Shown: piece after piece, positions 1 to 64,000 of the stretch
Numbering within the stretch: position 1 is the first letter of the stretch
How the letters are laid out: each line of letters starts with the position of its first letter
DNA from: Bdellovibrio sp.
GTDB taxonomy: Bacteria; Bdellovibrionota; Bdellovibrionia; Bdellovibrionales; Bdellovibrionaceae
Reading direction: 5' to 3'
Assembly (NCBI GenBank): GCA_014376435.1
Contig: JACMRL010000016.1
Location: forward strand, 1-64,000
DNA: 64,000 bases
Notes under the pieces: model-generated
Told to the model about the DNA's origin: nothing
Seen by the model: only the letters and a program-made list of their open reading frames with translations
Databases searched by the model: none
Program-made: the position numbers and the translations under genes

Positions 1-245
1 ACGCTACCGCTTGAACTTGATAGATCTACATTTGAAAAAGTCTCTGCATAAATCACGCACGTTGATAGTGGGTTCATCAAAGAAAACTTAAACTGCACAG
101 CGGATGCTTCAAGCGGAGTACCGTCAGGCTTATAGATCTTCGTTTGAAATGAAATTAATTTCGGCGCGGCAGACGCCACAGACGCAGAAAAGACGCTTAG
201 AAAAACAAGCGTGAAAAGAAAAAAGAATTTCTTTAAATAGGTCAT
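1..245 (-). CDS. Exported protein, 5' part only (runs off the window)
   Basis: Only the first 81 codons are inside the window. They encode a typical Sec signal peptide (MTYLKKFFFLFTLVF..., cleavage near ASAAP, about residue 27). The mature part then begins PKLISFQTKIYKPDGTPLE and looks beta-rich. In Bdellovibrio-type genomes this kind of N-terminus (a short phrase about 'extra' properties, then a long fibre) is seen on large surface or fibre-like proteins, but the rest is not visible, so no function is assigned. An in-frame ATG seven codons upstream (position 266) is an alternative start; neither start has a strong Shine-Dalgarno. Confidence 0.7.
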   Translation of the reverse strand, partial: MTYLKKFFFLFTLVFLSVFSASVASAAPKLISFQTKIYKPDGTPLEASAVQFKFSLMNPLSTCVIYAETFSNVDLSSSSGS

Positions 246-307
246 AAAGCCTAAACAAATCTGCATAGTTACTTATCGGTTAATCCGTTGAAATGCTTTA
301 CGGATTT

Positions 308-327
308 CAAAAAACCGTTTACGGTTT
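308..327 (-). terminator. Intrinsic terminator after the bolA operon
   Basis: Read on the minus strand there is a 6-bp stem AAACCG / CGGTTT with loop TAAA, followed at once by a run of six T. It lies about 110 bases beyond the bolA stop codon and before the next minus-strand gene, so it probably ends the transcript carrying bolA. Confidence 0.6.
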
Positions 328-436
328 AGGCTTAAGTCGAGAAAAACGCATTATTCTGAGTCGATGAAGCAAATTTTATGATTGTAGCAATTTATCAGAG
401 AGGCTCATCCGGCTAATCACATTTGCCGCTTAGAAA

Positions 437-718
437 TTAAATCTCACCCGGAGCTTTGGCTTTGATTTCTAAAGCGTGCAGACCATTCGCAAATTCGTCT
501 TTAAGCAAATTCATCACCATTCTTTGGCGATCGATGCGCGACTGCGCTTTAAATAAAGGACTCACAATCGTTAATTTATAGTGAGTGTCGCCCGTGAATC
601 CGGCTGCACCTAAATGTTCAACGTGACTCGCATGCTTTGCGCTGTCATTTTTAAGTTCCAGTTCTGTTGGATTTAATTGTTTCATTATTTCTAAAATTCG
701 CGCGTCACGGGTTTTCAT
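437..718 (-). CDS. bolA: BolA/IbaG family protein
   Basis: This 93-residue protein is the full length of a BolA/IbaG protein. The family signature is visible as THYKLTIVSPLF (residues 45-56), RIDRQRMV (61-68) and a C-terminal HALEIKAKAP. BolA proteins pair with monothiol glutaredoxins to bind or pass on [2Fe-2S] clusters and also act as stress or morphology regulators; in E. coli BolA binds DNA. The gene lies 8 bases after the 727-1068 gene on the same strand, so the two are probably co-transcribed. The visible glutaredoxin in this window (10261) is a dithiol CPYC type, not the monothiol type usually paired with BolA. Confidence 0.85.
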   Translation of the reverse strand: MKTRDARILEIMKQLNPTELELKNDSAKHASHVEHLGAAGFTGDTHYKLTIVSPLFKAQSRIDRQRMVMNLLKDEFANGLHALEIKAKAPGEI

Positions 719-726
719 CGTAATTT

Positions 727-1068
727 TTACAACTTCTTTTTAATTTGATCGATTTGGGCTTTCGCAAGCTCAAAACCCATTTTAGCTAAGGCAAATACGC
801 CTTTTTCTTCTAACTTTTTTTCTACCAGTTTAGCTTTTTGCAAAGCCTGGCTTGCTACAGCCTCAGCCAGCGGGTGCGGAAGCCCAATCGCGGTAAAGTC
901 ACCTTCGTTTTTCCAATCGGTTGCAACCTTTTCGGCAACTTCAAAAGCTTTAGGAATTTGCGCGCGGATCAGCTCGCTGTACGGAAATTCGATATGAACT
1001 TTTTTCGTTTTCGTTTCTTCGGCAGAGTCATTTTTTTTGTCGCCAGAATTTTCATTGTCTTGAATCAT
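727..1068 (-). CDS. Conserved hypothetical protein upstream of bolA
   Basis: I do not recognise this 113-residue protein. The first 25 residues are acidic and lysine-rich and look disordered. The rest is predicted mostly helical with many Ala, Lys and Glu (for example the last 45 residues), suggesting a soluble helical bundle. There is no signal peptide or membrane segment. It is the first gene of a two-gene unit with bolA (8-base gap) and is divergent from the pseudouridine synthase at 1095. A function linked to BolA is only an inference from position. Confidence 0.75.
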   Translation of the reverse strand: MIQDNENSGDKKNDSAEETKTKKVHIEFPYSELIRAQIPKAFEVAEKVATDWKNEGDFTAIGLPHPLAEAVASQALQKAKLVEKKLEEKGVFALAKMGFELAKAQIDQIKKKL

Positions 1069-1094
1069 ATTAACCTCTATAAGCTAAGACTATT

Positions 1095-1739
1095 ATGATT
1101 CAAATTGTTGAAGAAAACCATTTTTTTATTATCGTTAATAAACCACCCGGCATGAGTGTGCACAACCAAGCACCATCGTTAGTCGAGGAGCTCAATAAAC
1201 TCAAAAAACCAATTCACTTTGTAAGCCGTTTAGACCAAGAGACTTCAGGCTTGATGTTGATTGCAAAAGACCCCGAGCTTCATGAAGCTTTAGCCGTCGC
1301 GCTGCAAGACGGTGTTAAACAATACCGGGCTTTGTTACGCAGTCCTTGGAAAAAAGAAGAGAAAACTCAAACCTGGAAGTGGGCCTTAACCGATCAAGCT
1401 GAAGGTTATAAAAATCCGCAGGGCATTAGCGCCAAACGTGTCGAATGCGAAACTACGATGCAGGTAGTTCGTTCCAATCAATTTTTTACCGAGATCACCG
1501 CGACAATTGCGACGGGTCGTCAGCACCAAATTCGTAAACATGCGGCTTTGGCTAATCACCCCGTGGTTGGCGATAAACGCTACAACGAAGGAAAGTATAA
1601 TAAGCAAATCGAGAGCTTCTACCAAAGTTCACGGATGCTTTTACACGCAGAAAAATTGCAATTTACTTTTAAGAAAAAAGATTACGAATTTAAAAATCCA
1701 TTAAAACTAGATCAGTTCTTTAAAGAAGTTAGTAAATAA
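1095..1739 (+). CDS. RluA-family 23S rRNA/tRNA pseudouridine synthase
   Basis: The enzyme isomerises uridine to pseudouridine in RNA. The RluA motif HFVSRLDQETSGLML lies at residues 41-55, with the catalytic Asp at 47; the second signature GRQHQIRKH is at 141-149 and is followed by HPVVGDKRY. There is no N-terminal S4 RNA-binding domain, as in the short RluA/TruC-like members, so the target (23S rRNA or tRNA) cannot be read from the sequence. At 214 residues it is the usual size for that group. No Shine-Dalgarno precedes the ATG; a TATAAG box lies 11 bases upstream, so the leader may be extremely short. The stop codon is inside a palindrome shared with the convergent neighbour. Confidence 0.88.
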   Translation: MIQIVEENHFFIIVNKPPGMSVHNQAPSLVEELNKLKKPIHFVSRLDQETSGLMLIAKDPELHEALAVALQDGVKQYRALLRSPWKKEEKTQTWKWALTDQAEGYKNPQGISAKRVECETTMQVVRSNQFFTEITATIATGRQHQIRKHAALANHPVVGDKRYNEGKYNKQIESFYQSSRMLLHAEKLQFTFKKKDYEFKNPLKLDQFFKEVSK

Positions 1740-1753
1740 TTATTTACTAACTT
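1726..1753. terminator. 28-nt perfect palindrome, bidirectional terminator containing two stop codons
   Basis: Two 14-base arms (AAGTTAGTAAATAA and its exact complement) meet with no spacer between 1739 and 1740. The plus-strand stop TAA (1737-1739) and the minus-strand stop TAA (1740-1742) lie at the centre. The plus-strand side ends in TTTT. It presumably terminates both convergent genes, using the centre of the palindrome as the loop. Confidence 0.7.
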
Positions 1754-2093
1754 TTCGGCCATTCGATTCTTCTAGACGAATTACGAAACTTCTCAGTAAA
1801 GCTTTCAGCCAAACTTGATTCTCAGACAATACTTTAAAAAATTGATCGCCTTCGATTTGCACTAGCTCGCAATCGTTCATCGCGATTACTGTCGCTTGGT
1901 GAGTTTTCTCGCTACCTAAGTAAGCCATCTCGCCGATAAATTCGCCGGGTTTTATTTCGCCGATGGTTTTCACATCTCGGCCCGATGATTTCATCACCAC
2001 TAAAAGACCCGATTTTAAAATAAAAATATAAGGTTGAATCGTGCCTTCGGTTAGCAGAACTTCGCCAGCCGGTAAAGATTTAATTGTATACAT
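1740..2093 (-). CDS. Cyclic nucleotide-binding-domain protein (stand-alone)
   Basis: This is a 117-residue single cNMP-binding beta-barrel domain, as in the CRP/FNR N-terminus, with no DNA-binding or catalytic partner domain. The phosphate-binding cassette is recognisable at residues 50-71 (GEFIGEMAYLG...THQATVIA), but the Arg that contacts the cyclic phosphate in the canonical 'P-R-x-A-T' is His65 here. The domain may therefore bind nucleotide weakly or not at all. It starts 9 bases after the helicase gene ends at 2103, so the two are probably on the same transcript. Confidence 0.85.
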   Translation of the reverse strand: MYTIKSLPAGEVLLTEGTIQPYIFILKSGLLVVMKSSGRDVKTIGEIKPGEFIGEMAYLGSEKTHQATVIAMNDCELVQIEGDQFFKVLSENQVWLKALLRSFVIRLEESNGRKVSK

Positions 2094-2102
2094 AAAATCT
2101 CC

Positions 2103-4127
2103 TTAGCGCGTACCACGCGCGGGGGTTTGATTCATTTTCTTTAAAAAATCGCTGACTAAAGATTCACGCTCTTCACCCGTCACTGGGCGCGCGCCGTGTT
2201 CATAATTTGTATATAAATTTTCATTCGCCTCACGTAAAAAACGCGATGCAAATACGGGCTTAATCACGCCCATTTTTTTTCGCTGGCGACAGTAAGTTAG
2301 CACTAATTTTTGCTTCGCACGCGTAATACCCACGTAAAAAAGCCGGCGCTCTTCATCTAAATCTCCACCTAGGCGCTTATGCGGTAATAAATCTTCTTCG
2401 ATGCCCGCTAAGATTACCGCCGGAAATTCTAAACCTTTGCTAGCGTGAAAGGTCATTAGCTGCACTTGATTTTTTTTATCGTCTTCATTGGTGTCATCTC
2501 GTAATAACATGGCATCAATGAAATCTTTTAGCGTATCAATCGTGGGTGCGCGTTTATTAATATAAGATTCTAAAATGCGGCCAACGATTTCGATCACTTG
2601 CCATTTTTTTTCAAACATCAGCCCCTCGGTCGACATTTTTGATAAGTGATCTCGGTAACCTGACTCGCGCACTAACTTTTCAAAACGCTCCGAATAAGTT
2701 TTACCTAATTCTTCGTCGTCTAATAAACGCTGCGGAAAAACCCATAACCATCTCAAAAAGTTCTCGATGGTTTCGCCCTGCTTGTCGTTAATACCAGTTT
2801 CGCGCCAATTCTTGCACGCGGTTTGTAAGTCTTGCTTATTTGCTTCCGCGTACTCGGCCAATTTTTCTAAAGTTTGGTCACCAATTCCGCGCGGGGGCGT
2901 ATTAATAATGCGACGAAGGCTGACTTCGTCCGACCAAATGGACTGTTTAATATAAGCTAACCAGTCTTTGGCTTCTTTGCGGTCAAAGATCGAAGTTCCC
3001 CCCGAAATTTGGTAAGGAATCTGCGCGCGACGTAAACAGCTCTCGATGAAGCCACCTTGCGTATTTGAACGGTAAAGTACCGCGATGTCTGAGTACTGTA
3101 ATTTTTGGGCCACTAAATTCTGAATTTCGCGAACCACAAATTCGGATTCCTCGTCTTCGTTTTCTAAAACAAAAACTTCGGGCTTATTACTTATTTCACC
3201 TGATTTGGTCGACTTTAAAATTTTACCGTGGCGTTTTTTATTTTTCGCAATGACTTCATTACCCAAATCCAAAATGGTCGAAGTCGAACGGTAATTACGC
3301 TCTAATTTCACCACCGCGCAGTTTTCGAATTCTGAAGGAAAGTTTAAGATATTAGAGATCTCGGCGCCCCGCCAACCGTAGATTGATTGGTCATCGTCCC
3401 CGACCACCGTTAAGTTTTGGTGAACGTCGGCTAATGCACGAATCAACTTCATTTGTTCTAAATTCGTATCTTGAAACTCATCCACCATCACTTGCGAGAA
3501 TTGGTTTTGTAGCTCCATCAAAACTTCAGGATGATTTTTAAATAAACGTAGCGGCTCTAATAATAGACCTTCAAAGTCGGTCACGCCCAGAGTTTTTAAA
3601 CGCGCTTCGTATTTTGGCATCAGTACTTCGGCCAATTCATGATATTCATCTAAATAACCGACCGGGATCTTTTTCCCCGCGCGCAGTAAATTAACTAAAT
3701 TCATTAATTTATCGGCGTCGAATTTTTCTTTCGTGGAGTTTTTAACTTCTTTTAAAAGTTCTTTGATCACGGCCTGCGAATCGGATTGATCTAAAACGCC
3801 GAAGTGCGAACTTAAACCAATTTTTTTATAATTTTTTCTTAACAGTTGTAAACCGAACGAGTGAAATGTGCCCGCCCATAAACCTTTGGCCCGATCGCCC
3901 ACTTTTAACTGCACGCGATGTTTAAGTTCGCGGGCTGATTTGTTGGTGAACGTAAGTACGGCGATCTGGCTGGCTTTAGCGATGCGTTCGTCGATGAGAC
4001 GGCCCGTCCTTGACACAAGCACCGTGGTTTTACCCGAACCGGCACCGGCAAGAATCAACAAGGGCCCGGTATTGTGGGCCACGGCTGAACATTGCTCTTC
4101 ATTTAAACCCGCGAACCAAGTGCTCAT
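2103..4127 (-). CDS. UvrD/Rep/PcrA-family superfamily 1A DNA helicase
   Basis: This 3'-5' ATP-dependent helicase acts in repair or replication restart. Visible motifs are Walker A AGAGSGKTT (27-35), motif Ia TFTNKSARELKHR, Walker B DEFQD (216-220), motif III GDDDQSIYGWRGA (243-255), motif V QLMTFHASKGLEFPAVILAG and motif VI RRLFYVGITRAK. At 674 residues it resembles Rep or a shortened PcrA: it stops soon after motif VI with a charged tail and lacks the C-terminal Tudor-like domain that lets UvrD/PcrA bind RNA polymerase. The gene immediately upstream (4142-4579, 14-base gap) encodes a Tudor-like sequence, which may supply that part. Confidence 0.92.
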   Translation of the reverse strand: MSTWFAGLNEEQCSAVAHNTGPLLILAGAGSGKTTVLVSRTGRLIDERIAKASQIAVLTFTNKSARELKHRVQLKVGDRAKGLWAGTFHSFGLQLLRKNYKKIGLSSHFGVLDQSDSQAVIKELLKEVKNSTKEKFDADKLMNLVNLLRAGKKIPVGYLDEYHELAEVLMPKYEARLKTLGVTDFEGLLLEPLRLFKNHPEVLMELQNQFSQVMVDEFQDTNLEQMKLIRALADVHQNLTVVGDDDQSIYGWRGAEISNILNFPSEFENCAVVKLERNYRSTSTILDLGNEVIAKNKKRHGKILKSTKSGEISNKPEVFVLENEDEESEFVVREIQNLVAQKLQYSDIAVLYRSNTQGGFIESCLRRAQIPYQISGGTSIFDRKEAKDWLAYIKQSIWSDEVSLRRIINTPPRGIGDQTLEKLAEYAEANKQDLQTACKNWRETGINDKQGETIENFLRWLWVFPQRLLDDEELGKTYSERFEKLVRESGYRDHLSKMSTEGLMFEKKWQVIEIVGRILESYINKRAPTIDTLKDFIDAMLLRDDTNEDDKKNQVQLMTFHASKGLEFPAVILAGIEEDLLPHKRLGGDLDEERRLFYVGITRAKQKLVLTYCRQRKKMGVIKPVFASRFLREANENLYTNYEHGARPVTGEERESLVSDFLKKMNQTPARGTR

Positions 4128-4141
4128 CTATGTTTTTAAAA

Positions 4142-4579
4142 CTAAACTTTGTTATGCATTAATGTTTTCACTTCATCAGAAAACATAACGTCCACGCGGT
4201 CTGGTTGAACAGCTTTAACAAAACCTGGTCCAAATTTTCCGTGTTCAATTTTTTCATCGTTTTTAAATTTTGTTTTGATACTGAAAGGAGTTCCTTTTTC
4301 GGCCCCACGATTCAACATAAGTGCGCCATATTCATCGGCGTGAGAATTCTTTTTAGCACGAGGTTTAACCACGCCAGTTTTTGACTTGGTAGTTGCTTTT
4401 TTAGCCATTGATGAGCCTGCTTTCGGTATAGTGTACGTTTTTTTGCTGTGACAAACTTCGCATTCAATTTTAGCTGAAGTCGCAGAAGTATGGGTTAAAA
4501 CTTTATGGTATCGTTCCACTTCACACTTTTTACAAAGTGTGTGAAATGATTTAGCTACGGGTGGTAAAACATCTGTCAT
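4142..4579 (-). CDS. Zinc-ribbon protein with C-terminal Tudor-like (UvrD/PcrA-tail-like) segment
   Basis: The protein has 145 residues. An N-terminal four-cysteine zinc ribbon is formed by C16/C19 and C40/C43. A basic, Lys/Ala-rich linker (about 50-80) follows. The C-terminal 45 residues contain HGKFGPGFVKAVQPDRVDV and end in a short hydrophobic strand; this follows the pattern 'H-x-x-F-G-x-G-x-V...V-x-F' of the small Tudor/SH3-like barrel at the end of UvrD/PcrA. Such barrels bind RNA polymerase or other proteins. The gene directly precedes the helicase that lacks this domain. The fold assignment is by eye and the functional link is inferred. Confidence 0.75.
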   Translation of the reverse strand: MTDVLPPVAKSFHTLCKKCEVERYHKVLTHTSATSAKIECEVCHSKKTYTIPKAGSSMAKKATTKSKTGVVKPRAKKNSHADEYGALMLNRGAEKGTPFSIKTKFKNDEKIEHGKFGPGFVKAVQPDRVDVMFSDEVKTLMHNKV

Positions 4580-4593
4580 AAAACTATCCTTGT

Positions 4594-5490
4594 TTAATTC
4601 GGGCCGTTGAAATTCAAACTTTTCAGTTTGTATATTGTTAATGGATCTCGTAATGACCGGTGCGCAATCTCACCGGCGCTTAAAAAAAATGGACCTTCTT
4701 GATTCTGAATTTTTTCTTGAATCTGCAGCATTGACTCTTCACTGTTGGGCTCAATCGTCATATGGGTCGGACCATACTTTTCTAAAAATCCTAAATCAGG
4801 TTCTTTATTGAAAAACTTTTCCCAGCTGTCGGTATTCACTTCACAACGGTAAGTCATCGTTTTTGCGTGCGTGTGTAGCGGCGCATAAGCGCCAATCATT
4901 TCCATATGACCATAGTTAGCGTGCAGCTTCAGCGCGGGGCTTCCCCACTGGGTCATTCCCGAACACTGCGCCACGTTCGCGTACCACAAAGCAAAGGCCT
5001 TCGATAGAAAACCTAAACCGTAATATTGTTCTTCTTTCGGTAATAATGAATTCACCGAGCAAAGATCGTAAGCCACCCATTCACCCTTGTGCATGGTGGG
5101 AATAATAATAAATAAAGATAAGGGGCACCATTCTTCGTCTAGCGAATAACCTAGAAGTTCTACAATTTTTTTCGGAATTTTACTGGTTCGGCCCGCATAA
5201 CCCGCAATAAATCCGGGCATCGCTGCGCAATCATAAAATACCCAGCGCGGAATTGCCAAGTCTTGATGACCAAAAGCTTTCCACTCAATTTGATAAATCG
5301 CATTCGCGAAAGCTAAATTTTTAATATCCAGTGGATTTTTTAAAATCGGCTCTTGCGTGAACCAATCCAATTTATGCCGTGTGCCGGGTTGATCTATTTT
5401 ATTTTCCGGACGCACAAACACATAAGGTCTGACATCATCGGAATTCAACCAAGTAACACGCTCTAATAAAGGATTCTTCGTATTTGGCAT
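4594..5490 (-). CDS. Conserved hypothetical cytosolic protein, coupled to fumC
   Basis: I do not recognise this 298-residue protein. It has no signal peptide or membrane span and is rich in Trp, Tyr and His (for example WNSDDVRPYVFVRPENK near the start and MIGAYAPLHTHAKTMTYR in the middle), suggesting an enzyme-like globular fold, possibly binding a small molecule. The central region is reminiscent of acyltransferase-type folds, but no motif is clear. Its start codon touches the fumC stop codon (both at 5490), so it is likely translated from the fumC mRNA, and it is followed 14 bases later by the zinc-ribbon gene. Confidence 0.8.
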   Translation of the reverse strand: MPNTKNPLLERVTWLNSDDVRPYVFVRPENKIDQPGTRHKLDWFTQEPILKNPLDIKNLAFANAIYQIEWKAFGHQDLAIPRWVFYDCAAMPGFIAGYAGRTSKIPKKIVELLGYSLDEEWCPLSLFIIIPTMHKGEWVAYDLCSVNSLLPKEEQYYGLGFLSKAFALWYANVAQCSGMTQWGSPALKLHANYGHMEMIGAYAPLHTHAKTMTYRCEVNTDSWEKFFNKEPDLGFLEKYGPTHMTIEPNSEESMLQIQEKIQNQEGPFFLSAGEIAHRSLRDPLTIYKLKSLNFNGPN

Positions 5491-6881
5491 TAAGCTAAAG
5501 GCCCGATCATTGTTTCGGGTCTAACGATTTCGTCAAATTTTTCAGCCGTTAATAAACCAAGCTTTACGGCTTCTTCTTTTAAAGTGGTTCCATTTTTATG
5601 AGCGGTCTTCGCAATCTTTGCCGCATTATCGTAACCAATATGTGGATTCAGTGCGGTCACTAGCATTAATGAATTTTCTAAATGCTTTTTAATTTGCGCG
5701 ATATTTGCGGTAATTCCTAATACGCAGTGATCCGTAAAGCTTTCACAAACATCAGAAATTAAACGGATTGAATTTAAACAATTAAATACGATCACCGGTT
5801 TAAAAACATTTAGTTCAAAGTGCCCGGTTGCTCCGCCGATATTGACGGCCACATCATTACCCAAAACTTGCGCGCACACCATCGTCATCGCTTCACTCTG
5901 CGTTGGGTTTACTTTACCCGGCATGATTGATGAGCCTGGCTCGTTTTCGGGTAAATTTAATTCACCGAAGCCACAACGTGGGCCGCTTCCTAATAAACGA
6001 ATATCGTTTGCGATCTTCATTAATGAAACCGCAATCGTTTTTAAAGCGCCGTGCACTTCAACTAAAGCATCATGAGAGGCTAAAGCTTCAAATTTATTTG
6101 GAGCCGTTACAAACGGAATATTTGTTTCATTCGCGATTGCTTTAGCCGCCATCACCGGAAAATCTTTATGAGTATTAAGTCCCGTACCCACCGCGGTTCC
6201 ACCTAAAGCTAATTGATGTAGATGAGGTAAAGTATTTTTCACACGCTGAACTGAATTCTTCATTTGCGTCGCGTAGCCAGAAAATTCTTGGCCCAGTGTT
6301 AATGGAGTTGCATCCATTAAATGAGTCCGCCCGATTTTTACAATCGTTTTAAACTCTGCTGATTTTTGCTCTAAAGCTTTTTGCAATTTTTCAAGCATCG
6401 GAATTAAACGTGAATGAATACGTTCGGCTACCGCGATATGCATCGCCGTGGGAAAAGCATCATTTGAGCTTTGGCCTTTGTTCACGTCGTCGTTGGGATG
6501 AACTTCTTTTGCAGGTAATTCTAAGCCCATCATTTTCATCGCCCGGTTGGCGATCACTTCGTTGGCGTTCATATTTGTTTGGGTGCCGGAACCAGTTTGC
6601 CAAACCACTAACGGAAAATGTTCGTCTAAAGTTCCTTGAATTACCTCGTCGGCGGCTTTCACGATCATGATGGTTTTATTTTTATCTAGTAAGCCTAATT
6701 CAGAATTTGTTAAAGCCGCACACTTTTTTAATACGCCGAAGGCTTTAATCATCTCACGTGGAAAACGGTCTCCACCAATTTTAAAATTTTCAGTGGAACG
6801 TTGAGTTTGTGCACCCCACAAAGCGTGAGATGGAACTTTCACATCGCCCATGGTGTCTTTTTCAATTCTAAAATCAGCCAT
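5490..6881 (-). CDS. fumC: Class II fumarate hydratase (fumarase C)
   Basis: The enzyme interconverts fumarate and L-malate in the TCA cycle without an iron-sulphur cluster. The 463 residues match the family length. Visible landmarks are the N-terminal DTMGDVKVP...[28 protein letters not shown], the [14 protein letters not shown] substrate-site loop, [17 protein letters not shown] with the catalytic His, and the fumarase/aspartase signature [15 protein letters not shown] with the mobile catalytic Ser. The gene starts 41 bases downstream of the SDR gene on the same strand and has a GAGGA Shine-Dalgarno. Confidence 0.97.
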
Positions 6882-6921
6882 AAATCCTCGACTATAAGTT
6901 CATTAATATTCTATTAAAATA

Positions 6922-7725
6922 TTATTTAATTAAATTTTTTATACTTTTATCGCCCCGAACAACTTGGCCGACAGTGGCTTGGTCTGTTGGGTAAATGATA
7001 AGCTCTTGTATGTTAACATGCGCAGGTCTATCGACACACCATAAAATAGTCTCGGCAATATCATTGGCCAAAAGCGGCATCATGTCGGTATAAACTACGT
7101 CTGCTTTTTGCTGATTTCCTAAGCGAACAAGACTGAATTCCGTATTCACCATACCGGGTTCAATATTAGTAACGCGCACTCCGGTGCCCTTTAAATCCAT
7201 ACGAAAGCCTTCACTCAGCGCACGAACCGCAAACTTCGTCGCGCAATAAACCGCTCCGCCCTCGTAAACCAGACGTCCAGCTACTGATCCCATGTTCACG
7301 ATTTGACCTTTTGCCTCGATAAGCAGGGGTAAAAGCGCCCGAGTCACGTACAACAAACCTTTGATGTTTGTGTCGATCATCTGATCCCAATCTGAGGTTT
7401 CAGAATTTTGCAAAAGCTCGGTGCCTTTTGCCAGTCCTGCGTTATTAACTAAACATTTCAGTTTTATATTTTTGGTTTTCAGCTGTGACGCCATTGCTTC
7501 GATTTCAGTTTTTTGCGTCACATCGACCGCAAAAATCAAGACGTCAGCGGCGCCCGCCGCCAAACATTCTTGTTTCACTTGTTCCAAGCGATCTAAACGT
7601 CGCGCCGTTAAAATCAGCGCATGTTTTTTATGCGCAAACAGCAAAGCCGTAGCTTTGCCAATACCCGATGATGCGCCCGTGATTAATGTGTAGGAATTTT
7701 TTAAATTTTGTGATGGATTATTCAT
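6922..7725 (-). CDS. Short-chain dehydrogenase/reductase (YdfG-like)
   Basis: This is an NAD(P)-dependent oxidoreductase with a Rossmann fold. The TGASSGIGKA cofactor motif begins about residue 13; CLVNNAGLAKG, the Ser of NMGSVAGR and the YCATK catalytic Tyr/Lys follow. TARRLDRL after strand 2 suggests NADP preference. It most resembles the 3-hydroxy acid dehydrogenase group (YdfG, serine or 3-hydroxypropionate), but the substrate is not certain. I chose the ATG at 7725 over an ORF extending to 7812 because the extension would overlap the divergent EVE gene and shows no protein-like character. Confidence 0.88.
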   Translation of the reverse strand: MNNPSQNLKNSYTLITGASSGIGKATALLFAHKKHALILTARRLDRLEQVKQECLAAGAADVLIFAVDVTQKTEIEAMASQLKTKNIKLKCLVNNAGLAKGTELLQNSETSDWDQMIDTNIKGLLYVTRALLPLLIEAKGQIVNMGSVAGRLVYEGGAVYCATKFAVRALSEGFRMDLKGTGVRVTNIEPGMVNTEFSLVRLGNQQKADVVYTDMMPLLANDIAETILWCVDRPAHVNIQELIIYPTDQATVGQVVRGDKSIKNLIK

Positions 7726-7771
7726 AACGAAACAGTAACAAATCCTTATTCCATAGGGTAGAAGTATTACC

Positions 7772-8236
7772 ATGGCAAAAAAATATTGGCTGATGAAATC
7801 AGAACCCGACACTTTTTCTTTAGATCAACTCAAAAAAGATAAAACCACTTGGTGGGAAGGCGTTCGAAATTACCAAGCGCGTAATTATATGATGAAAGAC
7901 ATGCAAGTGGCTGACGAAGTTTTATTTTACCACTCGAACGCAGAACCACCCGGCGTGGCTGGATTAGCTACGATTTCAAAATTGGCCGAGGCCGATCAAT
8001 TACAATTTGATAAAAAATCAGATGTCTATGATCCGAAAGCCACCAAAGAAAAACCAAATTGGTTTTGTACCGAAGTGAAGTTTAAAACGAAATTTAAAAA
8101 CTTTATTTCTTTAGATCATATTCGTCAGAACAAAAAATTAGCGGAGATGTTGGTGATAAAAAAAGGATCCCGCTTATCTATTCAGCCGGTGACCAAAGCC
8201 GAATACGACCAGATCTGCCAGCTCGGACAAGCTTAG
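7772..8236 (+). CDS. EVE-domain protein (THYN1-like)
   Basis: This 154-residue protein consists of a single EVE domain, a PUA-related fold proposed to bind modified bases in DNA or RNA. Family hallmarks are visible: the start MAKKYWLMKSEPDTFS, WWEGVRNYQARNYM, and the DEVLFYHSN pocket followed by PPGVAGLA. EVE proteins of this type often occur alone in proteobacteria, commonly near housekeeping genes, and their substrate is still debated. It is divergent from the SDR gene (46-base gap), and its 3' end overlaps the convergent protease gene by 4 bases. Confidence 0.92.
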   Translation: MAKKYWLMKSEPDTFSLDQLKKDKTTWWEGVRNYQARNYMMKDMQVADEVLFYHSNAEPPGVAGLATISKLAEADQLQFDKKSDVYDPKATKEKPNWFCTEVKFKTKFKNFISLDHIRQNKKLAEMLVIKKGSRLSIQPVTKAEYDQICQLGQA

Positions 8237-9126
8237 TTTTTTGGTAAGTATTTTTTAACTTCAGAGATGCGGGTTACGTCTTCACCACGACACCCGTCTT
8301 CTTGGCAAACCTTAGCAATGTAGCACGAGTTTTCACGTTCGTAATCTTGATCTCCGCGTGAAAGAACACCCACGATCAAACCCGTTTGCTGGTCAAACAC
8401 GGATGAACCAGAGTTTCCCGAAAATGAATCGATGGAAGCCGTAAAAAATAAATCAGGTATTAAATTACGAACTTTACCGTTCAACGTAAATTTTGTTGGC
8501 AATCCCGCGGGATGACCAATCGCCATTAAAGTCGTGTGGTAAGTCAGCTCAGACTCTGCAAATTTTAAAGGCTCTCGCCCTATAACTGCGCGATCTAAAC
8601 GAATGATTGCGAAGTCAGCGCCATTTTTAGCTTCGGTGGTTTTAATAATTTCGTGGCAGCGAAAAACGTTTTCTGGCGAAACACTTTGTAGCTTTGAATG
8701 TGAATTTGATAATTTGTAATCAAAAACAAAACGTGCGGATTGGCAGTCGTGATGATCGCGCACGCAGTGACCTGCCGTTAAAACTAGATCTGTACCAATT
8801 AAAGAACCCGAACAATAGGCGATGCGCGGTTGCTTTAAAAACTTTTCTGATTCACACATCGGAATATCATTGGTGCCACGAAATTGATAAATATTCTCTC
8901 TAGGAAAAAGTACTAAATCATCTTCATCAATGATGGCGACCGTTGAGCGCGCTAATTTTAAAAGCGAAAGATCCGTAATTTCAAAATAATCCTGACGACC
9001 GTCATCTCCGTAAATGATTTTACTGTCTGCCGAAGCTTTACCCGTTTTTTCTTTTTTACTGTATCCACAGCCGCTCATTGCGATGCTTAAACCAAAAATA
9101 GTGATCAGTAAAAGTAAATGGCGCAT
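8233..9126 (-). CDS. Trypsin-like (S1) serine protease lipoprotein
   Basis: The signal peptide ends in a lipobox (LSIAMSGC, Cys about 20), so the mature protein should be lipid-anchored. The chymotrypsin fold is shown by LTAGHCV (catalytic His), ADFAIIRLD (Asp) and SGNSGSSVFD (Ser, with the oxyanion Gly). Several cysteines (CQ, CYIAKVCQEDGC) suggest disulphides. It resembles the V8/glutamyl-endopeptidase-like S1B group of exported proteases, fitting extracellular or periplasmic protein degradation. A GGAG Shine-Dalgarno precedes the ATG. The cleavage specificity cannot be read from sequence. Confidence 0.88.
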   Translation of the reverse strand: MRHLLLLITIFGLSIAMSGCGYSKKEKTGKASADSKIIYGDDGRQDYFEITDLSLLKLARSTVAIIDEDDLVLFPRENIYQFRGTNDIPMCESEKFLKQPRIAYCSGSLIGTDLVLTAGHCVRDHHDCQSARFVFDYKLSNSHSKLQSVSPENVFRCHEIIKTTEAKNGADFAIIRLDRAVIGREPLKFAESELTYHTTLMAIGHPAGLPTKFTLNGKVRNLIPDLFFTASIDSFSGNSGSSVFDQQTGLIVGVLSRGDQDYERENSCYIAKVCQEDGCRGEDVTRISEVKKYLPKN

Positions 9127-9267
9127 AGATTCTCCGTATCGTTTGCTGTACTTTTACTTCAAATCAAATCCCGTCGTCACCGAGCGCTTTTTGTATTGTA
9201 AAAATTCAATAGTAAAATCAATGCTAAAATCATAGATTTGGGCTTTTTTCTTTAGTACATTCATCTG

Positions 9268-10233
9268 ATGAACCAACTGTCTGTACCAAAACTTTTCTTA
9301 GCTCCGATGGAGGGAGTGACCGATTGGGCCATGCGTGATTTACTCACCAGCCTAGGCGGCATTGATCAGTGCGTGACCGAGTTTTTACGTATCACCGAGC
9401 ACCTCATGCCCGAGAGTGTTTTCGAAAAAAATTGTCCCGAACTTAAAACTAATTCGCGCACCCGCAGCGGAACCCCCGTATTCGTGCAATTGCTAGGCGG
9501 CAAAGCCGGCCCCCTGGCGGCCAATGCCGTACGCGCTGCCGAAATGGGAGCCCTTGGCATTGATTTAAACTTCGGCTGCCCAGCTCCGACCGTTAACCGC
9601 CATGACGGCGGCGCCACCCTTCTAAAATCGACCGAACGCTTGTACGAAATCGTTAAAGCCGTGCGCGATGCTGTCCCCGCCGGAGTACCGGTTACGGCCA
9701 AAATTCGTTTAGGCTTTGATGATCCTTCGGCGTGTTTAGCAAATGCCCAAGCCATCGAAGCCGCCGGAGCGGAGTGGTTGACCGTTCATTGCCGCACCAA
9801 AACAGATGGCTACAAACCACCTGCCTACTGGGAGTGGATCGCAAAAATAAAAGAGGTTACAAAAATTCGTATCGTGACCAACGGCGAAATTTGGACGCCC
9901 GCGGATTTTAGAAATTGTCATGCGACCGCACAAACAAACGACTATATGATTGGCCGCGGTGCTTTGCGTGACCCTTATATTTTTAATAAAATTAAAAAAT
10001 CATTCATAGAAAATAATATTCCTATGACCACGTTTTCTGAAGTCAAAACATTAATCCCCTCATTTTATGCTTCAAGTGCGGTCTACGTGAACGATCACTT
10101 TGCCGTTGCGCGAACCAAAGGTTGGATGAAGCAATTAAGCTTGTCGATTCCCGAGTTCCAAGATATTTTTGAAGAGATGAAAGTACTGACGAAGCCAAAC
10201 GATTTTAAAACGCGACTTGAACAACTTCTGTAG
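9268..10233 (+). CDS. dusC: tRNA-dihydrouridine synthase, DusC type
   Basis: This FMN-dependent enzyme reduces uridine in the tRNA D-loop; E. coli DusC makes D16. The start LAPMEGVTDWAMRDLL, the TEFLR...PESVFEKNCPEL...SGTPVFVQLLG block and NGEIW follow E. coli DusC closely. The catalytic Cys lies in NFGCPAPTVNRHDGG. The core (about 9460-9830) is clearly richer in GC than the neighbouring genes. The ATG lacks a strong Shine-Dalgarno; two candidate -10 boxes are TGCTAAAAT ending at 9230 and TACATT, 6 bases before the ATG. Confidence 0.88.
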   Translation: MNQLSVPKLFLAPMEGVTDWAMRDLLTSLGGIDQCVTEFLRITEHLMPESVFEKNCPELKTNSRTRSGTPVFVQLLGGKAGPLAANAVRAAEMGALGIDLNFGCPAPTVNRHDGGATLLKSTERLYEIVKAVRDAVPAGVPVTAKIRLGFDDPSACLANAQAIEAAGAEWLTVHCRTKTDGYKPPAYWEWIAKIKEVTKIRIVTNGEIWTPADFRNCHATAQTNDYMIGRGALRDPYIFNKIKKSFIENNIPMTTFSEVKTLIPSFYASSAVYVNDHFAVARTKGWMKQLSLSIPEFQDIFEEMKVLTKPNDFKTRLEQLL

Positions 10234-10260
10234 TTAAATACAGCCAAAAAAGGAATTATT

Positions 10261-10524
10261 ATGAAACAAACTGCAAAAATTAAAATGATCAAAAAAAATC
10301 CGTGCCCTTACTGCGACCGCGCACAAAACTTTTTCGAAGGCAAAGGCCTACAAGTTGAAATCGTCGACCTAACAAACAACCTGGGTGAATTACAAAAGAT
10401 CAAATCTGAAACTGGCTGGGCCACGGTACCGATGATCTTTATCAATGATAAATTAATCGGTGGTTACAATGATATTAAAGCTTTAGAAAACGATGGCAAA
10501 TTAGACGCGATGGTCATGGGCTAG
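10261..10524 (+). CDS. grxC: Glutaredoxin (dithiol, GrxC-like)
   Basis: This 87-residue thioredoxin-fold redox protein uses glutathione to reduce disulphides. The active site CPYC is at residues 15-18 (KNPCPYCDRAQNFF). The cis-proline loop ATVPMIFI and the glutathione-binding GGYNDIKAL motif are in place. It is the usual size for a glutaredoxin of the E. coli Grx3 class. It lies 27 bases after dusC on the same strand and may share its transcript. A GC-rich imperfect inverted repeat follows the stop codon (about 10515-10560). Confidence 0.92.
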   Translation: MKQTAKIKMIKKNPCPYCDRAQNFFEGKGLQVEIVDLTNNLGELQKIKSETGWATVPMIFINDKLIGGYNDIKALENDGKLDAMVMG

Positions 10525-10550
10525 CCCGCCCGCATCGCTCGGGGGTGCGC

Positions 10551-11579
10551 CTAGCCACCCATTCCATACGTAAACGTGAAAGTGTAAATATTTTCACGCT
10601 CACCATTTTTAAATTTCTTTAAAGTTTCACTGTAACGATTTTCGCCGGCTTCAATATTTACAGATCGTTGCAACAATTTTTGCGCATTCTGATCATCGCC
10701 ATTCTTGTGATACAAAGAAGCTAGTGCATAGTTCGCGGCGGCGGAATCTGGATTTTGCAAAGCGCGGTCATACGCATTTTTAAAACGAGTTTCTTTATCC
10801 AAATTCATTTCACTCACAAACTTAAAGTCTTGTAATTTCTCATCATGGGGCCGTTCAATCATTAACTGATCTAAAGTTTTATTAAACTCTGGGGATAACT
10901 CAACTTTTTTTACGCCGGAAAAATTGGGCATCAGTTCTGATAGAAAAAAAGCTTCTTGCGCAGGCGGATCTAGCGGATTTCTTGCGTAGAGTTCATGACC
11001 AACTTCTTTAATTTTCGCATCATCTGCCGTTTTTACGTTGCCCATCGCCACAATCATTTTCATGATTAGCTGCGTATCGGATAAATCTTTTGCGGGCACA
11101 TCTTTCGTAATATACGCAATGCTATTGATTCTTAAACGTAACAAACGAGAATAACACTTAGCTTCTTCAAAAACTTTAAAACAAAAATCGGCGATTTCTT
11201 GTTTGGTTTCAGCTAGTAAGGCAAATTCTTTTAATTCTGCGCAAAACTGCGCATCTTTATTCTTAATAAATTGCTCCGCAAAAGTAGCCATATCAAGTTT
11301 AGCATAATCAATAAAAATATTTTGACACTGCTGTAAATGGGCAGATCCTTTTACCATTTTTTTAATATCAATTTTACTTTCAACCGACTCATTCAATTTT
11401 TTTGAATAATCATAAATAGTCGCATCGTATAGACGGCCAATCGTTTTTTCAGCCGGCGTATTCATCTGCACCGGAAGACGTGTATCATACGCCTGTTTAA
11501 TCCATAAAGATGAAGCTACACCCATGACTAAAATTACAATTAAAAATACAATGGTAAATTTTTTGCCGTCCATTTTCAT
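10551..11579 (-). CDS. Membrane-anchored TPR-like hypothetical protein
   Basis: The 342-residue protein has one N-terminal transmembrane segment (about residues 9-27, VFLIVILVMGVASSLW) and a large helical domain, probably periplasmic. Near the C-terminus NYALASLYHKNGDDQNAQKL resembles a tetratricopeptide repeat, so it may be a scaffold for protein contacts. No enzyme motif is visible. Its start codon overlaps the stop of the dihydrouridine synthase at 11579 by one base, which implies translational coupling, although a functional link to tRNA modification is not obvious. Confidence 0.78.
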   Translation of the reverse strand: MKMDGKKFTIVFLIVILVMGVASSLWIKQAYDTRLPVQMNTPAEKTIGRLYDATIYDYSKKLNESVESKIDIKKMVKGSAHLQQCQNIFIDYAKLDMATFAEQFIKNKDAQFCAELKEFALLAETKQEIADFCFKVFEEAKCYSRLLRLRINSIAYITKDVPAKDLSDTQLIMKMIVAMGNVKTADDAKIKEVGHELYARNPLDPPAQEAFFLSELMPNFSGVKKVELSPEFNKTLDQLMIERPHDEKLQDFKFVSEMNLDKETRFKNAYDRALQNPDSAAANYALASLYHKNGDDQNAQKLLQRSVNIEAGENRYSETLKKFKNGERENIYTFTFTYGMGG

Positions 11580-12637
11580 TACTGCCTCAATTCCGTTCTA
11601 GCGTACATTGCCTGTTCATTTTGAAAAAATAAAGTAACCGCCGCGCGCAAATCAATTAGATTCTGACAGCGACTGCACGCCGCCATCAGTGTATGGCCAA
11701 ATTCAAGCCAAACGTGAGTGGTGCGAACATAAAATTGTAATTTACGTAAAGTAATTGATTCCGAAGCCCCGGCATCCTGCATAAAACTTTCTTCGCTGTA
11801 ATCGATTAGTTTTAAAAGGCTACGTCCGTATTCAGCGCCCTCTTCGTTCGGAGTTGTCGGTGCTTTTTGATTTAAAAAAATCTTCGGAGCCTGAAAACCT
11901 AATTTTTCACCTAGCTGCCACACCATCCAGGGACGCGCGGCCAAGGCCCGACCCGCCATGACCTTGTCGGCTTTTGTTTCATTCATCATCAGTAATACAT
12001 CGTCGGCCGTTTGAATATCTCCGTTACCGATGATCGGAACTTTCACCGCTTTTTTTAACTCCGTGATTTGCAACCAGTCAGATTGGCCACGACGTTTTTG
12101 CTCCGCGGTGCGTGGATGCAGAGTAATCCAATCAGCGCCGCTGTCGACCAAGCGTTGAACAAAAGTAATTAATTGCGGAATTGATTTTTCACTTCCTACC
12201 GCACGAAGTTTAACTGAAATAGGCACGGTCGAATATTTTTTAGTCATCTCGACAACGTTTGCGGCATAATCCACGTCACCCATCAGCGAAACCCCGTAAT
12301 TGTGTTTTAAAGCTTTTTGTACGGGGCAGCCCATATTAATATCGATGCCGCTAGCTCCCCACTCATTTACTAATCTTACGACGGATTTTTGAATCGGGAT
12401 CTCTTCATTGCCTAAAATTTGTGGAACTAAATAGGCCTCTTCACTGCGTCTTAAGGTTTCAGGCGTGGTTTTTAAATTTTCGCCGGGCACTCTTCGAGAG
12501 TTCAACATTTCGGTTGGCCAGTGAGTTGACGCGTTTTGTGGCATATAATCGGTAATCAAGCGTCTTAAAGCGACGTGACTAAGCCCCACCATGGGCGCCA
12601 GACAAAGTGGAAAATTAAGATCGGTTACGTTCTGCAC
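11579..12637 (-). CDS. tRNA-dihydrouridine synthase, DusB-like
   Basis: This is a second Dus enzyme in the window, of a different subfamily. It begins FPLCLAPMVGLSHVALRRLI. The FMN site and catalytic Cys are in GIDINMGCPVQKALKHNYG, followed by SVKLRAVG, TLHPRTAEQKRRG and IIGNGDI. At 352 residues it is about the family length, with a C-terminal helical tRNA-binding domain. The GxG-A-CPV-x-K pattern is nearer DusB than DusA or DusC, but the assignment is by eye. The upstream region is shared with the divergent purK gene (51-base gap). Confidence 0.88.
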   Translation of the reverse strand: MQNVTDLNFPLCLAPMVGLSHVALRRLITDYMPQNASTHWPTEMLNSRRVPGENLKTTPETLRRSEEAYLVPQILGNEEIPIQKSVVRLVNEWGASGIDINMGCPVQKALKHNYGVSLMGDVDYAANVVEMTKKYSTVPISVKLRAVGSEKSIPQLITFVQRLVDSGADWITLHPRTAEQKRRGQSDWLQITELKKAVKVPIIGNGDIQTADDVLLMMNETKADKVMAGRALAARPWMVWQLGEKLGFQAPKIFLNQKAPTTPNEEGAEYGRSLLKLIDYSEESFMQDAGASESITLRKLQFYVRTTHVWLEFGHTLMAACSRCQNLIDLRAAVTLFFQNEQAMYARTELRQ

Positions 12638-12688
12638 AAGTGTTCTTTTACACTTTATTTTTCGAAATTTAAAGGGTTAGTATTGCTT

Positions 12689-13810
12689 ATGCCAATTCAT
12701 GCAAAAACAATCGGAATTCTGGGCGGCGGCCAATTAGCGCGCATGTTAGTCCTGAAAGCTCGACAAATGGGTTTAAGAGTCATTATTCTCTCAGAAAAGC
12801 GCACGGATCCCGCAGCATCGGTCGCAAGCAAATGGCTGCCGGGGTCAATAAAATCTGAGCAAGATATTCGCGCATTGATCAGAGCGTCTGATTTTATCAC
12901 TTTTGAGAGCGAATTCATTCCGGCCGAATTACTAAAAAGAAGTTTAAAACAAATTCCCGGAAAAAAAATCTATCCTTCATTAAAATGTTTGGGTCATATG
13001 CAAGACCGCTTACGACAAAAAGAATGGCTTCACGATTTTCACCTACCGACTTTAGATCATATTAAAATTAATTCTAAAGACGATATTGATTTAGCTTTTA
13101 AAATTTATCACAGTAAAATTGTGTTCAAGCGCCGCATGGGTGGCTACGACGGCAATGGAACTTACGTGGTAAAAAATAAAATTGAGCTTGCCGCTTTTAA
13201 AAAAGAATTCAAAGGCGAAGAGTCGCAGTTTATGATTGAGCCCTTCATCGAATTTCAATCTGAAGAATCTTTGATTTTTGCCCGCAACAGCAAAGGGCAG
13301 ACGATTGTGCTGCCGATGATTAAGTCGGTGCAAAAGAATAATCAGTGCGATTACGTCTTCGGCCCCGTCACTCACCACATGCAAAAAAAGTTAACAGAAA
13401 AAATTATACATTTTCTCAAGACGGTTGATTACGTCGGCGTGATTGCTTTTGAACTTTTTAATTTAGGATCAAAATTAGTTATTAATGAAGTAGCCCCACG
13501 CGTTCACAATACGGGGCATTTTTCGCAAGATGCATTAAGCATCGATCAGTTTGAATTGCATTTGCGTTGTTTGCTGGGAATGCCACTCCCCGCGATTGAA
13601 TTGAAACAACCCGCATTCGTGATGGTAAATTTGCTGGGTACCTCAACCCGTAAGCCACTCATCAAAAAATTCCCGTCGGGAGCTTTGCACTGGTACGACA
13701 AACAAGAAAATCGTCCGCGCCGCAAGATGGGTCATATCAATTATTTGGGCCGTAATAAAAAAGATTTGTTGCAGAAAGCTTTGATCGAAAGAAAGGGAAT
13801 TCTCATTTGA
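12689..13810 (+). CDS. purK: 5-(Carboxyamino)imidazole ribonucleotide synthase (PurK)
   Basis: PurK is an ATP-grasp enzyme that carboxylates AIR with bicarbonate and ATP in purine synthesis. The N-terminal [12 protein letters not shown] (from residue 8), the ATP-grasp loop [14 protein letters not shown], the EPFIEF segment and [12 protein letters not shown] are diagnostic. The start was set at the ATG at 12689 rather than 12575 because the upstream extension lies inside the divergent gene and has no family similarity. The product is 373 residues. A TAGTAT box lies 5 bases before the ATG, so the message may be leaderless or nearly so. It overlaps purE by 4 bases. Confidence 0.95.
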
Positions 13811-14319
13811 AAAAATCAACAAAATTATCGGTAAAAAAACCAGCGGTCGCGATTATCATGGGAAGCTCTAGCGATTATAAAACCATGAAAATGGCTGAAC
13901 AGTCTTTAACCGAGTTTAAAATCTCTTTCGTCACAAAAATTGTATCCGCACACCGCAGTCCAGAAAAAATGGTGGAGTTTGCTAAAACGGCGCATACCAA
14001 AGGAATCAAAGTCATTATCGCCGGAGCCGGAGCGGCCGCTCACTTGCCGGGAATGGTTGCAAGCTTAACGCCGCTACCCGTAATCGGTGTACCGGTTGTG
14101 GTGAATAATTTAAATGGTTTAGATGCATTACTCGCGATTGTGCAGATGCCACGTGGAGTACCCGTAGCAACTATGGCGATTGATAGTGCGTACAATGCGG
14201 GTTTATTTGCGGCGCGAATTTTATCGGTGGATTCAAAAAAGATTTTGCAAAAGACTTTGCGGTTTCAGAAGGCACAGATTACGAAAGTGAAACTGATGAA
14301 TAAGAATTTAAAGAAGTAG
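13807..14319 (+). CDS. purE: N5-carboxyaminoimidazole ribonucleotide mutase (PurE)
   Basis: PurE moves the carboxylate of N5-CAIR to give CAIR, the step after Pur[17 protein letters not shown] (near residue 17), [25 protein letters not shown] and the VPVATMAI motif identify class I PurE. The start codon is TTG, embedded in the overlap TTGA with the purK stop, with AAGGGA 7-8 bases upstream; the next ATG would remove the N-terminal strand of the fold. The gene order purK-purE is the reverse of the common purE-purK. Confidence 0.95.
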
Positions 14320-14336
14320 CTTTTAGACTACTTCTT
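14311..14336 (+). terminator. Hairpin at the end of purE
   Basis: A 9-bp stem (AAGAAGTAG / CTACTTCTT) with an 8-base loop includes the purE stop codon. No clear T-run follows, so termination would be weak. It could also protect the 3' end of the convergent small-peptide transcript. Confidence 0.45.
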
Positions 14337-14363
14337 AAATCTTCAATCTTAAATTCAAACAAA

Positions 14364-14444
14364 TTAAGACAAGACGACTTGTGAAACAACGATTACCACG
14401 AGTAAGGCGCTTAAAAAGATATTTAACGTGTATGTGCTTTTCAT
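14364..14444 (-). CDS. 26-residue single-span membrane peptide
   Basis: A small ORF too short for most gene callers encodes MKSTYTLNIFLSALLVVIVV plus SQVVLS. It is a short polar head followed by a continuous hydrophobic stretch long enough to cross a membrane once. A strong Shine-Dalgarno (GGGAG) stands 6 bases before the ATG, which is the main evidence that it is translated. It is convergent with purE and lies alone between purE and a divergent lipoprotein gene. No family is recognised. Similar tiny proteins modulate membrane complexes or act as toxins, but nothing here decides between these. Confidence 0.5.
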   Translation of the reverse strand: MKSTYTLNIFLSALLVVIVVSQVVLS

Positions 14445-14577
14445 ATTTTTCTCCCTGTGCCTGTTCAGTACCATAGTTTTGTAGAGCCGTAATAAAATAA
14501 GCTGGTGGATGAAAACTCTCTACGTACAAAAATTTGACACTTTAAGAATAGTTTTCCAAAAACACCGTAATACATGC

Positions 14578-14583
14578 TAAAAT
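14578..14583 (+). promoter_or_regulatory. Extended -10 box of a probably leaderless transcript
   Basis: TGC-TAAAAT (extended -10 form TGn) ends exactly 6 bases before the ATG at 14590. There is no Shine-Dalgarno, so transcription would begin at or next to the start codon. Confidence 0.5.
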
Positions 14584-14589
14584 CACCCT

Positions 14590-14844
14590 ATGGTTAAATT
14601 GATCGCGCTCTTGAGTAGTTTATTTTTGTTTACGGGTTGTAATATTACTAACCTAAATAATACAAATTCCCAGTCTTTTTCTTATGATTACACTGAAAAC
14701 GGTTGCGCTACGGGTAACCACGTTTTTAGCACGCGCGAACAAATGTGCGACGGTCTAAAGAATGATTCTTTTAATAATTTTTGCGCTTCCGGTTTACGAT
14801 TCCAAAGATTTCAGTCCGATTGCTCAGGCCGCTCTTGGAATTAA
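14590..14844 (+). CDS. Small Cys-rich lipoprotein
   Basis: The 84-residue product has a signal peptide ending in the lipobox LFTGC (Cys at 17). The mature 67 residues are polar and carry four more cysteines (CATG, MCDG, NFCASG, SDCSG), which could form two disulphide bonds in the periplasm or on the surface. I recognise no family. Its stop codon abuts the convergent acsA stop. Expression is probably from the leaderless promoter just upstream. Confidence 0.7.
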   Translation: MVKLIALLSSLFLFTGCNITNLNNTNSQSFSYDYTENGCATGNHVFSTREQMCDGLKNDSFNNFCASGLRFQRFQSDCSGRSWN

Positions 14845-16746
14845 TTATTTTTGTACGCGGTTATCGACTAAATTTTGCACCACACCTGGATCGGATAAGG
14901 TACTTGTATCGCCCAAACTATCAATTTGATTCTCGGCAATTTTTCTTAAAATTCTGCGCATGATTTTACCCGATCGTGTTTTTGGTAAAGCCGGAGCCCA
15001 CTGAATTGCATCCGGCGAGGCAATGGGGCCAATCATTTTTCGCACTAAATTTTTAAGTTCTATTTTTAATTCTTCGGTTGGCTTAATTCCATTTTTTAAA
15101 GTGATGTAGGCGTAAATGCCTTGGCCTTTAATATCGTGCGGAAATCCCACCACGGCAGCTTCTGCCACGCTATGATGCTCTACAAACGCCGATTCAATTT
15201 CGGCGGTGCCTAAGCGATGTCCCGATACATTGATCACGTCATCCACGCGACCGGTAATCCAGTAGTAACCGTCTTCATCACGACGGCATCCATCACCCGT
15301 AAAATAATAGCCCGGATAAGTTGAGAAATAAGTTTCTTCGAAACGTCGATGATCTTTGTAAACTGTGCGCATTTGTCCGGGCCAGGAATCTTTGATTGCT
15401 AAGACACCTTCGGCGGCACCCGTTAAAACTTTTCCTTCGACCGTAAGTAATGCCAATTCAATTCCGGGTAAGGGCCAGGTTGCAGAACCAGGCTTTAACT
15501 TTTCGGGGTAAGTTTTTCCATCTTGATCAATCGTTGGTGAAATTAGAATTCCGCCCGTTTCCGTTTGCCACCAAGTATCTACAATCGGGCAACGACCGTC
15601 ACCCACGACTTGATGATACCAATGCCACGCTTCGGGATTGATTGGTTCTCCCACGGAACCCAATAAGCGTAATGATTTACGCGAAGTTTTTTTGACGGGC
15701 TCTTCCCCTTCACGCATCAAGGAACGAATCGCCGTTGGTGCGGTATAAAAAATATTCACTTGATGTTTATCGATTACTTCCCAAAACCTAGAAGCGGTTG
15801 GATAGTTGGGCACGCCTTCAAATATTACTGTGGTCGCTCCATTTGCAAGTGGTCCATACACAATATAACTATGGCCAGTGATCCAACCCACGTCGGCGGT
15901 ACACCAGTAAATTTCTTTAGGCTTGTAGCCAAAAACTTTTTCGTGAGTGTAGCTTGCAAATACTAAATAGCCGCCCGTTGTGTGCAAGACTCCTTTAGGT
16001 TTTCCTGTAGAACCGGATGTGTATAAAATAAATAGTGGATCTTCCGCATTCATTTTTTCGGGCTCGCATTGATTGCTGACCGTTTTTAATTCATCGTGAT
16101 ACCAAAAATCAGTTTTCTCATTCCACTCAATATTTTTTTTTGAAAGAAATATATCGCGCTGAACCACTAAAACTTGACGAATGGTGTTTTTATTTCTAAG
16201 CGTAAGTTTTTTTAAAGCCTCGTCTACATTTTTTTTTAGTTCGATTTTTTTACCGGCACGCAACCCTTCATCGGCCGTAATCAAAAAGCTACTTTCGCAA
16301 TCTTCAATGCGATCCGCGATTGAATCCGGAGAAAATCCCCCAAAAACTACGCAGTGTACGGCGCCAATACGCGCACAAGCTAACATGGCGTAAGCCGCTT
16401 CGACGATCATCGGTAAATAAATCATGACCCGGTCGCCTTTTTTAACGCCGTGTTTTTTTAAGATATTTGCAAATTGATTCACGGATAAAGATAACTCTTG
16501 GTAGGTAATTTTTTTCGAAATTTCCTTGGGGTCATCGCTTTCCCAAATCAAAGCCACTCCTTGAGCATTTTTAACTAGGTGTCTATCTACGCAGTTAACG
16601 CTGACATTTAATTCGCCATCTTCAAACCACTTGATCGAAACCGGTTTCTTAAATGAGGTGTTTTTAATTTTTGTCGGATTTTTAAACCAGCTAATGCGTT
16701 CCGAGATCTTATGCCAATCGGCATGATTTGTTTTATTGTTATCCAT
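14845..16746 (-). CDS. acsA: Acetyl-CoA synthetase
   Basis: This AMP-forming enzyme activates acetate to acetyl-CoA. It has 633 residues, close to the family length of about 650. The P-loop [19 protein letters not shown], the WWQTETGG motif, [35 protein letters not shown] split over motifs A7-A8, and [16 protein letters not shown] carrying the acetylatable catalytic Lys are all present. The Lys context suggests control by reversible acetylation as in other Acs proteins. The -10 box TAATAT lies 6 bases before the ATG with TTTACA 18 bases further up, and no Shine-Dalgarno is present. Confidence 0.96.
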
Positions 16747-16752
16747 ACGGAT

Positions 16753-16782
16753 ATATTAGAAACAAGCACGGGTATTTGTAAA
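16753..16782 (-). promoter_or_regulatory. acsA promoter, leaderless arrangement
   Basis: TTTACA and TAATAT are separated by 18 bases, and the -10 box ends 6 bases before the acsA ATG. No ribosome binding site is present. Confidence 0.45.
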
Positions 16783-16859
16783 CAATTCAAGCATAAATAA
16801 CTAAAATTTCTGTTTCATCAAGACTGTGTTAACCTCAGTTTTCTTCGAGGGGATGCGGA

Positions 16860-18104
16860 ATGTCTAAAAAAATTGGTTTATTTTGTCTTGCTTTCACTAC
16901 CGTTAGTCTTTTATCAAGCTGCACGCCGGATTCAAATAACCAGACGGCACCGCAGTTATTACCTCAAGGTGGAAAAGAAACTCTGCCGATTAGCGATGAT
17001 ACCCACCCGAAAACTCTAAGCGAAATTCAACTGCAACCTATTTTAGATATCGGAAAACGCGCAGTTACTTGGCTGAATTTAGTAAATCAAAATCGTAATA
17101 TTCAAAGCCGATTAAATTTAGCCGATCGCACAACTAAAAATCCGGTGCCGCCAGAAAAGCCTAAAGTAAATTCCGTTAAATTATTATTACAAAAATTAGA
17201 CGAGCGGTTAAAAATCATGCCTGACGCCATGAAGCCCTACTTAGTTGGACAAGGTACCCTCGTTGAAATTCCGCCCGTTAATGACGATGCATTTATTAAA
17301 AGCATCCGCGAGATGAATGGCCTTTACCAAAGCGCAATTCGCTTATTGGGTCAAATTGAATGGTTTGATTACTATGCTGAACAAGACGTGCGCGATATCC
17401 GTGGATATTATTTCTTTACGAAAGAGCCTGCGGCTGTCACTGAATTAGAAACTTTTTCGGCTTTAACTGATGACAAAAAAATAAAGTACAGCGAATGGCT
17501 AGTTGGCATATGTCATAATTCTAAAATATCTAAAGCCGATTGCAAAAGTGAATTAGACCTCGCGATCGCGCAAAACCAAGCATCAGGCTTTTATAATAAA
17601 TATGTGGATCAGGCTAAAATAGTGTACGACAATTTTTTTAAAGTAAAAAAAATGCGAACAGATTTAATTTGGAGTACGGACGGATTAACTTTAACCCAAG
17701 ATTTTATTTTACCGACATTAACTAAAATTACGACGTGGTTACAAACTAACGTTGAAGAAGAGTGGAAAGCCACTGGTTTTCAATTACTGATTAAATTTGT
17801 TCCACAAAATTCTGTATCGCCCTTTTTAGTTTTTGAAAAAGGAATTACACCGCACGTTTCCGGCGCAACTTGGAATTCTATTACCATGGATCCGGATTAT
17901 TCACTTGAAGACTACGATACCCAATGGACCATTCGGCACGAATTTGGCCACGTGTTAGGATTTCCTGATTGTTACTTAGAATTTTACGATCAAGATAAAG
18001 CCGAGATGATTTACTACACCATTGAACCAGATAATTTAATGTGTGCTTGGGGTGGCAAGCTACAACCTTCCCACGTCGACGAGCTAAAACGCGTCTATCA
18101 ATAG
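16860..18104 (+). CDS. Lipoprotein with snapalysin-like zinc protease motif
   Basis: The signal peptide ends in the lipobox SLLSSC (Cys 21). About 330 residues of helical, polar sequence with no recognised domain follow. At about residue 360 comes HEFGHVLGFPD, which fits HExxHxxGxxD, the zinc-binding motif of snapalysins (M7) in which Asp replaces the third His. NLMCAWGG about 30 residues later could be the Met-turn of a metzincin. It is probably an outer-membrane-anchored or periplasmic zinc endopeptidase. A GGGG Shine-Dalgarno lies 7-8 bases before the ATG. Snapalysins are normally small secreted enzymes, so the large N-terminal region is unusual. Confidence 0.8.
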   Translation: MSKKIGLFCLAFTTVSLLSSCTPDSNNQTAPQLLPQGGKETLPISDDTHPKTLSEIQLQPILDIGKRAVTWLNLVNQNRNIQSRLNLADRTTKNPVPPEKPKVNSVKLLLQKLDERLKIMPDAMKPYLVGQGTLVEIPPVNDDAFIKSIREMNGLYQSAIRLLGQIEWFDYYAEQDVRDIRGYYFFTKEPAAVTELETFSALTDDKKIKYSEWLVGICHNSKISKADCKSELDLAIAQNQASGFYNKYVDQAKIVYDNFFKVKKMRTDLIWSTDGLTLTQDFILPTLTKITTWLQTNVEEEWKATGFQLLIKFVPQNSVSPFLVFEKGITPHVSGATWNSITMDPDYSLEDYDTQWTIRHEFGHVLGFPDCYLEFYDQDKAEMIYYTIEPDNLMCAWGGKLQPSHVDELKRVYQ

Positions 18105-18309
18105 TTCTATAGCTTTACCTAGCTAGTAAGATTCTGGTTTAGCGTCAATAAAAGTACATGCCGTTGCGGCTAATTATCGACTTGGATTGCACAGCCCAAT
18201 AAGAAAAAGGAATTATAATTTGCGATTTGCAAACCGTAGCGAAAAATAAAATAACCTATGCGAAGCAGCACTCGGATAAATGGGTTAAGACCTTGCATTA
18301 GTTGAAGTT
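18105..18309. other. Non-coding stretch after the lipoprotein gene
   Basis: There is no convincing ORF. It contains a short GCCG-TTG-CGGC hairpin near 18160. I checked it for a c-di-GMP riboswitch and tRNA-like folds and found neither. Confidence 0.4.
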
Positions 18310-18375
18310 ATGAAAAAGAATGTTCGATCTAAAAATATGGTGATGGCAATCGTCTTGTTGTTATTAGCTTCGTAA
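18310..18375 (+). pseudogene. Short membrane peptide interrupted by a stop codon
   Basis: The ORF encodes 21 residues (MKKNVRSKNMVMAIVLLLLA plus S) and ends in TAA in the middle of a hydrophobic segment. The same frame continues after the stop as GYLAYLLFLTGKHLHLMNSE, which would complete a normal transmembrane helix. Either this is a single-span protein broken by one nonsense change, or the shorter peptide is what is made. No clear Shine-Dalgarno is present. Its transcript would run into the dnaK terminator. Confidence 0.35.
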
Positions 18376-18446
18376 GGCTATCTAGCCTATTTATTATTTT
18401 TAACTGGGAAACATCTGCATTTAATGAATTCCGAAAATAAAATCTT

Positions 18447-18473
18447 AAAAAAAAGGAAGGCTTTCGCCTTCCT
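18447..18473 (-). terminator. Intrinsic terminator of dnaK
   Basis: Read on the minus strand, an 8-bp stem AGGAAGGC / GCCTTCCT with a GAAA tetraloop is followed by eight T residues. It begins about 33 bases after the dnaK stop and is a textbook rho-independent terminator. Confidence 0.85.
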
Positions 18474-18505
18474 CTTCGTACCTTTAAATTTCCCTCGAAA
18501 GCAAA

Positions 18506-20452
18506 TTAATTTACGTCTTTAAAATCAGCGTCGATGACATCGTCGCCTTTTTTATCTTTTGCGCTTGCGCCGGCCGCTGGCTCATCGCTACCTGCGTTTG
18601 CTGCACCCTCAGCTCCTGGCTGTGCCCCTTGGCCCGCCGCACCCGTCGCTTTGTAAACATCTTCTGTCATCTTGTGCGATACAGTTTGTAGTTTTTCAAA
18701 AGCAGCTTTTAATTCAGGTTGATTCGCCGCTTTGTTTTCTAAAACTGTTTTTGCATCAGCAACGGCTGCTTTTGCCGTGTCTACATCACCCGCCGGTAAT
18801 TTAGATCCCGATTCAGTAATCATTTTTTCAGTTTGGTAAACCATATTGTCTAAGTTATTTCTAGCTTGAACAGCTTCCGCTTTTTCTTTATCAGATTCGG
18901 CTTGTAGTTCAGCTTCTTTAACTAACTTTTTGATCTCATCTTCACTTAAACCAGACTGCGCCGTGATTTTAATATTTTGTGATTTACCTGAAGCCACATC
19001 TTTTGCAGATACGCTCAAAATTCCATTCGCATCCATATCAAATACTACTTCGATTTGCGGAACACCACGTGGAGATGCTGGTAGACCCGTCAATTCAAAG
19101 CGACCTAACGATTTATTGTCGGTAGACATCTTACGTTCACCCTGTAATACGTGGATATCAACGCCCGGTTGGTTATCAGCCGCCGTCGAGAAAATTTGCG
19201 TTTTCTTAGACGGAATCGTCGTATTACGTTCAATCAAAGCTGTCATTACGCCGCCAAGTGTTTCAATCCCTAATGAAAGTGGAGTTACGTCTAATAATAA
19301 AACGTCTTTCACGTCACCCGCTAAAACGCCGCCCTGAACCGCGGCACCAATCGCGACAACTTCATCTGGATTTACGGTACGATTCGGTTCTTTACCGAAA
19401 TATTCTTTAACTGCACGTTGAATTGCCGGAATACGCGTCGAACCACCGACTAAAACCACTTCGTCGATATCAGAAATTTTATAACCTGAGTCGGCGATGG
19501 CTTTTTTACAAGGTTCGATCGAGCGCTTAACTAGATCTTCAGTCATCTGTTCAAATTTTGAACGGGATAATTTAATTTGTAAATGCTTCGGACCTGATTG
19601 ATCTGCCGTAATAAACGGAAGATTGATGTCAGATTCTTGCGCCGTTGATAATTCGATCTTTGCTTTCTCAGCCGCCTCTTTTAAACGCTGTAAAGCCATT
19701 TTGTCAGATTTAAGATCGATACCTTGGTCTTTTTTAAATTCAGAGATTAACCATTCTAAAATCGTAACGTCGAAGTTATCTCCACCTAAGTGAGTATCAC
19801 CATTTGTTGATTTAACTTCTACAACGCCTTCGCCGACTTCTAGAACCGAGATATCAAAAGTACCACCACCGAAATCATAGATTACGATTTTTTGGTCTTT
19901 CTTTTTATCTAAGCCGTAAGCTAAAGCGGCCGCCGTTGGTTCATTGATGATACGACGAACATTAAGACCCGCGATTTTACCCGCATCTTTAGTTGCTTGT
20001 CGTTGAGCATCGTTAAAGTAAGCCGGAACTGTTATGACTGCATCAGTCACTTCCGCACCTAAATAATCTTCCGCAACTTTTTTTAGTTTCATTAGTACAG
20101 CTGCACCTACTTCTTCCGGAGAAGCCGTTTTTCCACCCTGAATAGAAAACGCTGTATCCGCGCCGTTGTTTTTAGAAACAACGTTGTACGGAACTAATTT
20201 AATTTCTTCTTTTACTTCATCATACTTACGGCCGATGAAACGTTTTGAAGAGTAGATTGTATTTTCTGGATTGGTTACGGCTTGACGTTTAGCAATTTGA
20301 CCAACTAAACGGTCACCATCTTTGGTGTATGCAACAACCGAAGGGGTTGTGCGCGCGCCTTCTTCATTAACTAAAACTTTAGGCTCGCCGCCCTCCATGA
20401 TTGCTACGCATGAATTTGTGGTTCCTAAATCGATACCAATAATTTTTCCCAT
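18506..20452 (-). CDS. dnaK: Chaperone DnaK (Hsp70)
   Basis: This is the ATP-dependent Hsp70 chaperone. At 648 residues it is the normal length. [17 protein letters not shown] (phosphate 1), [27 protein letters not shown], the [13 protein letters not shown] signature, the [14 protein letters not shown] interdomain linker and the C-terminal lid are all visible. It ends in a G/A-rich tail and [11 protein letters not shown], close to the EEVKD-type end that recruits co-chaperones. It lies downstream of dnaJ on the same strand with 168 bases between them, so it may have its own promoter; a CTTGACG box lies at about 20580-20586. Confidence 0.98.
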
Positions 20453-20570
20453 TTTTTCTCCTGTTTAATAAACTTAATTAATATTGAAATTTATAATTCA
20501 ATTTACAAAAAACACCCAAAAAATTGCGGGCATTCTCGCTGTTCTGTTTACTATGTGAATGTGAGATTAA

Positions 20571-20592
20571 ACCTGGTTTCGTCAAGCCAGGT
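20571..20592 (-). terminator. Hairpin between dnaJ and dnaK
   Basis: A 6-bp stem ACCTGG / CCAGGT with a 10-base loop lies 29 bases after the dnaJ stop. Only a short TTTAAT follows on the minus strand, so it may be a weak attenuator or a processing site between the two genes. The loop carries CTTGACG, a possible sigma32 -35 element for dnaK, so the two signals overlap. Confidence 0.4.
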
Positions 20593-20620
20593 CAGTTAAT
20601 TTTATTGGAGGTTTCCCAAT

Positions 20621-21742
20621 TTAAGACTTAAAAAAGCCCTTCTTTTTAGCAGAGACATTCGTCTTGGACAATTCAGCCAGGTCTCTGACCAATTTTTCCT
20701 CATCTTCAGTCAGCTTTTTCGGAAAGTGTACGTTTAAGGTGTAGTACAAATCGCCTCTTCTTGAGCCGCGCAGTGAGGGTAATCCACAGGCCGAAATTTT
20801 AATACGCTCGCCCGGTTTTGCTCCGCGTGGGACTTCAACTTTAACGTCACCGTCTAAAGCTTCGGTTGTGATTTCTCCGCCAACTAAAAATTGTAAATAC
20901 GATACTTCTAAATCAGCAAAAATATGATCGCCTTCACGTTCAAAAACATCGTGATCTTTCACGCTGATTTCAACGAATAAATCTCCGTTAGGGCCGCCGC
21001 GATAACCGCCTTCACCCTCATTCGTGATGCGTAAACGTGTGCCGTTATCAACGCCGGCAGGGATCGTAACTTTAATTTTTCTTTTAACGCGAGTTCGGCC
21101 CTTACCCACACAAGTTGGGCAAGGTTTTTCGATTGTTTCACCGGTTCCATGACATTTATGACAAGCCGAAGCCATCGTGAAAAAGCCTTGCTGACGAACC
21201 ACTTGGCCAGATCCTCCGCACACTTTACAAGTGACTGGTGCCGTACCTTTTTCTGCACCCAAACCACTGCAGTCTCCGCAGCTGGCTTCGGTTTCAAATT
21301 CAATTTGTTGCTCTTTCGTGGCTAGTACATCTTTTAATTCAATTTCAGTTAAGTAGCGTAAATCAGAACCTTTACGCGCAGAATTTTTAGTACGTCCGCG
21401 CTGCTGTTGTTGCTGCTGGCCGCCGAAAATATCACCGAAGATATCGCCGAATTGCGAGAAAATATCATTCATATCGTTAAAGCCACCCGCACTCTGGCCG
21501 CCTCTGCCGCCTTGAAATGCTTGGTGACCAAAGCGATCGTACTGCGCACGTTTATCAGTATTGCTTAAAATTTCGTAAGCTTCCGCTGCTTCTTTAAACT
21601 TATCTTCGGCTTGTTTATTATTTGGATTTCGGTCGGGATGGAATTCCATCGCGAGTTTGCGATAAGATTTTTTAATCGTATCGCCGTCAGCAGTACGTTC
21701 AACGGATAAAATTTCGTAATAATCGCGCTTAATTGATGACAT
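20621..21742 (-). CDS. dnaJ: Chaperone DnaJ (Hsp40)
   Basis: This co-chaperone delivers substrates to DnaK and stimulates its ATPase. The J domain carries the HPD motif (MEFHPDRNPNNKQAED, about residues 34-36). A Gly/Phe-rich stretch with a run of Gln (about 80-115) follows, then four CxxCxGxG zinc repeats: CGDCSGLG, CKVCGGSG, CHKCHGTG and CPTCVGKG. The C-terminal substrate-binding domains follow. The 373 residues match the E. coli protein. There is no Shine-Dalgarno; a sigma32-type promoter ends 9 bases before the ATG. Having dnaJ before dnaK is not the common order. Confidence 0.97.
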   Translation of the reverse strand: MSSIKRDYYEILSVERTADGDTIKKSYRKLAMEFHPDRNPNNKQAEDKFKEAAEAYEILSNTDKRAQYDRFGHQAFQGGRGGQSAGGFNDMNDIFSQFGDIFGDIFGGQQQQQQRGRTKNSARKGSDLRYLTEIELKDVLATKEQQIEFETEASCGDCSGLGAEKGTAPVTCKVCGGSGQVVRQQGFFTMASACHKCHGTGETIEKPCPTCVGKGRTRVKRKIKVTIPAGVDNGTRLRITNEGEGGYRGGPNGDLFVEISVKDHDVFEREGDHIFADLEVSYLQFLVGGEITTEALDGDVKVEVPRGAKPGERIKISACGLPSLRGSRRGDLYYTLNVHFPKKLTEDEEKLVRDLAELSKTNVSAKKKGFFKS

Positions 21743-21751
21743 GGAATCTCA

Positions 21752-21779
21752 ATATGAGGGTTTTTAAAAAAAGGTCAAG
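21752..21779 (-). promoter_or_regulatory. Sigma32-like heat-shock promoter of dnaJ
   Basis: CTTGACC, then 13 bases (a T7-A5 run and C), then CCTCATAT. These match the sigma32 consensus CTTGAAA / CCCCATNT at 5/7 and 7/8 positions with a permitted spacer. It ends 9 bases before the ATG, giving almost no leader. No CIRCE operator is seen. Confidence 0.6.
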
Positions 21780-21807
21780 CCTTGTTGGCTAAAGGCTGCC
21801 TATTCTT

Positions 21808-21840
21808 TATAGCTGTTGGTTATAGCTGTTGGTTATAGCT
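21808..21840. repeat. 13-base tandem repeat at the 3' end of a gene
   Basis: Two perfect copies of TATAGCTGTTGGT are followed by the first 7 bases of a third. The stop codon of the 21820-22479 gene lies in the repeat, so copy number does not change the protein. It looks like a slippage product. Confidence 0.8.
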
Positions 21841-22479
21841 ACTCAATTTTTTCTGCAGGCGTTCAATCAGTTCGGGTTTCTGACTGGTTTTGATCATTTG
21901 TTCTAGTATTTGTGCGGCAAATTCTTTTTCACCACCCTCGTTTGCAAGACGCCCCGCTAAAACCTTTACCCAGCCCGGAGCTCCATTTTCTGCTGCCGCA
22001 TAATAAAGCTTTGCGGCCTTGGCCTTATTATTTTCTTCGAATAAAACATGGTAGCCGGCGGCGTAATTTAATTGCCAATCATTCGGAAATTGTAAAATTC
22101 CTTTATCAAAAATTTTTGAAGCTCCATCATAATCAGAAACTAAAACAGATAACGACATTGCACCAAAAAAATAAGCATCGCGAAATTTTTTATCAAGGTC
22201 GGTCGTTAAATCAACGACGTGATAAAGCCAAGATTCACCTTTGCACTCAGTTGAATTTAAGGGTTGGTCACAATAATCAAAGTCTTGTAAAGCACGTAAC
22301 CAAAAAGAATCAGCCATTTGAATATTTAAACCTACCGCCATATTTTGAATGATCTGCGGTGGGGGTAAATATTCAGATCGCTTCACGGGCATGGGCTTGG
22401 TTAAAACCAACTGCACTAAAAACAAAAAGGCCGATCCTAAGATCAGCCCCATTGGTGAAAGAAAAACTTTCATTAACAT
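21820..22479 (-). CDS. Membrane-anchored hypothetical protein, TPR-like
   Basis: The 219-residue protein has an N-terminal hydrophobic segment (about residues 8-27) that could be an uncleaved anchor. The remainder is helical, with Ala/Tyr-rich pairs such as DAYFFGAMSLSVLVSDYDGA, FPNDWQLNYAAGYHVLFEEN and KAAKLYYAAAENGAPGW, which read as tetratricopeptide-like helices. It lies 9 bases downstream of the pilin gene on the same strand, so co-expression and a pilus-related role are possible but not shown. Similar TPR proteins (PilF/PilW-type) assist pilus assembly in other bacteria; this one is not clearly a member. Confidence 0.75.
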   Translation of the reverse strand: MLMKVFLSPMGLILGSAFLFLVQLVLTKPMPVKRSEYLPPPQIIQNMAVGLNIQMADSFWLRALQDFDYCDQPLNSTECKGESWLYHVVDLTTDLDKKFRDAYFFGAMSLSVLVSDYDGASKIFDKGILQFPNDWQLNYAAGYHVLFEENNKAKAAKLYYAAAENGAPGWVKVLAGRLANEGGEKEFAAQILEQMIKTSQKPELIERLQKKLSSYNQQL

Positions 22480-22488
22480 ATTTAAAAA

Positions 22489-23070
22489 CTACTGAATTCC
22501 ACTTTGCGGATTACGAATTAATTTACCTTCATTGATTGTCCACTCATCGCATTGAGTTGCACCAACTGTCGCTATACACGCAATAGAGTTCGGCGAACCC
22601 CAAGCTTTTGCTATAAATGTCGATGGTCCGTAAGCCGCCGCGTTTGTTCCCGCGTAAGCTGCTCCGCCCGGAGGGGCAACCGTGAATATCCCATTGATAG
22701 GCGCGGCCAGAAAAGCTCGTGAAGCAACCCGGTCAGCCGGTTTTTCAATCGGTGAAGTCGCAGGGTAAGATGCAACTGCTGTCACATTTGGAAAGCCTGC
22801 ATCGTATCTTAAAGTTGCGCCTTCGATACCAAAACCAGCATTCACAACATCCATTGTAAAATGACTCCACTCGATTTGGAATGATTTTTCAGCGGTGTAC
22901 AAAGTACCTAGGTTGGCCTTCGCTTCACTTTGACGAGTTTTTGCTTGGAATTTAGAATATTGAGGAATACCGATCGCGGATAAAATTCCGATGATAGCAA
23001 CAACCACCATTAATTCGATCAAGGAAAAACCTTGGCTGTTCAATTTTTTAGAAAAAATATTTTTCATCAT
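22489..23070 (-). CDS. pilA: Type IV major pilin, PilA-like
   Basis: This is a prepilin with the class III leader NSQG^FSLIELMVVVAIIGI (cleavage after Gly, then N-methyl-Phe) and the Glu5 conserved in pilins. The N-terminal helix (about 25 residues) is followed by YSKFQAKTRQSEAKANLGTLYTAEKSF, the typical alpha1 continuation. The globular domain is about 130 residues and ends with two cysteines (CIATVGATQC) able to form the D-loop disulphide. Type IV pili are needed for prey entry in Bdellovibrio. ATGATG gives two start choices; GGAG upstream favours the first. The promoter is at 23120-23147. Confidence 0.9.
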   Translation of the reverse strand: MMKNIFSKKLNSQGFSLIELMVVVAIIGILSAIGIPQYSKFQAKTRQSEAKANLGTLYTAEKSFQIEWSHFTMDVVNAGFGIEGATLRYDAGFPNVTAVASYPATSPIEKPADRVASRAFLAAPINGIFTVAPPGGAAYAGTNAAAYGPSTFIAKAWGSPNSIACIATVGATQCDEWTINEGKLIRNPQSGIQ

Positions 23071-23119
23071 GATGTCTCCATTTAATACGTTCTGGTTTTG
23101 GATTTTTTGTTCTGACTTA

Positions 23120-23147
23120 AGCGTAGCATTTTTTTGAGCGAGTGCAA
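23120..23147 (-). promoter_or_regulatory. Candidate sigma70-type promoter of the pilin gene
   Basis: TTGCAC and TACGCT are separated by 16 bases, about 50 bases before the pilin ATG. The same TTGCA-16-TACGCT arrangement occurs before the gene at 35946. Confidence 0.45.
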
Positions 23148-23197
23148 CATGATCTTATTGTAGTCCTTTTTTGTTATTTCATTTCGAGATTCTAGTT

Positions 23198-23203
23198 TAT
23201 ACT
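23198..23203 (+). promoter_or_regulatory. -10 box of clpS, leaderless arrangement
   Basis: TATACT lies exactly 6 bases before the clpS ATG; there is no Shine-Dalgarno and no good -35 element. Confidence 0.45.
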
Positions 23204-23209
23204 TCCCTG

Positions 23210-23518
23210 ATGAGTACGCATCGTTTTGAAAACCCAGACCTTGATCTAGATAGTGAAGTTGAAGAGCCTAAACTTTATAAGGTATTACTGCACAATGACG
23301 ACTACACTCCGATGGATTTTGTGATCTTCGTTTTGAAAAAATTTTTTGGAAAAAACGAGCCTGATGCACATCAAATCATGCTTGATGTACATAACAAAGG
23401 CGCTGGCTTAGCCGGAGTATTTTCTTTTGAAGTAGCCGAAAGTAAAGTAGCCCAAGTTAATCAGTTTTCAAAGACGAACCAACATCCGTTAATGACTTCT
23501 TACGAAGAAGAAAGTTAA
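23210..23518 (+). CDS. clpS: ClpS adaptor of the ClpAP protease
   Basis: ClpS hands N-degron substrates to ClpA. The start at 23210 gives 102 residues: an acidic disordered head (ENPDLDLDSEVEEP), then the folded core LYKVLLHNDDYTPMDFVIFVL, with Asn-Asp of the N-degron pocket in HNDDYT and M-D-F next to it, then MLDVHNKGAGLAGVF and EVAESKVAQVNQFSK. An upstream start at 23171 was rejected because it adds non-conserved residues. It lies 6 bases before clpA, so the adaptor and its unfoldase are made together. Confidence 0.95.
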   Translation: MSTHRFENPDLDLDSEVEEPKLYKVLLHNDDYTPMDFVIFVLKKFFGKNEPDAHQIMLDVHNKGAGLAGVFSFEVAESKVAQVNQFSKTNQHPLMTSYEEES

Positions 23519-23524
23519 GGCCTT

Positions 23525-25822
23525 ATGCTATCTAAAGAACTAGATAAAAGATTTGGTAAAGCCATTGATTTAGCGGCTAAAAAAAATCACGAGTTCGTAA
23601 CGCTGGAACATTTTCTTTATTGTTTAGTCGAAGCACCCATGCTTGTAGAAATATTAGATCAACTGGGCACAAGCCCAACCGAAGTTAAAAAAGAACTTGA
23701 TGTTTACATTGCAAAAAATCCAATCATTACGGATGTACAAAAAGAGGTGGCTTTTGAATCGAAAGAAGCGTGGAAGCCTGATCTGTCGGCATCGGTTCAC
23801 CGCGTATTTGAACGCGCGGCTTTACAGTTGCACGGGGCGGGAAAAAATCAAATTCACGAAGGTCATGTTTTAATTTCTTTATTTGAAGAAAAGAAATCGT
23901 TCGCGGTTTTTTGCTTAGACAAATGTGGTGTTTCACAATTTGATGTCATCTCAATCGTTAGCCATTATTTATCATCGGGCCCCACGGATACTCCTAAAAA
24001 TGCAGACGTCGAACAAGATTTAGGTGGAAAACCAAAATCTTCTGCGCTGGAAGATTTTGCGCTGAATCTAAATGACTACGTTATTTCTGGCCGAAAAGAT
24101 CCTTTAATCGGCCGTGAAGATCTTATTCAAAAAATGATCCAAACCTTGGGTCGTCGTACAAAAAATAATCCGCTACTGATTGGTGATTCGGGCGTAGGCA
24201 AAACCGCCGTGGCCGAGGGTTTAGCCGAAAAAATTGTTGCAGGGGATGTGCCTGAGTTTTTAAAAAATAAAATAATTTATTCTTTAGATTTGGGCTCGTT
24301 ACTGGCGGGTGCAAAATACCGCGGCGATTTCGAAGGTCGACTAAAAAATATTTTAAAAGAAGTTAAAGAACGCAGTAATATTATTCTGTTCATTGACGAA
24401 ATTCATACAATCGTTGGCGCAGGATCCACTTCGGGAGGCTCGATGGATGCTTCCAATTTACTGAAGCCGGCCTTAACCAAAGGTGACTTAACATGTATAG
24501 GCGCTACAACTTTTCAAGAATATCGTCAGCACTTTGAAAAGGACAAAGCCTTAGCCCGTCGTTTTCAGCGTTTAGATGTAAGCGAACCTACTGCCGAAGA
24601 TGCTTTAAAAATTATTACCGGAATAAAAAAGAAATTTGAAGATTTTCATCACGTCACATATTCAGACGAAAGCTTAAAAGCTTGCGTTGATCTTTCGCAA
24701 AAGTATTTGGCTAACGCTAAACTTCCTGATAAGGCGATCGACTTAATGGATGAAGTAGCTAGTTTTATTAAACTAAAAAAGAAAGATGCCACAATCGAAG
24801 CGCGCGACGTGATGGAAGTAGTTAGTCGCCTTTCTGGCGTGCCGGCAACCGAAATGTCTAGTGATGATTTACGTAGCTTAAAAGACTTAGATAAAAAATT
24901 AAAATCCGTGGTTTTTGGACAGGATGAAGCGATTGAACATTTAGTACGGGCGATTAAATTTGCGCGCAGTGGTTTAGATCATAAAGAGAAGCCTTGGGGT
25001 TCATTTTTATTCGCGGGTCCGACGGGCGTGGGTAAAACTGAAGTCTGTAAGCAACTAGCGCGAATTTTAGGAATTCACTTTCAACGTTTTGACATGAGTG
25101 AGTACATGGAAAAACACTCGATCTCTCGTCTGGTGGGGGCGCCGCCGGGATATGTAGGTTTCGAACAAGGTGGCCAGTTAACGGAAATTATTAATAAAAA
25201 TCCGTATTCACTGGTGCTGTTAGATGAAATCGAAAAAGCTCACAGTGATATTTATAATATCTTGCTACAAGTTATGGATGGTGGCCGATTAACCGACGGT
25301 AATGGTCGCACGGTTGATTTTAAAAACACTCTGATTGTGATGACCACTAACGCCGGCGCACAGGATGTAGCCAAGGGCACGATTGGCCTTTCCACGGTGG
25401 ACCACACTGGCGTCAGTAAAGATGCGATTAAAAAAACCTTTTCGCCAGAGTTTATTAACCGTCTAGATAAAGTTGTCTATTTTAATACGCTTAGTTTTGA
25501 TTTGATTTTACAAGTGGTTGAAAAGTTTTTGTCTGAGTTAAGGATGAATTTAGCCAGTAAAAAAGTTGAACTAAAATATGACGAATCTGTCGTGAAATGG
25601 TTAGCGGAAAAGGGCTACGACCCTATCTATGGAGCCCGACCGCTTTCGCGTAAAATTGACGAATTCATAAAAAGCCAGCTGGTCGATGAATTGTTATTTG
25701 GAAAATTAAAAAATGGTGGGAAAGTTTTTGTTACGGTAGAACAAGATAAATTAAAATTTGATTTTAAAACTGCGCCGGCAGCTGCCGCGACGGCAAAAAA
25801 AGAAACTGTTAAAACCGAATAA
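23525..25822 (+). CDS. clpA: ClpA ATPase subunit of ClpAP
   Basis: This is a two-ring AAA+ unfoldase that feeds proteins into ClpP. The N-domain (about 1-150) receives ClpS. The first AAA+ module has Walker [11 protein letters not shown] and Walker [10 protein letters not shown]; the second has [21 protein letters not shown] and an RPLSRKI arginine-rich sensor near the C-terminus. The ClpP-docking IGL loop appears as TIGLS. The 765 residues match ClpA and are shorter than ClpB or ClpC; there is no coiled-coil middle domain. clpP is not in the window. Confidence 0.96.
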
Positions 25823-25831
25823 GGATTATTC

Positions 25832-27742
25832 ATGCTTTTTGATAAATTTTTTCCCGCTTTGTTAGCTTTTACTTTGATGGCGCAGTCTTGTCAGTCCCAA
25901 TCGTTATCGACCCCAGCGCAAGGCGCTCCAGCCATCGCGGCCGCGTCTTCGGTTTCACCTTCGAATGATAATTCTGGAGTTGTCAGTTCAAATCCTAGCT
26001 TAGTTGAAATGAGCTGTGAAAAGCTGATCGAAAAATCAGCCGATGCGCAGTTTTCTTTAAAAGGATTAGCGGGCATACGTGCGCAAAAAAATTGTAAAAA
26101 CTTTCGATACGATCAAAAAGAGCTATCTGCGATTGAAAAAAGAATTTACGCTGAAGAAATCGATGATTTAGATCCAAACCGTGCACTACCCGCTAGCAAA
26201 TTATCAATCGCTGATCTAAAGAAAAATTTAAAAATCGCTAAAAACTCGACCGATAAAATGAACGCTTACCGACAATTACGAGCCAAACAAAAAAGTTCTG
26301 GGCAACGAAATGATTATTTAAAAACTACGGCCGATATGTTTAATTGGACCAAAACCGAGTGGAAGAAAAATAAGAAGAATATGGAAACGGCAAATCGTTT
26401 TTACGAAGCCACGCAACTTTTCGCCCGCACCTTTTGGACCGAAGACCGTCATACCCAAGCCGATAAAATTTTGACCGACACTTTACGATTATTAAAAGGT
26501 CTGACTTCGGTCGCCGAAATTTATTTTATTCAAGGCCGCATGGCCGAAGAAGATAAAGATTTAGACAAGGCGGTCGGAAGCTACGATCTGGTTTTAGAAG
26601 ATATGAAGAAATTTAACCCAAAAAATTTATCTTTCACCAATGATCGTATTCAATGGATCAAATCGTGGATTTTATACAAAGGTAAAAAATGGGCCGAGGC
26701 CGAAAGATCTTTAGCCGCCCTCGCTTTCTCAACCGTAGAAATTAGCGAAAAATCGCGAGCACTTTTTTATCAATCGCGTTGCTTAAAAGAACTGGGTCGC
26801 AAAGAAGAATCTGTAAAACTTTTAGAGCAGTTGATTCAAGGCGACTTTTTTGGCTACTACGGCTTAGTTGCGCATTATGAATTGGGTCGCAAACTTCCCG
26901 CTTTTTCGAAAATAAAATTTGAAAAAAAGTTCTCGTTTGATCCGGAACTTAGTTTTTTAAATGCTCACGAAAAAAGTATCTTTCAAGATTTAATTACTTA
27001 CCAAGAATTTGATTTGGCCGAAAAAGCCGTGCCTATTATTTCTAAAGGCTTAGAAAAACAAACCAATGTGAGTGCTTACTTAGCTGAAAACGGAAAGCGA
27101 TTTTTACCATTATTTGCCGTTTTTTCAAAGTTGACAAATGATAGTAAAGTTGAAGTTTTACAAAGATACCCACATCTTTTATTTCCGCAATTACATGTTG
27201 AACAAGTTAAAGCGATGGCGGAGAAAACTCAGCTGCCCACTTCATTGATTTATTCGATCATGAAACAGGAATCAGCGTTTAATCCCAAAACGCGCAGCCA
27301 TGCCGACGCCATGGGCCTTATGCAAGTGATCCCCCGCTTAGCCAAACAGTTAGCAAAAAAATATTCAGTTCCTTATGCAAAGCCTGAAGACCTGTACAAC
27401 CCATTTATTAATATCCAAATGGGCAGCTATGAATTGATGGATCAAGTAAAAAAGCAAGATGGCCAATTAACTTATGTGGCTGCCGCCTATAATGCGGGGC
27501 CTAATGCTTTAGCGGGCTGGCTAAAGAGTCGTAAAGGCGCCGATATGCTAGAATTTATCGAAGAAATCCCGTACGAAGAAACTCGTACCTACGTAAAAAT
27601 TATTGCGCGCAATAAGCTGTTTTACGATAGAATCTCGAAGCGAGACGAAGAGCAGGCTTTTCCGAGCGAGTTTTTGGCTTTAGTCGTCGCAAAACAGAAC
27701 ATTCCTTCGATCTTTAACAAAGAAACTAAGACTGAAAATTAA
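25832..27742 (+). CDS. slt: Soluble-type lytic murein transglycosylase (Slt70-like), putative lipoprotein
   Basis: The enzyme cleaves the MurNAc-GlcNAc bond of peptidoglycan, leaving 1,6-anhydroMurNAc. The N-terminus (MLFDKFFPALLAFTLMAQSC) can serve as a signal peptide with a lipobox-like AQSC. The long helical superhelix (about 90-450) resembles Slt70. The SLT catalytic domain is at the C-terminus: IMKQESAFNPKTRSHADAMG (Glu catalytic), GLMQVIP and AAYNAGPNAL. It follows clpA by 9 bases. Its proximity to ClpSA and the subtilase may reflect co-regulation; use in predator growth inside prey is an inference. Confidence 0.93.
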   Translation: MLFDKFFPALLAFTLMAQSCQSQSLSTPAQGAPAIAAASSVSPSNDNSGVVSSNPSLVEMSCEKLIEKSADAQFSLKGLAGIRAQKNCKNFRYDQKELSAIEKRIYAEEIDDLDPNRALPASKLSIADLKKNLKIAKNSTDKMNAYRQLRAKQKSSGQRNDYLKTTADMFNWTKTEWKKNKKNMETANRFYEATQLFARTFWTEDRHTQADKILTDTLRLLKGLTSVAEIYFIQGRMAEEDKDLDKAVGSYDLVLEDMKKFNPKNLSFTNDRIQWIKSWILYKGKKWAEAERSLAALAFSTVEISEKSRALFYQSRCLKELGRKEESVKLLEQLIQGDFFGYYGLVAHYELGRKLPAFSKIKFEKKFSFDPELSFLNAHEKSIFQDLITYQEFDLAEKAVPIISKGLEKQTNVSAYLAENGKRFLPLFAVFSKLTNDSKVEVLQRYPHLLFPQLHVEQVKAMAEKTQLPTSLIYSIMKQESAFNPKTRSHADAMGLMQVIPRLAKQLAKKYSVPYAKPEDLYNPFINIQMGSYELMDQVKKQDGQLTYVAAAYNAGPNALAGWLKSRKGADMLEFIEEIPYEETRTYVKIIARNKLFYDRISKRDEEQAFPSEFLALVVAKQNIPSIFNKETKTEN

Positions 27743-27780
27743 ACTTACAGATCTGCTTTTTGTTATCCGAAAAGTGGTAC

Positions 27781-29184
27781 ATGAAGAAGATCAATCCAAC
27801 TTTGGTGACAGCGGGCGTATTTATACTTTTTTGTGTTTCGGTATTTATTTACCAGAAGCAATTCTCTGCAGATTCACCGCTACGCGAAACCCAATCTACC
27901 TCGAAAAAAAATAAATCAAAAGCCATTGATGGCCGTGAACTTGAATTAGGTTCAGTTAAAGAACAAACCGATCAAGTAACGAACGAGCCTTCGGCTTTAT
28001 TTAATGATCCCGCAATTAAGCAAGCCTGGGGTTTAAAAAAATCAGATGCCGGCCGAGCTTGGGCGGTCACTCAGGGAAGTAAAAATACAATCGTCGCCGT
28101 CATTGATACGGGCATTGATGTAAACCATGAAGATTTAAAAAATAACTTATGGATGAATCCCGGCGAAAGCGGCCTAGATGCTAAAGGCCACGATAAAGCG
28201 TCCAATGGAATCGATGATGATGGCAATGGTTTTATTGATGACGTGAATGGCTGGAACTTCGTCGCAAATAATAATAAATTAGATGATAACCACGGTCACG
28301 GAACTCATATTGCCGGCATTATCGGTGCTGAGGCTGGAAATCAAAAGGGGATCAGCGGAATCTCTCCGCAAGTTAGTTTGATGGCCTTAAAATACTTTGA
28401 TCCAAAAGTTCCCAATACAGATAATCTACGTAACACGATTGCCGCCATTAAGTACGCCATTAAAATGGGTGCGCATATTATTAATTACTCTGGTGGCGGT
28501 ACAGATTACTCGCAAGAAGAATACGACGCCGTTCAGTTAGCCGAAAAAAAGGGTATCTTGTTTGTGGCGGCGGCGGGAAATGAAAAATCAAATTCGGATC
28601 AACATCACTACTACCCGGCTGATTATAAATTAAAAAATATTATCTCCGTTACAGCGATTGATCCAACTACGGAAGTTCTTTCTTCGTCAAATTACGGTGT
28701 TGATACCGTTGATATCGCGGCCCCGGGCCAAAATATTCTTTCGTGTTTACCAAATAACTCTTACGGCCTGATGACCGGAACTTCCCAAGCCACGGCCTTT
28801 GTATCGGGCGCTGCTGCCTTGGTGATGTCGCACAAGGGACAATATTTTCAAGCGGAAGAGATTAAAAACTATGTTTTATCGACCGGCGATACTTCTTCGT
28901 CTTTAGTTGCTAAAACTAAAACCGCCCGCCAGCTTAATTTATTTAAATCTTTAACAATTTTAGGTGGCGAAACGGCCATCTCAGGAACAAGTAAGGCGAA
29001 TGTAAATCGCCAATTTTTATCAAACGGTCGCGCCAAAGACGATATCGCCTCGGATGATCCTAACTTACAAAAAACCGGTAATGTTTCGCAGCTGATGGAA
29101 TTTGTGAAAAAAATCGATCCGGAATCACGCAAAAAAACATCGGTACGGATTGGTTCCGATCAAAACCAGGGCCGAGAACAATAG
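27781..29184 (+). CDS. Subtilisin-like serine protease (S8), exported
   Basis: The start ATG at 27781 follows AAAAGTGG and is preferred to an in-frame TTG at 27760. A hydrophobic segment (about residues 8-24) is a signal peptide or anchor. The catalytic triad is visible: Asp109 in VAVIDTGID, His173 in HGHGTHIAGI and Ser335 in TGTSQATAF (Gln replaces the usual Met after Ser). A Ca-binding-like stretch NGIDDDGNGFIDD (142-154) follows strand e1, as in some proteobacterial subtilases. No prodomain of normal size is seen, only about 55 linker residues before the catalytic domain. Likely role: extracellular or periplasmic proteolysis. Confidence 0.9.
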   Translation: MKKINPTLVTAGVFILFCVSVFIYQKQFSADSPLRETQSTSKKNKSKAIDGRELELGSVKEQTDQVTNEPSALFNDPAIKQAWGLKKSDAGRAWAVTQGSKNTIVAVIDTGIDVNHEDLKNNLWMNPGESGLDAKGHDKASNGIDDDGNGFIDDVNGWNFVANNNKLDDNHGHGTHIAGIIGAEAGNQKGISGISPQVSLMALKYFDPKVPNTDNLRNTIAAIKYAIKMGAHIINYSGGGTDYSQEEYDAVQLAEKKGILFVAAAGNEKSNSDQHHYYPADYKLKNIISVTAIDPTTEVLSSSNYGVDTVDIAAPGQNILSCLPNNSYGLMTGTSQATAFVSGAAALVMSHKGQYFQAEEIKNYVLSTGDTSSSLVAKTKTARQLNLFKSLTILGGETAISGTSKANVNRQFLSNGRAKDDIASDDPNLQKTGNVSQLMEFVKKIDPESRKKTSVRIGSDQNQGREQ

Positions 29185-29943
29185 TTAATGAAGCTTAATG
29201 CCTTTTTTACGCTGAGAAGAAACTAAACCCAGGCCAAATGATAAAACCGTAATTGCCACAACTAATCCCGTTAAGTTCGGGAAAGTGGGCTTGATTTTAT
29301 TATAAATCAGCAAAGACATTCCTAAAAATCCCACCGAAATAAAAATCCAGTGCGCAAAAAGAATTTCTTTTTTTGAATCTAACTTTTCGGCCGCCACGGG
29401 GGCGCGGAATTGCTGCTCCAAACGTAACTCGATTTGATTCATATATTTTTCGCAAGCCGAATCAAAACCCATCGTTTTTTGCAAATCACAATATTTTTTA
29501 AACGCGAAGTTTAAGGCCATCTTCTTTTGACAAAAATTCAAAAAATCTTGATGAAGTTGATCATTACAAAAATCAAGCACGGCTTTTTGCCAAATCTGAT
29601 TAAGTTCAAATAAGGAAGGGCTTTCAACTTTTTGCAGCTCTTCAAACTTCGTTGCATAAACACCGCACGAGGGGCACTCATCCGCGTTTTGAGCCTTTAA
29701 ATGAGCGCATTTTGGACAGTTAATGAATACAGTCCGCCCTAGATCTTTTGTTTGATAAAGGCCGAATGAGTTGATTTCAGTGGTTAATTGGAAAGACTTC
29801 TCGCACGAGGCACAGTCAAACTCAGGATGGGTACCCTCAAAAACATCTTGGTTTGTTCTGTACAGCTTTTGACAGTGTGGACAACGAAAACGGACTGCGC
29901 TTTCACCACTCTGTTCGCTGATATGTGTCGTTTCTAAATCCAT
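29185..29943 (-). CDS. Zinc-ribbon membrane protein, hypothetical
   Basis: The product is 252 residues from the ATG at 29943; an upstream start (30012) was rejected because it would overlap the divergent lnt gene. Two zinc ribbons lie in the first 100 residues: an MJ0042-like FRCPHCQKLYR...CASCEKSF and a rubredoxin-like CPKCAHLK...CPSCGVYA. A helical segment follows, and then two transmembrane helices near the C-terminus (HWIFISVGFLGMSLLIYNK and LTGLVVAITVLSFGLGLVSS). It is a cytoplasmic-facing sensor- or scaffold-like protein with no assigned function. Confidence 0.78.
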   Translation of the reverse strand: MDLETTHISEQSGESAVRFRCPHCQKLYRTNQDVFEGTHPEFDCASCEKSFQLTTEINSFGLYQTKDLGRTVFINCPKCAHLKAQNADECPSCGVYATKFEELQKVESPSLFELNQIWQKAVLDFCNDQLHQDFLNFCQKKMALNFAFKKYCDLQKTMGFDSACEKYMNQIELRLEQQFRAPVAAEKLDSKKEILFAHWIFISVGFLGMSLLIYNKIKPTFPNLTGLVVAITVLSFGLGLVSSQRKKGIKLH

Positions 29944-29986
29944 CTGCGTCTTCCCCCGAATAACAGATTGTGCTATCAATAACAGG

Positions 29987-31624
29987 ATGTCGAAATTTTT
30001 TAATTTTTTCAAGCTTATTCCTCGACCTTTTTTACTATCTATTTTGAGTGGTCTTTTGATAGGTACTTCTTACATCCCATTTTCGGGATGGTTTCTATTG
30101 CTGTGTTATGCGCCTCTGTGGGTGGCCACAGTCGAACTTTCGCAATCAACGAGCTTTTATAAAAAAATATTTTTTGCCGGTTGGCTTACCCAATTTATTC
30201 TGACTTTAATTGGCTTCAATTGGATCTATTTTGTAGCCAGCGAATTCGGTCAATTAAACTGGATTTTAAGTCTGGCGGCACTTCTGCTGTTTGCGGCCTT
30301 TATGCATCTGTATATTCCGTTTTCTTTGGTTATCGGCGTATGGCTCGTAAGAAAATTTAAAGTTTATTCTAAGCTTTCGCAGTTTTTAATATTTGCTTTG
30401 GTGCTCTCTTTATTAGAAAGAATTTGGCCAAGTATTTTTGAATGGAACTTAGCTTACACTTTGTTATGGATTAAATTACCACTTTATCAATGGGCCGATA
30501 GCGTTGGCTTTTGGGGTCTATCAACTTGGATTTTAATCGTCCAGGCCTTTATAACTTGGGCTTTGTATACGTGGAAAACAAAAAAATCACGTTCGTTTAT
30601 TACAATTATTTCAGTTTTATTGTTCGTGGCGATTTTTTCGATTATGGGCCAGCTTAAAAAAGAAACTTGGTCTAAAGCTCGGGATACGGTGCAATTCGGA
30701 ATGGTGCAAGGAAACATCGGTAACTTAGAAAAAATTCTAGCAGAAAAAGCAGATCGCTTTCATCTGTATATTTTAGGTATTTATACCGACTTGACAGATC
30801 AACATTTAAAACAGCATCCCGAAACTGAGCTGATGATTTGGCCCGAAACCGCGATGCCTTTTGCGCTGGATACAAATTATCATCGCTTAGAAGCGCAAAA
30901 AAAATTATTAAGCTCGGTCACCGCTTGGAACTTACCTTTAATCACCGGCGCTTACGCAATTGATTCAACCAAACGTGATCATCTGGGTTATCCGCTAACT
31001 AGTAATTCAGTTTTTTTTCTTGGACCCAATGAAAAATTATTAGCCGAGCCTTACAGCAAAAGCGATCTGTTGGTTTTTGGTGAGTACATGCCTTTCGGTG
31101 AACAGATTCCTTTTTTATATAAATTACTACCTTTTGTAGGAGTTTATAAACGCGGCGATGGACCCACGGTTAATGATGTGATTTTAAAAAATAAAACTTT
31201 GAAAATTGGTTCGCAAATTTGTTACGAATCTTTAAATCCGAGTTTTTCTCGGGGGCTTGCAGAAAAAGGTGCCGAAATTATTTTTAATGTAACCAACGAT
31301 TCTTGGTTCGGCTGGTGGGCGGAACCTTACCAACACAACATCATGACTTTGGCGCGCGCGATCGAAGTTCGAAGACCTTTGGTGCGTTCAACAAATACGG
31401 GTATATCCACCGTTATTTTAGCCAATGGCACAGTTTTGGAAACTTCAAAAATAAATGAAGCCTGGACACACACTTTTGAAATTCCGTATTTAAAGAACCC
31501 GCCCCAAACTTTTTATACCGAATACGGCCATTACGATTGGATCTTTTGGATTTTTGTTCTTTTGGGTTTAATCTATGCCTCTGCTTACTCCTCTTACCGA
31601 AAAGGCCGCCATGTTCATCATTAA
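29987..31624 (+). CDS. lnt: Apolipoprotein N-acyltransferase
   Basis: Lnt adds the third acyl chain to the N-terminal Cys of lipoproteins in the inner membrane, needed for Lol transport to the outer membrane. The 545-residue protein has about six N-terminal transmembrane spans, then a periplasmic nitrilase-like domain with the Glu in IWPETAMPF, the Lys region and the Cys in GSQICYESL, and a C-terminal span. The presence of Lnt fits the many lipoproteins encoded nearby. TGC-TATCAA precedes the ATG by 7 bases together with AGG next to it. It overlaps mutS2 by 14 bases. Confidence 0.94.
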   Translation: MSKFFNFFKLIPRPFLLSILSGLLIGTSYIPFSGWFLLLCYAPLWVATVELSQSTSFYKKIFFAGWLTQFILTLIGFNWIYFVASEFGQLNWILSLAALLLFAAFMHLYIPFSLVIGVWLVRKFKVYSKLSQFLIFALVLSLLERIWPSIFEWNLAYTLLWIKLPLYQWADSVGFWGLSTWILIVQAFITWALYTWKTKKSRSFITIISVLLFVAIFSIMGQLKKETWSKARDTVQFGMVQGNIGNLEKILAEKADRFHLYILGIYTDLTDQHLKQHPETELMIWPETAMPFALDTNYHRLEAQKKLLSSVTAWNLPLITGAYAIDSTKRDHLGYPLTSNSVFFLGPNEKLLAEPYSKSDLLVFGEYMPFGEQIPFLYKLLPFVGVYKRGDGPTVNDVILKNKTLKIGSQICYESLNPSFSRGLAEKGAEIIFNVTNDSWFGWWAEPYQHNIMTLARAIEVRRPLVRSTNTGISTVILANGTVLETSKINEAWTHTFEIPYLKNPPQTFYTEYGHYDWIFWIFVLLGLIYASAYSSYRKGRHVHH

Positions 31625-33947
31625 AAATTTAGATTGGTTTGAAATTTTAGAAAAAATAAAATCATTTGCCACCAGCGAAAACGCGCGCACCACGATTGCG
31701 AATACGGGTCCGTTAAAATCTGCGACCGAAGCGGAGAAAAGTTTTTCTGAAATTGATTCGGCCAACGCGGTGATCCTCGGCGGCGTGCGACCCCACATGG
31801 AAAGCTTAGATTTATTTGAACTTTGGATTAGCCGCTTAAAAAAGAAAGCCATGCTAAAAACTTTAGAGCTTAAAGACATTCGTCATTTTTGTTTTGAAAC
31901 GGTCGCGCTCAGTGAAGCTTTAAAAGATTCAAACTCAGCGTGGGCTAAAGAACAATTTGATGGATTGATGCACGCGGAAGAACCGTTATCGGCAATTGAT
32001 ACCTTGATGACTCCGTCGGGTGATATTCGCATGGATGCATCTGAAAGACTTTTTAATTTATCCAAAGAAAAAGATAATTTAGCCCGACAAATTCAAAATC
32101 AAATGGACCGTTTGGTAAACGATCACAAAATGGAAAATATGCTGCAAGAAAAGTATGTTACCACTCGCGAAGGTCGTTGGGTCATTCCGGTAAAAGGCGG
32201 CATGCAGCACTTCGTACCGGGAATTATGCACGGTAGTTCACAAACTAAACAGACTGTTTTTATGGAACCCGAAACGGTTATTCCACTGAATAATCGTATT
32301 CGACAAATCGAAGTTGAAATCGAAGACGAGATCGAAAGATTATTAAACGAGATCTCGGAATACATGGCGACTCAGACTCCTGAATTTGAACGTACTAAAA
32401 AGATTTTAGAAAAATGCGACGTTATTTTTTCTAAAGCCCAACTAGCGACCGTATTAGAAGCACAGGTTTGTAAATTTAATGAAGATATGATTCAGCTGAA
32501 AGAATTATCGCATCCCTTATTAAAACTATCTGGAAAACCAGTGGTGACTAACACGGTTCAAATGAGTCCGGAAAAATGCATTTTAATTTTATCCGGCCCC
32601 AATGCAGGCGGAAAAACCGTATTACTCAAATCCATCGGCTTAGCGGCACAAATGGCCCGTTGTGGCTTACCAATATGTTGTGCGGTCGGCTCAACCCTAC
32701 CATTTTTTAAAGAGATCGTTACGGGCATTGGCGATTCACAAAGCGTGGATGAGGATTTAAGCACGTTTGCAGCTCATTTAAAAATTTTAGATCAAGCTTC
32801 CTATTTAAAAGGTCAACAAAACTTAATTTTGATCGATGAGATATGTGGTTCAACCGACCCCGAAGAAGGAAGTGCTTTAGCGCGCGCCTTTATTGAAAAA
32901 TACGCAAGTCACCAAACCTACGGCATTATCACTTCACATTTAAGCCCGCTAAAAATGGGTTGGAAAGAGGCGGACCGTATTTTAAATGGTAGCCTAGAAT
33001 ATGATTCAAAAAATGGAAAGCCCACTTATCAATTTCTATCGGGCATTCCCGGCGAATCTTTGGCCATTCAAACGGCCAGACGCGTTGGGGTTTCAAAAGA
33101 TATTTTAGATGCTGCGGTTGAAAACTTATCGCCGACCGCCCGTGCCCGCCAAAATCAAATGAGCGAACTTGAATCTTTAAAAAAAGATATTGGTGTTTTA
33201 CAAGAAAATTTAAAACAACAAACTAAGGCTGCGGCAAAATTAAAAAATGAATACGAAGCAAAACTGGAAGATTTTGAACGCGAAAAAGAAAATAAATTAG
33301 CGCAAACTTTAAAAAAAGCTTCTAGCAAAGTAGATGAAGCAATTGCGACTGCCTCGGCCGCGACCGTTTTCGACAAACATCGCCAGCTACAAGAAATTAA
33401 GTTTAACTTACCTGAAATCGTAAAAGCAAAACCTGCAACAACACCCGTAAACCACGCAATTCAAAGTTCTGAAGAGTTTGCACAGAAGTTTCCGGCCGGT
33501 AGTAAAATTTTTGTTCCTTCTTTAAATCAAGATGGAGTGGTTCAATCTTCCCCGAATGCAAAAGGCGAAGTGTTAGTTTTATCACAATCAATTCGCCTGC
33601 AACTTCACTGGAGCGAATTAAAACCGGCGCAAAAGTCTACAAACCCAACTTCAACCTTAGCTCGGCGCAGTGGCCAAGTACACGTCACTATCCTTGATGC
33701 CGACCGCAGTTTAGATTTGCGTGGTAAAACCGTGAACGAGGCTTTGGCTGAATTAGAAAATAGTTTGGACTTAGCTACCGCGCAAAGCGAAGACCGCATG
33801 AAGATCATTCATGGGCACGGTACTGAAATTTTGAAAAAATCAATTCGTACGTATTTATCGCGCTCGGTTTACGTAAAAAAATGGAAAGCTGGAACCACGG
33901 AAAGCGGCGGCGATGGAGTCACTTGGGTTGAATTAGGTCAATTATAG
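31611..33947 (+). CDS. mutS2: MutS2 endonuclease/ATPase
   Basis: MutS2 binds branched DNA and collided ribosomes; it lacks the mismatch-recognition domain of MutS. The start ATG at 31611 (MFIIKNLDWFEIL) is preferred over 31575, giving 778 residues. The ABC-type ATPase has Walker A LSGPNAGGKTVLLKS and Walker B LILIDEICGSTDPEEG. A coiled coil (about 500-580) follows, and the C-terminus is an Smr nuclease domain with SLDLRGKTVNEAL and IIHGHGTEILKKSIR. It is likely to suppress recombination or aid ribosome rescue. It overlaps lnt, so the two are probably coupled. Confidence 0.95.
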   Translation: MFIIKNLDWFEILEKIKSFATSENARTTIANTGPLKSATEAEKSFSEIDSANAVILGGVRPHMESLDLFELWISRLKKKAMLKTLELKDIRHFCFETVALSEALKDSNSAWAKEQFDGLMHAEEPLSAIDTLMTPSGDIRMDASERLFNLSKEKDNLARQIQNQMDRLVNDHKMENMLQEKYVTTREGRWVIPVKGGMQHFVPGIMHGSSQTKQTVFMEPETVIPLNNRIRQIEVEIEDEIERLLNEISEYMATQTPEFERTKKILEKCDVIFSKAQLATVLEAQVCKFNEDMIQLKELSHPLLKLSGKPVVTNTVQMSPEKCILILSGPNAGGKTVLLKSIGLAAQMARCGLPICCAVGSTLPFFKEIVTGIGDSQSVDEDLSTFAAHLKILDQASYLKGQQNLILIDEICGSTDPEEGSALARAFIEKYASHQTYGIITSHLSPLKMGWKEADRILNGSLEYDSKNGKPTYQFLSGIPGESLAIQTARRVGVSKDILDAAVENLSPTARARQNQMSELESLKKDIGVLQENLKQQTKAAAKLKNEYEAKLEDFEREKENKLAQTLKKASSKVDEAIATASAATVFDKHRQLQEIKFNLPEIVKAKPATTPVNHAIQSSEEFAQKFPAGSKIFVPSLNQDGVVQSSPNAKGEVLVLSQSIRLQLHWSELKPAQKSTNPTSTLARRSGQVHVTILDADRSLDLRGKTVNEALAELENSLDLATAQSEDRMKIIHGHGTEILKKSIRTYLSRSVYVKKWKAGTTESGGDGVTWVELGQL

Positions 33948-34156
33948 AACTGTTTCCATCCAGAGATAAATTTTTGTAAGTGTCTAGCAGATAGCCAGAT
34001 GACACGCTCTAAATAACGTCGTCTTATTTTGATTCTACAATAGAAAAAAACCATTTCACATTGCAACAATCACCGCGCTTGGGCTGCTTGCCGCCCGCAA
34101 TCTCATTCTGAGTTATGGCAAGGCCTTTGCTTTATAAATATGTATCAGGGGGTTTT

Positions 34157-34858
34157 ATGACGACAGTTACAAATAAATTACAAACCGGTTTACAGATTTT
34201 TTTATACATCTTTGCTTTAGCACTAATCTCTTCGTGCAGCCCGACAAAATCAAACCCGACCGATACCTCTTCAAATACTTCGGTCGTTCTATCTGCAGAA
34301 AAAACTTTAGCGCAGTGTAATCGCTCGACGAATACAAATATGACGTTCAATACCGCGGTTCCACAAAACTCGAACGGTACATACTCATCCGATGTGATTA
34401 AAATGAAATTTAGTTATTTGTCAGTAGCAGCGACGGCTTCAGGAAACACAATTCGCTTTTTTAAATGGAGAGTATTAAATGGTTCTGCTGATCTAGATTC
34501 AACCCCGTTAAATATCTATGCTTACAACATCAGTACGGGCCAATCTTTATCAAACGCGGCGACTTCATATCCAACGGCTCAGATCGGTCAAGCAGTGGGT
34601 TTTTATATTCAGCTAAACGATCCGGCTGAATCTTATCAAGTCATTAAAGCGGTAGTGTACGATACAAATGGTGCAATCGTTTCAAACATGAATAGCTTAA
34701 TCCCGGCTTTCTACGCAAGCCCTGCAGACTATCAATTTAACTCGGATGGTACCGCCCGCTCAAGCACACTACAGGCTTTACATCCATTAAATTCACAGAT
34801 TGCCGCGGGTTTAACCCCTGCTCAATCCGTACAGACTTTAAACACATATTGTTTTTAA
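34157..34858 (+). CDS. Lipoprotein of unknown function
   Basis: The start ATG at 34157 follows a CAGGGGG Shine-Dalgarno and gives 233 residues; an ORF start at 34115 is less likely. The signal peptide ends in a lipobox ALISSC. The mature part is Ser/Thr/Asn-rich and beta-strand-like (NTIRFFKWRVLNGSADLDS, QVIKAVVYDTNGAIVSN), suggesting an immunoglobulin-like or similar surface fold. I recognise no family. It overlaps the convergent gene at 34855 by 4 bases. Confidence 0.75.
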   Translation: MTTVTNKLQTGLQIFLYIFALALISSCSPTKSNPTDTSSNTSVVLSAEKTLAQCNRSTNTNMTFNTAVPQNSNGTYSSDVIKMKFSYLSVAATASGNTIRFFKWRVLNGSADLDSTPLNIYAYNISTGQSLSNAATSYPTAQIGQAVGFYIQLNDPAESYQVIKAVVYDTNGAIVSNMNSLIPAFYASPADYQFNSDGTARSSTLQALHPLNSQIAAGLTPAQSVQTLNTYCF

Positions 34859-35811
34859 TGACTTGATTCGGTCGCGACTTCTTCGGCTTCAAGATTTTCA
34901 CCCTGACGGTAGCGATCGACTAAAGTGATATCATTTGTTGGAAAAGAAAATAATAAAGAATTCACCTGCGATTCAGCATCTTCTTCGGTCACCACGATAT
35001 AATGAAGATCTTCAACCCCCAGATCTTCAAATTCTTGGATAAAAGTCACAAGTACGTGGCCTTCCGTATCAACCTTACGCCAAATTTCATCCGGAGTATT
35101 AATCGTTGATTCACGGCAATCCGCGTAGTCTTTAAATTTATCGGTGGGAATATCCTTATCACCGCGGATTTTTAACATTGATTCTAATAAACCAATCGCT
35201 AAGTAATCACCTTCCAGTAATGAATCACCTTCAATCGCCGCAAATTGAATGGCTTCTAATTTACGGTGAAAAATAATTTCATTCTGCCGAAAAGTCTCAA
35301 GCATTTTTAAATCTTTGGTTGGAAAATGGAAAAACACAAAAGTTGGATAGTTATCATCGCTAGAAATATAAACGACCGCAACGTAATAAAAAACCTGCTG
35401 TTTAGTTTCAAAAGCACGGATCATGGTGTGGACGGCGATGTCTTCAAATGCCGTATCGTTCACCCAAATTTCATCGGGGTCATCCATGGTTTCATCTAAT
35501 AACGACTCATGTTCTACTTGTTCATTTAAACCAAAATCATTTTTTAAATCATAGTTTTTTTGAAACTTCGTTTCGTATTCTTTAATGACGGCTGAAAAAT
35601 ATCCAAATAAAGTTTTATCATTTTCAAAAATCAAACCCTGTTTTTCATCGATGATGATTAATTCTTTTTCCTGAATTTTTTTAGGAGCCTTGTGGGCCTG
35701 CGCTTTTCTTTTGGCAGGTACTGGCTTTTTCATTTTAATTTTAATCGTTTTTGCTTTCGCGCCCACTTTAATATTTTTGTTCAATTTGCTAGCAACTTTT
35801 CTCACGCTCAA
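34855..35811 (-). CDS. Hypothetical protein with duplicated PDEIW domain (PBECR-like?)
   Basis: The 318-residue protein has a very basic first 50 residues, as in nucleic-acid-binding tails. Two related domains follow (108-180 and 236-306): each starts with an acidic patch and PDEIW, has a short helix ending in F-E, a Y-x-V-V strand and an F-x-FPTxD strand, and ends near RQ(N/G)E. The PDEIW start is reminiscent of the phage barnase-EndoU-colicin-RelE-like (PBECR) nuclease fold, but I cannot confirm it. No signal peptide is present. It is divergent from 35946. Confidence 0.75.
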   Translation of the reverse strand: MSVRKVASKLNKNIKVGAKAKTIKIKMKKPVPAKRKAQAHKAPKKIQEKELIIIDEKQGLIFENDKTLFGYFSAVIKEYETKFQKNYDLKNDFGLNEQVEHESLLDETMDDPDEIWVNDTAFEDIAVHTMIRAFETKQQVFYYVAVVYISSDDNYPTFVFFHFPTKDLKMLETFRQNEIIFHRKLEAIQFAAIEGDSLLEGDYLAIGLLESMLKIRGDKDIPTDKFKDYADCRESTINTPDEIWRKVDTEGHVLVTFIQEFEDLGVEDLHYIVVTEEDAESQVNSLLFSFPTNDITLVDRYRQGENLEAEEVATESSH

Positions 35812-35896
35812 CCCCCATGCTTAAATACTAGATGATATTTAGCCGACTGGCACGACTCAATATGAATGACTGGTTTTGTCATTCTATTCGTGAACA

Positions 35897-35924
35897 TTGC
35901 AAAACCACTTTTCATCGCTACGCT
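35897..35924 (+). promoter_or_regulatory. Candidate promoter of the 35946 gene
   Basis: TTGCAA and TACGCT are separated by 16 bases, about 20 bases before the ATG, leaving room for the GAAGGAG Shine-Dalgarno. Layout and -10 sequence match the pilin promoter. Confidence 0.45.
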
Positions 35925-35945
35925 AGAAGTAAGAAGGAGTTTTGA

Positions 35946-36275
35946 ATGTCGAAAGTTGAAGTTTATCTAGATGAAAAAGCAGTTGATAACTTAAAGTCGA
36001 TTCTGACTCATTCCGAGCACGGTATCCACGTATTGTTTGAAAACTCACTGATTTCCGAAGTCTTTAAAAATAATTACTCCGAAGATGAGTTCTTTGAAGT
36101 TGAAAACTTAAAAAAAGTTCAAGACGATTTAATTAAGCTTCTGCAGTTTAAATCCTTAAACGACAAACGTGATTTTATAAGTTCTTTAGATCAAGACTCA
36201 AAACACCGCATCGTTAGAGCTTACTTCTACATTATCGAAAACAACCTGCGCTCTAGCCAAAAACGCCCTCACTAA
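35946..36275 (+). CDS. Small conserved hypothetical protein
   Basis: The 109-residue acidic, helical cytosolic protein has a strong GAAGGAG ribosome site. The second half contains a helix-rich segment (DLIKLLQFKSLNDKRDFISS, then HRIVRAYFYIIENNL). No motif or family is recognised. It stands alone between a divergent gene and a terminator whose loop contains the stop codon, so it is a monocistronic unit. Confidence 0.72.
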   Translation: MSKVEVYLDEKAVDNLKSILTHSEHGIHVLFENSLISEVFKNNYSEDEFFEVENLKKVQDDLIKLLQFKSLNDKRDFISSLDQDSKHRIVRAYFYIIENNLRSSQKRPH

Positions 36276-36310
36276 GCCATTATCCAACGGGCGTTTAATC
36301 TTTATTTTTC
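36261..36310 (+). terminator. Terminator after the 35946 gene
   Basis: An 8-bp stem AAACGCCC / GGGCGTTT (36261-36268 and 36289-36296) with a 20-base loop holding the stop codon is followed by a T-rich tract. Confidence 0.55.
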
Positions 36311-36459
36311 TGTCGAAAAGTTGGCCATAATAATAAAAACTCAATCGATGTGCTTTTTTATGTCGAACTTGCATGATCTTATTTTGAAATTCTTTTTGCT
36401 TTATTCGATTTTTCATCGCTCCTCATGAATACTGATTGAAACCACAAAGGGAGATCAAG

Positions 36460-37653
36460 ATGGTCTTAAGAAAATCGCACAATCAGTCACGCAAAAAAAC
36501 CTACACAGTCTTTGCATTAAGCTCGTTATTACTGAGTTCTTGCGGAATTAAAGTTGCCGATCAACCCAATGAAGTTGTTAAACAAATTAATTTAAGCGCT
36601 GGAGTGAGCTCTTTAGCGGTTAATGTGAATCAATATCCTTCTAATAAAATCGTCTGCGATCCCTTTAGCGGTGGCGGAACGGCGACGACTAGCTACGAAA
36701 AAGGTATCAAGGCTTCGTTATTTTACCTAACTTCGGGTATGCCCCGAATGTATAATTCAAACAACTACACGCAATTCGCTAAAAAATCAGACCAGAATAT
36801 TTTCTTGGCTGATATGAACGTGCCCACCCGCATGTTCACGGAAGGTTTTACGACGACGAGCGGAAATGTTTTAAAAAATGATGCAAACCAAAAATTAATT
36901 GAATACTTCGGTTTAAAAATGACGACGAATATTGTTTTATCGGATACCGATGAACCCGGAGATTACGAATTAGCCATGTTAGCCGACGATGGAACAACAT
37001 TAAAAATTAAATCTGGTACCACCGAAATTTCCGATGAAATCTTAATTGATAATGAAGGCGATCACCCGACCCGCATGGGCTGCGCGAAACGTATCGTAAA
37101 TATGAAACGAAGCGTGATGTTACCCATCGAGGCTACCTATTACCAGGGACCTCGTTACCATATTTCAAACGTTTTAATTTGGAGAAAAGCAAGTTTTGCA
37201 GCTAAGGATCCGCTATGTAACCAGCTAGGTAATTATTTGTATTTTAATCCCGATCAAAATTCAGCTCCGCAAAAAGCTTTTCACGATTTAGAAGCGCGCG
37301 GCTGGAAAATACTTTCTCCAGATAATTTTCTGATCAGTAAAACTAGTACAGATTATAATCCATGTATTCAAGGAACAGACCCAGTTATTTCAAACTTTGC
37401 CGTGGGCGAAATTATTTTAACAAATGTTCGACTTTCGTGGACAACCGATATCGTGGCAACTTCTCACGTCGAATTAACAAATACAAAAACGGGCCAAGTA
37501 ACTTTAACTCAGTCCGATAACGTACTGCGAACGACCCACGATATTAATTTAACGGGCCTCGAGCCCGCTACGACGTATCGGGTAAAAGCCATCAGCGTTT
37601 CATCCGACTTAGGTCGAAGTACTAGCGCGGAACTTTCTTTTACAACTCAGTAA
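36460..37653 (+). CDS. Lipoprotein with PA14-like and fibronectin type III-like domains
   Basis: The ATG at 36460 follows AAAGGGAG; an in-frame TTG at 36436 is less likely. The product is 397 residues. The signal peptide ends in a lipobox LLLSSC (about Cys 28). The middle (about 75-235) has the PA14 pattern GDYELAMLADDGTTLKI, then pressure toward ATYYQGPRYHISNVLIW, typical of this carbohydrate- or protein-binding beta barrel. The last 90 residues (PVISNFAVGEIIL...LSWTTD...TTYRVKAIS) are a fibronectin type III-like domain. It is probably an outer-membrane adhesin or binding protein. Confidence 0.78.
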   Translation: MVLRKSHNQSRKKTYTVFALSSLLLSSCGIKVADQPNEVVKQINLSAGVSSLAVNVNQYPSNKIVCDPFSGGGTATTSYEKGIKASLFYLTSGMPRMYNSNNYTQFAKKSDQNIFLADMNVPTRMFTEGFTTTSGNVLKNDANQKLIEYFGLKMTTNIVLSDTDEPGDYELAMLADDGTTLKIKSGTTEISDEILIDNEGDHPTRMGCAKRIVNMKRSVMLPIEATYYQGPRYHISNVLIWRKASFAAKDPLCNQLGNYLYFNPDQNSAPQKAFHDLEARGWKILSPDNFLISKTSTDYNPCIQGTDPVISNFAVGEIILTNVRLSWTTDIVATSHVELTNTKTGQVTLTQSDNVLRTTHDINLTGLEPATTYRVKAISVSSDLGRSTSAELSFTTQ

Positions 37654-37686
37654 TTAGCGAATTTCTACCGATAAGTCTGATAGCCT

Positions 37687-37965
37687 ATGAAAGCAATCAG
37701 CCTTATTTTTTTACTTATGCTTTTCGGTAGTTTGCCCAGCCAGGCTGAATACCGCGTATTCGTTTTACAACTTGTAAATTCAAAAACAAATGTTGTCAGA
37801 CAAATTCAGACGACCCTTGATCCAGAACAATATGAAACTTATTATCCCCACTCTCCCGACGAAAAACTGACCTACGTCCAGACATGGCGCTGCCGTGGCC
37901 GCACCGATTTTTTAAAGCCCCACTGTACCCCACCACAAAAACCTCTAACTAAGGCCCAGAATTAA
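37687..37965 (+). CDS. Small exported protein
   Basis: The 92-residue protein has a clear signal peptide (MKAISLIFLLMLFGSLPSQA, cleavage after residue 20). The mature part has two cysteines (CRGRTDFLKPHC) likely to be disulphide-bonded and a beta-rich start. It follows the PA14 lipoprotein by 33 bases and may be co-transcribed. No family is recognised. Confidence 0.7.
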   Translation: MKAISLIFLLMLFGSLPSQAEYRVFVLQLVNSKTNVVRQIQTTLDPEQYETYYPHSPDEKLTYVQTWRCRGRTDFLKPHCTPPQKPLTKAQN

Positions 37966-37997
37966 TCTTTTTTCGCTCTGTATGAATCCCGTTTTGC

Positions 37998-38003
37998 TAC
38001 ACT
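37998..38003 (+). promoter_or_regulatory. Extended -10 box of a probably leaderless transcript
   Basis: TGC-TACACT ends 6 bases before the ATG at 38010; there is no Shine-Dalgarno. Confidence 0.45.
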
Positions 38004-38009
38004 AAGTAC

Positions 38010-38771
38010 ATGGCAGATCCAATACAAAACAAACGCGGTTATTTACGTCAAGTTCAACAAGAGCAAGCGCAAAAAAAACGCGAACTCATGTCGCAACAAA
38101 AAGAAGATATGAAATCTTTGCGGCAGTATTATTCTGAAGAAGGCAAAAAAGTAGATTCAGAATCAGCCGCGGCCGTTAACCACATCAAATCTCAAGGTGG
38201 CGATGCGAAACAAATGCGGATGGAACGCATGCAACAAGCACAAGAACAACGCGAAGCACGCCAGCAAGAAGTTGATGAGATGCGCGCCGAAAGATCGTCC
38301 GGCTTACGCTCGCCCGCTTCCCGCGCGGAAGATAACGGTGGAGAAGTAGAAGAATCTAGTGTTGATAAAAAATCTTTGTATAACCGTAAAGCGATGAAAG
38401 CTGCGCCCGTAACACAAAATTACGAGACAAAAGAGTCTGACGATTTCTACCGCGTAAAAAATCGCGGTAGCCGTGTTTCAGAAAATAACCAAGGTTATGT
38501 GATTGAAGCTTATGCGCCGGAACACGAAAAAGATAATTTGCGAGTTTCTATCCACCGTAATAAAGCTGTCGTCTCAGGCCAAAGAAAATTTGGGGATGAA
38601 GCGGTCGATGGCAATAAAACAATGCGCACCAATAATTTTCAAACTTTCCGTGAAGAATTTAACTTGGGCCGCCCCGTAACCAGCGAAGGCATTACGCGTG
38701 AGCGCGTGGGTGATTTTGTACGATTTACGATTCCGAAACTAGAAGCCATGAGTGGCGACGAAGACGAATAA
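38010..38771 (+). CDS. Coiled-coil protein with Hsp20/alpha-crystallin-like C-terminus
   Basis: The protein has 253 residues. Residues 1-100 are a highly charged Gln/Glu/Lys/Arg coiled coil (EEGKKVDSESAAAVNHIKSQ, then MERMQQAQEQREARQQEVDE). A linker follows. From about 160 on there is an alpha-crystallin-like sandwich: GYVIEAYAPEHEKDNLRVSI, NKAVVSGQRK, FQTFREEFNLGRPVTSEGIT and GDFVRFTIPK, which match the A-x-x-PG / F-x-R-x-F-x-L / G-V-L-x-I-x-P-K layout of small heat-shock proteins. It is probably a holdase-type chaperone tethered through the coiled coil; the fusion is unusual. A terminator overlaps its stop codon. Confidence 0.75.
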   Translation: MADPIQNKRGYLRQVQQEQAQKKRELMSQQKEDMKSLRQYYSEEGKKVDSESAAAVNHIKSQGGDAKQMRMERMQQAQEQREARQQEVDEMRAERSSGLRSPASRAEDNGGEVEESSVDKKSLYNRKAMKAAPVTQNYETKESDDFYRVKNRGSRVSENNQGYVIEAYAPEHEKDNLRVSIHRNKAVVSGQRKFGDEAVDGNKTMRTNNFQTFREEFNLGRPVTSEGITRERVGDFVRFTIPKLEAMSGDEDE

Positions 38772-38781
38772 TCTTCGTTTT
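38759..38781 (+). terminator. Terminator overlapping the stop codon
   Basis: A 6-bp stem CGAAGA / TCTTCG has a 7-base loop that includes the TAA stop and is followed by TTTT. Confidence 0.6.
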
Positions 38782-38803
38782 AGAGTAGATAAAACCAAAA
38801 AAA

Positions 38804-39028
38804 CTAATCAGCTAATTGATGAAAAATTTCTTTCATCACGAATTCACGGCGCTGAATCATTACGTCTAATTGATTTAACTGCGCATGCATCTGTTCAATT
38901 AAATTCATTCTGACCGTCGTATGATCAGACATCTCATTGTATACGACCACATCACTAAACTCGATCGCCATATTTTGCGTTACTTGTTCATTGATTTCGG
39001 TTTTTTGATTCACATTTACAATTTTCAT
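38804..39028 (-). CDS. Small hypothetical protein downstream of matrixin-like protease
   Basis: The 74-residue cytosolic protein starts at the ATG at 39028, which follows GAAGG at good spacing; the in-frame TTG at 39046 was rejected. The last 35 residues (MNLIEQMHAQLNQLDVMIQR) are a likely coiled coil. It starts 20 bases after the protease gene, so it is probably its operon partner. No family is recognised. Confidence 0.65.
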   Translation of the reverse strand: MKIVNVNQKTEINEQVTQNMAIEFSDVVVYNEMSDHTTVRMNLIEQMHAQLNQLDVMIQRREFVMKEIFHQLAD

Positions 39029-39047
39029 ATCTACCTTCTTTAACAAC

Positions 39048-39704
39048 TTAGTTATATTCGCAACTTAAAGACTCTTGATCTGACCCTGCTAACTGCACCC
39101 GATTATCATTCGGCGCTAAATGCGTTGCCATCACCGTACGGCCTTCGCGATGTTTAAGGCCTAAAAAATGCCCCATCTCGTGAAGAATAAGTGCTTCGAA
39201 ACTGTAACCATCACTCGGGGATCTACCTTGCTTTTTAAAGCTGGCGGAACCGGTCAGAACTTGAGGATTTTGATCATAGTAACTGAAGTCAGCAGCGTTG
39301 ACACGAATGTCCGCTTCTTGAATCTCATCACCCGCCCAGTAGACAGATGTGCGACCTTGCTCAGAAGTTTTATCTGACTCCCAATCGGATAAAAAGTAAA
39401 TACCATTTTTTTGATCTCTGGCCAAAGTTCCTAATTGTGAAGAATCTTCAGAGATTTCAATTACTTTACGGCCAGCGTTTATTTCCCAAGTCTTTGCGGC
39501 GCGGTAAATTGCCGGACGTAGAGTTGCCGGCACCGAAGAGTGAATATAAAGTGTAACCGGTTGCTTGGTTTTCCACGCGACACGCTGGCCATAGATATTT
39601 TGAACAAAACCGCAATCATTTTGGTTTTTTGGCGCGCACGAAGAGGCAAATATCGCGATGATGATTCCAAAAGTAATGATAATGATTTGAACAGTTTTCT
39701 TCAT
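39048..39704 (-). CDS. Matrixin-like zinc metalloprotease, lipoprotein
   Basis: The signal peptide ends in a lipobox AIFASSC (Cys 23). The catalytic motif HEMGHFLGLKH (175-185) is the full metzincin HExxHxxGxxH, followed at about 191 by a VMAT Met-turn. The 218-residue length is a bare catalytic domain, with no hemopexin or PG-binding part and no visible prodomain cysteine switch, as in several bacterial matrixins. It is likely anchored in the outer membrane and cleaves proteins outside the cell or in prey. The start codon overlaps the stop codon of a small upstream ORF (ATGA). Confidence 0.88.
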   Translation of the reverse strand: MKKTVQIIIITFGIIIAIFASSCAPKNQNDCGFVQNIYGQRVAWKTKQPVTLYIHSSVPATLRPAIYRAAKTWEINAGRKVIEISEDSSQLGTLARDQKNGIYFLSDWESDKTSEQGRTSVYWAGDEIQEADIRVNAADFSYYDQNPQVLTGSASFKKQGRSPSDGYSFEALILHEMGHFLGLKHREGRTVMATHLAPNDNRVQLAGSDQESLSCEYN

Positions 39705-39904
39705 CTATCTTTCCATATTTCAAATCTCTGACCATTCATTGATCTTTCAAATCGAATGCTTTGATTTTTACCGATTCGAAATGAGATGAAAAATGCTACA
39801 GGACTATTCTCGCTAACACCCCTTACAAAGAAATGGTTATACGAGCTATTAGGCAGACCTAAGAGGTAAATCGCACCGCTTCTGTACTCTAAAGTCACAG
39901 TCAT
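39701..39904 (-). CDS. Small protein resembling a KTSC domain, coupled to the protease
   Basis: From an ATG at 39904 the ORF encodes 67 residues; an in-frame GTG at 39958 is possible. The sequence YRSGAIYLLGLPNSSYNHFF, then S-x-x-SPVAFF, follows the KTSC pattern F-x-x-G-x-x-Y-x-Y-x-x-V-P-x-x-x-Y-x-x-L. Its stop codon shares ATGA with the start of the metalloprotease gene, which suggests coupled translation. There is no good Shine-Dalgarno. If real it would be a very small RNA- or lysyl-tRNA-associated-type domain; the evidence is pattern only. Confidence 0.4.
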   Translation of the reverse strand: MTVTLEYRSGAIYLLGLPNSSYNHFFVRGVSENSPVAFFISFRIGKNQSIRFERSMNGQRFEIWKDR

Positions 39905-39959
39905 AGCCCAATTAAAGGTTCCAAGTTGGCACCGTATTCTGTATCTAGTTGAAAACACT

Positions 39960-40011
39960 AAAGTTCAAAAATTGGCAAGGCAGTTGCTATGTATTATTGT
40001 AAGACAAAGCT
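39960..40011. other. Intergenic DNA leading into the structured leader
   Basis: No ORF or promoter of clear quality is seen here. The stem-loop-rich region that starts at 40012 is described separately. Confidence 0.4.
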
Positions 40012-40228
40012 GGTAACCCCGGCAACCTTCACTCCTCCACGATCGTGGAACCCTATGAGTGAAAACTTACCCATCACATACTTCCTTCGCTGGAAGGGGA
40101 AAAACCCCCGGCCTCCAGCCCGCGCGCAAAATGAAAGTGAAATGATCTGTCATGACCCGCGTGCGCCCTTGACCATGTCAATAAGCTTTACGAAGATAAG
40201 TTTAAACAAATTTCTGTCATCGACAGAA
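40012..40228 (+). ncRNA. Candidate structured leader RNA upstream of a lipoprotein gene
   Basis: Several nested stems can be read directly. GGTAA (40012-40016) pairs with TTACC (40067-40071); inside it TTCACTC (40028-40034) pairs with GAGTGAA (40057-40063), and inside that CCAC-GATC-GTGG (40037-40048). A second stem-loop joins GCTGGA (40089-40094) to TCCAGC (40114-40119) around GGGG/CCCC. A third joins GCGCGC (40122-40127) to GTGCGC (40161-40166). A last hairpin TTCTGTC-ATC-GACAGAA (40212-40228) touches the AGGAGG ribosome site. GACAGA can also pair with TCTGTC at 40146-40151, giving two mutually exclusive states. The GC content is above that of the flanks. No known riboswitch class was recognised. 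Confidence 0.5.
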
Positions 40229-40237
40229 GGAGGACTT

Positions 40238-40816
40238 ATGAAGCTAAAGAATTTAGTTTTAGCGGCTACTGTATCCGTAACGATGGGTTTATTTTTATCA
40301 TCATGCGCATCGAATCCAAATAAAGCAGAAAAAATTGATACTCGTCTCGATCACTCAGGCCAAGTCAGTGGCGACACTGAACTAGGCGTTAAAAACGGAA
40401 ACATGGTCGTTCAGAAAAAAGTTATGATGAACGAAGAACTTCGCAAATTACAATATGAAGTCTACGAATTAGAAGACCGCGTTTACGGAAACCGCAAATA
40501 TGGATCATTAGGCTTGTACGGCGTACTGCGCGATTGCAAATTGCAATTATCAGATCCTAAAAACGGCGGAGACGGGAAATTAATGTGGACCGAACCAATC
40601 GACCGCGTCACTGATAAAGAAGACGATTTTAAAATCGGTTTAGACGAAAGCAAAAAATTAGTGGGCGTGTCTGAGGAATTTTTATCGGAGCGTATCGCGC
40701 GCTTCCGCGGTTACAAATCTTTATTAGCTAAACGCCAAGATGAATACGAAGAAAAACTAGCAATTTGCAAATCGGATTTAAAAAGCCGCATCAGTAAAGC
40801 AACAACTAGTAACTAA
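40238..40816 (+). CDS. Lipoprotein with coiled-coil region
   Basis: The ATG at 40238 follows GAAGGAGG, a near-perfect ribosome site, and gives 192 residues; the longer upstream ORF runs through the structured leader and is not protein-like. The signal peptide ends in a lipobox LFLSSC (Cys about 20). The mature protein is helical and charged with a YEVYELEDRVYGNRKYG segment and a C-terminal coil. No family is recognised. It is probably controlled by the leader RNA, and it is followed after 22 bases by a small exported protein. Confidence 0.75.
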   Translation: MKLKNLVLAATVSVTMGLFLSSCASNPNKAEKIDTRLDHSGQVSGDTELGVKNGNMVVQKKVMMNEELRKLQYEVYELEDRVYGNRKYGSLGLYGVLRDCKLQLSDPKNGGDGKLMWTEPIDRVTDKEDDFKIGLDESKKLVGVSEEFLSERIARFRGYKSLLAKRQDEYEEKLAICKSDLKSRISKATTSN

Positions 40817-40838
40817 TTTTATTTAACCAAGGATTTTT

Positions 40839-41177
40839 ATGAAAAGTTTAATCGCGATCACTTTACTAAGTCTGATTTCTTTTTCTGCAGTTGCTGAAAG
40901 CCTGATTTACACTCAAATCACTTTAACCAAAGACCGCGCCGATAAAAATGGCTTAAGCTTTTTAGCTAGCCCATTTGAAAAATGGTGTCACGGCGTGAAC
41001 ACTGTAATCAGCTTCGGAAGTTTTGAAGCGGCTCAATATGTAGAAAAACTAGATAATGGCTTCTACGTTTGTGACGGAAAATTTGTAGTCGGCAAGTTCA
41101 ACTCTCCGGTACAAATTTTTGAAATTGCAAAATGCAGTTTAACAGACGCCGAAGTATTAAAAGGCCAATGCCCGTAA
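40839..41177 (+). CDS. Small exported protein with two disulphides possible
   Basis: The 112-residue protein has a signal peptide (MKSLIAITLLSLISFSAVAE, cleavage after Ala-19). The mature part has four cysteines (KWCHG, YVCDG, AKCSL, GQCP) and is otherwise beta-rich. AAGGA stands before the ATG. It lies 22 bases after the 40238 lipoprotein gene, so the two probably form one unit. No family is recognised. Confidence 0.72.
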   Translation: MKSLIAITLLSLISFSAVAESLIYTQITLTKDRADKNGLSFLASPFEKWCHGVNTVISFGSFEAAQYVEKLDNGFYVCDGKFVVGKFNSPVQIFEIAKCSLTDAEVLKGQCP

Positions 41178-41247
41178 TATTTGTTCTCACGCCTTCACTA
41201 CTTTCCCCTCATAAAATCATATTGTGCTTAGCATGATGGTCCGGGAG

Positions 41248-42141
41248 CTAGTGAAGCGAATTTTTATGCATGCGCTCGCGGATGTCTTCCACTTGCGCCA
41301 CTGTGAAAGTGTAAGGCTTACCGCACATCTGACAGATAATTTCTGGTTCTTCTTCTTTTTCAATCATATCTTGTAAATCCGCTTCGCCTAAAATTTCTAA
41401 AGCCGCGATCACGCGCTCTTTAGAACATGGGCAATGGTAATTGACTTCATGATCGTGCTCGATCTGCGTAAACGGAATTCCTTCCATATACGGAGCTACT
41501 AAATCAATGGGGGTTCCACCGTCTCTAAGAATTTTTGAAATACTTGGTTTTTTATCATCAGTATTTTTTTGTAGAAGATCGACGATCGCTTCTTCCACCC
41601 CGGGCATGACTTCAATAATGACTCCGCCGGCTTTTACAACTTTTCCGTTTTGATCTAAATAAATACCTAAACCAACCACCGAACGAATTTGGTGAGATTG
41701 ATGTAAGTAGTGCGCGATATCGTCGCCGATTTCTCCGCTGACCATTTCAACGGTTCCACTAAAAGGTTGTTTTTGGAATGGTTGATGACGGGCCACCGTT
41801 AATAAACCGTGACCTAAAGCTTCCGAAACTTTCAAACCACCATCGTAATTCGGTGGTTGGTATTGTGGGTTTGGGGTGTACGCGCGAACGTGACCTTCAA
41901 AATCGGCTTCGGCATAAATACTTTTTAAAGCTCCGTTACCGCGAAATAGCAGACCAATTTGTTGTTTGTCTTTTAACTGGCTGGCTAAAAGTAACGCGCC
42001 CACCATTGCCTTACCCACCCCGGCCGTCGCGAGCGGAAATGAATTATGAAGTTTCTGCATTTCTTGCACAACTTCCGTAGCGTCAACGGCCGCGATGCGA
42101 ATTGTAAAATCGTTGGAAACAAATCTTTGTACTTTGGCCAT
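41248..42141 (-). CDS. hslO: Redox-regulated chaperone Hsp33
   Basis: Hsp33 is a holdase activated by oxidation and unfolding. The 297-residue protein has the N-terminal fold, starting KVQRFVSNDFTIRIAAV, and the C-terminal zinc switch with four cysteines: CPC (YHCPCSKERV) and CQMC (ICQMCGKPYTF). This is the expected CxC...CxxC set. It would protect proteins during oxidative stress. The promoter is textbook (TTGAGT-17-TAAAAT) with 7 bases to the ATG and no Shine-Dalgarno. Confidence 0.95.
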   Translation of the reverse strand: MAKVQRFVSNDFTIRIAAVDATEVVQEMQKLHNSFPLATAGVGKAMVGALLLASQLKDKQQIGLLFRGNGALKSIYAEADFEGHVRAYTPNPQYQPPNYDGGLKVSEALGHGLLTVARHQPFQKQPFSGTVEMVSGEIGDDIAHYLHQSHQIRSVVGLGIYLDQNGKVVKAGGVIIEVMPGVEEAIVDLLQKNTDDKKPSISKILRDGGTPIDLVAPYMEGIPFTQIEHDHEVNYHCPCSKERVIAALEILGEADLQDMIEKEEEPEIICQMCGKPYTFTVAQVEDIRERMHKNSLH

Positions 42142-42148
42142 AAAGTTA

Positions 42149-42177
42149 ATTTTAACAAATCAGTTGGGCGGACTCAA
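42149..42177 (-). promoter_or_regulatory. Promoter of hslO, near-leaderless
   Basis: TTGAGT, a 17-base spacer and TAAAAT end 7 bases before the hslO ATG. Both boxes are close to the sigma70 consensus. Confidence 0.65.
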
Positions 42178-42201
42178 CTATTAAGGTATTCTGACGGGCC
42201 T

Positions 42202-42711
42202 ATGAAGTTTGTTTTATTTCGCCATGCCCAAAAAGGTTTAACGCCCTATCATGACCCCGAACTCACTTCGGAAGGTCACCATCAGGCCAGTGCTTTAAGT
42301 GCATTGATTAAACAAAACCTACTTCCCGTTCCGACTCATCTTTGGGCTTCACCAAAAATTCGTACCACCCAAACTTTTAAATCTATCGGCGATGAATTTA
42401 AAGTTCGAATTCAAATCAGCGATCTGTTAGATCAACGCGAAGGCCATGAAAGCTTAGAAATTTTTTGTCACCGTGTACAAAGTTTATTGCAATCTTTTGA
42501 GGGTAATGCCAGCGATGAAATTCATTTTTTCTGTACTCATTATGATTGGATTGAAGAAGCAATGACTTTAATAAATTCAGATAAAGACCTGAACTCATTC
42601 GAGTTTTCGCACTGGCCACCGGCACAGTTTATTATTTTTGAAATTCAAAATGGCTTATGGAAATTTATTCGTAAAGGTACACCCACAGTTCACAAGGGAC
42701 ATGAATTATGA
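42202..42711 (+). CDS. Histidine phosphatase superfamily protein (SixA-like)
   Basis: The ATG at 42202 gives 169 residues; the longer ORF from 42046 runs back into hslO and was rejected. The RHAQKG near residue 7 is the RHG catalytic motif with Ala for Gly; the second Arg/Glu pocket (RTTQTF) and the late catalytic His (FCTHYDW) are present. It is the size of the SixA phosphohistidine phosphatase group, which dephosphorylates proteins, though substrates vary widely. TATTCT lies 9 bases before the ATG. Its stop overlaps the FAH-family gene by 11 bases. Confidence 0.82.
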   Translation: MKFVLFRHAQKGLTPYHDPELTSEGHHQASALSALIKQNLLPVPTHLWASPKIRTTQTFKSIGDEFKVRIQISDLLDQREGHESLEIFCHRVQSLLQSFEGNASDEIHFFCTHYDWIEEAMTLINSDKDLNSFEFSHWPPAQFIIFEIQNGLWKFIRKGTPTVHKGHEL

Positions 42712-43327
42712 GCAGCCGATGAATTCAAAACTCATTCGAAATGTTTGGGCCGTGGGTAGAAATTACGCAGATCACGCGGCCGAAATGAAAGTGGAAGTTC
42801 CAAAATCTCCGATGATTTTTTTAAAAGCTGGAACCTCGGTTGAAACTGGTAGCAAAATCAAACTGCCCACTTGGTCAAAAGATGTGCACCACGAATTAGA
42901 AATCGCTTACTGGATTGATGATAAATTAGAATTTACTTACCTTACCTTGGCGCTGGATTTAACCGCGCGAGATGCCCAAGCTGAGGCAAAAGCCAAAGGC
43001 CAACCATGGACGATGGCAAAATCTTTTACGGGTTCCTGCCCATTAGGCTCGTGGATCAGCCTTCAAGATGCGGGGCCGCTGGATGAGCTAACATTTGAAC
43101 TAAAAAAGAATCAGCAAGTTGTGCAAATTGGTTCGGCTAAAGAGATGATCTTTAAGCCCGAAATACTGCTGCAGTTCATTAAAAAACATTTTCCAGTTTC
43201 GGGTTCAGATATACTTCTCACGGGCACGCCGGCCGGCGTAGGTCCCCTTCAATCGGGCGATCTTTTACAGGCCACTTTACAGAGCGGTAACCGTAAGCTT
43301 TTAGCTTGCCATTGGGATGTAGAATAA
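42701..43327 (+). CDS. Fumarylacetoacetate hydrolase-family protein
   Basis: This hydrolase/decarboxylase-type enzyme binds a divalent metal at the Glu/Glu/Asp site. The start at 42701 follows AAGGGAC and overlaps the previous gene by 11 bases. VWAVGRNYADHAAEM, then IFLKAGTSVE, DVHHELEIAYW (metal Glu residues) and LLTGTPAGVGPLQSGD are diagnostic. At 208 residues it is the short FAHD1/YcgM type; such proteins act as acylpyruvate hydrolases or oxaloacetate decarboxylases. It is upstream of putA by 30 bases and may be expressed with it. Confidence 0.9.
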   Translation: MNYEQPMNSKLIRNVWAVGRNYADHAAEMKVEVPKSPMIFLKAGTSVETGSKIKLPTWSKDVHHELEIAYWIDDKLEFTYLTLALDLTARDAQAEAKAKGQPWTMAKSFTGSCPLGSWISLQDAGPLDELTFELKKNQQVVQIGSAKEMIFKPEILLQFIKKHFPVSGSDILLTGTPAGVGPLQSGDLLQATLQSGNRKLLACHWDVE

Positions 43328-43357
43328 TAGAAAATCCCTTTCATTCAGGGAGTTTTT

Positions 43358-46342
43358 ATGAGCGAGCCAAGTACACAATCAGCTACACAATCTAAAGTGA
43401 TCACATTGGGTGAAGAAATTTTAAAAAGAATGGAATCACAATCTAAAGCTTCGTTATTTTCAAAAGATTTTTGGTACGGGTCCATCATGGACTGGAGCAT
43501 GAAAAACGAAAAATTTAAAACAAATATGTTTCGCTTCGTCGATGTACTACCCTCTTTAAAAACAGGCGATGATGTTGCAACTCACTTAAAAGAATATTTT
43601 TCTGAAGGTGGTAAAACGGAATTACCGGCAGTATTTAACGTTGGACTTGGTCTAGGTTCATTAGCACCGGGCATGATGGCCGGCGTGATCAAAAAAAATG
43701 TGACCGCAATGGCAAAAATGTTTATTACTGGAGAAAATCCGCAAGATGCATTAGCCGTATTAAAAAAAGCCCGTAAAAATAATATGACTTTCACCGTCGA
43801 TATTTTGGGTGAAGCGACCCTTTCTGAAAAAGAAGCGATGAACTATCAACGTCGTTATTTAGAACTGATTGAATGGCTGGCAAAGGATGCGGCAAACTGG
43901 GAAGAGAATGCGCAGCTTGACCGTGATGCTGACGGACCTATTCCAAAAATCAATGTGTCCGTTAAAATGACGGCACTGTATTCACAAATTAACGATAAAG
44001 CTTGGGAAGAAACGAAAACAATCGTCAAAGATCGCCTGCGTCCGTTATTTAAACGCGGAATGGAACTTGGCGTATTTATTAATCTAGACATGGAACACTA
44101 CGCCGTTAAACACCTAACCGTCGAAGTTTTTCAAGAATTAATTAACGAACCTGAATTAAAAAATTACCGCTTTTTCGGTTGCGTGGTGCAAGCTTACTTA
44201 CGCGATTCATTGACTGATATAAAAGAATTAACTGAATTCGCCCGCAAACGCGGAACTCCGTTTACAATTCGTTTAGTTAAAGGCGCGTACTGGGATTCTG
44301 AAACCATCGATGCTCAACAACGTGATTGGCCCATTCCCGTTTACACGATCAAAGCCGAAAGCGATGTGAATTATGAAATTTGCGCGCACTTTTTATTAGA
44401 AAATTATACATACATTCGCGTGGCTTTAGCTTCGCACAATGTTCGTACTTTATCGTCGGCATTAGTAAAAGCAGAGCAATTAAAACTTCCCAAGAACGCG
44501 TTCGAAATTCAAATGCTTTACGGAATGGCCGAGCCAATTAAAAAAACATTTGCTGAAATGGGTTACCGAGTACGTGAATACGCTCCGGTGGGAGAGCTGA
44601 TCCCGGGAATGGCTTATTTAGTACGTCGTCTATTAGAAAATACTTCGAACGAATCTTGGTTACGCGGGAAATTTGCGGAAAGTAAAACTCCGGCTGAGCT
44701 ATTAAAAGACCCTGCTGTAGGCTTAGTTCTAACCAGCCCGATAACTCCGAAAAAACAAAATTTATTTCATAACGAGCCTTTACTTGATTTCGCCATTCCT
44801 GAAGTACGCGAGAAAACTCAAAAAGCCGTTACCGAATTGAATTCGCAATTACCCAAAACGGTTCAACCGGTAATCGACGGTAAAATCGCAACATCAGAAA
44901 AAATATTTAAGCGCGTAAACCCATCTGATACAGCAAAAACTGTAGCGAACGTTCATATGGCAACGATTGCGATGGCTGAAACTGCAATTCAATCGGCGCA
45001 CAAAGCATTTTCTACTTGGAAAAAAGTTTCTGCCAACGATCGCGCCGCACTTTTAGATAAAGCCGCTGATTTGATGGCGCAAAATAAATATAAATTAATG
45101 GCGACGCAAATTTTAGAAGTGGGGAAACCTTGGGCCGAAGCGGACGGTGATGTCGCTGAAGCCATCGATTTCTTACGCTATTACGCGCGCCACATGCGTG
45201 AATTACAAAAACCCTTACGCGTGGGTCACGCACCGGGCGAAATCAGCCAGTATATTTACAAACCTCGCGGTGTTGTTACCGTGATTGCTCCGTGGAATTT
45301 TCCATTGGCGATCTTAGCGGGCCAAGTTGTGGCAGCCATCGTAACTGGTAATACGGTAGTGATGAAACCAGCCGAACAAAGTTCATTAGTCGCTCAAGGC
45401 TTGATGGATATTTTAAAACAAGCAGGTTTACCAACTGGGGTGGTTCAATTCTTACCGGGCTTCGGTGAAGAAGTGGGCGACTATTTAGTAAAACATAAAT
45501 TAACGACGACGATTGCATTTACGGGATCAAAAGCCGTTGGTCTATTAATCGCAAAAAATGCAGCCGTAGTTCAACCGGGTCAACAACACGTAAAGCGTTG
45601 TATTATTGAAATGGGCGGAAAAAACGGACTGATTATCGACAACGATGCTGACCTAGATGAAGCCGTTGATTCAGTTTTATACTCAGCATTTGGTTTTGCT
45701 GGACAAAAATGTTCTGCCGCTTCAAGACTGATTGTTTTAGAAGACGTGTACGAGCGCTTTACGGAGCGTTTAGTTGAAGCAGCGGGCTCACTTCAAATTG
45801 CTAGCGCAGAAAATCCTAAAGCTTACCTTGGCCCCGTAGTGGATGAAGAAGCTTTTACCCGTTTACTCGGCGTGATTGATGAAGCTAGCAAAAAATATAA
45901 AATCTTATTTAAAGGCCAAGCTCCATCAGGCGGTTACTACGTACCGATTACCATCATCGAAAGTAGCGACGGCAATAGCGACGTGGCCCAAAACGAATTC
46001 TTCGGCCCGATCATGACGGTCATCAAAGCGAAAGATTTAACTCAAGCGATCGATATTGCAAACTCAACCGAGTACGCATTAACGGGCGGAGTATTCTCGC
46101 GCTCTCCAGCGAATATTGAACGCATTAAAAATGAATTAGAAGTGGGCAATTTGTATATCAATCGCGGCATCACGGGTGCAATGGTTGATCGTCACCCGTT
46201 CGGTGGATTTAAAATGTCAGGCATCGGTTCCAAAACCGGCGGCCCTGATTATTTAAAACAATTCACGGAGCCAATCGTGGTGACTGAAAATACGATGCGC
46301 AGAGGATTCGCTCCGGAAGAGCATGAAGTAGGCGGGATTTAA
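43358..46342 (+). CDS. putA: Bifunctional proline dehydrogenase / P5C dehydrogenase
   Basis: PutA oxidises proline to glutamate. Residues up to about 450 are the FAD proline dehydrogenase barrel (DLEHYAVK-like motif MDMEHYAVKHLT, RLVKGAYWDSE, YGMAEPIK, YVPVGELIPGMAYLVRRLLEN type motifs). The rest is an aldehyde dehydrogenase: PWNFPLAILAG, MKPAEQSSL, IEMGGKNGLI and FGFAGQKCSA with the catalytic Cys, then EFFGPIMTV. The length of 994 residues is the short PutA form without the DNA-binding ribbon-helix-helix. CAGGGAG precedes the ATG. It lets the cell use proline released from prey or host protein. Confidence 0.96.
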   Translation: MSEPSTQSATQSKVITLGEEILKRMESQSKASLFSKDFWYGSIMDWSMKNEKFKTNMFRFVDVLPSLKTGDDVATHLKEYFSEGGKTELPAVFNVGLGLGSLAPGMMAGVIKKNVTAMAKMFITGENPQDALAVLKKARKNNMTFTVDILGEATLSEKEAMNYQRRYLELIEWLAKDAANWEENAQLDRDADGPIPKINVSVKMTALYSQINDKAWEETKTIVKDRLRPLFKRGMELGVFINLDMEHYAVKHLTVEVFQELINEPELKNYRFFGCVVQAYLRDSLTDIKELTEFARKRGTPFTIRLVKGAYWDSETIDAQQRDWPIPVYTIKAESDVNYEICAHFLLENYTYIRVALASHNVRTLSSALVKAEQLKLPKNAFEIQMLYGMAEPIKKTFAEMGYRVREYAPVGELIPGMAYLVRRLLENTSNESWLRGKFAESKTPAELLKDPAVGLVLTSPITPKKQNLFHNEPLLDFAIPEVREKTQKAVTELNSQLPKTVQPVIDGKIATSEKIFKRVNPSDTAKTVANVHMATIAMAETAIQSAHKAFSTWKKVSANDRAALLDKAADLMAQNKYKLMATQILEVGKPWAEADGDVAEAIDFLRYYARHMRELQKPLRVGHAPGEISQYIYKPRGVVTVIAPWNFPLAILAGQVVAAIVTGNTVVMKPAEQSSLVAQGLMDILKQAGLPTGVVQFLPGFGEEVGDYLVKHKLTTTIAFTGSKAVGLLIAKNAAVVQPGQQHVKRCIIEMGGKNGLIIDNDADLDEAVDSVLYSAFGFAGQKCSAASRLIVLEDVYERFTERLVEAAGSLQIASAENPKAYLGPVVDEEAFTRLLGVIDEASKKYKILFKGQAPSGGYYVPITIIESSDGNSDVAQNEFFGPIMTVIKAKDLTQAIDIANSTEYALTGGVFSRSPANIERIKNELEVGNLYINRGITGAMVDRHPFGGFKMSGIGSKTGGPDYLKQFTEPIVVTENTMRRGFAPEEHEVGGI

Positions 46343-47277
46343 TCAACGATTTCTTTTTCTGCAACCAGGCCCAACTTTATAAAGTGGGCCTTTAATTTTT
46401 CTTCGAACAGATAAATTCCACCTAATAAAATTCCGCACAAAGTTCCGCCGATGTGAGCGGATACGGCCACCGCCGATTGCACCCCGCTGGGTTCCCATAG
46501 TACGCTGGTAAAGTCGGCCATTAAAAATAATGGAAAAATAAAAAATGCGGGCAAGTAAATAACTCCGTAACCGCCCGGCAGTGGCGCAATCATATAACTC
46601 CACGGCATCAGTTGATTCTTTTTAATAATCATCAGAAAGGCCATCAACGCCGATGCGGAAGCACTTGCGCCCACCATCGCCATACTACCTGGCCCGTCAA
46701 ATAATAAATATGTTAAACCACCCGCAAACCCGCCCAGCAGATAAATACTAACTAACCAAAAAAATCCCACTTCTAATTCTAAGTAAGAGATAATTAAAAA
46801 TATAAAAATAATGTTACCCAAAAAGTGAATCAGCGAAGCATGCGTAAATTGATAAGTCAGCCAAGCCCACGGAGAAGTTTCAATCGAACCCAAACCTAAT
46901 TGGTACTGCGCGGAGTTTGTATATTCTTTTTGAAATTGCACCAGCATCTTGCGGTTTTGTTCCACCTGAACTTGATCGCCCGAAAATGGAAAGTACGTAA
47001 CTTTTTTCCAAAAGCGGTTATCACGTAAAGCCTGCATCGGAATATTTGCGAGATTTAGCTTTGCTTTTTCAATAGGATCTAAGGTTTGCACGTACATTTC
47101 AGTCAGTGAAACAGAAAAGTTTTTATCTTTCAGACGCGAACTTAAAGCATCCGATGGCCACTTAGAAAAAAACGTGATTGAGAATAAAAATACCAAAGCG
47201 TTAATCAATACAAAAATCCAAGCTAGGTTTAGCTCGGGTCGTTTAAATAAATCTTTAAACAGTCCGGGGATCATCAT
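46339..47277 (-). CDS. Rhomboid-family intramembrane serine protease
   Basis: The 312-residue protein has about seven transmembrane segments. The rhomboid signature THASLIHFLGN (145-155) is in the second core helix; the catalytic Ser is in MVGASASASA (Ser205 in the GxSx motif, with Ala replacing the usual Gly after Ser) and the catalytic His is His275 in AHIGGTLCG. These enzymes cut transmembrane substrates within the bilayer. An extra N-terminal loop of about 100 residues sits before the core. Its stop overlaps the putA stop by 4 bases (convergent) and its start overlaps the RDD gene by 4 bases (ATGA). Confidence 0.88.
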   Translation of the reverse strand: MMIPGLFKDLFKRPELNLAWIFVLINALVFLFSITFFSKWPSDALSSRLKDKNFSVSLTEMYVQTLDPIEKAKLNLANIPMQALRDNRFWKKVTYFPFSGDQVQVEQNRKMLVQFQKEYTNSAQYQLGLGSIETSPWAWLTYQFTHASLIHFLGNIIFIFLIISYLELEVGFFWLVSIYLLGGFAGGLTYLLFDGPGSMAMVGASASASALMAFLMIIKKNQLMPWSYMIAPLPGGYGVIYLPAFFIFPLFLMADFTSVLWEPSGVQSAVAVSAHIGGTLCGILLGGIYLFEEKLKAHFIKLGLVAEKEIVD

Positions 47278-48476
47278 AATTCATCAATCCATTTTTTAGC
47301 TAATGACTCATCAAAGATCGAATGATCAGAGGCCGGGCTACGACCACCCGCGCTTGATTTTTCTTCTAACATTTCACTAAGTAAATATTTTTTAACTAAG
47401 TTATGGCTCGTATATTTCTGAAGTATCGTAAAATTTTTCTGAAGGTCGCTATCTTTATTTAGCAAACGACTGAATTCATAACGATAAGTATCGGCCAAAA
47501 TATTTTTATGTTTACGCAAAACTAAATACATCGTCTCATAATCCCCGCCTTGAGCCGTCCGTGCCAACTGGCAGCCAAAGGTGCTATCTGCAAACGAAGC
47601 GTCTTTCTCACGACGACAAGCTTGGACTAAATAAGATTGCTCAATCTCTTCGTTCGGTTCCGTCAATGATTTTGCAAAATAAGCTAAGCTAGTATCACTG
47701 GTTTTTTCTTTCCATAAAACAAAGTCAGCTTCACGGTCTAAGCAATTATTTGAAAGCTGTCCGACCACGTTCATCGCGATCGCCACCTGTAGGCGGTTTG
47801 AAGAAAATGTATCTTTTAATTCTTCGCAGAAAAAATTTTGTTTTTCTAGTTGTTTAAAGCTAGCGACCCGCTGAATAATTTTTTCGTATTTTAAATACAT
47901 AACTGCAGCGAATAAAAATCCTACGAACAGAATTAAAGTTGCTAGCAATGATTGCCAGTATTTACTTTCATTCTCAAAACTAAAACCTTCATCTTTTTTA
48001 AAAGTAACGACTTGGCAGTCAGCTAAGCGGTCATAAAAAGTTTTACGCTGCGGATGCGTAAAAATAGCTAACCAGGGAAGGCCTAACAAAATCGCGCTTG
48101 ACCAAAAACCCATTTGTCTAAGTAGCGCGCGCCAAAAGATTAAATTTCCATGCTCAAAGTGAATTTGAATTTTTAAAAAGTACTGTCCTGGTGTTGCCTG
48201 CCATAAATAAATAAAAACCGCTTGGAAAAAGCTAAATAGAAAAACAACGCTAACCGCTAAAATTGAAATTAAAGAAACCTGCTCAGGCGCATCCGGATTC
48301 GCACGCCAAAAAGCAATCGCCTCGTGAAACAAAAGATAAGTAAAAAAACTAACAAACGGAGATAAAACCAAATAATCGATTAAAAAAGAAAAAAATCGAT
48401 CCAGAATAACCGGAGATAAAAATTTCTTATGTTGTTCAGTGACTTCATTTCGCGAGGAAAAATCTTGATAAACCAT
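47274..48476 (-). CDS. RDD-family membrane protein with large soluble C-terminus
   Basis: The N-terminal 150 residues form the RDD domain with two or three transmembrane helices: VILDRFFSFLIDYLVLSPFV (the R-D-D signature), then LATPGQYFL-like ATPGQYFLKIQIHFE. One more span lies at about 190-210 (SLLATLILFVGFLFAAVMY). The remaining 190 residues are soluble, helix-rich and contain six cysteines. RDD proteins are transport or integrity factors of unknown mechanism. It is coupled to the rhomboid gene by a 4-base overlap, so the two probably act together in the membrane. Confidence 0.85.
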   Translation of the reverse strand: MVYQDFSSRNEVTEQHKKFLSPVILDRFFSFLIDYLVLSPFVSFFTYLLFHEAIAFWRANPDAPEQVSLISILAVSVVFLFSFFQAVFIYLWQATPGQYFLKIQIHFEHGNLIFWRALLRQMGFWSSAILLGLPWLAIFTHPQRKTFYDRLADCQVVTFKKDEGFSFENESKYWQSLLATLILFVGFLFAAVMYLKYEKIIQRVASFKQLEKQNFFCEELKDTFSSNRLQVAIAMNVVGQLSNNCLDREADFVLWKEKTSDTSLAYFAKSLTEPNEEIEQSYLVQACRREKDASFADSTFGCQLARTAQGGDYETMYLVLRKHKNILADTYRYEFSRLLNKDSDLQKNFTILQKYTSHNLVKKYLLSEMLEEKSSAGGRSPASDHSIFDESLAKKWIDEL

Positions 48477-48530
48477 AATGATTTATCGGCTTTTTTATTG
48501 GTAAACCCAATATTTGCGAAGGCTAGAATT

Positions 48531-49046
48531 TTACTGAATTTCGATATTTAGAACTCGACCTTTGTCGTCACGTTCGATTTTCATTACGCCGACAGCCGAA
48601 CCGTCTTTCGCTTTTAATTGAATGTCTTCGTGGGCCGCATCGACTTGTGATTTTGAATATGAATCGTAGCTTTTAAGTAAAGCGCCGTAGTCTTTCATAA
48701 AATCATCGGTCTTTAATTGAATGGGAGCTTGGTTTTGCAAAAGCGAAATTTTTTGGATTTTACCTTGATCAAGTTTTGCTTCGTAGCGGCCTTCAAAAAC
48801 CTCAAATAACAGACGGTCTTGCATATTCGGTTTAGAGCCTAATAATGTTTTTGCTTTTGAATCTTTAGAAACCGACTGCGCTAATTCTTGTTCCCATTTA
48901 ATTTGATTGGGTTCAAAGCGCTCACCAAAACTTGCGACACCACGGTCTTGATCAGATTTTACATTTTTAATAATGTATTCGTTAACAAAAACTGCGCCGG
49001 CTACAACCGCACACATCGCCATGATCGTAATATTTCTTTGTGTCAT
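48531..49046 (-). CDS. Single-span hypothetical protein
   Basis: The 171-residue protein has one N-terminal hydrophobic segment (residues 7-24, IMAMCAVVAGAVFVNEYI) and a soluble domain of about 140 residues with beta-strand character towards its end (VFEGRYEAKLDQGKIQKISLL, VGVMKIERDDKGRVLNIEI). No family is recognised. It is upstream of the RDD/rhomboid pair on the same strand (55-base gap), which could extend that operon. Confidence 0.75.
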   Translation of the reverse strand: MTQRNITIMAMCAVVAGAVFVNEYIIKNVKSDQDRGVASFGERFEPNQIKWEQELAQSVSKDSKAKTLLGSKPNMQDRLLFEVFEGRYEAKLDQGKIQKISLLQNQAPIQLKTDDFMKDYGALLKSYDSYSKSQVDAAHEDIQLKAKDGSAVGVMKIERDDKGRVLNIEIQ

Positions 49047-49082
49047 GTAGATATTGTGCCCTAACTAACCTCGAAATACGAG

Positions 49083-49130
49083 ACGGCTCGATTTTTGTCG
49101 GGCTGCATTGCCCGTTCAAATCAGAGCCGT
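49083..49130. ncRNA. Long imperfect hairpin in the intergenic region
   Basis: ACGGCTC-GATTT (49083-49094) pairs with AAATC-A-GAGCCGT (49118-49130), 12 bp with one bulged A. Inside is CGGGC-TGCATT-GCCCG (49099-49114). No T-run follows on either strand, so it is not an ordinary terminator. It may be a small RNA or a processing/stability element between the two minus-strand genes. Confidence 0.4.
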
Positions 49131-49185
49131 ACCATAATGATTCAATTAAATGATAGAGCGTCTTAAGCTAACAACCCAGTCTTTC

Positions 49186-49215
49186 GACTATGCCGTCCGC
49201 GACCATGCCGTCCGC
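49186..49215. repeat. 15-base tandem repeat just after the Fis-like gene
   Basis: The unit CGACTATGCCGTCCG is repeated as CGACCATGCCGTCCG (one change), and the next 11 bases start a third copy, CGACTATGCCG. The stop codon of the 49218-49640 gene lies in the third, partial copy. Confidence 0.75.
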
Positions 49216-49217
49216 GA

Positions 49218-49640
49218 CTATGCCGCTACTTTACGACGACGAGCCTGCGAAGGATCGATGTGGTATTGCTTTACTTTACGATAGAGTGTTGCGCGACCGA
49301 TACCTAAAGCTTTTGCAGCCTCGGTTAAGTTTCCTTTGAATTGGTTGATTGCTGATTCGATGGCCTTAGCTTCAAGGTCTTCCATCTTTTGTACTTTGCC
49401 TTCCGTCATACCAGGAAAAGATACAACATTGTTCGGTTCAGAAGTTAATGGGTTCATACCCGTAGATAACGCCGGTACACCGTTGACTAACTGTGAACGA
49501 AAAAATGGATTGTCTAAACCCTCTCTCCATTGCTGGCCCGCATAGCTATAAAAGCTAACGTCTTGACCTTCACAAGATTTTTTTACGTGTTCAATCACTT
49601 CAGGATTTTCACTAACGATGTATACAAATGAACGAGCCAT
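49218..49640 (-). CDS. Fis-type helix-turn-helix regulator
   Basis: The ATG at 49640 follows GAGGAGG, an excellent ribosome site, giving 140 residues. The C-terminus is a Fis-type DNA-binding domain: AIESAINQFKGNLTEAAKAL, then GIGRATLYRKVKQYHI, as found at the end of sigma54 activators. The N-terminal 80 residues start like a truncated receiver or sensor domain (FVYIVSENPEVIEHVKKSCE) but have no AAA+ domain and no visible phosphoacceptor. It is probably a stand-alone DNA-binding regulator, perhaps relic-like. The end carries the 15-base repeat. Confidence 0.82.
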   Translation of the reverse strand: MARSFVYIVSENPEVIEHVKKSCEGQDVSFYSYAGQQWREGLDNPFFRSQLVNGVPALSTGMNPLTSEPNNVVSFPGMTEGKVQKMEDLEAKAIESAINQFKGNLTEAAKALGIGRATLYRKVKQYHIDPSQARRRKVAA

Positions 49641-49736
49641 AGGCTTCCTCCTCAATAGTTAAATGAATCAATAAACGACTCACAATGAATGTATCGGTTT
49701 GAAATGAAAAAAGCTGAGGGGATAAAGTGAAAAAAA

Positions 49737-49789
49737 TTAAAAATAGTTTTAAATTGAGATCAACGTCTCGCTATCGAACGCTTAAAACG
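49737..49789 (-). terminator. Terminator after the PAP2 gene
   Basis: On the minus strand GTTTTAA (49782-49788) pairs with TTAAAAC (49746-49752) and encloses a GAGA/TCTC stem; TATTTTTAATTTTTTT follows. Confidence 0.45.
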
Positions 49790-49805
49790 AAACTACGTCG
49801 TCTTA

Positions 49806-50531
49806 TTAATAAGTGTAGATCCAACCTAGACCGCTTTGCCCGGCTGCTATGACGGGATAAAACGTCCCGTATTTATCCGCCGCATACTTTGTTTGTTCGG
49901 GTGTCTCGTACGCACTGGCGCGCCCGATAATATAACCAAGAAATGCCCCGGCGACCACATCACTGCCCCAGTGAACATCGTCTGATAAACGCGAAAGCCC
50001 CACAAATGCGGCCACGGGATACGCTAAAACCGCAGCCTTCCAACCATACGCGTAAGTTAAGCTCGTCGCCGTGGTAAAGGCCGTCGCCGTGTGCCCCGAA
50101 GGTAAAGAAAGGTGGCTATCACTGTTGCCCGGGCGCTGGCGATTCAGCGAATATTTTAATACCGTCGTAATCATCGCGCCCCATACCAGGGCGCGCGTAT
50201 GTTGAATCCAATGATCACGGTTAGAATCAAAAAAATATTGCGAACCAATTAGTAAAGCTCCACCCGCTCCGGAGCCCATTAAGTCTCCGGCGTGCGAATC
50301 GTCTTTAGAAATTTTTTGGTGGTTGCGCCACTCACTACGAATATTATTATCCGCCGGAGTCGTCACGTAAAACGCGACTAAGCCCGTCGCTAATAATGTC
50401 AATGAAGTGGAATCAACCGAACGCTGTAAAAATGGATCAACGTGCTGGTCACGAAAGTTCGACCATTTGTAATCGCCAGCAAAAGTTTGAGTCGAAAAAA
50501 ATAACATGATGATTAAATAAAAAAAGCGCAT
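49806..50531 (-). CDS. PAP2-family phosphatase (exported or membrane)
   Basis: These enzymes hydrolyse lipid phosphates such as undecaprenyl diphosphate, phosphatidylglycerol phosphate or phosphatidic acid. The three catalytic motifs are complete: KYSLNRQRP (126-134), PSGH (144-147) and SRLSDDVHWGSD (180-191). A signal peptide (first 18 residues, ending TFA) precedes the domain, and about four membrane helices follow. The 241 residues fit the family. The start codon lies within a perfect 13-bp hairpin and no Shine-Dalgarno is visible. Confidence 0.92.
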   Translation of the reverse strand: MRFFYLIIMLFFSTQTFAGDYKWSNFRDQHVDPFLQRSVDSTSLTLLATGLVAFYVTTPADNNIRSEWRNHQKISKDDSHAGDLMGSGAGGALLIGSQYFFDSNRDHWIQHTRALVWGAMITTVLKYSLNRQRPGNSDSHLSLPSGHTATAFTTATSLTYAYGWKAAVLAYPVAAFVGLSRLSDDVHWGSDVVAGAFLGYIIGRASAYETPEQTKYAADKYGTFYPVIAAGQSGLGWIYTY

Positions 50532-50550
50532 AAAAAATTATGCGCTTTTT
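50514..50550 (-). terminator. 13-bp terminator hairpin that contains the PAP2 start codon
   Basis: AAAAAGCGCATAA (50521-50533) and its exact complement TTATGCGCTTTTT (50538-50550) are separated by AAAA. On the minus strand the stem is followed by a run of seven T, so it looks like the terminator of the 50606-51187 gene. The PAP2 ATG (50529-50531) is in the stem. Confidence 0.65.
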
Positions 50551-50605
50551 CTAAGGACATTGTCTAATTAATTTCTCGATCTGTCCGCTTGTGATCTCAA
50601 CCTAA

Positions 50606-51187
50606 CTATCTACGACCTGATTTAATCTTAATCTGTAATTTAGAGATTAAATGTACGGCCATTTTCTCTTGAACCTTACACATTTTTAATTCGTCACGGC
50701 GATAGGATCTTTGTGACGGCGTTAAAGTGCCAGTTTCAAGTTCCATTTCATAATCCAGCTTACTCGAGCGAATTCCTTCTAACTCTTTCGTTTGTTGCTT
50801 GAAAAGCTTAGTTACCCCGCTGACCGGAGCTACTTCAATCCACTCTTCTTTTTGACGGTACCAAGATACCATACGTAAAAAGCGCGCTTTATTTTTCGCT
50901 AAGGTGAATTGCGGAAATGTCGTCTCATTAAGATCTAAGATGTTATCAACGGCGTCGAAATCGAAGTCGTTTTCTTCTTCGAAATTAAATCCGTTCATTT
51001 GCGCTAATTTTTCTAACTCGATTGCGGCTTCGGCTTCTTCGCGAGCACGTGCCGAAGCACCTGTCTCTTCACCGTCGTCTTCATCGTCGGCTAAAACGTC
51101 ATCGCGTAGGTCTTTTTCTTCAACCTTTGATTTCGTTTCCTGAGATGCAATAGAAGTCCCTATAGATGCAGTATCAGTCCCTGGCAT
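50606..51187 (-). CDS. Hypothetical acidic protein
   Basis: The 193-residue protein has a disordered acidic head (KVEEKDLRDDVLADDEDDG) and a helical second half containing WYRQKEEWIEVAPVSGVTKL and many charged residues. No signal peptide or transmembrane segment is present. No family is recognised. It is divergent from the damaged hydrolase gene at 51258 (70-base gap). Confidence 0.7.
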   Translation of the reverse strand: MPGTDTASIGTSIASQETKSKVEEKDLRDDVLADDEDDGEETGASARAREEAEAAIELEKLAQMNGFNFEEENDFDFDAVDNILDLNETTFPQFTLAKNKARFLRMVSWYRQKEEWIEVAPVSGVTKLFKQQTKELEGIRSSKLDYEMELETGTLTPSQRSYRRDELKMCKVQEKMAVHLISKLQIKIKSGRR

Positions 51188-51257
51188 AGAATTTCCCCCG
51201 TGTGTGATCGAAACCTGACTCTTATACCCTACTTGTTTCGATGTCGCAATATGTCAA

Positions 51258-51778
51258 ATGCTAATTCGTAAAGTCACTGTAATTTTGTTAACAAGCTGCA
51301 TACACCTTTATTGCAAGATGGCGGGTTTATTACTCAAGTATTTTTGCGGAGGAATCACGAAATTAGCGATTGCAATATTTTCTACTGCCGCGTGGGCCGT
51401 AGTTTTTACAACGGGCTGCATGTCCGTATTTAAACGAAATTCTGCACAAAATATCGAAAAGTATAAACACTATATTATGACCCTGCATGGAGTTCGTGGA
51501 AACAACCAGTCATTTGGTGACTTTAATTCTTTAATTAAAATGCATTTAGAAAAAGCAGGTTCCACAACTTGATCCAAAAAATCAGTTTTGCCGAATTGAA
51601 CGCTTTAGCATTGGGTTCAATCGTACCGACGAATTTAAGAATCAATATGATGAGCACCGTCAGTAAAACAAAATGGGTCAGCGTTTCAGGATTAGTTCAG
51701 TGTTTTGAAACGACCCAAGGCTGCGAAACTCCGGGCTGCGATCATTTTCAAAATCCGCGGTTTGCGTTTATTAATTAA
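51258..51778 (+). pseudogene. Alpha/beta-hydrolase (lipase/esterase) remnant
   Basis: Two frames are needed. The first (51258-51572) has a hydrophobic N-terminus and YIMTLHGVRGNNQSFGDF, the opening strand and oxyanion region of an alpha/beta hydrolase, then stops. The second (51569-51778), shifted by one frame, ends in VQCFETTQGCETPGCDHFQN. The core with the GxSxG nucleophile and the Asp/His parts is missing, so this is most simply an internal deletion plus frameshift in a former secreted lipase. An alternative is two unrelated small genes. Confidence 0.6.
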
Positions 51779-52635
51779 CGAAGACCTAAGAATCTTTTTA
51801 AGTAGTCAACGGCTTGAGATAATTTAGTCTCTTCTTTGATAGAATCGTTTTTGGGATTAAACTGCTGCGCGGATAAATTATCAATTTTTGTTTCACGTAC
51901 TGATTTTATCAGATCAACAAAATAATGACGGTACCAATCAGCCTTACGTTCCATATCTAAACCTAATTGTGCCCGGTCGTATTTACCAATTTCAAAACTA
52001 AATTTTTCAGCCGGTGTTACGTAGAAACGAAGTAACTGATCTGTGCTGGTACTTTTGTATTTCTGTACCCATTCACTGACCGTAGTTGGATTTGAAAAAT
52101 TTGGATCAATCGCCATCCAACCGTGCTGGGCCGTATTCACTAAGGTAGCCACGTGAAAATCCCACATCACCGACGGAGATTTCATCTCGCCGACGGCCCA
52201 AATTTTTAACACCGATTCTTTTTGCATTCCCATTTTCAATAACATGAGATGCGCGTAGGTTGCGCGACCGAAACAATAACCGATGCTTACGTCGGGACGA
52301 TTGTAATTTGCGGTCGCATTGTAACCAACTACGCGGTGATTATGCATCGACTGATGAAGGCGGTTTGCTTCCTGGTAAGTAATTTCAGCCGCCCGTTTAC
52401 CCGATTGCACGGGCTTATAGTTTTCTAAATTTTCTAAAGTTTGTTTATTTAATTCAGCGACGGCTTCGGCGGTATGCGCATTTGGTTCTGATCCATAAAC
52501 TTCGCGCAAGTTTGAGGGTAATTCTACAAATGGAGATTTAATTTCAAATAAATTTTCACAGCGCAGCGTAGATGCCTTGGCTGTCAAACTACCAGCTATA
52601 ACAACCAATAGCAGGAATTTTTTACTCGAATTCAT
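51775..52635 (-). CDS. Exported protein-glutaminase/transglutaminase-fold enzyme
   Basis: The 286-residue protein has a signal peptide (about the first 21 residues, ending AKAS). It shows a Cys-His-Asp triad in the order of protein glutaminases and transglutaminases: Cys121 in IGYCFGRAT, His161 in WDFHVATLV and Asp177 in WMAIDPNF. Protein glutaminases deamidate Gln side chains in proteins. A helical C-terminal domain of about 90 residues follows. A GGGGGG site precedes the start. It is exported, so the target is probably outside the cytoplasm, perhaps prey or host protein. The family assignment is by motif spacing. Confidence 0.75.
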   Translation of the reverse strand: MNSSKKFLLLVVIAGSLTAKASTLRCENLFEIKSPFVELPSNLREVYGSEPNAHTAEAVAELNKQTLENLENYKPVQSGKRAAEITYQEANRLHQSMHNHRVVGYNATANYNRPDVSIGYCFGRATYAHLMLLKMGMQKESVLKIWAVGEMKSPSVMWDFHVATLVNTAQHGWMAIDPNFSNPTTVSEWVQKYKSTSTDQLLRFYVTPAEKFSFEIGKYDRAQLGLDMERKADWYRHYFVDLIKSVRETKIDNLSAQQFNPKNDSIKEETKLSQAVDYLKRFLGLR

Positions 52636-52736
52636 ATGACATACCCCCCGGTATTCTTTTTAAGACTCGATCTAGATATATAGCAAGATCAAAACCAACT
52701 TCGAATTTTAGTAATTAAGTTTTGGTAAAGAAAAGA

Positions 52737-52898
52737 TTATTCAAGTCCCACTATTTCAACCTCGGGGGACTCTTCGAATGCAGATTTTTCGGCCGGCACT
52801 CTCTCAAGCGTAACTGTTACTGGGTCAACGGTTTCGCTTGCCGCCGCTGCCACTTCTGGAACTTTCACTTCGCGTACTTTTGATATTTTGACGAGCTG
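52737..52898 (-). pseudogene. Gene fragment, C-terminal 53 codons only
   Basis: A coding-like frame (VKISKVREVKVPEVAAAASE, then EKSAFEESPEVEIVGLE and stop) has no start codon and begins right after an in-frame stop. Its Ala/Val/Glu-rich composition is that of a real protein tail. It is the remnant of a gene whose 5' part is gone. Confidence 0.45.
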
Positions 52899-52997
52899 TT
52901 ACCAATTAATGCCTTCGTTGATTTTTCGTGGAAATCAAGTCTGCTATTTTTAAAAGAACTGCCGACTAGTGCGGAATCAATTCTTAATTATCCGTGA

Positions 52998-53156
52998 GTT
53001 GCCACAACTTTACAGAAAAATTTAATCGGATATTGGCGCTTTAATGAAGCCACAACGGGAACCGTTACCGGCACGAAAGATTTTGTGGACCGCTCAGGAA
53101 ATAATTCTCATGCAAGCAAAGTGGGAACCATTACACTGGGAGCCGCAACTGACTAA
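52998..53156 (+). pseudogene. LamG/concanavalin A-like domain fragment
   Basis: A frame beginning directly after a stop codon encodes NLIGYWRFNEATTGTVTGTK, then DFVDRSGNNSHASKVGTITLG. This follows the LamG-domain start (G-x-x-x-Y-W-R-F-N-E ... D-x-S-G-N-x-x-H). There is no start codon and only about 52 residues are left, so it is a relic of a surface lectin-like protein. Confidence 0.55.
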
Positions 53157-53160
53157 CCAA

Positions 53161-53544
53161 TTAGTTAGTTACGTATGCGCAATCGACCACTAGCCCATTA
53201 ATACCTGTGCCCGGCACATTGGGTAAAATAAGTTGGTGATGTGCGGCTTGGCCATTCGCAATTACGCCAAAGCTGCTTGAACCGATTGATAATTGTTCAG
53301 AATACAAATTAATAACTGCAGTATCACCACTCATTAAAGCAACCATGCCGCTGACGCCGCCGAATTCAGTTAATTTAAATATTGCTACGGAACCATGTGG
53401 ATCAGAGCTTTTTTCAACCGAAATTGTTTGAATCACTTTAACCTCGTTGCCGACGAACATTTGTACGTCGCACTTCATCGTTTGCGCCGCAAAAACTGTG
53501 GCTGAAGCAGAAATCACTAAAAGACTTACTAAAATATTTTTCAT
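53161..53544 (-). CDS. Small exported beta-rich protein
   Basis: The 127-residue protein has a signal peptide (MKNILVSLLVISASATVFAA, cleavage about 20). The mature part is a likely beta-sandwich with two cysteines (KCDVQ, DCAYV) that can pair. No family is recognised. It lies next to the gene remnants and convergent with the LamG fragment. Confidence 0.7.
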   Translation of the reverse strand: MKNILVSLLVISASATVFAAQTMKCDVQMFVGNEVKVIQTISVEKSSDPHGSVAIFKLTEFGGVSGMVALMSGDTAVINLYSEQLSIGSSSFGVIANGQAAHHQLILPNVPGTGINGLVVDCAYVTN

Positions 53545-53612
53545 ATAGACCTCTTCCTATTAGGTTTAAAGTCACTACTTCTATAACGCCAGGCCTGAGT
53601 TGAATCAATGCA

Positions 53613-54095
53613 TTAGATAGCTTGCTCAAGTTCTAGGAGCTTCGTTTTTCTATTCTGCCCTCCAGCATAACCACCTAGCTTTCCACCGGAAGTAATGACG
53701 CGGTGACAAGGTACGATAATGCTAATTGGATTACGGCCATTCGCGGTACCCACGGCTCTGACCGCATTACTTTTAAGTTTCGTAGCGATATCTTTATACG
53801 AGCATGTCTTCCCGTAAGGAATCCGACTTAATTGCTGCCAAACTTTATTTTGAAACTCCGTACCTTTTATATCAAACGGAATATCAAAAATTTGGCGTCT
53901 CCCCGCGAAGTATTCATTTAATTGTTGAATAGTTTTCAATAAAGTTTTTTCAGACTTCGAGTTGCCACGCAAAGATTTAACAAACTTTACTTCAATGGCT
54001 TTCCATAAAATTCCTTGTAGACCTTTTTCCGAGGCCACTAAAAATAATGGGCCAATCGGAGACGGCATTTTCCATTGCAAACTTGTTTCAGACAT
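53613..54095 (-). CDS. ogt: Methylated-DNA-protein-cysteine S-methyltransferase
   Basis: This suicide repair enzyme removes O6-alkyl groups from guanine. The PCHRV active site (IIVPCHRVITSGGKLGGYAG) contains the acceptor Cys; PYGKTCSYKDIA and RAVGTANGRNPI are the DNA-binding helix-turn-helix and Arg-finger regions. At 160 residues it is the Ogt/MGMT type without the Ada N-domain. AAGGTGG precedes the ATG. Confidence 0.95.
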   Translation of the reverse strand: MSETSLQWKMPSPIGPLFLVASEKGLQGILWKAIEVKFVKSLRGNSKSEKTLLKTIQQLNEYFAGRRQIFDIPFDIKGTEFQNKVWQQLSRIPYGKTCSYKDIATKLKSNAVRAVGTANGRNPISIIVPCHRVITSGGKLGGYAGGQNRKTKLLELEQAI

Positions 54096-54257
54096 TTTGA
54101 ACCACCTTTGATTTTTTTGATAAGAAGTTTGGATAACTTTGCCAGAATCAAATCAGTGGCCGGAAAACGATCAGTGTGTCGAAACAAATCAAAAGTACAG
54201 ATCACTTTTAAAACTGCTTTCTAGCATTGATCACTTATGGGATAATCTAAGATGATG

Positions 54258-55436
54258 TCAATCGGTAAATAATTTACGGCAAGACTGTGCGGCAGACATA
54301 TGAATCAATTTTTTAAGGGTCTTAAATTCTAAATAAGGATTTCCATTACCCCAACGGTTTGAAGGGTGCGAATCTGTACCCTCGCCCGCTCCGAACCATA
54401 CAAAATCAACTCCGCGTAAGTTTTTAGATTTATTCCATTTTCCATCCAGCGCACTGCCTTGCGCATCGATGTAAAGCACATAAGAAATCGGAAGTTTTTC
54501 ATGCAGCTCACCCTCTGCGATTTTTTTCACGGTTGGCCCATTCGTCTTTTCAATATCTACTTCACCTAAGGTTTCTAAATAACCTTCTACTTGAACTTTA
54601 GCGATGGCCCAAGGACGCAGCCACTGCTCGTCGGCTGTTAATTCTTTAGGTGGACTAACTTCTCGGTGATAACCAATCACGCTTTCATTCCAAATTTGTT
54701 TTCCTAAATTTGCATCGACCATAAAAGATTTCTTTTTCTGCGCTAAAAAATATCTTAAAGCTAAATCAAATACTGCCGCATTGGGCTGCGCCTCTGCTTT
54801 ATCTTGAACGGTTGGAGCTCCCATCTGGGCGTATTTTTCTACGAAAAAATAAGTAGCTCCGGCTAACGCTTTTAAATCGGAAGATTGAAATTTAATTGCT
54901 ACACCGTCTCGGTTTTTTACTACGACTGAAGTTTTAGGCTCAGGAAAAATAGTACTGGCACAGCGTACGCCATTACAAAAACCTTCCCAAATTTTTGGTT
55001 TCAATCCACGCATGGGACCACGCGAAAACAATTCTTGTTTCGTCATTGAAAAATTATAATCACCTTTGAAAATATCGTATTTTTCTGCCGGAGATAGTAA
55101 ATTTACTTGCTCACTAGTCATTTCTAATACTTGTTCTTTCGTTGGTAACTGGTGCAAACGTGGAAAACGCTTTTCGCCAACCTGCCAACGATTTGCTATT
55201 CCCCCGTGTTTCATTGCAAAATAATTACCCGACCAAGGCGCGTGGGCTTCAGAAAGTCTGAATTCAGTGGGTCCAATGTAAGGGTTTGAAAAACGATCCA
55301 TATTCTCATCGTTGAAACCCCATATCTGTAAGGCCCCACGCAAGAATTTCACATCACGCTCATAGGTTTGCGCGTGCGCAACGACCGCGCAAAACATGGC
55401 TAAAAAAAAATAGAGTCGAGGGGTCACGCGCATCAT
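54258..55436 (-). CDS. Exported transglutaminase-elicitor-family protein
   Basis: The signal peptide is in the first 23 residues (ending AHAQ). The region LSPAEKYDIFKGDYN (114-128) followed by WEGFCNGVRCASTIFPEP (150-167) and FQSSDLKALAGA matches the transglutaminase elicitor family (best known from Phytophthora and also in some bacteria), with Cys154 as the likely nucleophile. A second half with VLYIDAQGS and SHPSNRWGNGNPYLEF follows. These enzymes cross-link proteins. The 392-residue length suits a full enzyme. The gene stands alone and is divergent from the EamA transporter. Confidence 0.75.
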   Translation of the reverse strand: MMRVTPRLYFFLAMFCAVVAHAQTYERDVKFLRGALQIWGFNDENMDRFSNPYIGPTEFRLSEAHAPWSGNYFAMKHGGIANRWQVGEKRFPRLHQLPTKEQVLEMTSEQVNLLSPAEKYDIFKGDYNFSMTKQELFSRGPMRGLKPKIWEGFCNGVRCASTIFPEPKTSVVVKNRDGVAIKFQSSDLKALAGATYFFVEKYAQMGAPTVQDKAEAQPNAAVFDLALRYFLAQKKKSFMVDANLGKQIWNESVIGYHREVSPPKELTADEQWLRPWAIAKVQVEGYLETLGEVDIEKTNGPTVKKIAEGELHEKLPISYVLYIDAQGSALDGKWNKSKNLRGVDFVWFGAGEGTDSHPSNRWGNGNPYLEFKTLKKLIHMSAAQSCRKLFTD

Positions 55437-55556
55437 GTAAAGGATTCTTCAACTAAGGTGCCATTAAAATCGCTTTCATAAGCCTTTTAATTCGCTTTGA
55501 GTGTCTCATCGCAAAACACGTCTTGTCGCTGTCTAGCTATTCGTCATTAAACGATC

Positions 55557-55562
55557 TATACT
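55557..55562 (+). promoter_or_regulatory. -10 box of the EamA gene, leaderless arrangement
   Basis: TATACT ends 6 bases before the ATG at 55569; no Shine-Dalgarno is present. Confidence 0.45.
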
Positions 55563-55568
55563 TCCCGC

Positions 55569-56453
55569 ATGAATAGAAAATTAAATTCTGTTTTAGAAAT
55601 TCTATTGGCAGATATTTTTTGGGGTTTTGGTTTTGTCGCGACTACGTGGAGCTTACTTAGTTTTTCTTTGTTTCAAAGTCTTTATTTACGTTTCACCATT
55701 ATCGCGGTGGTAACTCTGCCTTTCATCGTTTATCAGATGAATAAGCGCGATTTCATGAAGTATTTAAAAATTGCTTTTCTACCCTCGCTTTTTTTAATTG
55801 GTGAAATATTTTTTCAGATTTTAGGCCTGACGTACACTACTCCTTCCAAGGCCGGTTTCATTACTACTTTATTCATCGTGATTGTTCCTATCTTGGAGTA
55901 TTTATTGCTTAAGAAAACAATTTCACGTCTGCATTGGTTTTGGGTATTATTATCTTTAATCGGAACTTATTTTATCGTGGGCGGCGAAATCTCTAAAATT
56001 AACAGCGGAGATTTAATTATTTTTGTCTCGGCTATTTTTGCCAGCTTTCACATCATGACAATCGGAAAAATTAGTGATTTGAATTTAGATTTTTTTAAAC
56101 TTAATATATTTCAATCATTTTGGGGCTGCTTGCTAACTTTACCACTTTTTTTCTTCGAGCCCGTTTTAGAAATATCAAATATTCAAACAAAGGCCGTGAT
56201 TGGTTTAATGTCTTTAACTTTTGGTACAACCTTACTTGCCTTCTACTTTCAGATGCGCGCGCAACGGACGATTAGCTCGTCGACCGCTAGTCTACTATTT
56301 TTACTTGAGTCTCCGCTTGCCGCCGTTTTTTCGTTTTACCTAATTGGCGAACAGATGATCTGGTTGCAGATCTTAGGTTGCTTAATTGTGATCTTATCGG
56401 CAATCGGTGTTATATTTACGAGCGAGACGAAAAAAAATGATCCAGTATTTTAA
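55569..56453 (+). CDS. EamA/DMT-superfamily transporter
   Basis: The 294-residue protein has ten transmembrane helices in two repeats, as in EamA permeases: ILLADIFWGFGFVATTWSLL in the first repeat and a similar LLFLLESPLAAVFSFYLIGE in the second. Members export amino acids or other metabolites; the substrate is unknown. Its 3' end overlaps the convergent amidotransferase gene by 38 bases, which is unusual for two intact genes. Confidence 0.88.
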   Translation: MNRKLNSVLEILLADIFWGFGFVATTWSLLSFSLFQSLYLRFTIIAVVTLPFIVYQMNKRDFMKYLKIAFLPSLFLIGEIFFQILGLTYTTPSKAGFITTLFIVIVPILEYLLLKKTISRLHWFWVLLSLIGTYFIVGGEISKINSGDLIIFVSAIFASFHIMTIGKISDLNLDFFKLNIFQSFWGCLLTLPLFFFEPVLEISNIQTKAVIGLMSLTFGTTLLAFYFQMRAQRTISSSTASLLFLLESPLAAVFSFYLIGEQMIWLQILGCLIVILSAIGVIFTSETKKNDPVF

Positions 56454-57093
56454 AAAACCATTCTTGCATAGGCTCTTGGAAAGCTAGTTGCTCTTTGATT
56501 TGACTTGCCGTCTGGCAAAACTCGCCCTTCGGTAAACTTTTATCTTCCGCACATTCGATGGCCCACGCCATTGTTGTCTCAGGATGAAATTGAAAAGCTA
56601 CTACGTTTTTATTGAAAGTGTAAGCCTGATGCGGCCACGCTTGATTGCCTGCGAAATTTTTTGCTCCAGGTACTTGTGAAAAACCGTAGCTATGCCACTG
56701 AAAGACCGGCAAAGTTAAAGCTCCAGTTCCCGCAAATTCGTTGGGTGTGATTTGCATTTTTTGCCAACCGACTTCTGAATAATTCATGCGGCTTACTTGG
56801 GCCCCTAAAGCTTCGGCGATCAACTGGCTACCAAGGCAAAGCCCCAAAACCATTTTACCCTCGGCGATGGCCGCGAAAATTAATTTTTTTTCTTTTTTCA
56901 TCCAAGAGTGTTTTTCTTCTTGGTCAACATTCATTGAACCACCGCAAATGATTAGATTATTGAAATCTGTTAATTCAGGAAGCGGATCATTCTTGTAGAG
57001 CTTACAGATTTTGTAACTCATGCCGCGCGATTTAAGCCACTGTGTGCTTGAGCCCGGCGTTACATCAACTTCATGCTGTAAAATAATCGTCAT
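56416..57093 (-). CDS. Class I glutamine amidotransferase-like protein
   Basis: The 225-residue protein has the GATase class I triad: nucleophile Cys in LGLCLGSQLIAEALG and His/Glu in FQFHPETT. It resembles the stand-alone GMP synthase-like or gamma-glutamyl hydrolase-like group, so it releases ammonia from glutamine or cleaves a gamma-glutamyl bond; the partner is not evident. Its start codon shares one base with the stop of the upstream prepilin gene (TAATG), implying coupled translation with the pseudopilin operon. Confidence 0.88.
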   Translation of the reverse strand: MTIILQHEVDVTPGSSTQWLKSRGMSYKICKLYKNDPLPELTDFNNLIICGGSMNVDQEEKHSWMKKEKKLIFAAIAEGKMVLGLCLGSQLIAEALGAQVSRMNYSEVGWQKMQITPNEFAGTGALTLPVFQWHSYGFSQVPGAKNFAGNQAWPHQAYTFNKNVVAFQFHPETTMAWAIECAEDKSLPKGEFCQTASQIKEQLAFQEPMQEWFFKILDHFFSSRS

Positions 57094-58070
57094 TACTTTG
57101 TTCTTCCCATGCCAACTTTGAAAACGCTGGCTGAAGTATTGTCGCGGTAAAAAGTAATTTTATCAAAGCCTTTCAGTACGATCACTTTCATTTCGGGATC
57201 TTCGCGGAGTGATGAAAAATCGTAACGTAAAAGCACGCACTCGGTTTGTTGGCAATCAAGTTTGTACTTTATTAACTTCACGGCTTTGAGTCGTACACTG
57301 GAACCATTAGCACCTACCGGCGGAAGATTAATCAAGTAATCTTCAAAACTTTGCGGAATATATTCGGCTTGCAAGGTATTAAATATTGCGTAATTGAATA
57401 ATTTTTCGGGAAAGCTCACTTTAACTAAATCAATTGAAGAGCTTTTACCTGCTATGCGCCCAATAAAGGTTGCAGCCTTTTGCGAATTACTCGATGGCAT
57501 GATCGAAGAACTATCGACCGCGATCAAGCGCCCCTCTTCTGCCATTGCTGGACCATTTTTTGATATATAATTATGAAAGTTCAAACCACGATACGAAAGA
57601 CTAGCCGCTTGAACCATCGAAGCCGGAGAAGGACCTAATTCAAAAAATGTAATAACGTCGGTAAATAAACCTTTACCGCGGGACTCATCGGCAACTAACA
57701 GATAAAATTCTGATTTACCATTTTTTTGTAAAGTCAGAGCTCTAGATTTTTTAGTTTGGGATTTGTAAAACACACTTGATTCATCTGGATCATAATCAAA
57801 AAAGTTTAACTTGTCGTCGTCTTCAACGTACAAAACATTCATTGAGGGAGATGAAACACGCAAATCTTTTAATAAAATTTTTTCACCTAGTTTTTTATCA
57901 ATTTGAACTTCAATTTTATCATTTAACTTTGTGAATGTTTTACTTGAGCCAATCGTTAGTTGCGACACTAGCACACCAACGATGGCCATTAAGCCAAGCG
58001 CTACGGCTACTTCGACCAGCGAAAAACCATTATGTTTTTGAATCGGGCTGAGGATTTTTTTTAACATCAC
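57093..58070 (-). CDS. Minor pseudopilin, PulJ/PilW-like
   Basis: The 325-residue prepilin has the leader HNG^FSLVEVAVALGLMAIVGV with the N-terminal hydrophobic helix. The remainder is a large beta-rich globular part. It is the third prepilin-type protein of an operon with 58067 and 58512, so it is likely part of a pilus tip or type II-like assembly. It overlaps the 58067 gene by 4 bases. Confidence 0.82.
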   Translation of the reverse strand: MMLKKILSPIQKHNGFSLVEVAVALGLMAIVGVLVSQLTIGSSKTFTKLNDKIEVQIDKKLGEKILLKDLRVSSPSMNVLYVEDDDKLNFFDYDPDESSVFYKSQTKKSRALTLQKNGKSEFYLLVADESRGKGLFTDVITFFELGPSPASMVQAASLSYRGLNFHNYISKNGPAMAEEGRLIAVDSSSIMPSSNSQKAATFIGRIAGKSSSIDLVKVSFPEKLFNYAIFNTLQAEYIPQSFEDYLINLPPVGANGSSVRLKAVKLIKYKLDCQQTECVLLRYDFSSLREDPEMKVIVLKGFDKITFYRDNTSASVFKVGMGRTK

Positions 58071-58522
58071 TTACTCACCACAAATTCATATTGACGTGAA
58101 TTTTCCCAATCCTTGTGCGTAAAAATAATTGTAACTAAATATAAATCACCCAAGGCTTGATTAATCGGAGAAATCACGTAGCCATAGCGGCCCGGACAAT
58201 CCTGACAAGTGGCTTCAGGTGCATCAACTTGTGTCGACCAAGCCATTTTCAATGAACCCTTTTTTAATAAAACTGAGGGGTCATCTACGTATTGAATAAT
58301 CTCAGTCGTTGGCTGCTGACGAATGTTTTCAATAATTTCATGGATACGATCATCGGCGTAAGTTGAAACTTCATTTGTTTTCGAGGTTTTTGTCAGCTGG
58401 GTCAGTAATGACATTCCTCCCAGCGCAACGACCATAATTAAACCTGTACCAATCATCACTTCAACAATGGAAAAACCATGCTCTGGTTTAAGAAAAAATA
58501 TTTTTTTAAAATTAAAATCCAT
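58067..58522 (-). CDS. Minor pseudopilin, PilV/PulI-like
   Basis: The 151-residue prepilin has the leader EHG^FSIVEVMIGTGLIMVVAL and Glu5 conserved. The short globular part contains two cysteines (CQDC). The start ATG at 58522 overlaps the end of the large gene (58512) by 11 bases. Such minor pilins prime pilus assembly at the inner membrane. Confidence 0.85.
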   Translation of the reverse strand: MDFNFKKIFFLKPEHGFSIVEVMIGTGLIMVVALGGMSLLTQLTKTSKTNEVSTYADDRIHEIIENIRQQPTTEIIQYVDDPSVLLKKGSLKMAWSTQVDAPEATCQDCPGRYGYVISPINQALGDLYLVTIIFTHKDWENSRQYEFVVSK

Positions 58523-61271
58523 AAATTCTCTCTAACTGAATAATGTTAAAATTACGAATGCGCTTCATACATTTAGTCGTAGTATCAGTCGCATTCAAAC
58601 GCCCACAGTCTGGATCAACCGATGTCCAGCGTGGTGGATTTTTACCTTGAAGTAAAAAATCCGGACTACAGCGCAGACGATCCGATAATACAACTAAACC
58701 CGGGTCTGGGTGCCAATGAGGTTTTGGCAAAGTATTGCAGCTTGACCCATTCGATCTTTTTAAAATTCCGCGGGCCTTCAATTGCTCGACGGATTTCTGG
58801 TTGTGAATCGAAGACCAAGTAATACCAGCTTGCACCGCCGAGGGATGAATACTGAAGTTACGGCTTACAATGAAAGTACCCACAATTTCTAAAGGCGTAC
58901 TGCGGGCCGCAATTACAAAATCTTGGCAAACGTAAAAGCCCGTAATAAAATTGGTTGTGGCCATGATCGTGCACGTTTTTCGAATGGCACCCACGTCAAA
59001 GTTCGCCGAATTTGATGAAAATGTTTGATCATAATAAGTTGCTTTAGGATCTGGGGAAGCAAAATGCCAAGAGTCTTGTGAAGCTGAAGTAAAGCTGGTA
59101 GCCCAACCCGCTGGCTGAAAAGCGTCTAAATTAACCCCGCCGCCTAAGTTCGTACCCGAGTAACAGCTTTCGGCTAAACTTTCGTAATCAACGGCTTCGT
59201 CAGCCCCCGGCGTATTGATTTCGGTGGTTAAATCTTTTTTGTAAAGTACGCTTGATACTTTTACTTTGCCATCCTCTTCACTAAATTTATGGTAAACGGC
59301 ATTAAAATCAGGTTTACCCAAGCGAAGTGAAACTCCGTTTTTTGCGCTGTAATCCATACCTTCAAATCTTAAATATTCCGGCGAAATAATTTGATACGGT
59401 CCATCGCCGAAGTTTTCTTTGCGCTCAACAAAACGATTACTGTTTGAAATCTTCACAAAAATTTCTCTAAAAACACTTTGTTTCTTTGAAAAACTCAAAC
59501 TTGGTTTCGCCGTCACAAAACTAATTGTTGCCGGGTCTTCGTAATAATCTTTTTTCTTTTGCCAGTCAGACTTTAGCTGATCAGCCTTTACTTTACTGGC
59601 GTCAGTCGCCACTGTCTTATCATCACGTAACTTATCCCAAGCAATCCAACTGAGTAATCCTGCAGAGGGAGCCGTAGACGTGCTGGTATCTGCAGAATCT
59701 GCTTTTCCACTGCCGGCATTGCCCCCACTTTTTGGCGGTTCCACCAAGCTCTTAGCGGGCTCAGCTTTGATTAAGATTTCTAACTCGTTCGACAGGTCTT
59801 CAAATTTCTTTTGCGCTAACTTATAATCAGCTTCGGCATCATTTACTTCTTTTTCGTTATAGGGAGCAAACTTTAATTGAATTGGTATCGGCGAGCCATC
59901 CGAATTTTCCATTAAGGGAACGCGGATTTTCTCGTTATACCAAATAACATCTGCCCAAAAAATTAATTTTTGCGAATTTATATCTAGCACATTTTTATCA
60001 TACCAGATATGGCCTTCCGCTGAAGCGCTATCAGATAATCCGGTTAAAACCTGCGGCACGAACACGTTTTGTACTTTGTTGGCAGACGTAGAGAATGAAT
60101 AGCGGTTTGTAAACTGCGTGCCGACACCAACGTCTGTATTCAAACGTCGCGCCGTCAAAATTGAGTCGCTGGTCATATCTAAATTTGAACTAGCGCGAAT
60201 AAGAGAAATGCAGCGCTGAATAATTTCGTTATTCAGCTGAATTGACGGAATCACGCCTGCCAAATTATCTAAACCAGAATCACGCTTTGAATCAGAATCA
60301 AAGCCGCGCGAAAAACCACCAAAAATTTTCAGATCAGTCCAATATTTTTTAACGCCCAGGGCTTCACCGATTTGAAACCCGACTCCGGCGTTGTTTAAAA
60401 TTTGCCCGTTGCCTAAAGTCACGTTGTCATTAAAACGAACTGGTGTGTAAACCTTTTCATTAATTTGAATGTTTCCATTTACAAAAACCGGCGAATTAAA
60501 ACTAATCCCATTATCAGAATTTTTGCCCGCCTCAGCATAAAAGTGCCCGCCACTTGAGGGTGGCGCCGCGGAAGTACCTAAATACATATTTCCCGCTACG
60601 ATCAACCCAAACGAATTGACTTCACGCGGAACGCTGACAAAGCGCGAGCTTTCTCGGTAAAACTCTGAACCATCCTGCAAAAGATTTGAAGACGAATCTA
60701 AGAACTGTACGATCACTTGTACAAAGACTTCGTCTCCACTCGCGGGCATTGTTTGATCTTCAATACGGTTCAGCTGAATTTTTACGTATTTAATTGGAGA
60801 ATTTTTAAAGTTACCTAAAATTTTTGCCAGCGGATGTTGAGCCGTAATATTTTCTAGTGCGGTTGTGAACTCAATTTTTTTTAAATGTAAGTCTCCACCA
60901 GGCAGTGACGGTAATGGTGATGGAACATTTGTGGATAAAATTCTTAAATTTGTTTCGTATGATAACGGCATCAACAAACGAAATGTGCTTCGTTCGTGTT
61001 TAAAACTTCCCACACAGTTTTCGGGTAACTCCGGCAGCATATTTTCGTCAAAGCACCAAGACTTGCGGATGCCGTAGCGGATGTAATCTGTGACAGATCT
61101 AAGTGCTAGATTGGCACCGATATTTTTTTTCATGGCTGCTGTTAATTTTCGCTCGTTCATGATCTTACCGGTCGCAAAATACGCGCCCGTTAAAATCGCT
61201 CCGAGCAAAATAACTGAGAAAAGGGTTACATTTCCCCGATTATTTCTCAAACGCGGGTTTAAACCAAACAT
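58512..61271 (-). CDS. Large PilX-like surface protein of the pseudopilin operon
   Basis: The start at 61271 (MFGLNPRLRNNRGNVTLF) follows GGGAG and was preferred over the ATG at 61301, giving 919 residues. The N-terminal hydrophobic helix after NNRGNVTLFSVILLGAIL resembles PilX prepilins, though the usual G-F-x-x-x-E is replaced by G-N-V-T. The rest (about 860 residues) has repeated beta-rich blocks, a charged coil near 500 and a Ser/Thr/Gly-rich linker. It is probably a pilus-tip adhesin or scaffold. Overlaps on both sides show tight coupling. Confidence 0.75.
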   Translation of the reverse strand: MFGLNPRLRNNRGNVTLFSVILLGAILTGAYFATGKIMNERKLTAAMKKNIGANLALRSVTDYIRYGIRKSWCFDENMLPELPENCVGSFKHERSTFRLLMPLSYETNLRILSTNVPSPLPSLPGGDLHLKKIEFTTALENITAQHPLAKILGNFKNSPIKYVKIQLNRIEDQTMPASGDEVFVQVIVQFLDSSSNLLQDGSEFYRESSRFVSVPREVNSFGLIVAGNMYLGTSAAPPSSGGHFYAEAGKNSDNGISFNSPVFVNGNIQINEKVYTPVRFNDNVTLGNGQILNNAGVGFQIGEALGVKKYWTDLKIFGGFSRGFDSDSKRDSGLDNLAGVIPSIQLNNEIIQRCISLIRASSNLDMTSDSILTARRLNTDVGVGTQFTNRYSFSTSANKVQNVFVPQVLTGLSDSASAEGHIWYDKNVLDINSQKLIFWADVIWYNEKIRVPLMENSDGSPIPIQLKFAPYNEKEVNDAEADYKLAQKKFEDLSNELEILIKAEPAKSLVEPPKSGGNAGSGKADSADTSTSTAPSAGLLSWIAWDKLRDDKTVATDASKVKADQLKSDWQKKKDYYEDPATISFVTAKPSLSFSKKQSVFREIFVKISNSNRFVERKENFGDGPYQIISPEYLRFEGMDYSAKNGVSLRLGKPDFNAVYHKFSEEDGKVKVSSVLYKKDLTTEINTPGADEAVDYESLAESCYSGTNLGGGVNLDAFQPAGWATSFTSASQDSWHFASPDPKATYYDQTFSSNSANFDVGAIRKTCTIMATTNFITGFYVCQDFVIAARSTPLEIVGTFIVSRNFSIHPSAVQAGITWSSIHNQKSVEQLKARGILKRSNGSSCNTLPKPHWHPDPGLVVLSDRLRCSPDFLLQGKNPPRWTSVDPDCGRLNATDTTTKCMKRIRNFNIIQLERIYGF

Positions 61272-62412
61272 CGAAAATGTCTCCCTTTTCTGGTGGTGCA
61301 CCTAGGTTCTTTTGCAACTCAAAAGTACTTTTCTCTCGCAGTTCTGCACTTGTTCCGACAGCTTCAATTTGTGAGGCATAATTTAAGTTAATCGATTTGA
61401 TCTTAGTATTCAACGGTATGCTATCCTTTGCATCGTAAATGCCTAGACCTTTTACGTCTTTCCATAAAACTAATTTTTTAAATATCGGATCGCGCGCATC
61501 AATGACACCATCTTTGTTTTTATCATATTGCGCCAGCTTTAAAAAGCCATTTTTATACTTATCATCCTCACCAAATAACTGATCTTTAGAAGTTACTTTT
61601 TTCTTCACGGGCAAAACAATAAAATACCCGGGATGATTTTTCTCTGGCCAATAAGTTTTCAAACCGGTGTGCATATCAAAGCTGACAATATTATCAAACT
61701 TCGGCCGTGCTGAATCGAAAAAAACCATCAGCGGAGAAAAGAAACCACCGCAGTATTTATTTTCTCCGGGAAAGCTGGCTTGAATATCAACTAGTTTTCC
61801 GTCGGAAGACTTTGTTGCTCCGTAAGAGCCAGAAAGCGGCCCGTCTTTACCCATGAAAGCACCCTGAGAAGCATACTCAGGCATAATTTGTTCAAAGCGC
61901 ACATTCGAAATTGTAAAGGCATTTTGCGTATCAGAAATAGTTGCTGATACCGGATCTAAACTTGCCACTGCCGTATGCGGAATTTTAAGAACAATCATAT
62001 TTCCCGCAACCCCAAGCTGCGAGTTTGCCGGTAAGCCCGAGGTGTTAAGTAAACCTAAATCTTGCGCCGTCGCAGCCGACATTCCGCCACCTAAAACCGC
62101 GGTCGCCGGAAATAATATACTAAAATCAGCCGCGGATCCACCACTGGGTGTAAGCGTAGCCGTCATACGAATATTAGAAGAAGGAGAAACAGGATTACCA
62201 ACCCCGCGCAGGTTGGTACCATAACAGGAAGCCCGCATACGCACAATAATCTGGCTAGAGGTCGTTCGCTGAGCCACGCCAAGTTGTGCCGAAGTCGCCA
62301 TTGGATTAATCGATCCACCACCGCTATGTACCGATAAAGTAGATTCTGCTAATGCCGATGTCGCGTAGAAAAGATGAGTGGCTAAACTAAAAACAAAAAG
62401 TTTTTTTCCCAT
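61240..62412 (-). CDS. Exported protein with calcium-binding EF-hand-like loop, first in the pseudopilin operon
   Basis: The ATG at 62412 (after a GGGGG site) gives 390 residues; the longer ORF to 62550 has no signal-like start. The signal peptide ends SALAES (about 20). A single acidic loop DKNKDGVIDARDPIFKKLVL (about 295-315) matches the EF-hand/RTX-like calcium-binding consensus D-x-N-x-D-G-x-I-D, followed by W-K-D. The remainder is a beta-rich surface domain. Its end overlaps the PilX-like gene by 32 bases. It may be a calcium-dependent pilus-associated protein. Confidence 0.75.
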   Translation of the reverse strand: MGKKLFVFSLATHLFYATSALAESTLSVHSGGGSINPMATSAQLGVAQRTTSSQIIVRMRASCYGTNLRGVGNPVSPSSNIRMTATLTPSGGSAADFSILFPATAVLGGGMSAATAQDLGLLNTSGLPANSQLGVAGNMIVLKIPHTAVASLDPVSATISDTQNAFTISNVRFEQIMPEYASQGAFMGKDGPLSGSYGATKSSDGKLVDIQASFPGENKYCGGFFSPLMVFFDSARPKFDNIVSFDMHTGLKTYWPEKNHPGYFIVLPVKKKVTSKDQLFGEDDKYKNGFLKLAQYDKNKDGVIDARDPIFKKLVLWKDVKGLGIYDAKDSIPLNTKIKSINLNYASQIEAVGTSAELREKSTFELQKNLGAPPEKGDIFDVWFKPAFEK

Positions 62413-62582
62413 AAAGACCCCCAAAACTGTATCGGCTTTCGACAAAAAATCTAAAATATAAAAGTGTTCATTTTTTAGCAGCTCGGTTCTGTTAGTCCTG
62501 CAGAAAAAGCGTATCAAAATGCATAAGTAAAAAATCTCTAAAGAATACATTTCTTAATAATTCTTTGTGGTAGCCTTTGAAA

Positions 62583-62882
62583 TTAATGACAATCATCTAC
62601 TGGTTGAACCGCGTTTATCCCGAAGTTTGACGTTGGTTCATAGCGTCGCACGGCCGTCACCAGTCGTTGACTTTGAGTCTTCGAAAACTTTAAAGCGTTG
62701 TTACAAAATCCCATTAACGTTTTGTATCCATAACGTACATAAAAGCGATTCTGATCAATTTCGTACAAAATTTTAATAAGCTTTTTTTCATCTTCGTGAA
62801 TTTGATCTGCTCTCACAACTGCAAGATTCAAAGAATCTCGAACTAATTTAGATGATGTGTAAAAAAGTTTTTCTCGCGTCAT
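62583..62882 (-). CDS. Solitary HNH-endonuclease-associated helical domain
   Basis: The ATG at 62882 gives 99 residues; a TTG at 62921 is also possible and no Shine-Dalgarno is seen. DEKKLIKILYEIDQNRFYVR, then YGYKTLMGFCNNALKFSKTQ and QRLVTAVRRYE, resembles the N-terminal helical domain preceding HNH nucleases of the DUF222-type in Bdellovibrio and actinobacteria. No HNH motif follows, so it is either a truncated copy or a stand-alone module. Confidence 0.6.
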   Translation of the reverse strand: MTREKLFYTSSKLVRDSLNLAVVRADQIHEDEKKLIKILYEIDQNRFYVRYGYKTLMGFCNNALKFSKTQSQRLVTAVRRYEPTSNFGINAVQPVDDCH

Positions 62883-63004
62883 AGTTTTTTTAAAGCAATG
62901 TACATACCCCATTTCAATCAACTAAAAATCGCCGACGCCTTATATGTAATCCGTATTCCAATTGATGCACGTTACCTACATCAAAGATCAGGGCGAAAAG
63001 TCTT

Positions 63005-63997
63005 TTAGTTAACTTGCTTGCGACGATCAATGATGATTGAAGCTAAAATCGAAGAACTAATTAAAATTCCAATGATGGCTAAAGACCAAGTAATGGGAAA
63101 TTTTCCGTCGTAAACACCGTTTAGCCAAACCATTTTTAGTCCCACGAAAATAAGAACGGCCGCTAAACCGTATTTTATGTAACCGAATCGGTCCATTACT
63201 CCGGCTAGCATAAAGTACATTGAGCGCAAACCTAAAATCGCAAAGATGTTCGAGGTGAAAACAATTAAAGGCTCTTTTGTTAAAGCAAAAATTGCCGGAA
63301 TGGAGTCAACGGCAAAAATGATATCGCTTAATTCAAGAAAAATGAGCGCCAGAAAAAGTGGAGTGACATAAAGCAAACCTTCTTTTTTAATAAAAAAATG
63401 CTGGCCTTCGATTTGTGGGTGAACTCGAAAAACTTTTTTTAATTGCCTGATGATAAAATTATTTTCTAAACTTTGTAGTTCAGTTCCGGCAAAAAACATT
63501 TTAAAGCCCGTGATAATAAGTAGCGCGCCAAAGAAAATAACCACCCAGTGGTATTGCATAAGCACAGAACCCATCGCAATAAAAATTCCGCGGAAGATCA
63601 GGGCGCCCAAAATTCCCCAGAATAAAATTCGGTGCTGATACTTTTTAGGAATTCCAAAATACGCGAATACCACGGCGAAAATAAAAATATTGTCGATCGC
63701 TAAACATTTTTCGACGACAAAGCCGGTTAAAAATTCTAAGGCCGAAGCTTTCGCTTGAATCTCGGGATTAAATCCGATGATTGAAGTGTAACGTTCATGT
63801 GTAGAAAATCGAAATTGTGCGTATAGATAAAATAAGTAATTAAAAACTAAGGCTGTGCTGATCCAAATTGTGGTCCAAATTGAAGCTTCTTTAAAACTAA
63901 CTTCATGCGCTTTTTTATGAAATACGCCTAAATCTAGAGCTAGCACCGCTAACACAAATACTAGAAAACCTAAATAAAACCACCAGTAGTCATGCAT
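63005..63997 (-). CDS. TerC/Alx-family membrane protein
   Basis: TerC-family proteins export metal ions, notably manganese, and some are controlled by a Mn riboswitch. The 330-residue protein has about eight or nine transmembrane helices with the intramembrane acidic residues VLALDLGVFH and the VEKCLAIDNIFIFAVVF and ELSDIIFAVDSIPAI motifs, the latter two being TerC signatures. The predicted start ATG is at the window edge (63997), so upstream control such as a yybP-ykoY riboswitch cannot be seen. Confidence 0.92.
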   Translation of the reverse strand: MHDYWWFYLGFLVFVLAVLALDLGVFHKKAHEVSFKEASIWTTIWISTALVFNYLFYLYAQFRFSTHERYTSIIGFNPEIQAKASALEFLTGFVVEKCLAIDNIFIFAVVFAYFGIPKKYQHRILFWGILGALIFRGIFIAMGSVLMQYHWVVIFFGALLIITGFKMFFAGTELQSLENNFIIRQLKKVFRVHPQIEGQHFFIKKEGLLYVTPLFLALIFLELSDIIFAVDSIPAIFALTKEPLIVFTSNIFAILGLRSMYFMLAGVMDRFGYIKYGLAAVLIFVGLKMVWLNGVYDGKFPITWSLAIIGILISSSILASIIIDRRKQVN

Positions 63998-64000
63998 TGG

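Follow-up and report, generated by a model that had tools for sequence, protein, structure and literature searches.

The locus studied here lies in a window of 64,000 nts, the whole stretch of DNA analysed, from a genome of 2.76 Mb. It raises the question of whether a structured RNA encoded just upstream of a lipoprotein gene belongs to that gene. A sequence-only reading of the window had proposed a leader RNA with two mutually exclusive pairings next to the ribosome site, acting as a switch or thermosensor of the lipoprotein gene. We find that the RNA is a previously undescribed small RNA and not the private switch of the lipoprotein gene. In our preferred reading it is probably a free-standing, usually single-copy RNA, transcribed by sigma-54, likely to act in trans without Hfq, and present through most of Bdellovibrionales. 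Table 1 collects the features of the locus.

Table 1. Features at the small RNA locus, in window coordinates.
Feature	Positions	Strand	Remarks
M10 (matrixin-like) metalloprotease gene	39048-39704	-	Pfam PF00413, E 1e-7; most constant neighbour of the RNA
Sigma-54 (-24/-12) promoter TTGGCAAGGCAGTTGCTA	39972-39989	+	TGG-N8-TTGC; start expected near 39999
Small RNA	39999-40128	+	5' end inferred from the promoter position, 3' end set where conservation stops
17-nt insertion AGCTGGTAACCCCGGCA	40008-40024	+	private to the window genome (0/11 other same-genus sequences); supplies GGTAA
Stem P1, TTCACTC / GAGTGAA	40028-40034 / 40057-40063	+	encloses P2 plus a 3'-side bulge
Hairpin P2, CCAC-GATC-GTGG	40037-40048	+	100% of cells paired; both-side changes in 4/4 pairs (30 sequences)
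C-rich unpaired linker	40064-40088	+	boxes CCCATC 40070-40075 and CTTCC 40081-40085
Hairpin P3, GCTGGAAGGGG / CCCC..TCCAGC	40089-40119	+	both-side changes in all P3 pairs (30 sequences)
Hairpin by the lipoprotein Shine-Dalgarno	40212-40228	+	outside the conserved RNA
Lipoprotein gene	40238-40816	+	ORF; frequent, not constant neighbour of the RNA

A DNA search finds the segment in 11 other genomes of the same genus, and in alignment the small RNA block is kept in 12 same-genus genomes, window copy included. When these sequences are aligned in a common orientation, the conserved block runs from the sigma-54 box through a GCGCGC near 40128, with little conservation beyond it. We find no conserved reading frame in the small RNA. 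The predicted fold of the 261-nt RNA is 4.4 s.d. more stable than those of dinucleotide-shuffled sequences, and the window copy matches our covariance models with E-values that are rough and depend on the model, from 1e-27 to 1e-17. In one Bdellovibrio genome (G077, locus L085) a stretch containing inverted repeats of its own is inserted close to the 5' end of the RNA, roughly where the window has its 17-nt insertion.

The core layout consists of a stem, P1, enclosing the hairpin P2, followed by a C-rich unpaired linker and by the hairpin P3. P1 is the 7-bp stem that the sequence-only reading had pointed out, and the compensatory changes in relatives by which that reading proposed to be judged are found for it, in 3 of its 7 pairs with 12 sequences and in all 7 with 30. 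The large conserved hairpin P3, like the sigma-54 promoter, had gone unremarked. In a MAFFT alignment of the 12 sequences, fitted to no structure, 7 of the 21 pairs show changes on both sides and the covariation score is 0.252; shuffled controls give 0.150 (s.d. 0.016, with 0/500 reaching the observed value) and slid controls at most 0.084. The score is 0.561 for 30 sequences, where 21/21 pairs change on both sides, and 0.608 for 86, against at most 0.125 for the slid versions of each, although these two larger sets were aligned to the model and are therefore biased in favour of the structure. When members are folded one sequence at a time, P1, P2 and P3 are mostly paired, while the linker, the P2 loop and an A-rich loop are about 80-96% unpaired, the linker about 80%. 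Its box, CCYRYC, occurs in at least one copy in 76 of the 86 linkers and in two copies in 41. The comparative evidence firmly supports a predicted fold with P1 and P2, an exposed C-rich linker and P3. The CCUACC/GGUAGG complementarity seen in Bdellovibrio led us to consider a two-state switch in which linker box 2 would pair with the 5' strand of P3. We reject it across the order because the real linkers give less favourable folds with that strand than their shuffled versions (z +3.0, 86 sequences).

P3 would close the 3' end of the RNA. In some lineages, but not in the window genome, it looks like an intrinsic terminator: a T-run follows it in 7 of 50 matches within the family and in 9 of 35 from other families (16/85 in total), against a background of about 7%. 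T-runs are missing from the genus of the window and from most Bdellovibrio, in which transcription could therefore continue into the next gene.

Sigma-54 promoters have the form TGG-N8-TTGC (GG-N10-GC), with transcription starting about 12 nt further on. Counting 12 nt from the GC of the box in the window puts the predicted start at G39999; the sequence-only reading had named a start downstream of 40166 as evidence against itself, and the conserved box places the start well before that. A box lies within 60 nt upstream of 46 of the 50 family matches and of 22 of the 35 matches from other families, compared with 0.34% of random 60-nt windows, and it lies outside the covariance models with which the matches were found. 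The predicted promoter is thus present and conserved, and sigma-54 holoenzyme together with an enhancer-binding protein would transcribe the RNA. At the sequence level what the class calls for is found: besides the box, rpoN is encoded in 27 of 30 relatives, the window genome included, and the activator domain PF00158 in 20/20 genomes, with about 15 matches in the window genome. A close relative, G002, which we take to be Bdellovibrio exovorus JSS, retains the RNA (L071) with the GG and GC of the box lost, so its promoter may be different or broken.

A strict version of the sigma-54 motif has 18 matches in three genomes (L185-L202; 14 in HD100, 2 in G000 and 2 in G002), while the reversed pattern has 0. 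The majority of the remaining sites are followed by a reading frame at a distance of about 130 nt or less, and many of these frames have apparent signal peptides; an envelope-related sigma-54 regulon is a possible interpretation. Upstream of the RNA, a search for NtrC-type palindromes gives one single-mismatch match, in the window only, and a search for a shared dyad motif returns mostly A/T-rich pairs. Between the protease gene and the sigma-54 box, at 39800-39945, there are further blocks conserved in the genus, such as TATTAGG..CCTAAGAGG and TGGCACC, and Bdellovibrio has the block CGCCGCAAAGTGTGGTGCAAAA in the same interval. These are candidates for an enhancer site or for a divergent promoter.

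We searched 141 genomes of Bdellovibrionales, 228 others of the phylum, and seven myxobacterial pxr loci. The third covariance model matches the RNA in 102 of the 141 order genomes, after earlier rounds that found it in 38/66 genomes of the family and then in 92/141 of the order; as a negative control, 0/228 of the other genomes of the phylum are matched by the models. The 39 order genomes that give no match include complete ones, so loss or divergence of the RNA does occur. The copy number is almost always one per genome. Two copies are seen in two genomes only, G054 (L117, L145) and G100 (L134, L139). We take one of the genomes, G060, to be B. bacteriovorus HD100 because its c-di-GMP-I aptamer lies on the strand of the published merRNA and within the coordinates given for it. 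Its copy of the small RNA is matched on the minus strand at 1,199,751-1,199,870, with the protease on one side and isocitrate dehydrogenase on the other. It has the sigma-54 box CTGGCCCGCTGATTGC, and its 5' end is predicted some 25 nt upstream of the match.

What surrounds the RNA varies much more than the RNA itself. A relative of the M10 protease lies near it in 73 genomes, divergent in 60, and in 13 with the RNA segment inverted. In a census of the next recognised gene at 85 loci, that gene shares the strand of the RNA in 45 (isocitrate dehydrogenase in 14, protease in 13, the lipoprotein in 12, a PutA-like gene in 5 and another in 1) and convergent in 29 (response regulator in 19, Hsp33 in 4, and others), with the remaining 11 unassigned. 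The figure of 29 is more safely taken as about 26, since three of the convergent calls, those in HD100 and a pair of close relatives, come from a frame antisense to isocitrate dehydrogenase. The lipoprotein, which matches no Pfam family, is kept in 47 of 60 relatives with identity up to 76%. Four genomes of the same genus (G006, G007, G009 and G011) retain the RNA and have no detectable lipoprotein gene. The changing and often convergent next genes, together with these four genomes, indicate that the lipoprotein is incidental and that in many genomes the RNA cannot lead the next gene. To judge from its gene context, the RNA appears to be independent of its neighbours, with a promoter of its own.

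The readings that tie the RNA to the gene downstream have to be weighed against this variability. We find a two-state switch or thermosensor governing the lipoprotein gene hardly credible. What speaks for it is a stable hairpin in the window, TTCTGTC-ATC-GACAGAA, that touches the AGGAGG at 40228 as the sequence-only reading had described. Among the lipoprotein homologues examined, however, this hairpin occurs only in the window and, partly, in G003. The long-range helix that was to compete with it, TCTGTC:GACAGA, has its TCTGTC at 40146, but it is given a pairing probability of 0.00, whereas the local hairpin reaches about 0.8-1.0. The GGTAA/TTACC closing of P1 can likewise be read in the letters, at 40012 and 40067, but it depends on the insertion private to the window and absent from the 11 same-genus homologues. 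Since each of the alternative pairings is either not conserved or not predicted to form, the RNA persists where no lipoprotein gene is detected, and the neighbours vary, the RNA does not serve the lipoprotein gene as its dedicated switch or thermosensor. Of the earlier proposal there remains a functional structured RNA, and also the statement that it belongs to no known riboswitch class: Rfam 15, searched with its gathering thresholds and also with E-values as high as 5, gives nothing credible in the window, at the RNA locus or in HD100. A broader form of the idea takes the RNA for a 5' leader, transcribed by sigma-54, that would control in cis any gene downstream, isocitrate dehydrogenase in Bdellovibrio and the lipoprotein in the genus of the window. 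The same-strand next genes are often within 100 nt, in most Bdellovibrio the RNA has a leader-like spacing of about 80 nt or less to isocitrate dehydrogenase, and the genus of the window and most Bdellovibrio have no T-run. Against it, some of the convergent genes lie within 50 nt, the RNA stays the same across clades that differ in their downstream gene, some lineages have ends like intrinsic terminators, and the four genomes above have the RNA with no lipoprotein match; we consider this reading unlikely.

For the preferred reading of a free-standing small RNA, action in trans would have to proceed without Hfq. A profile search finds Hfq in 0/30 genomes, with control genomes positive, so the RNA does not qualify as an Hfq-dependent sRNA. 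The C-rich boxes may be the surface that contacts either a protein or G-rich segments of target mRNAs. In a generic anti-Shine-Dalgarno test against 77 ribosome sites, the linker pairs not clearly better than shuffles. This lack of significant complementarity fits a decoy whose repeated CCYRYC boxes would sequester an RNA-binding protein, in the manner of CrcZ or RsmZ, as does the fact that the boxes are repeated, conserved and unpaired and that real linkers avoid pairing with P3. Such a decoy is nevertheless doubtful: each RNA has one or two boxes only and typical decoy RNAs carry more, there is no candidate protein, Hfq is absent, and GGA loops of the CsrA type are not seen. We regard a free-standing ligand-binding RNA as very improbable. 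It has conserved loops in its favour and a precedent in the group, the merRNA of HD100, proposed as a free-standing riboswitch-like RNA (PMC3627812), but no Rfam aptamer matches even at E 5, the hairpins are simple, and few unpaired residues are invariant beyond the P2 loop and the boxes.

If the preferred reading is true, there is a conserved regulatory RNA family for an entire order known for its predators, including Bdellovibrio, and sigma-54 is tied to an RNA regulator in Bdellovibrionales. The RNA is present in the model strain HD100, yet it is missing from the published table of its attack-phase sRNAs (PMC3627812), at whose loci our model matches nothing, and from Rfam 15. That survey retained only intergenic signals enriched in the attack phase and dropped those joined to the downstream gene (PMC3627812). 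Deletion in HD100 is a feasible test of the RNA. The case also shows that a structured leader judged from a single genome can mislead without comparison.

Among known RNAs, several share one aspect or another with the one described here. Qrr, GlmY/GlmZ and CrcZ of the gamma-proteobacteria are sigma-54-dependent and act with Hfq or other gamma-proteobacterial partners. The present RNA resembles them as the sRNA output of a circuit of sigma-54 and an activator, but it has no Rfam match, and no Hfq was found in the 30 genomes searched for it. 6S RNA is likewise an order-wide structured small RNA found once per genome; identity with it is rejected, as 6S has a separate gene at another place in these genomes. 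The merRNA and APsRNA1-7 of HD100 (PMC3627812) are intergenic non-coding RNAs of the same group, but they are at other loci with no match to our model, and merRNA carries a c-di-GMP-I aptamer, which the present RNA does not. Pxr of Myxococcus xanthus, an sRNA predicted to depend on sigma-54, prevents development for as long as nutrients are available (PMC5684412, PMC5568312, PMC11928866). The two RNAs are alike in their length of about 110-130 nt, in having a predicted sigma-54 promoter, and in combining conserved hairpins with an exposed C-rich stretch. Each occupies one locus whose synteny is preserved in its lineage, the bacteria of which are social or predatory, and Hfq is missing from both lineages. 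The C-rich stretch of Pxr is, however, the loop of SL1, while here it is the linker, and Pxr adjoins the NtrC-like pxrR, while the constant neighbour here is the M10 protease; the response regulator found next to the RNA in some genomes is convergent. At the seven myxobacterial pxr loci, model R2 gives no match and model R3 a single chance match of E 1.6, elsewhere in one locus. With sequence and layout different, no model match and no adjoining pxrR, membership in the Pxr family is rejected, and we therefore class the RNA as a new family within the sigma-54-dependent bacterial sRNAs. By analogy, of the known systems it is Pxr that it would work most like. We suggest tentatively, as a possibility short of an expectation, that an RNA controlled by sigma-54 across the order is an ancestral Hfq-free regulator of Bdellovibrionales, which through CCYRYC boxes of a novel type may, like Pxr, gate a decision tied to nutrients or to the life cycle.
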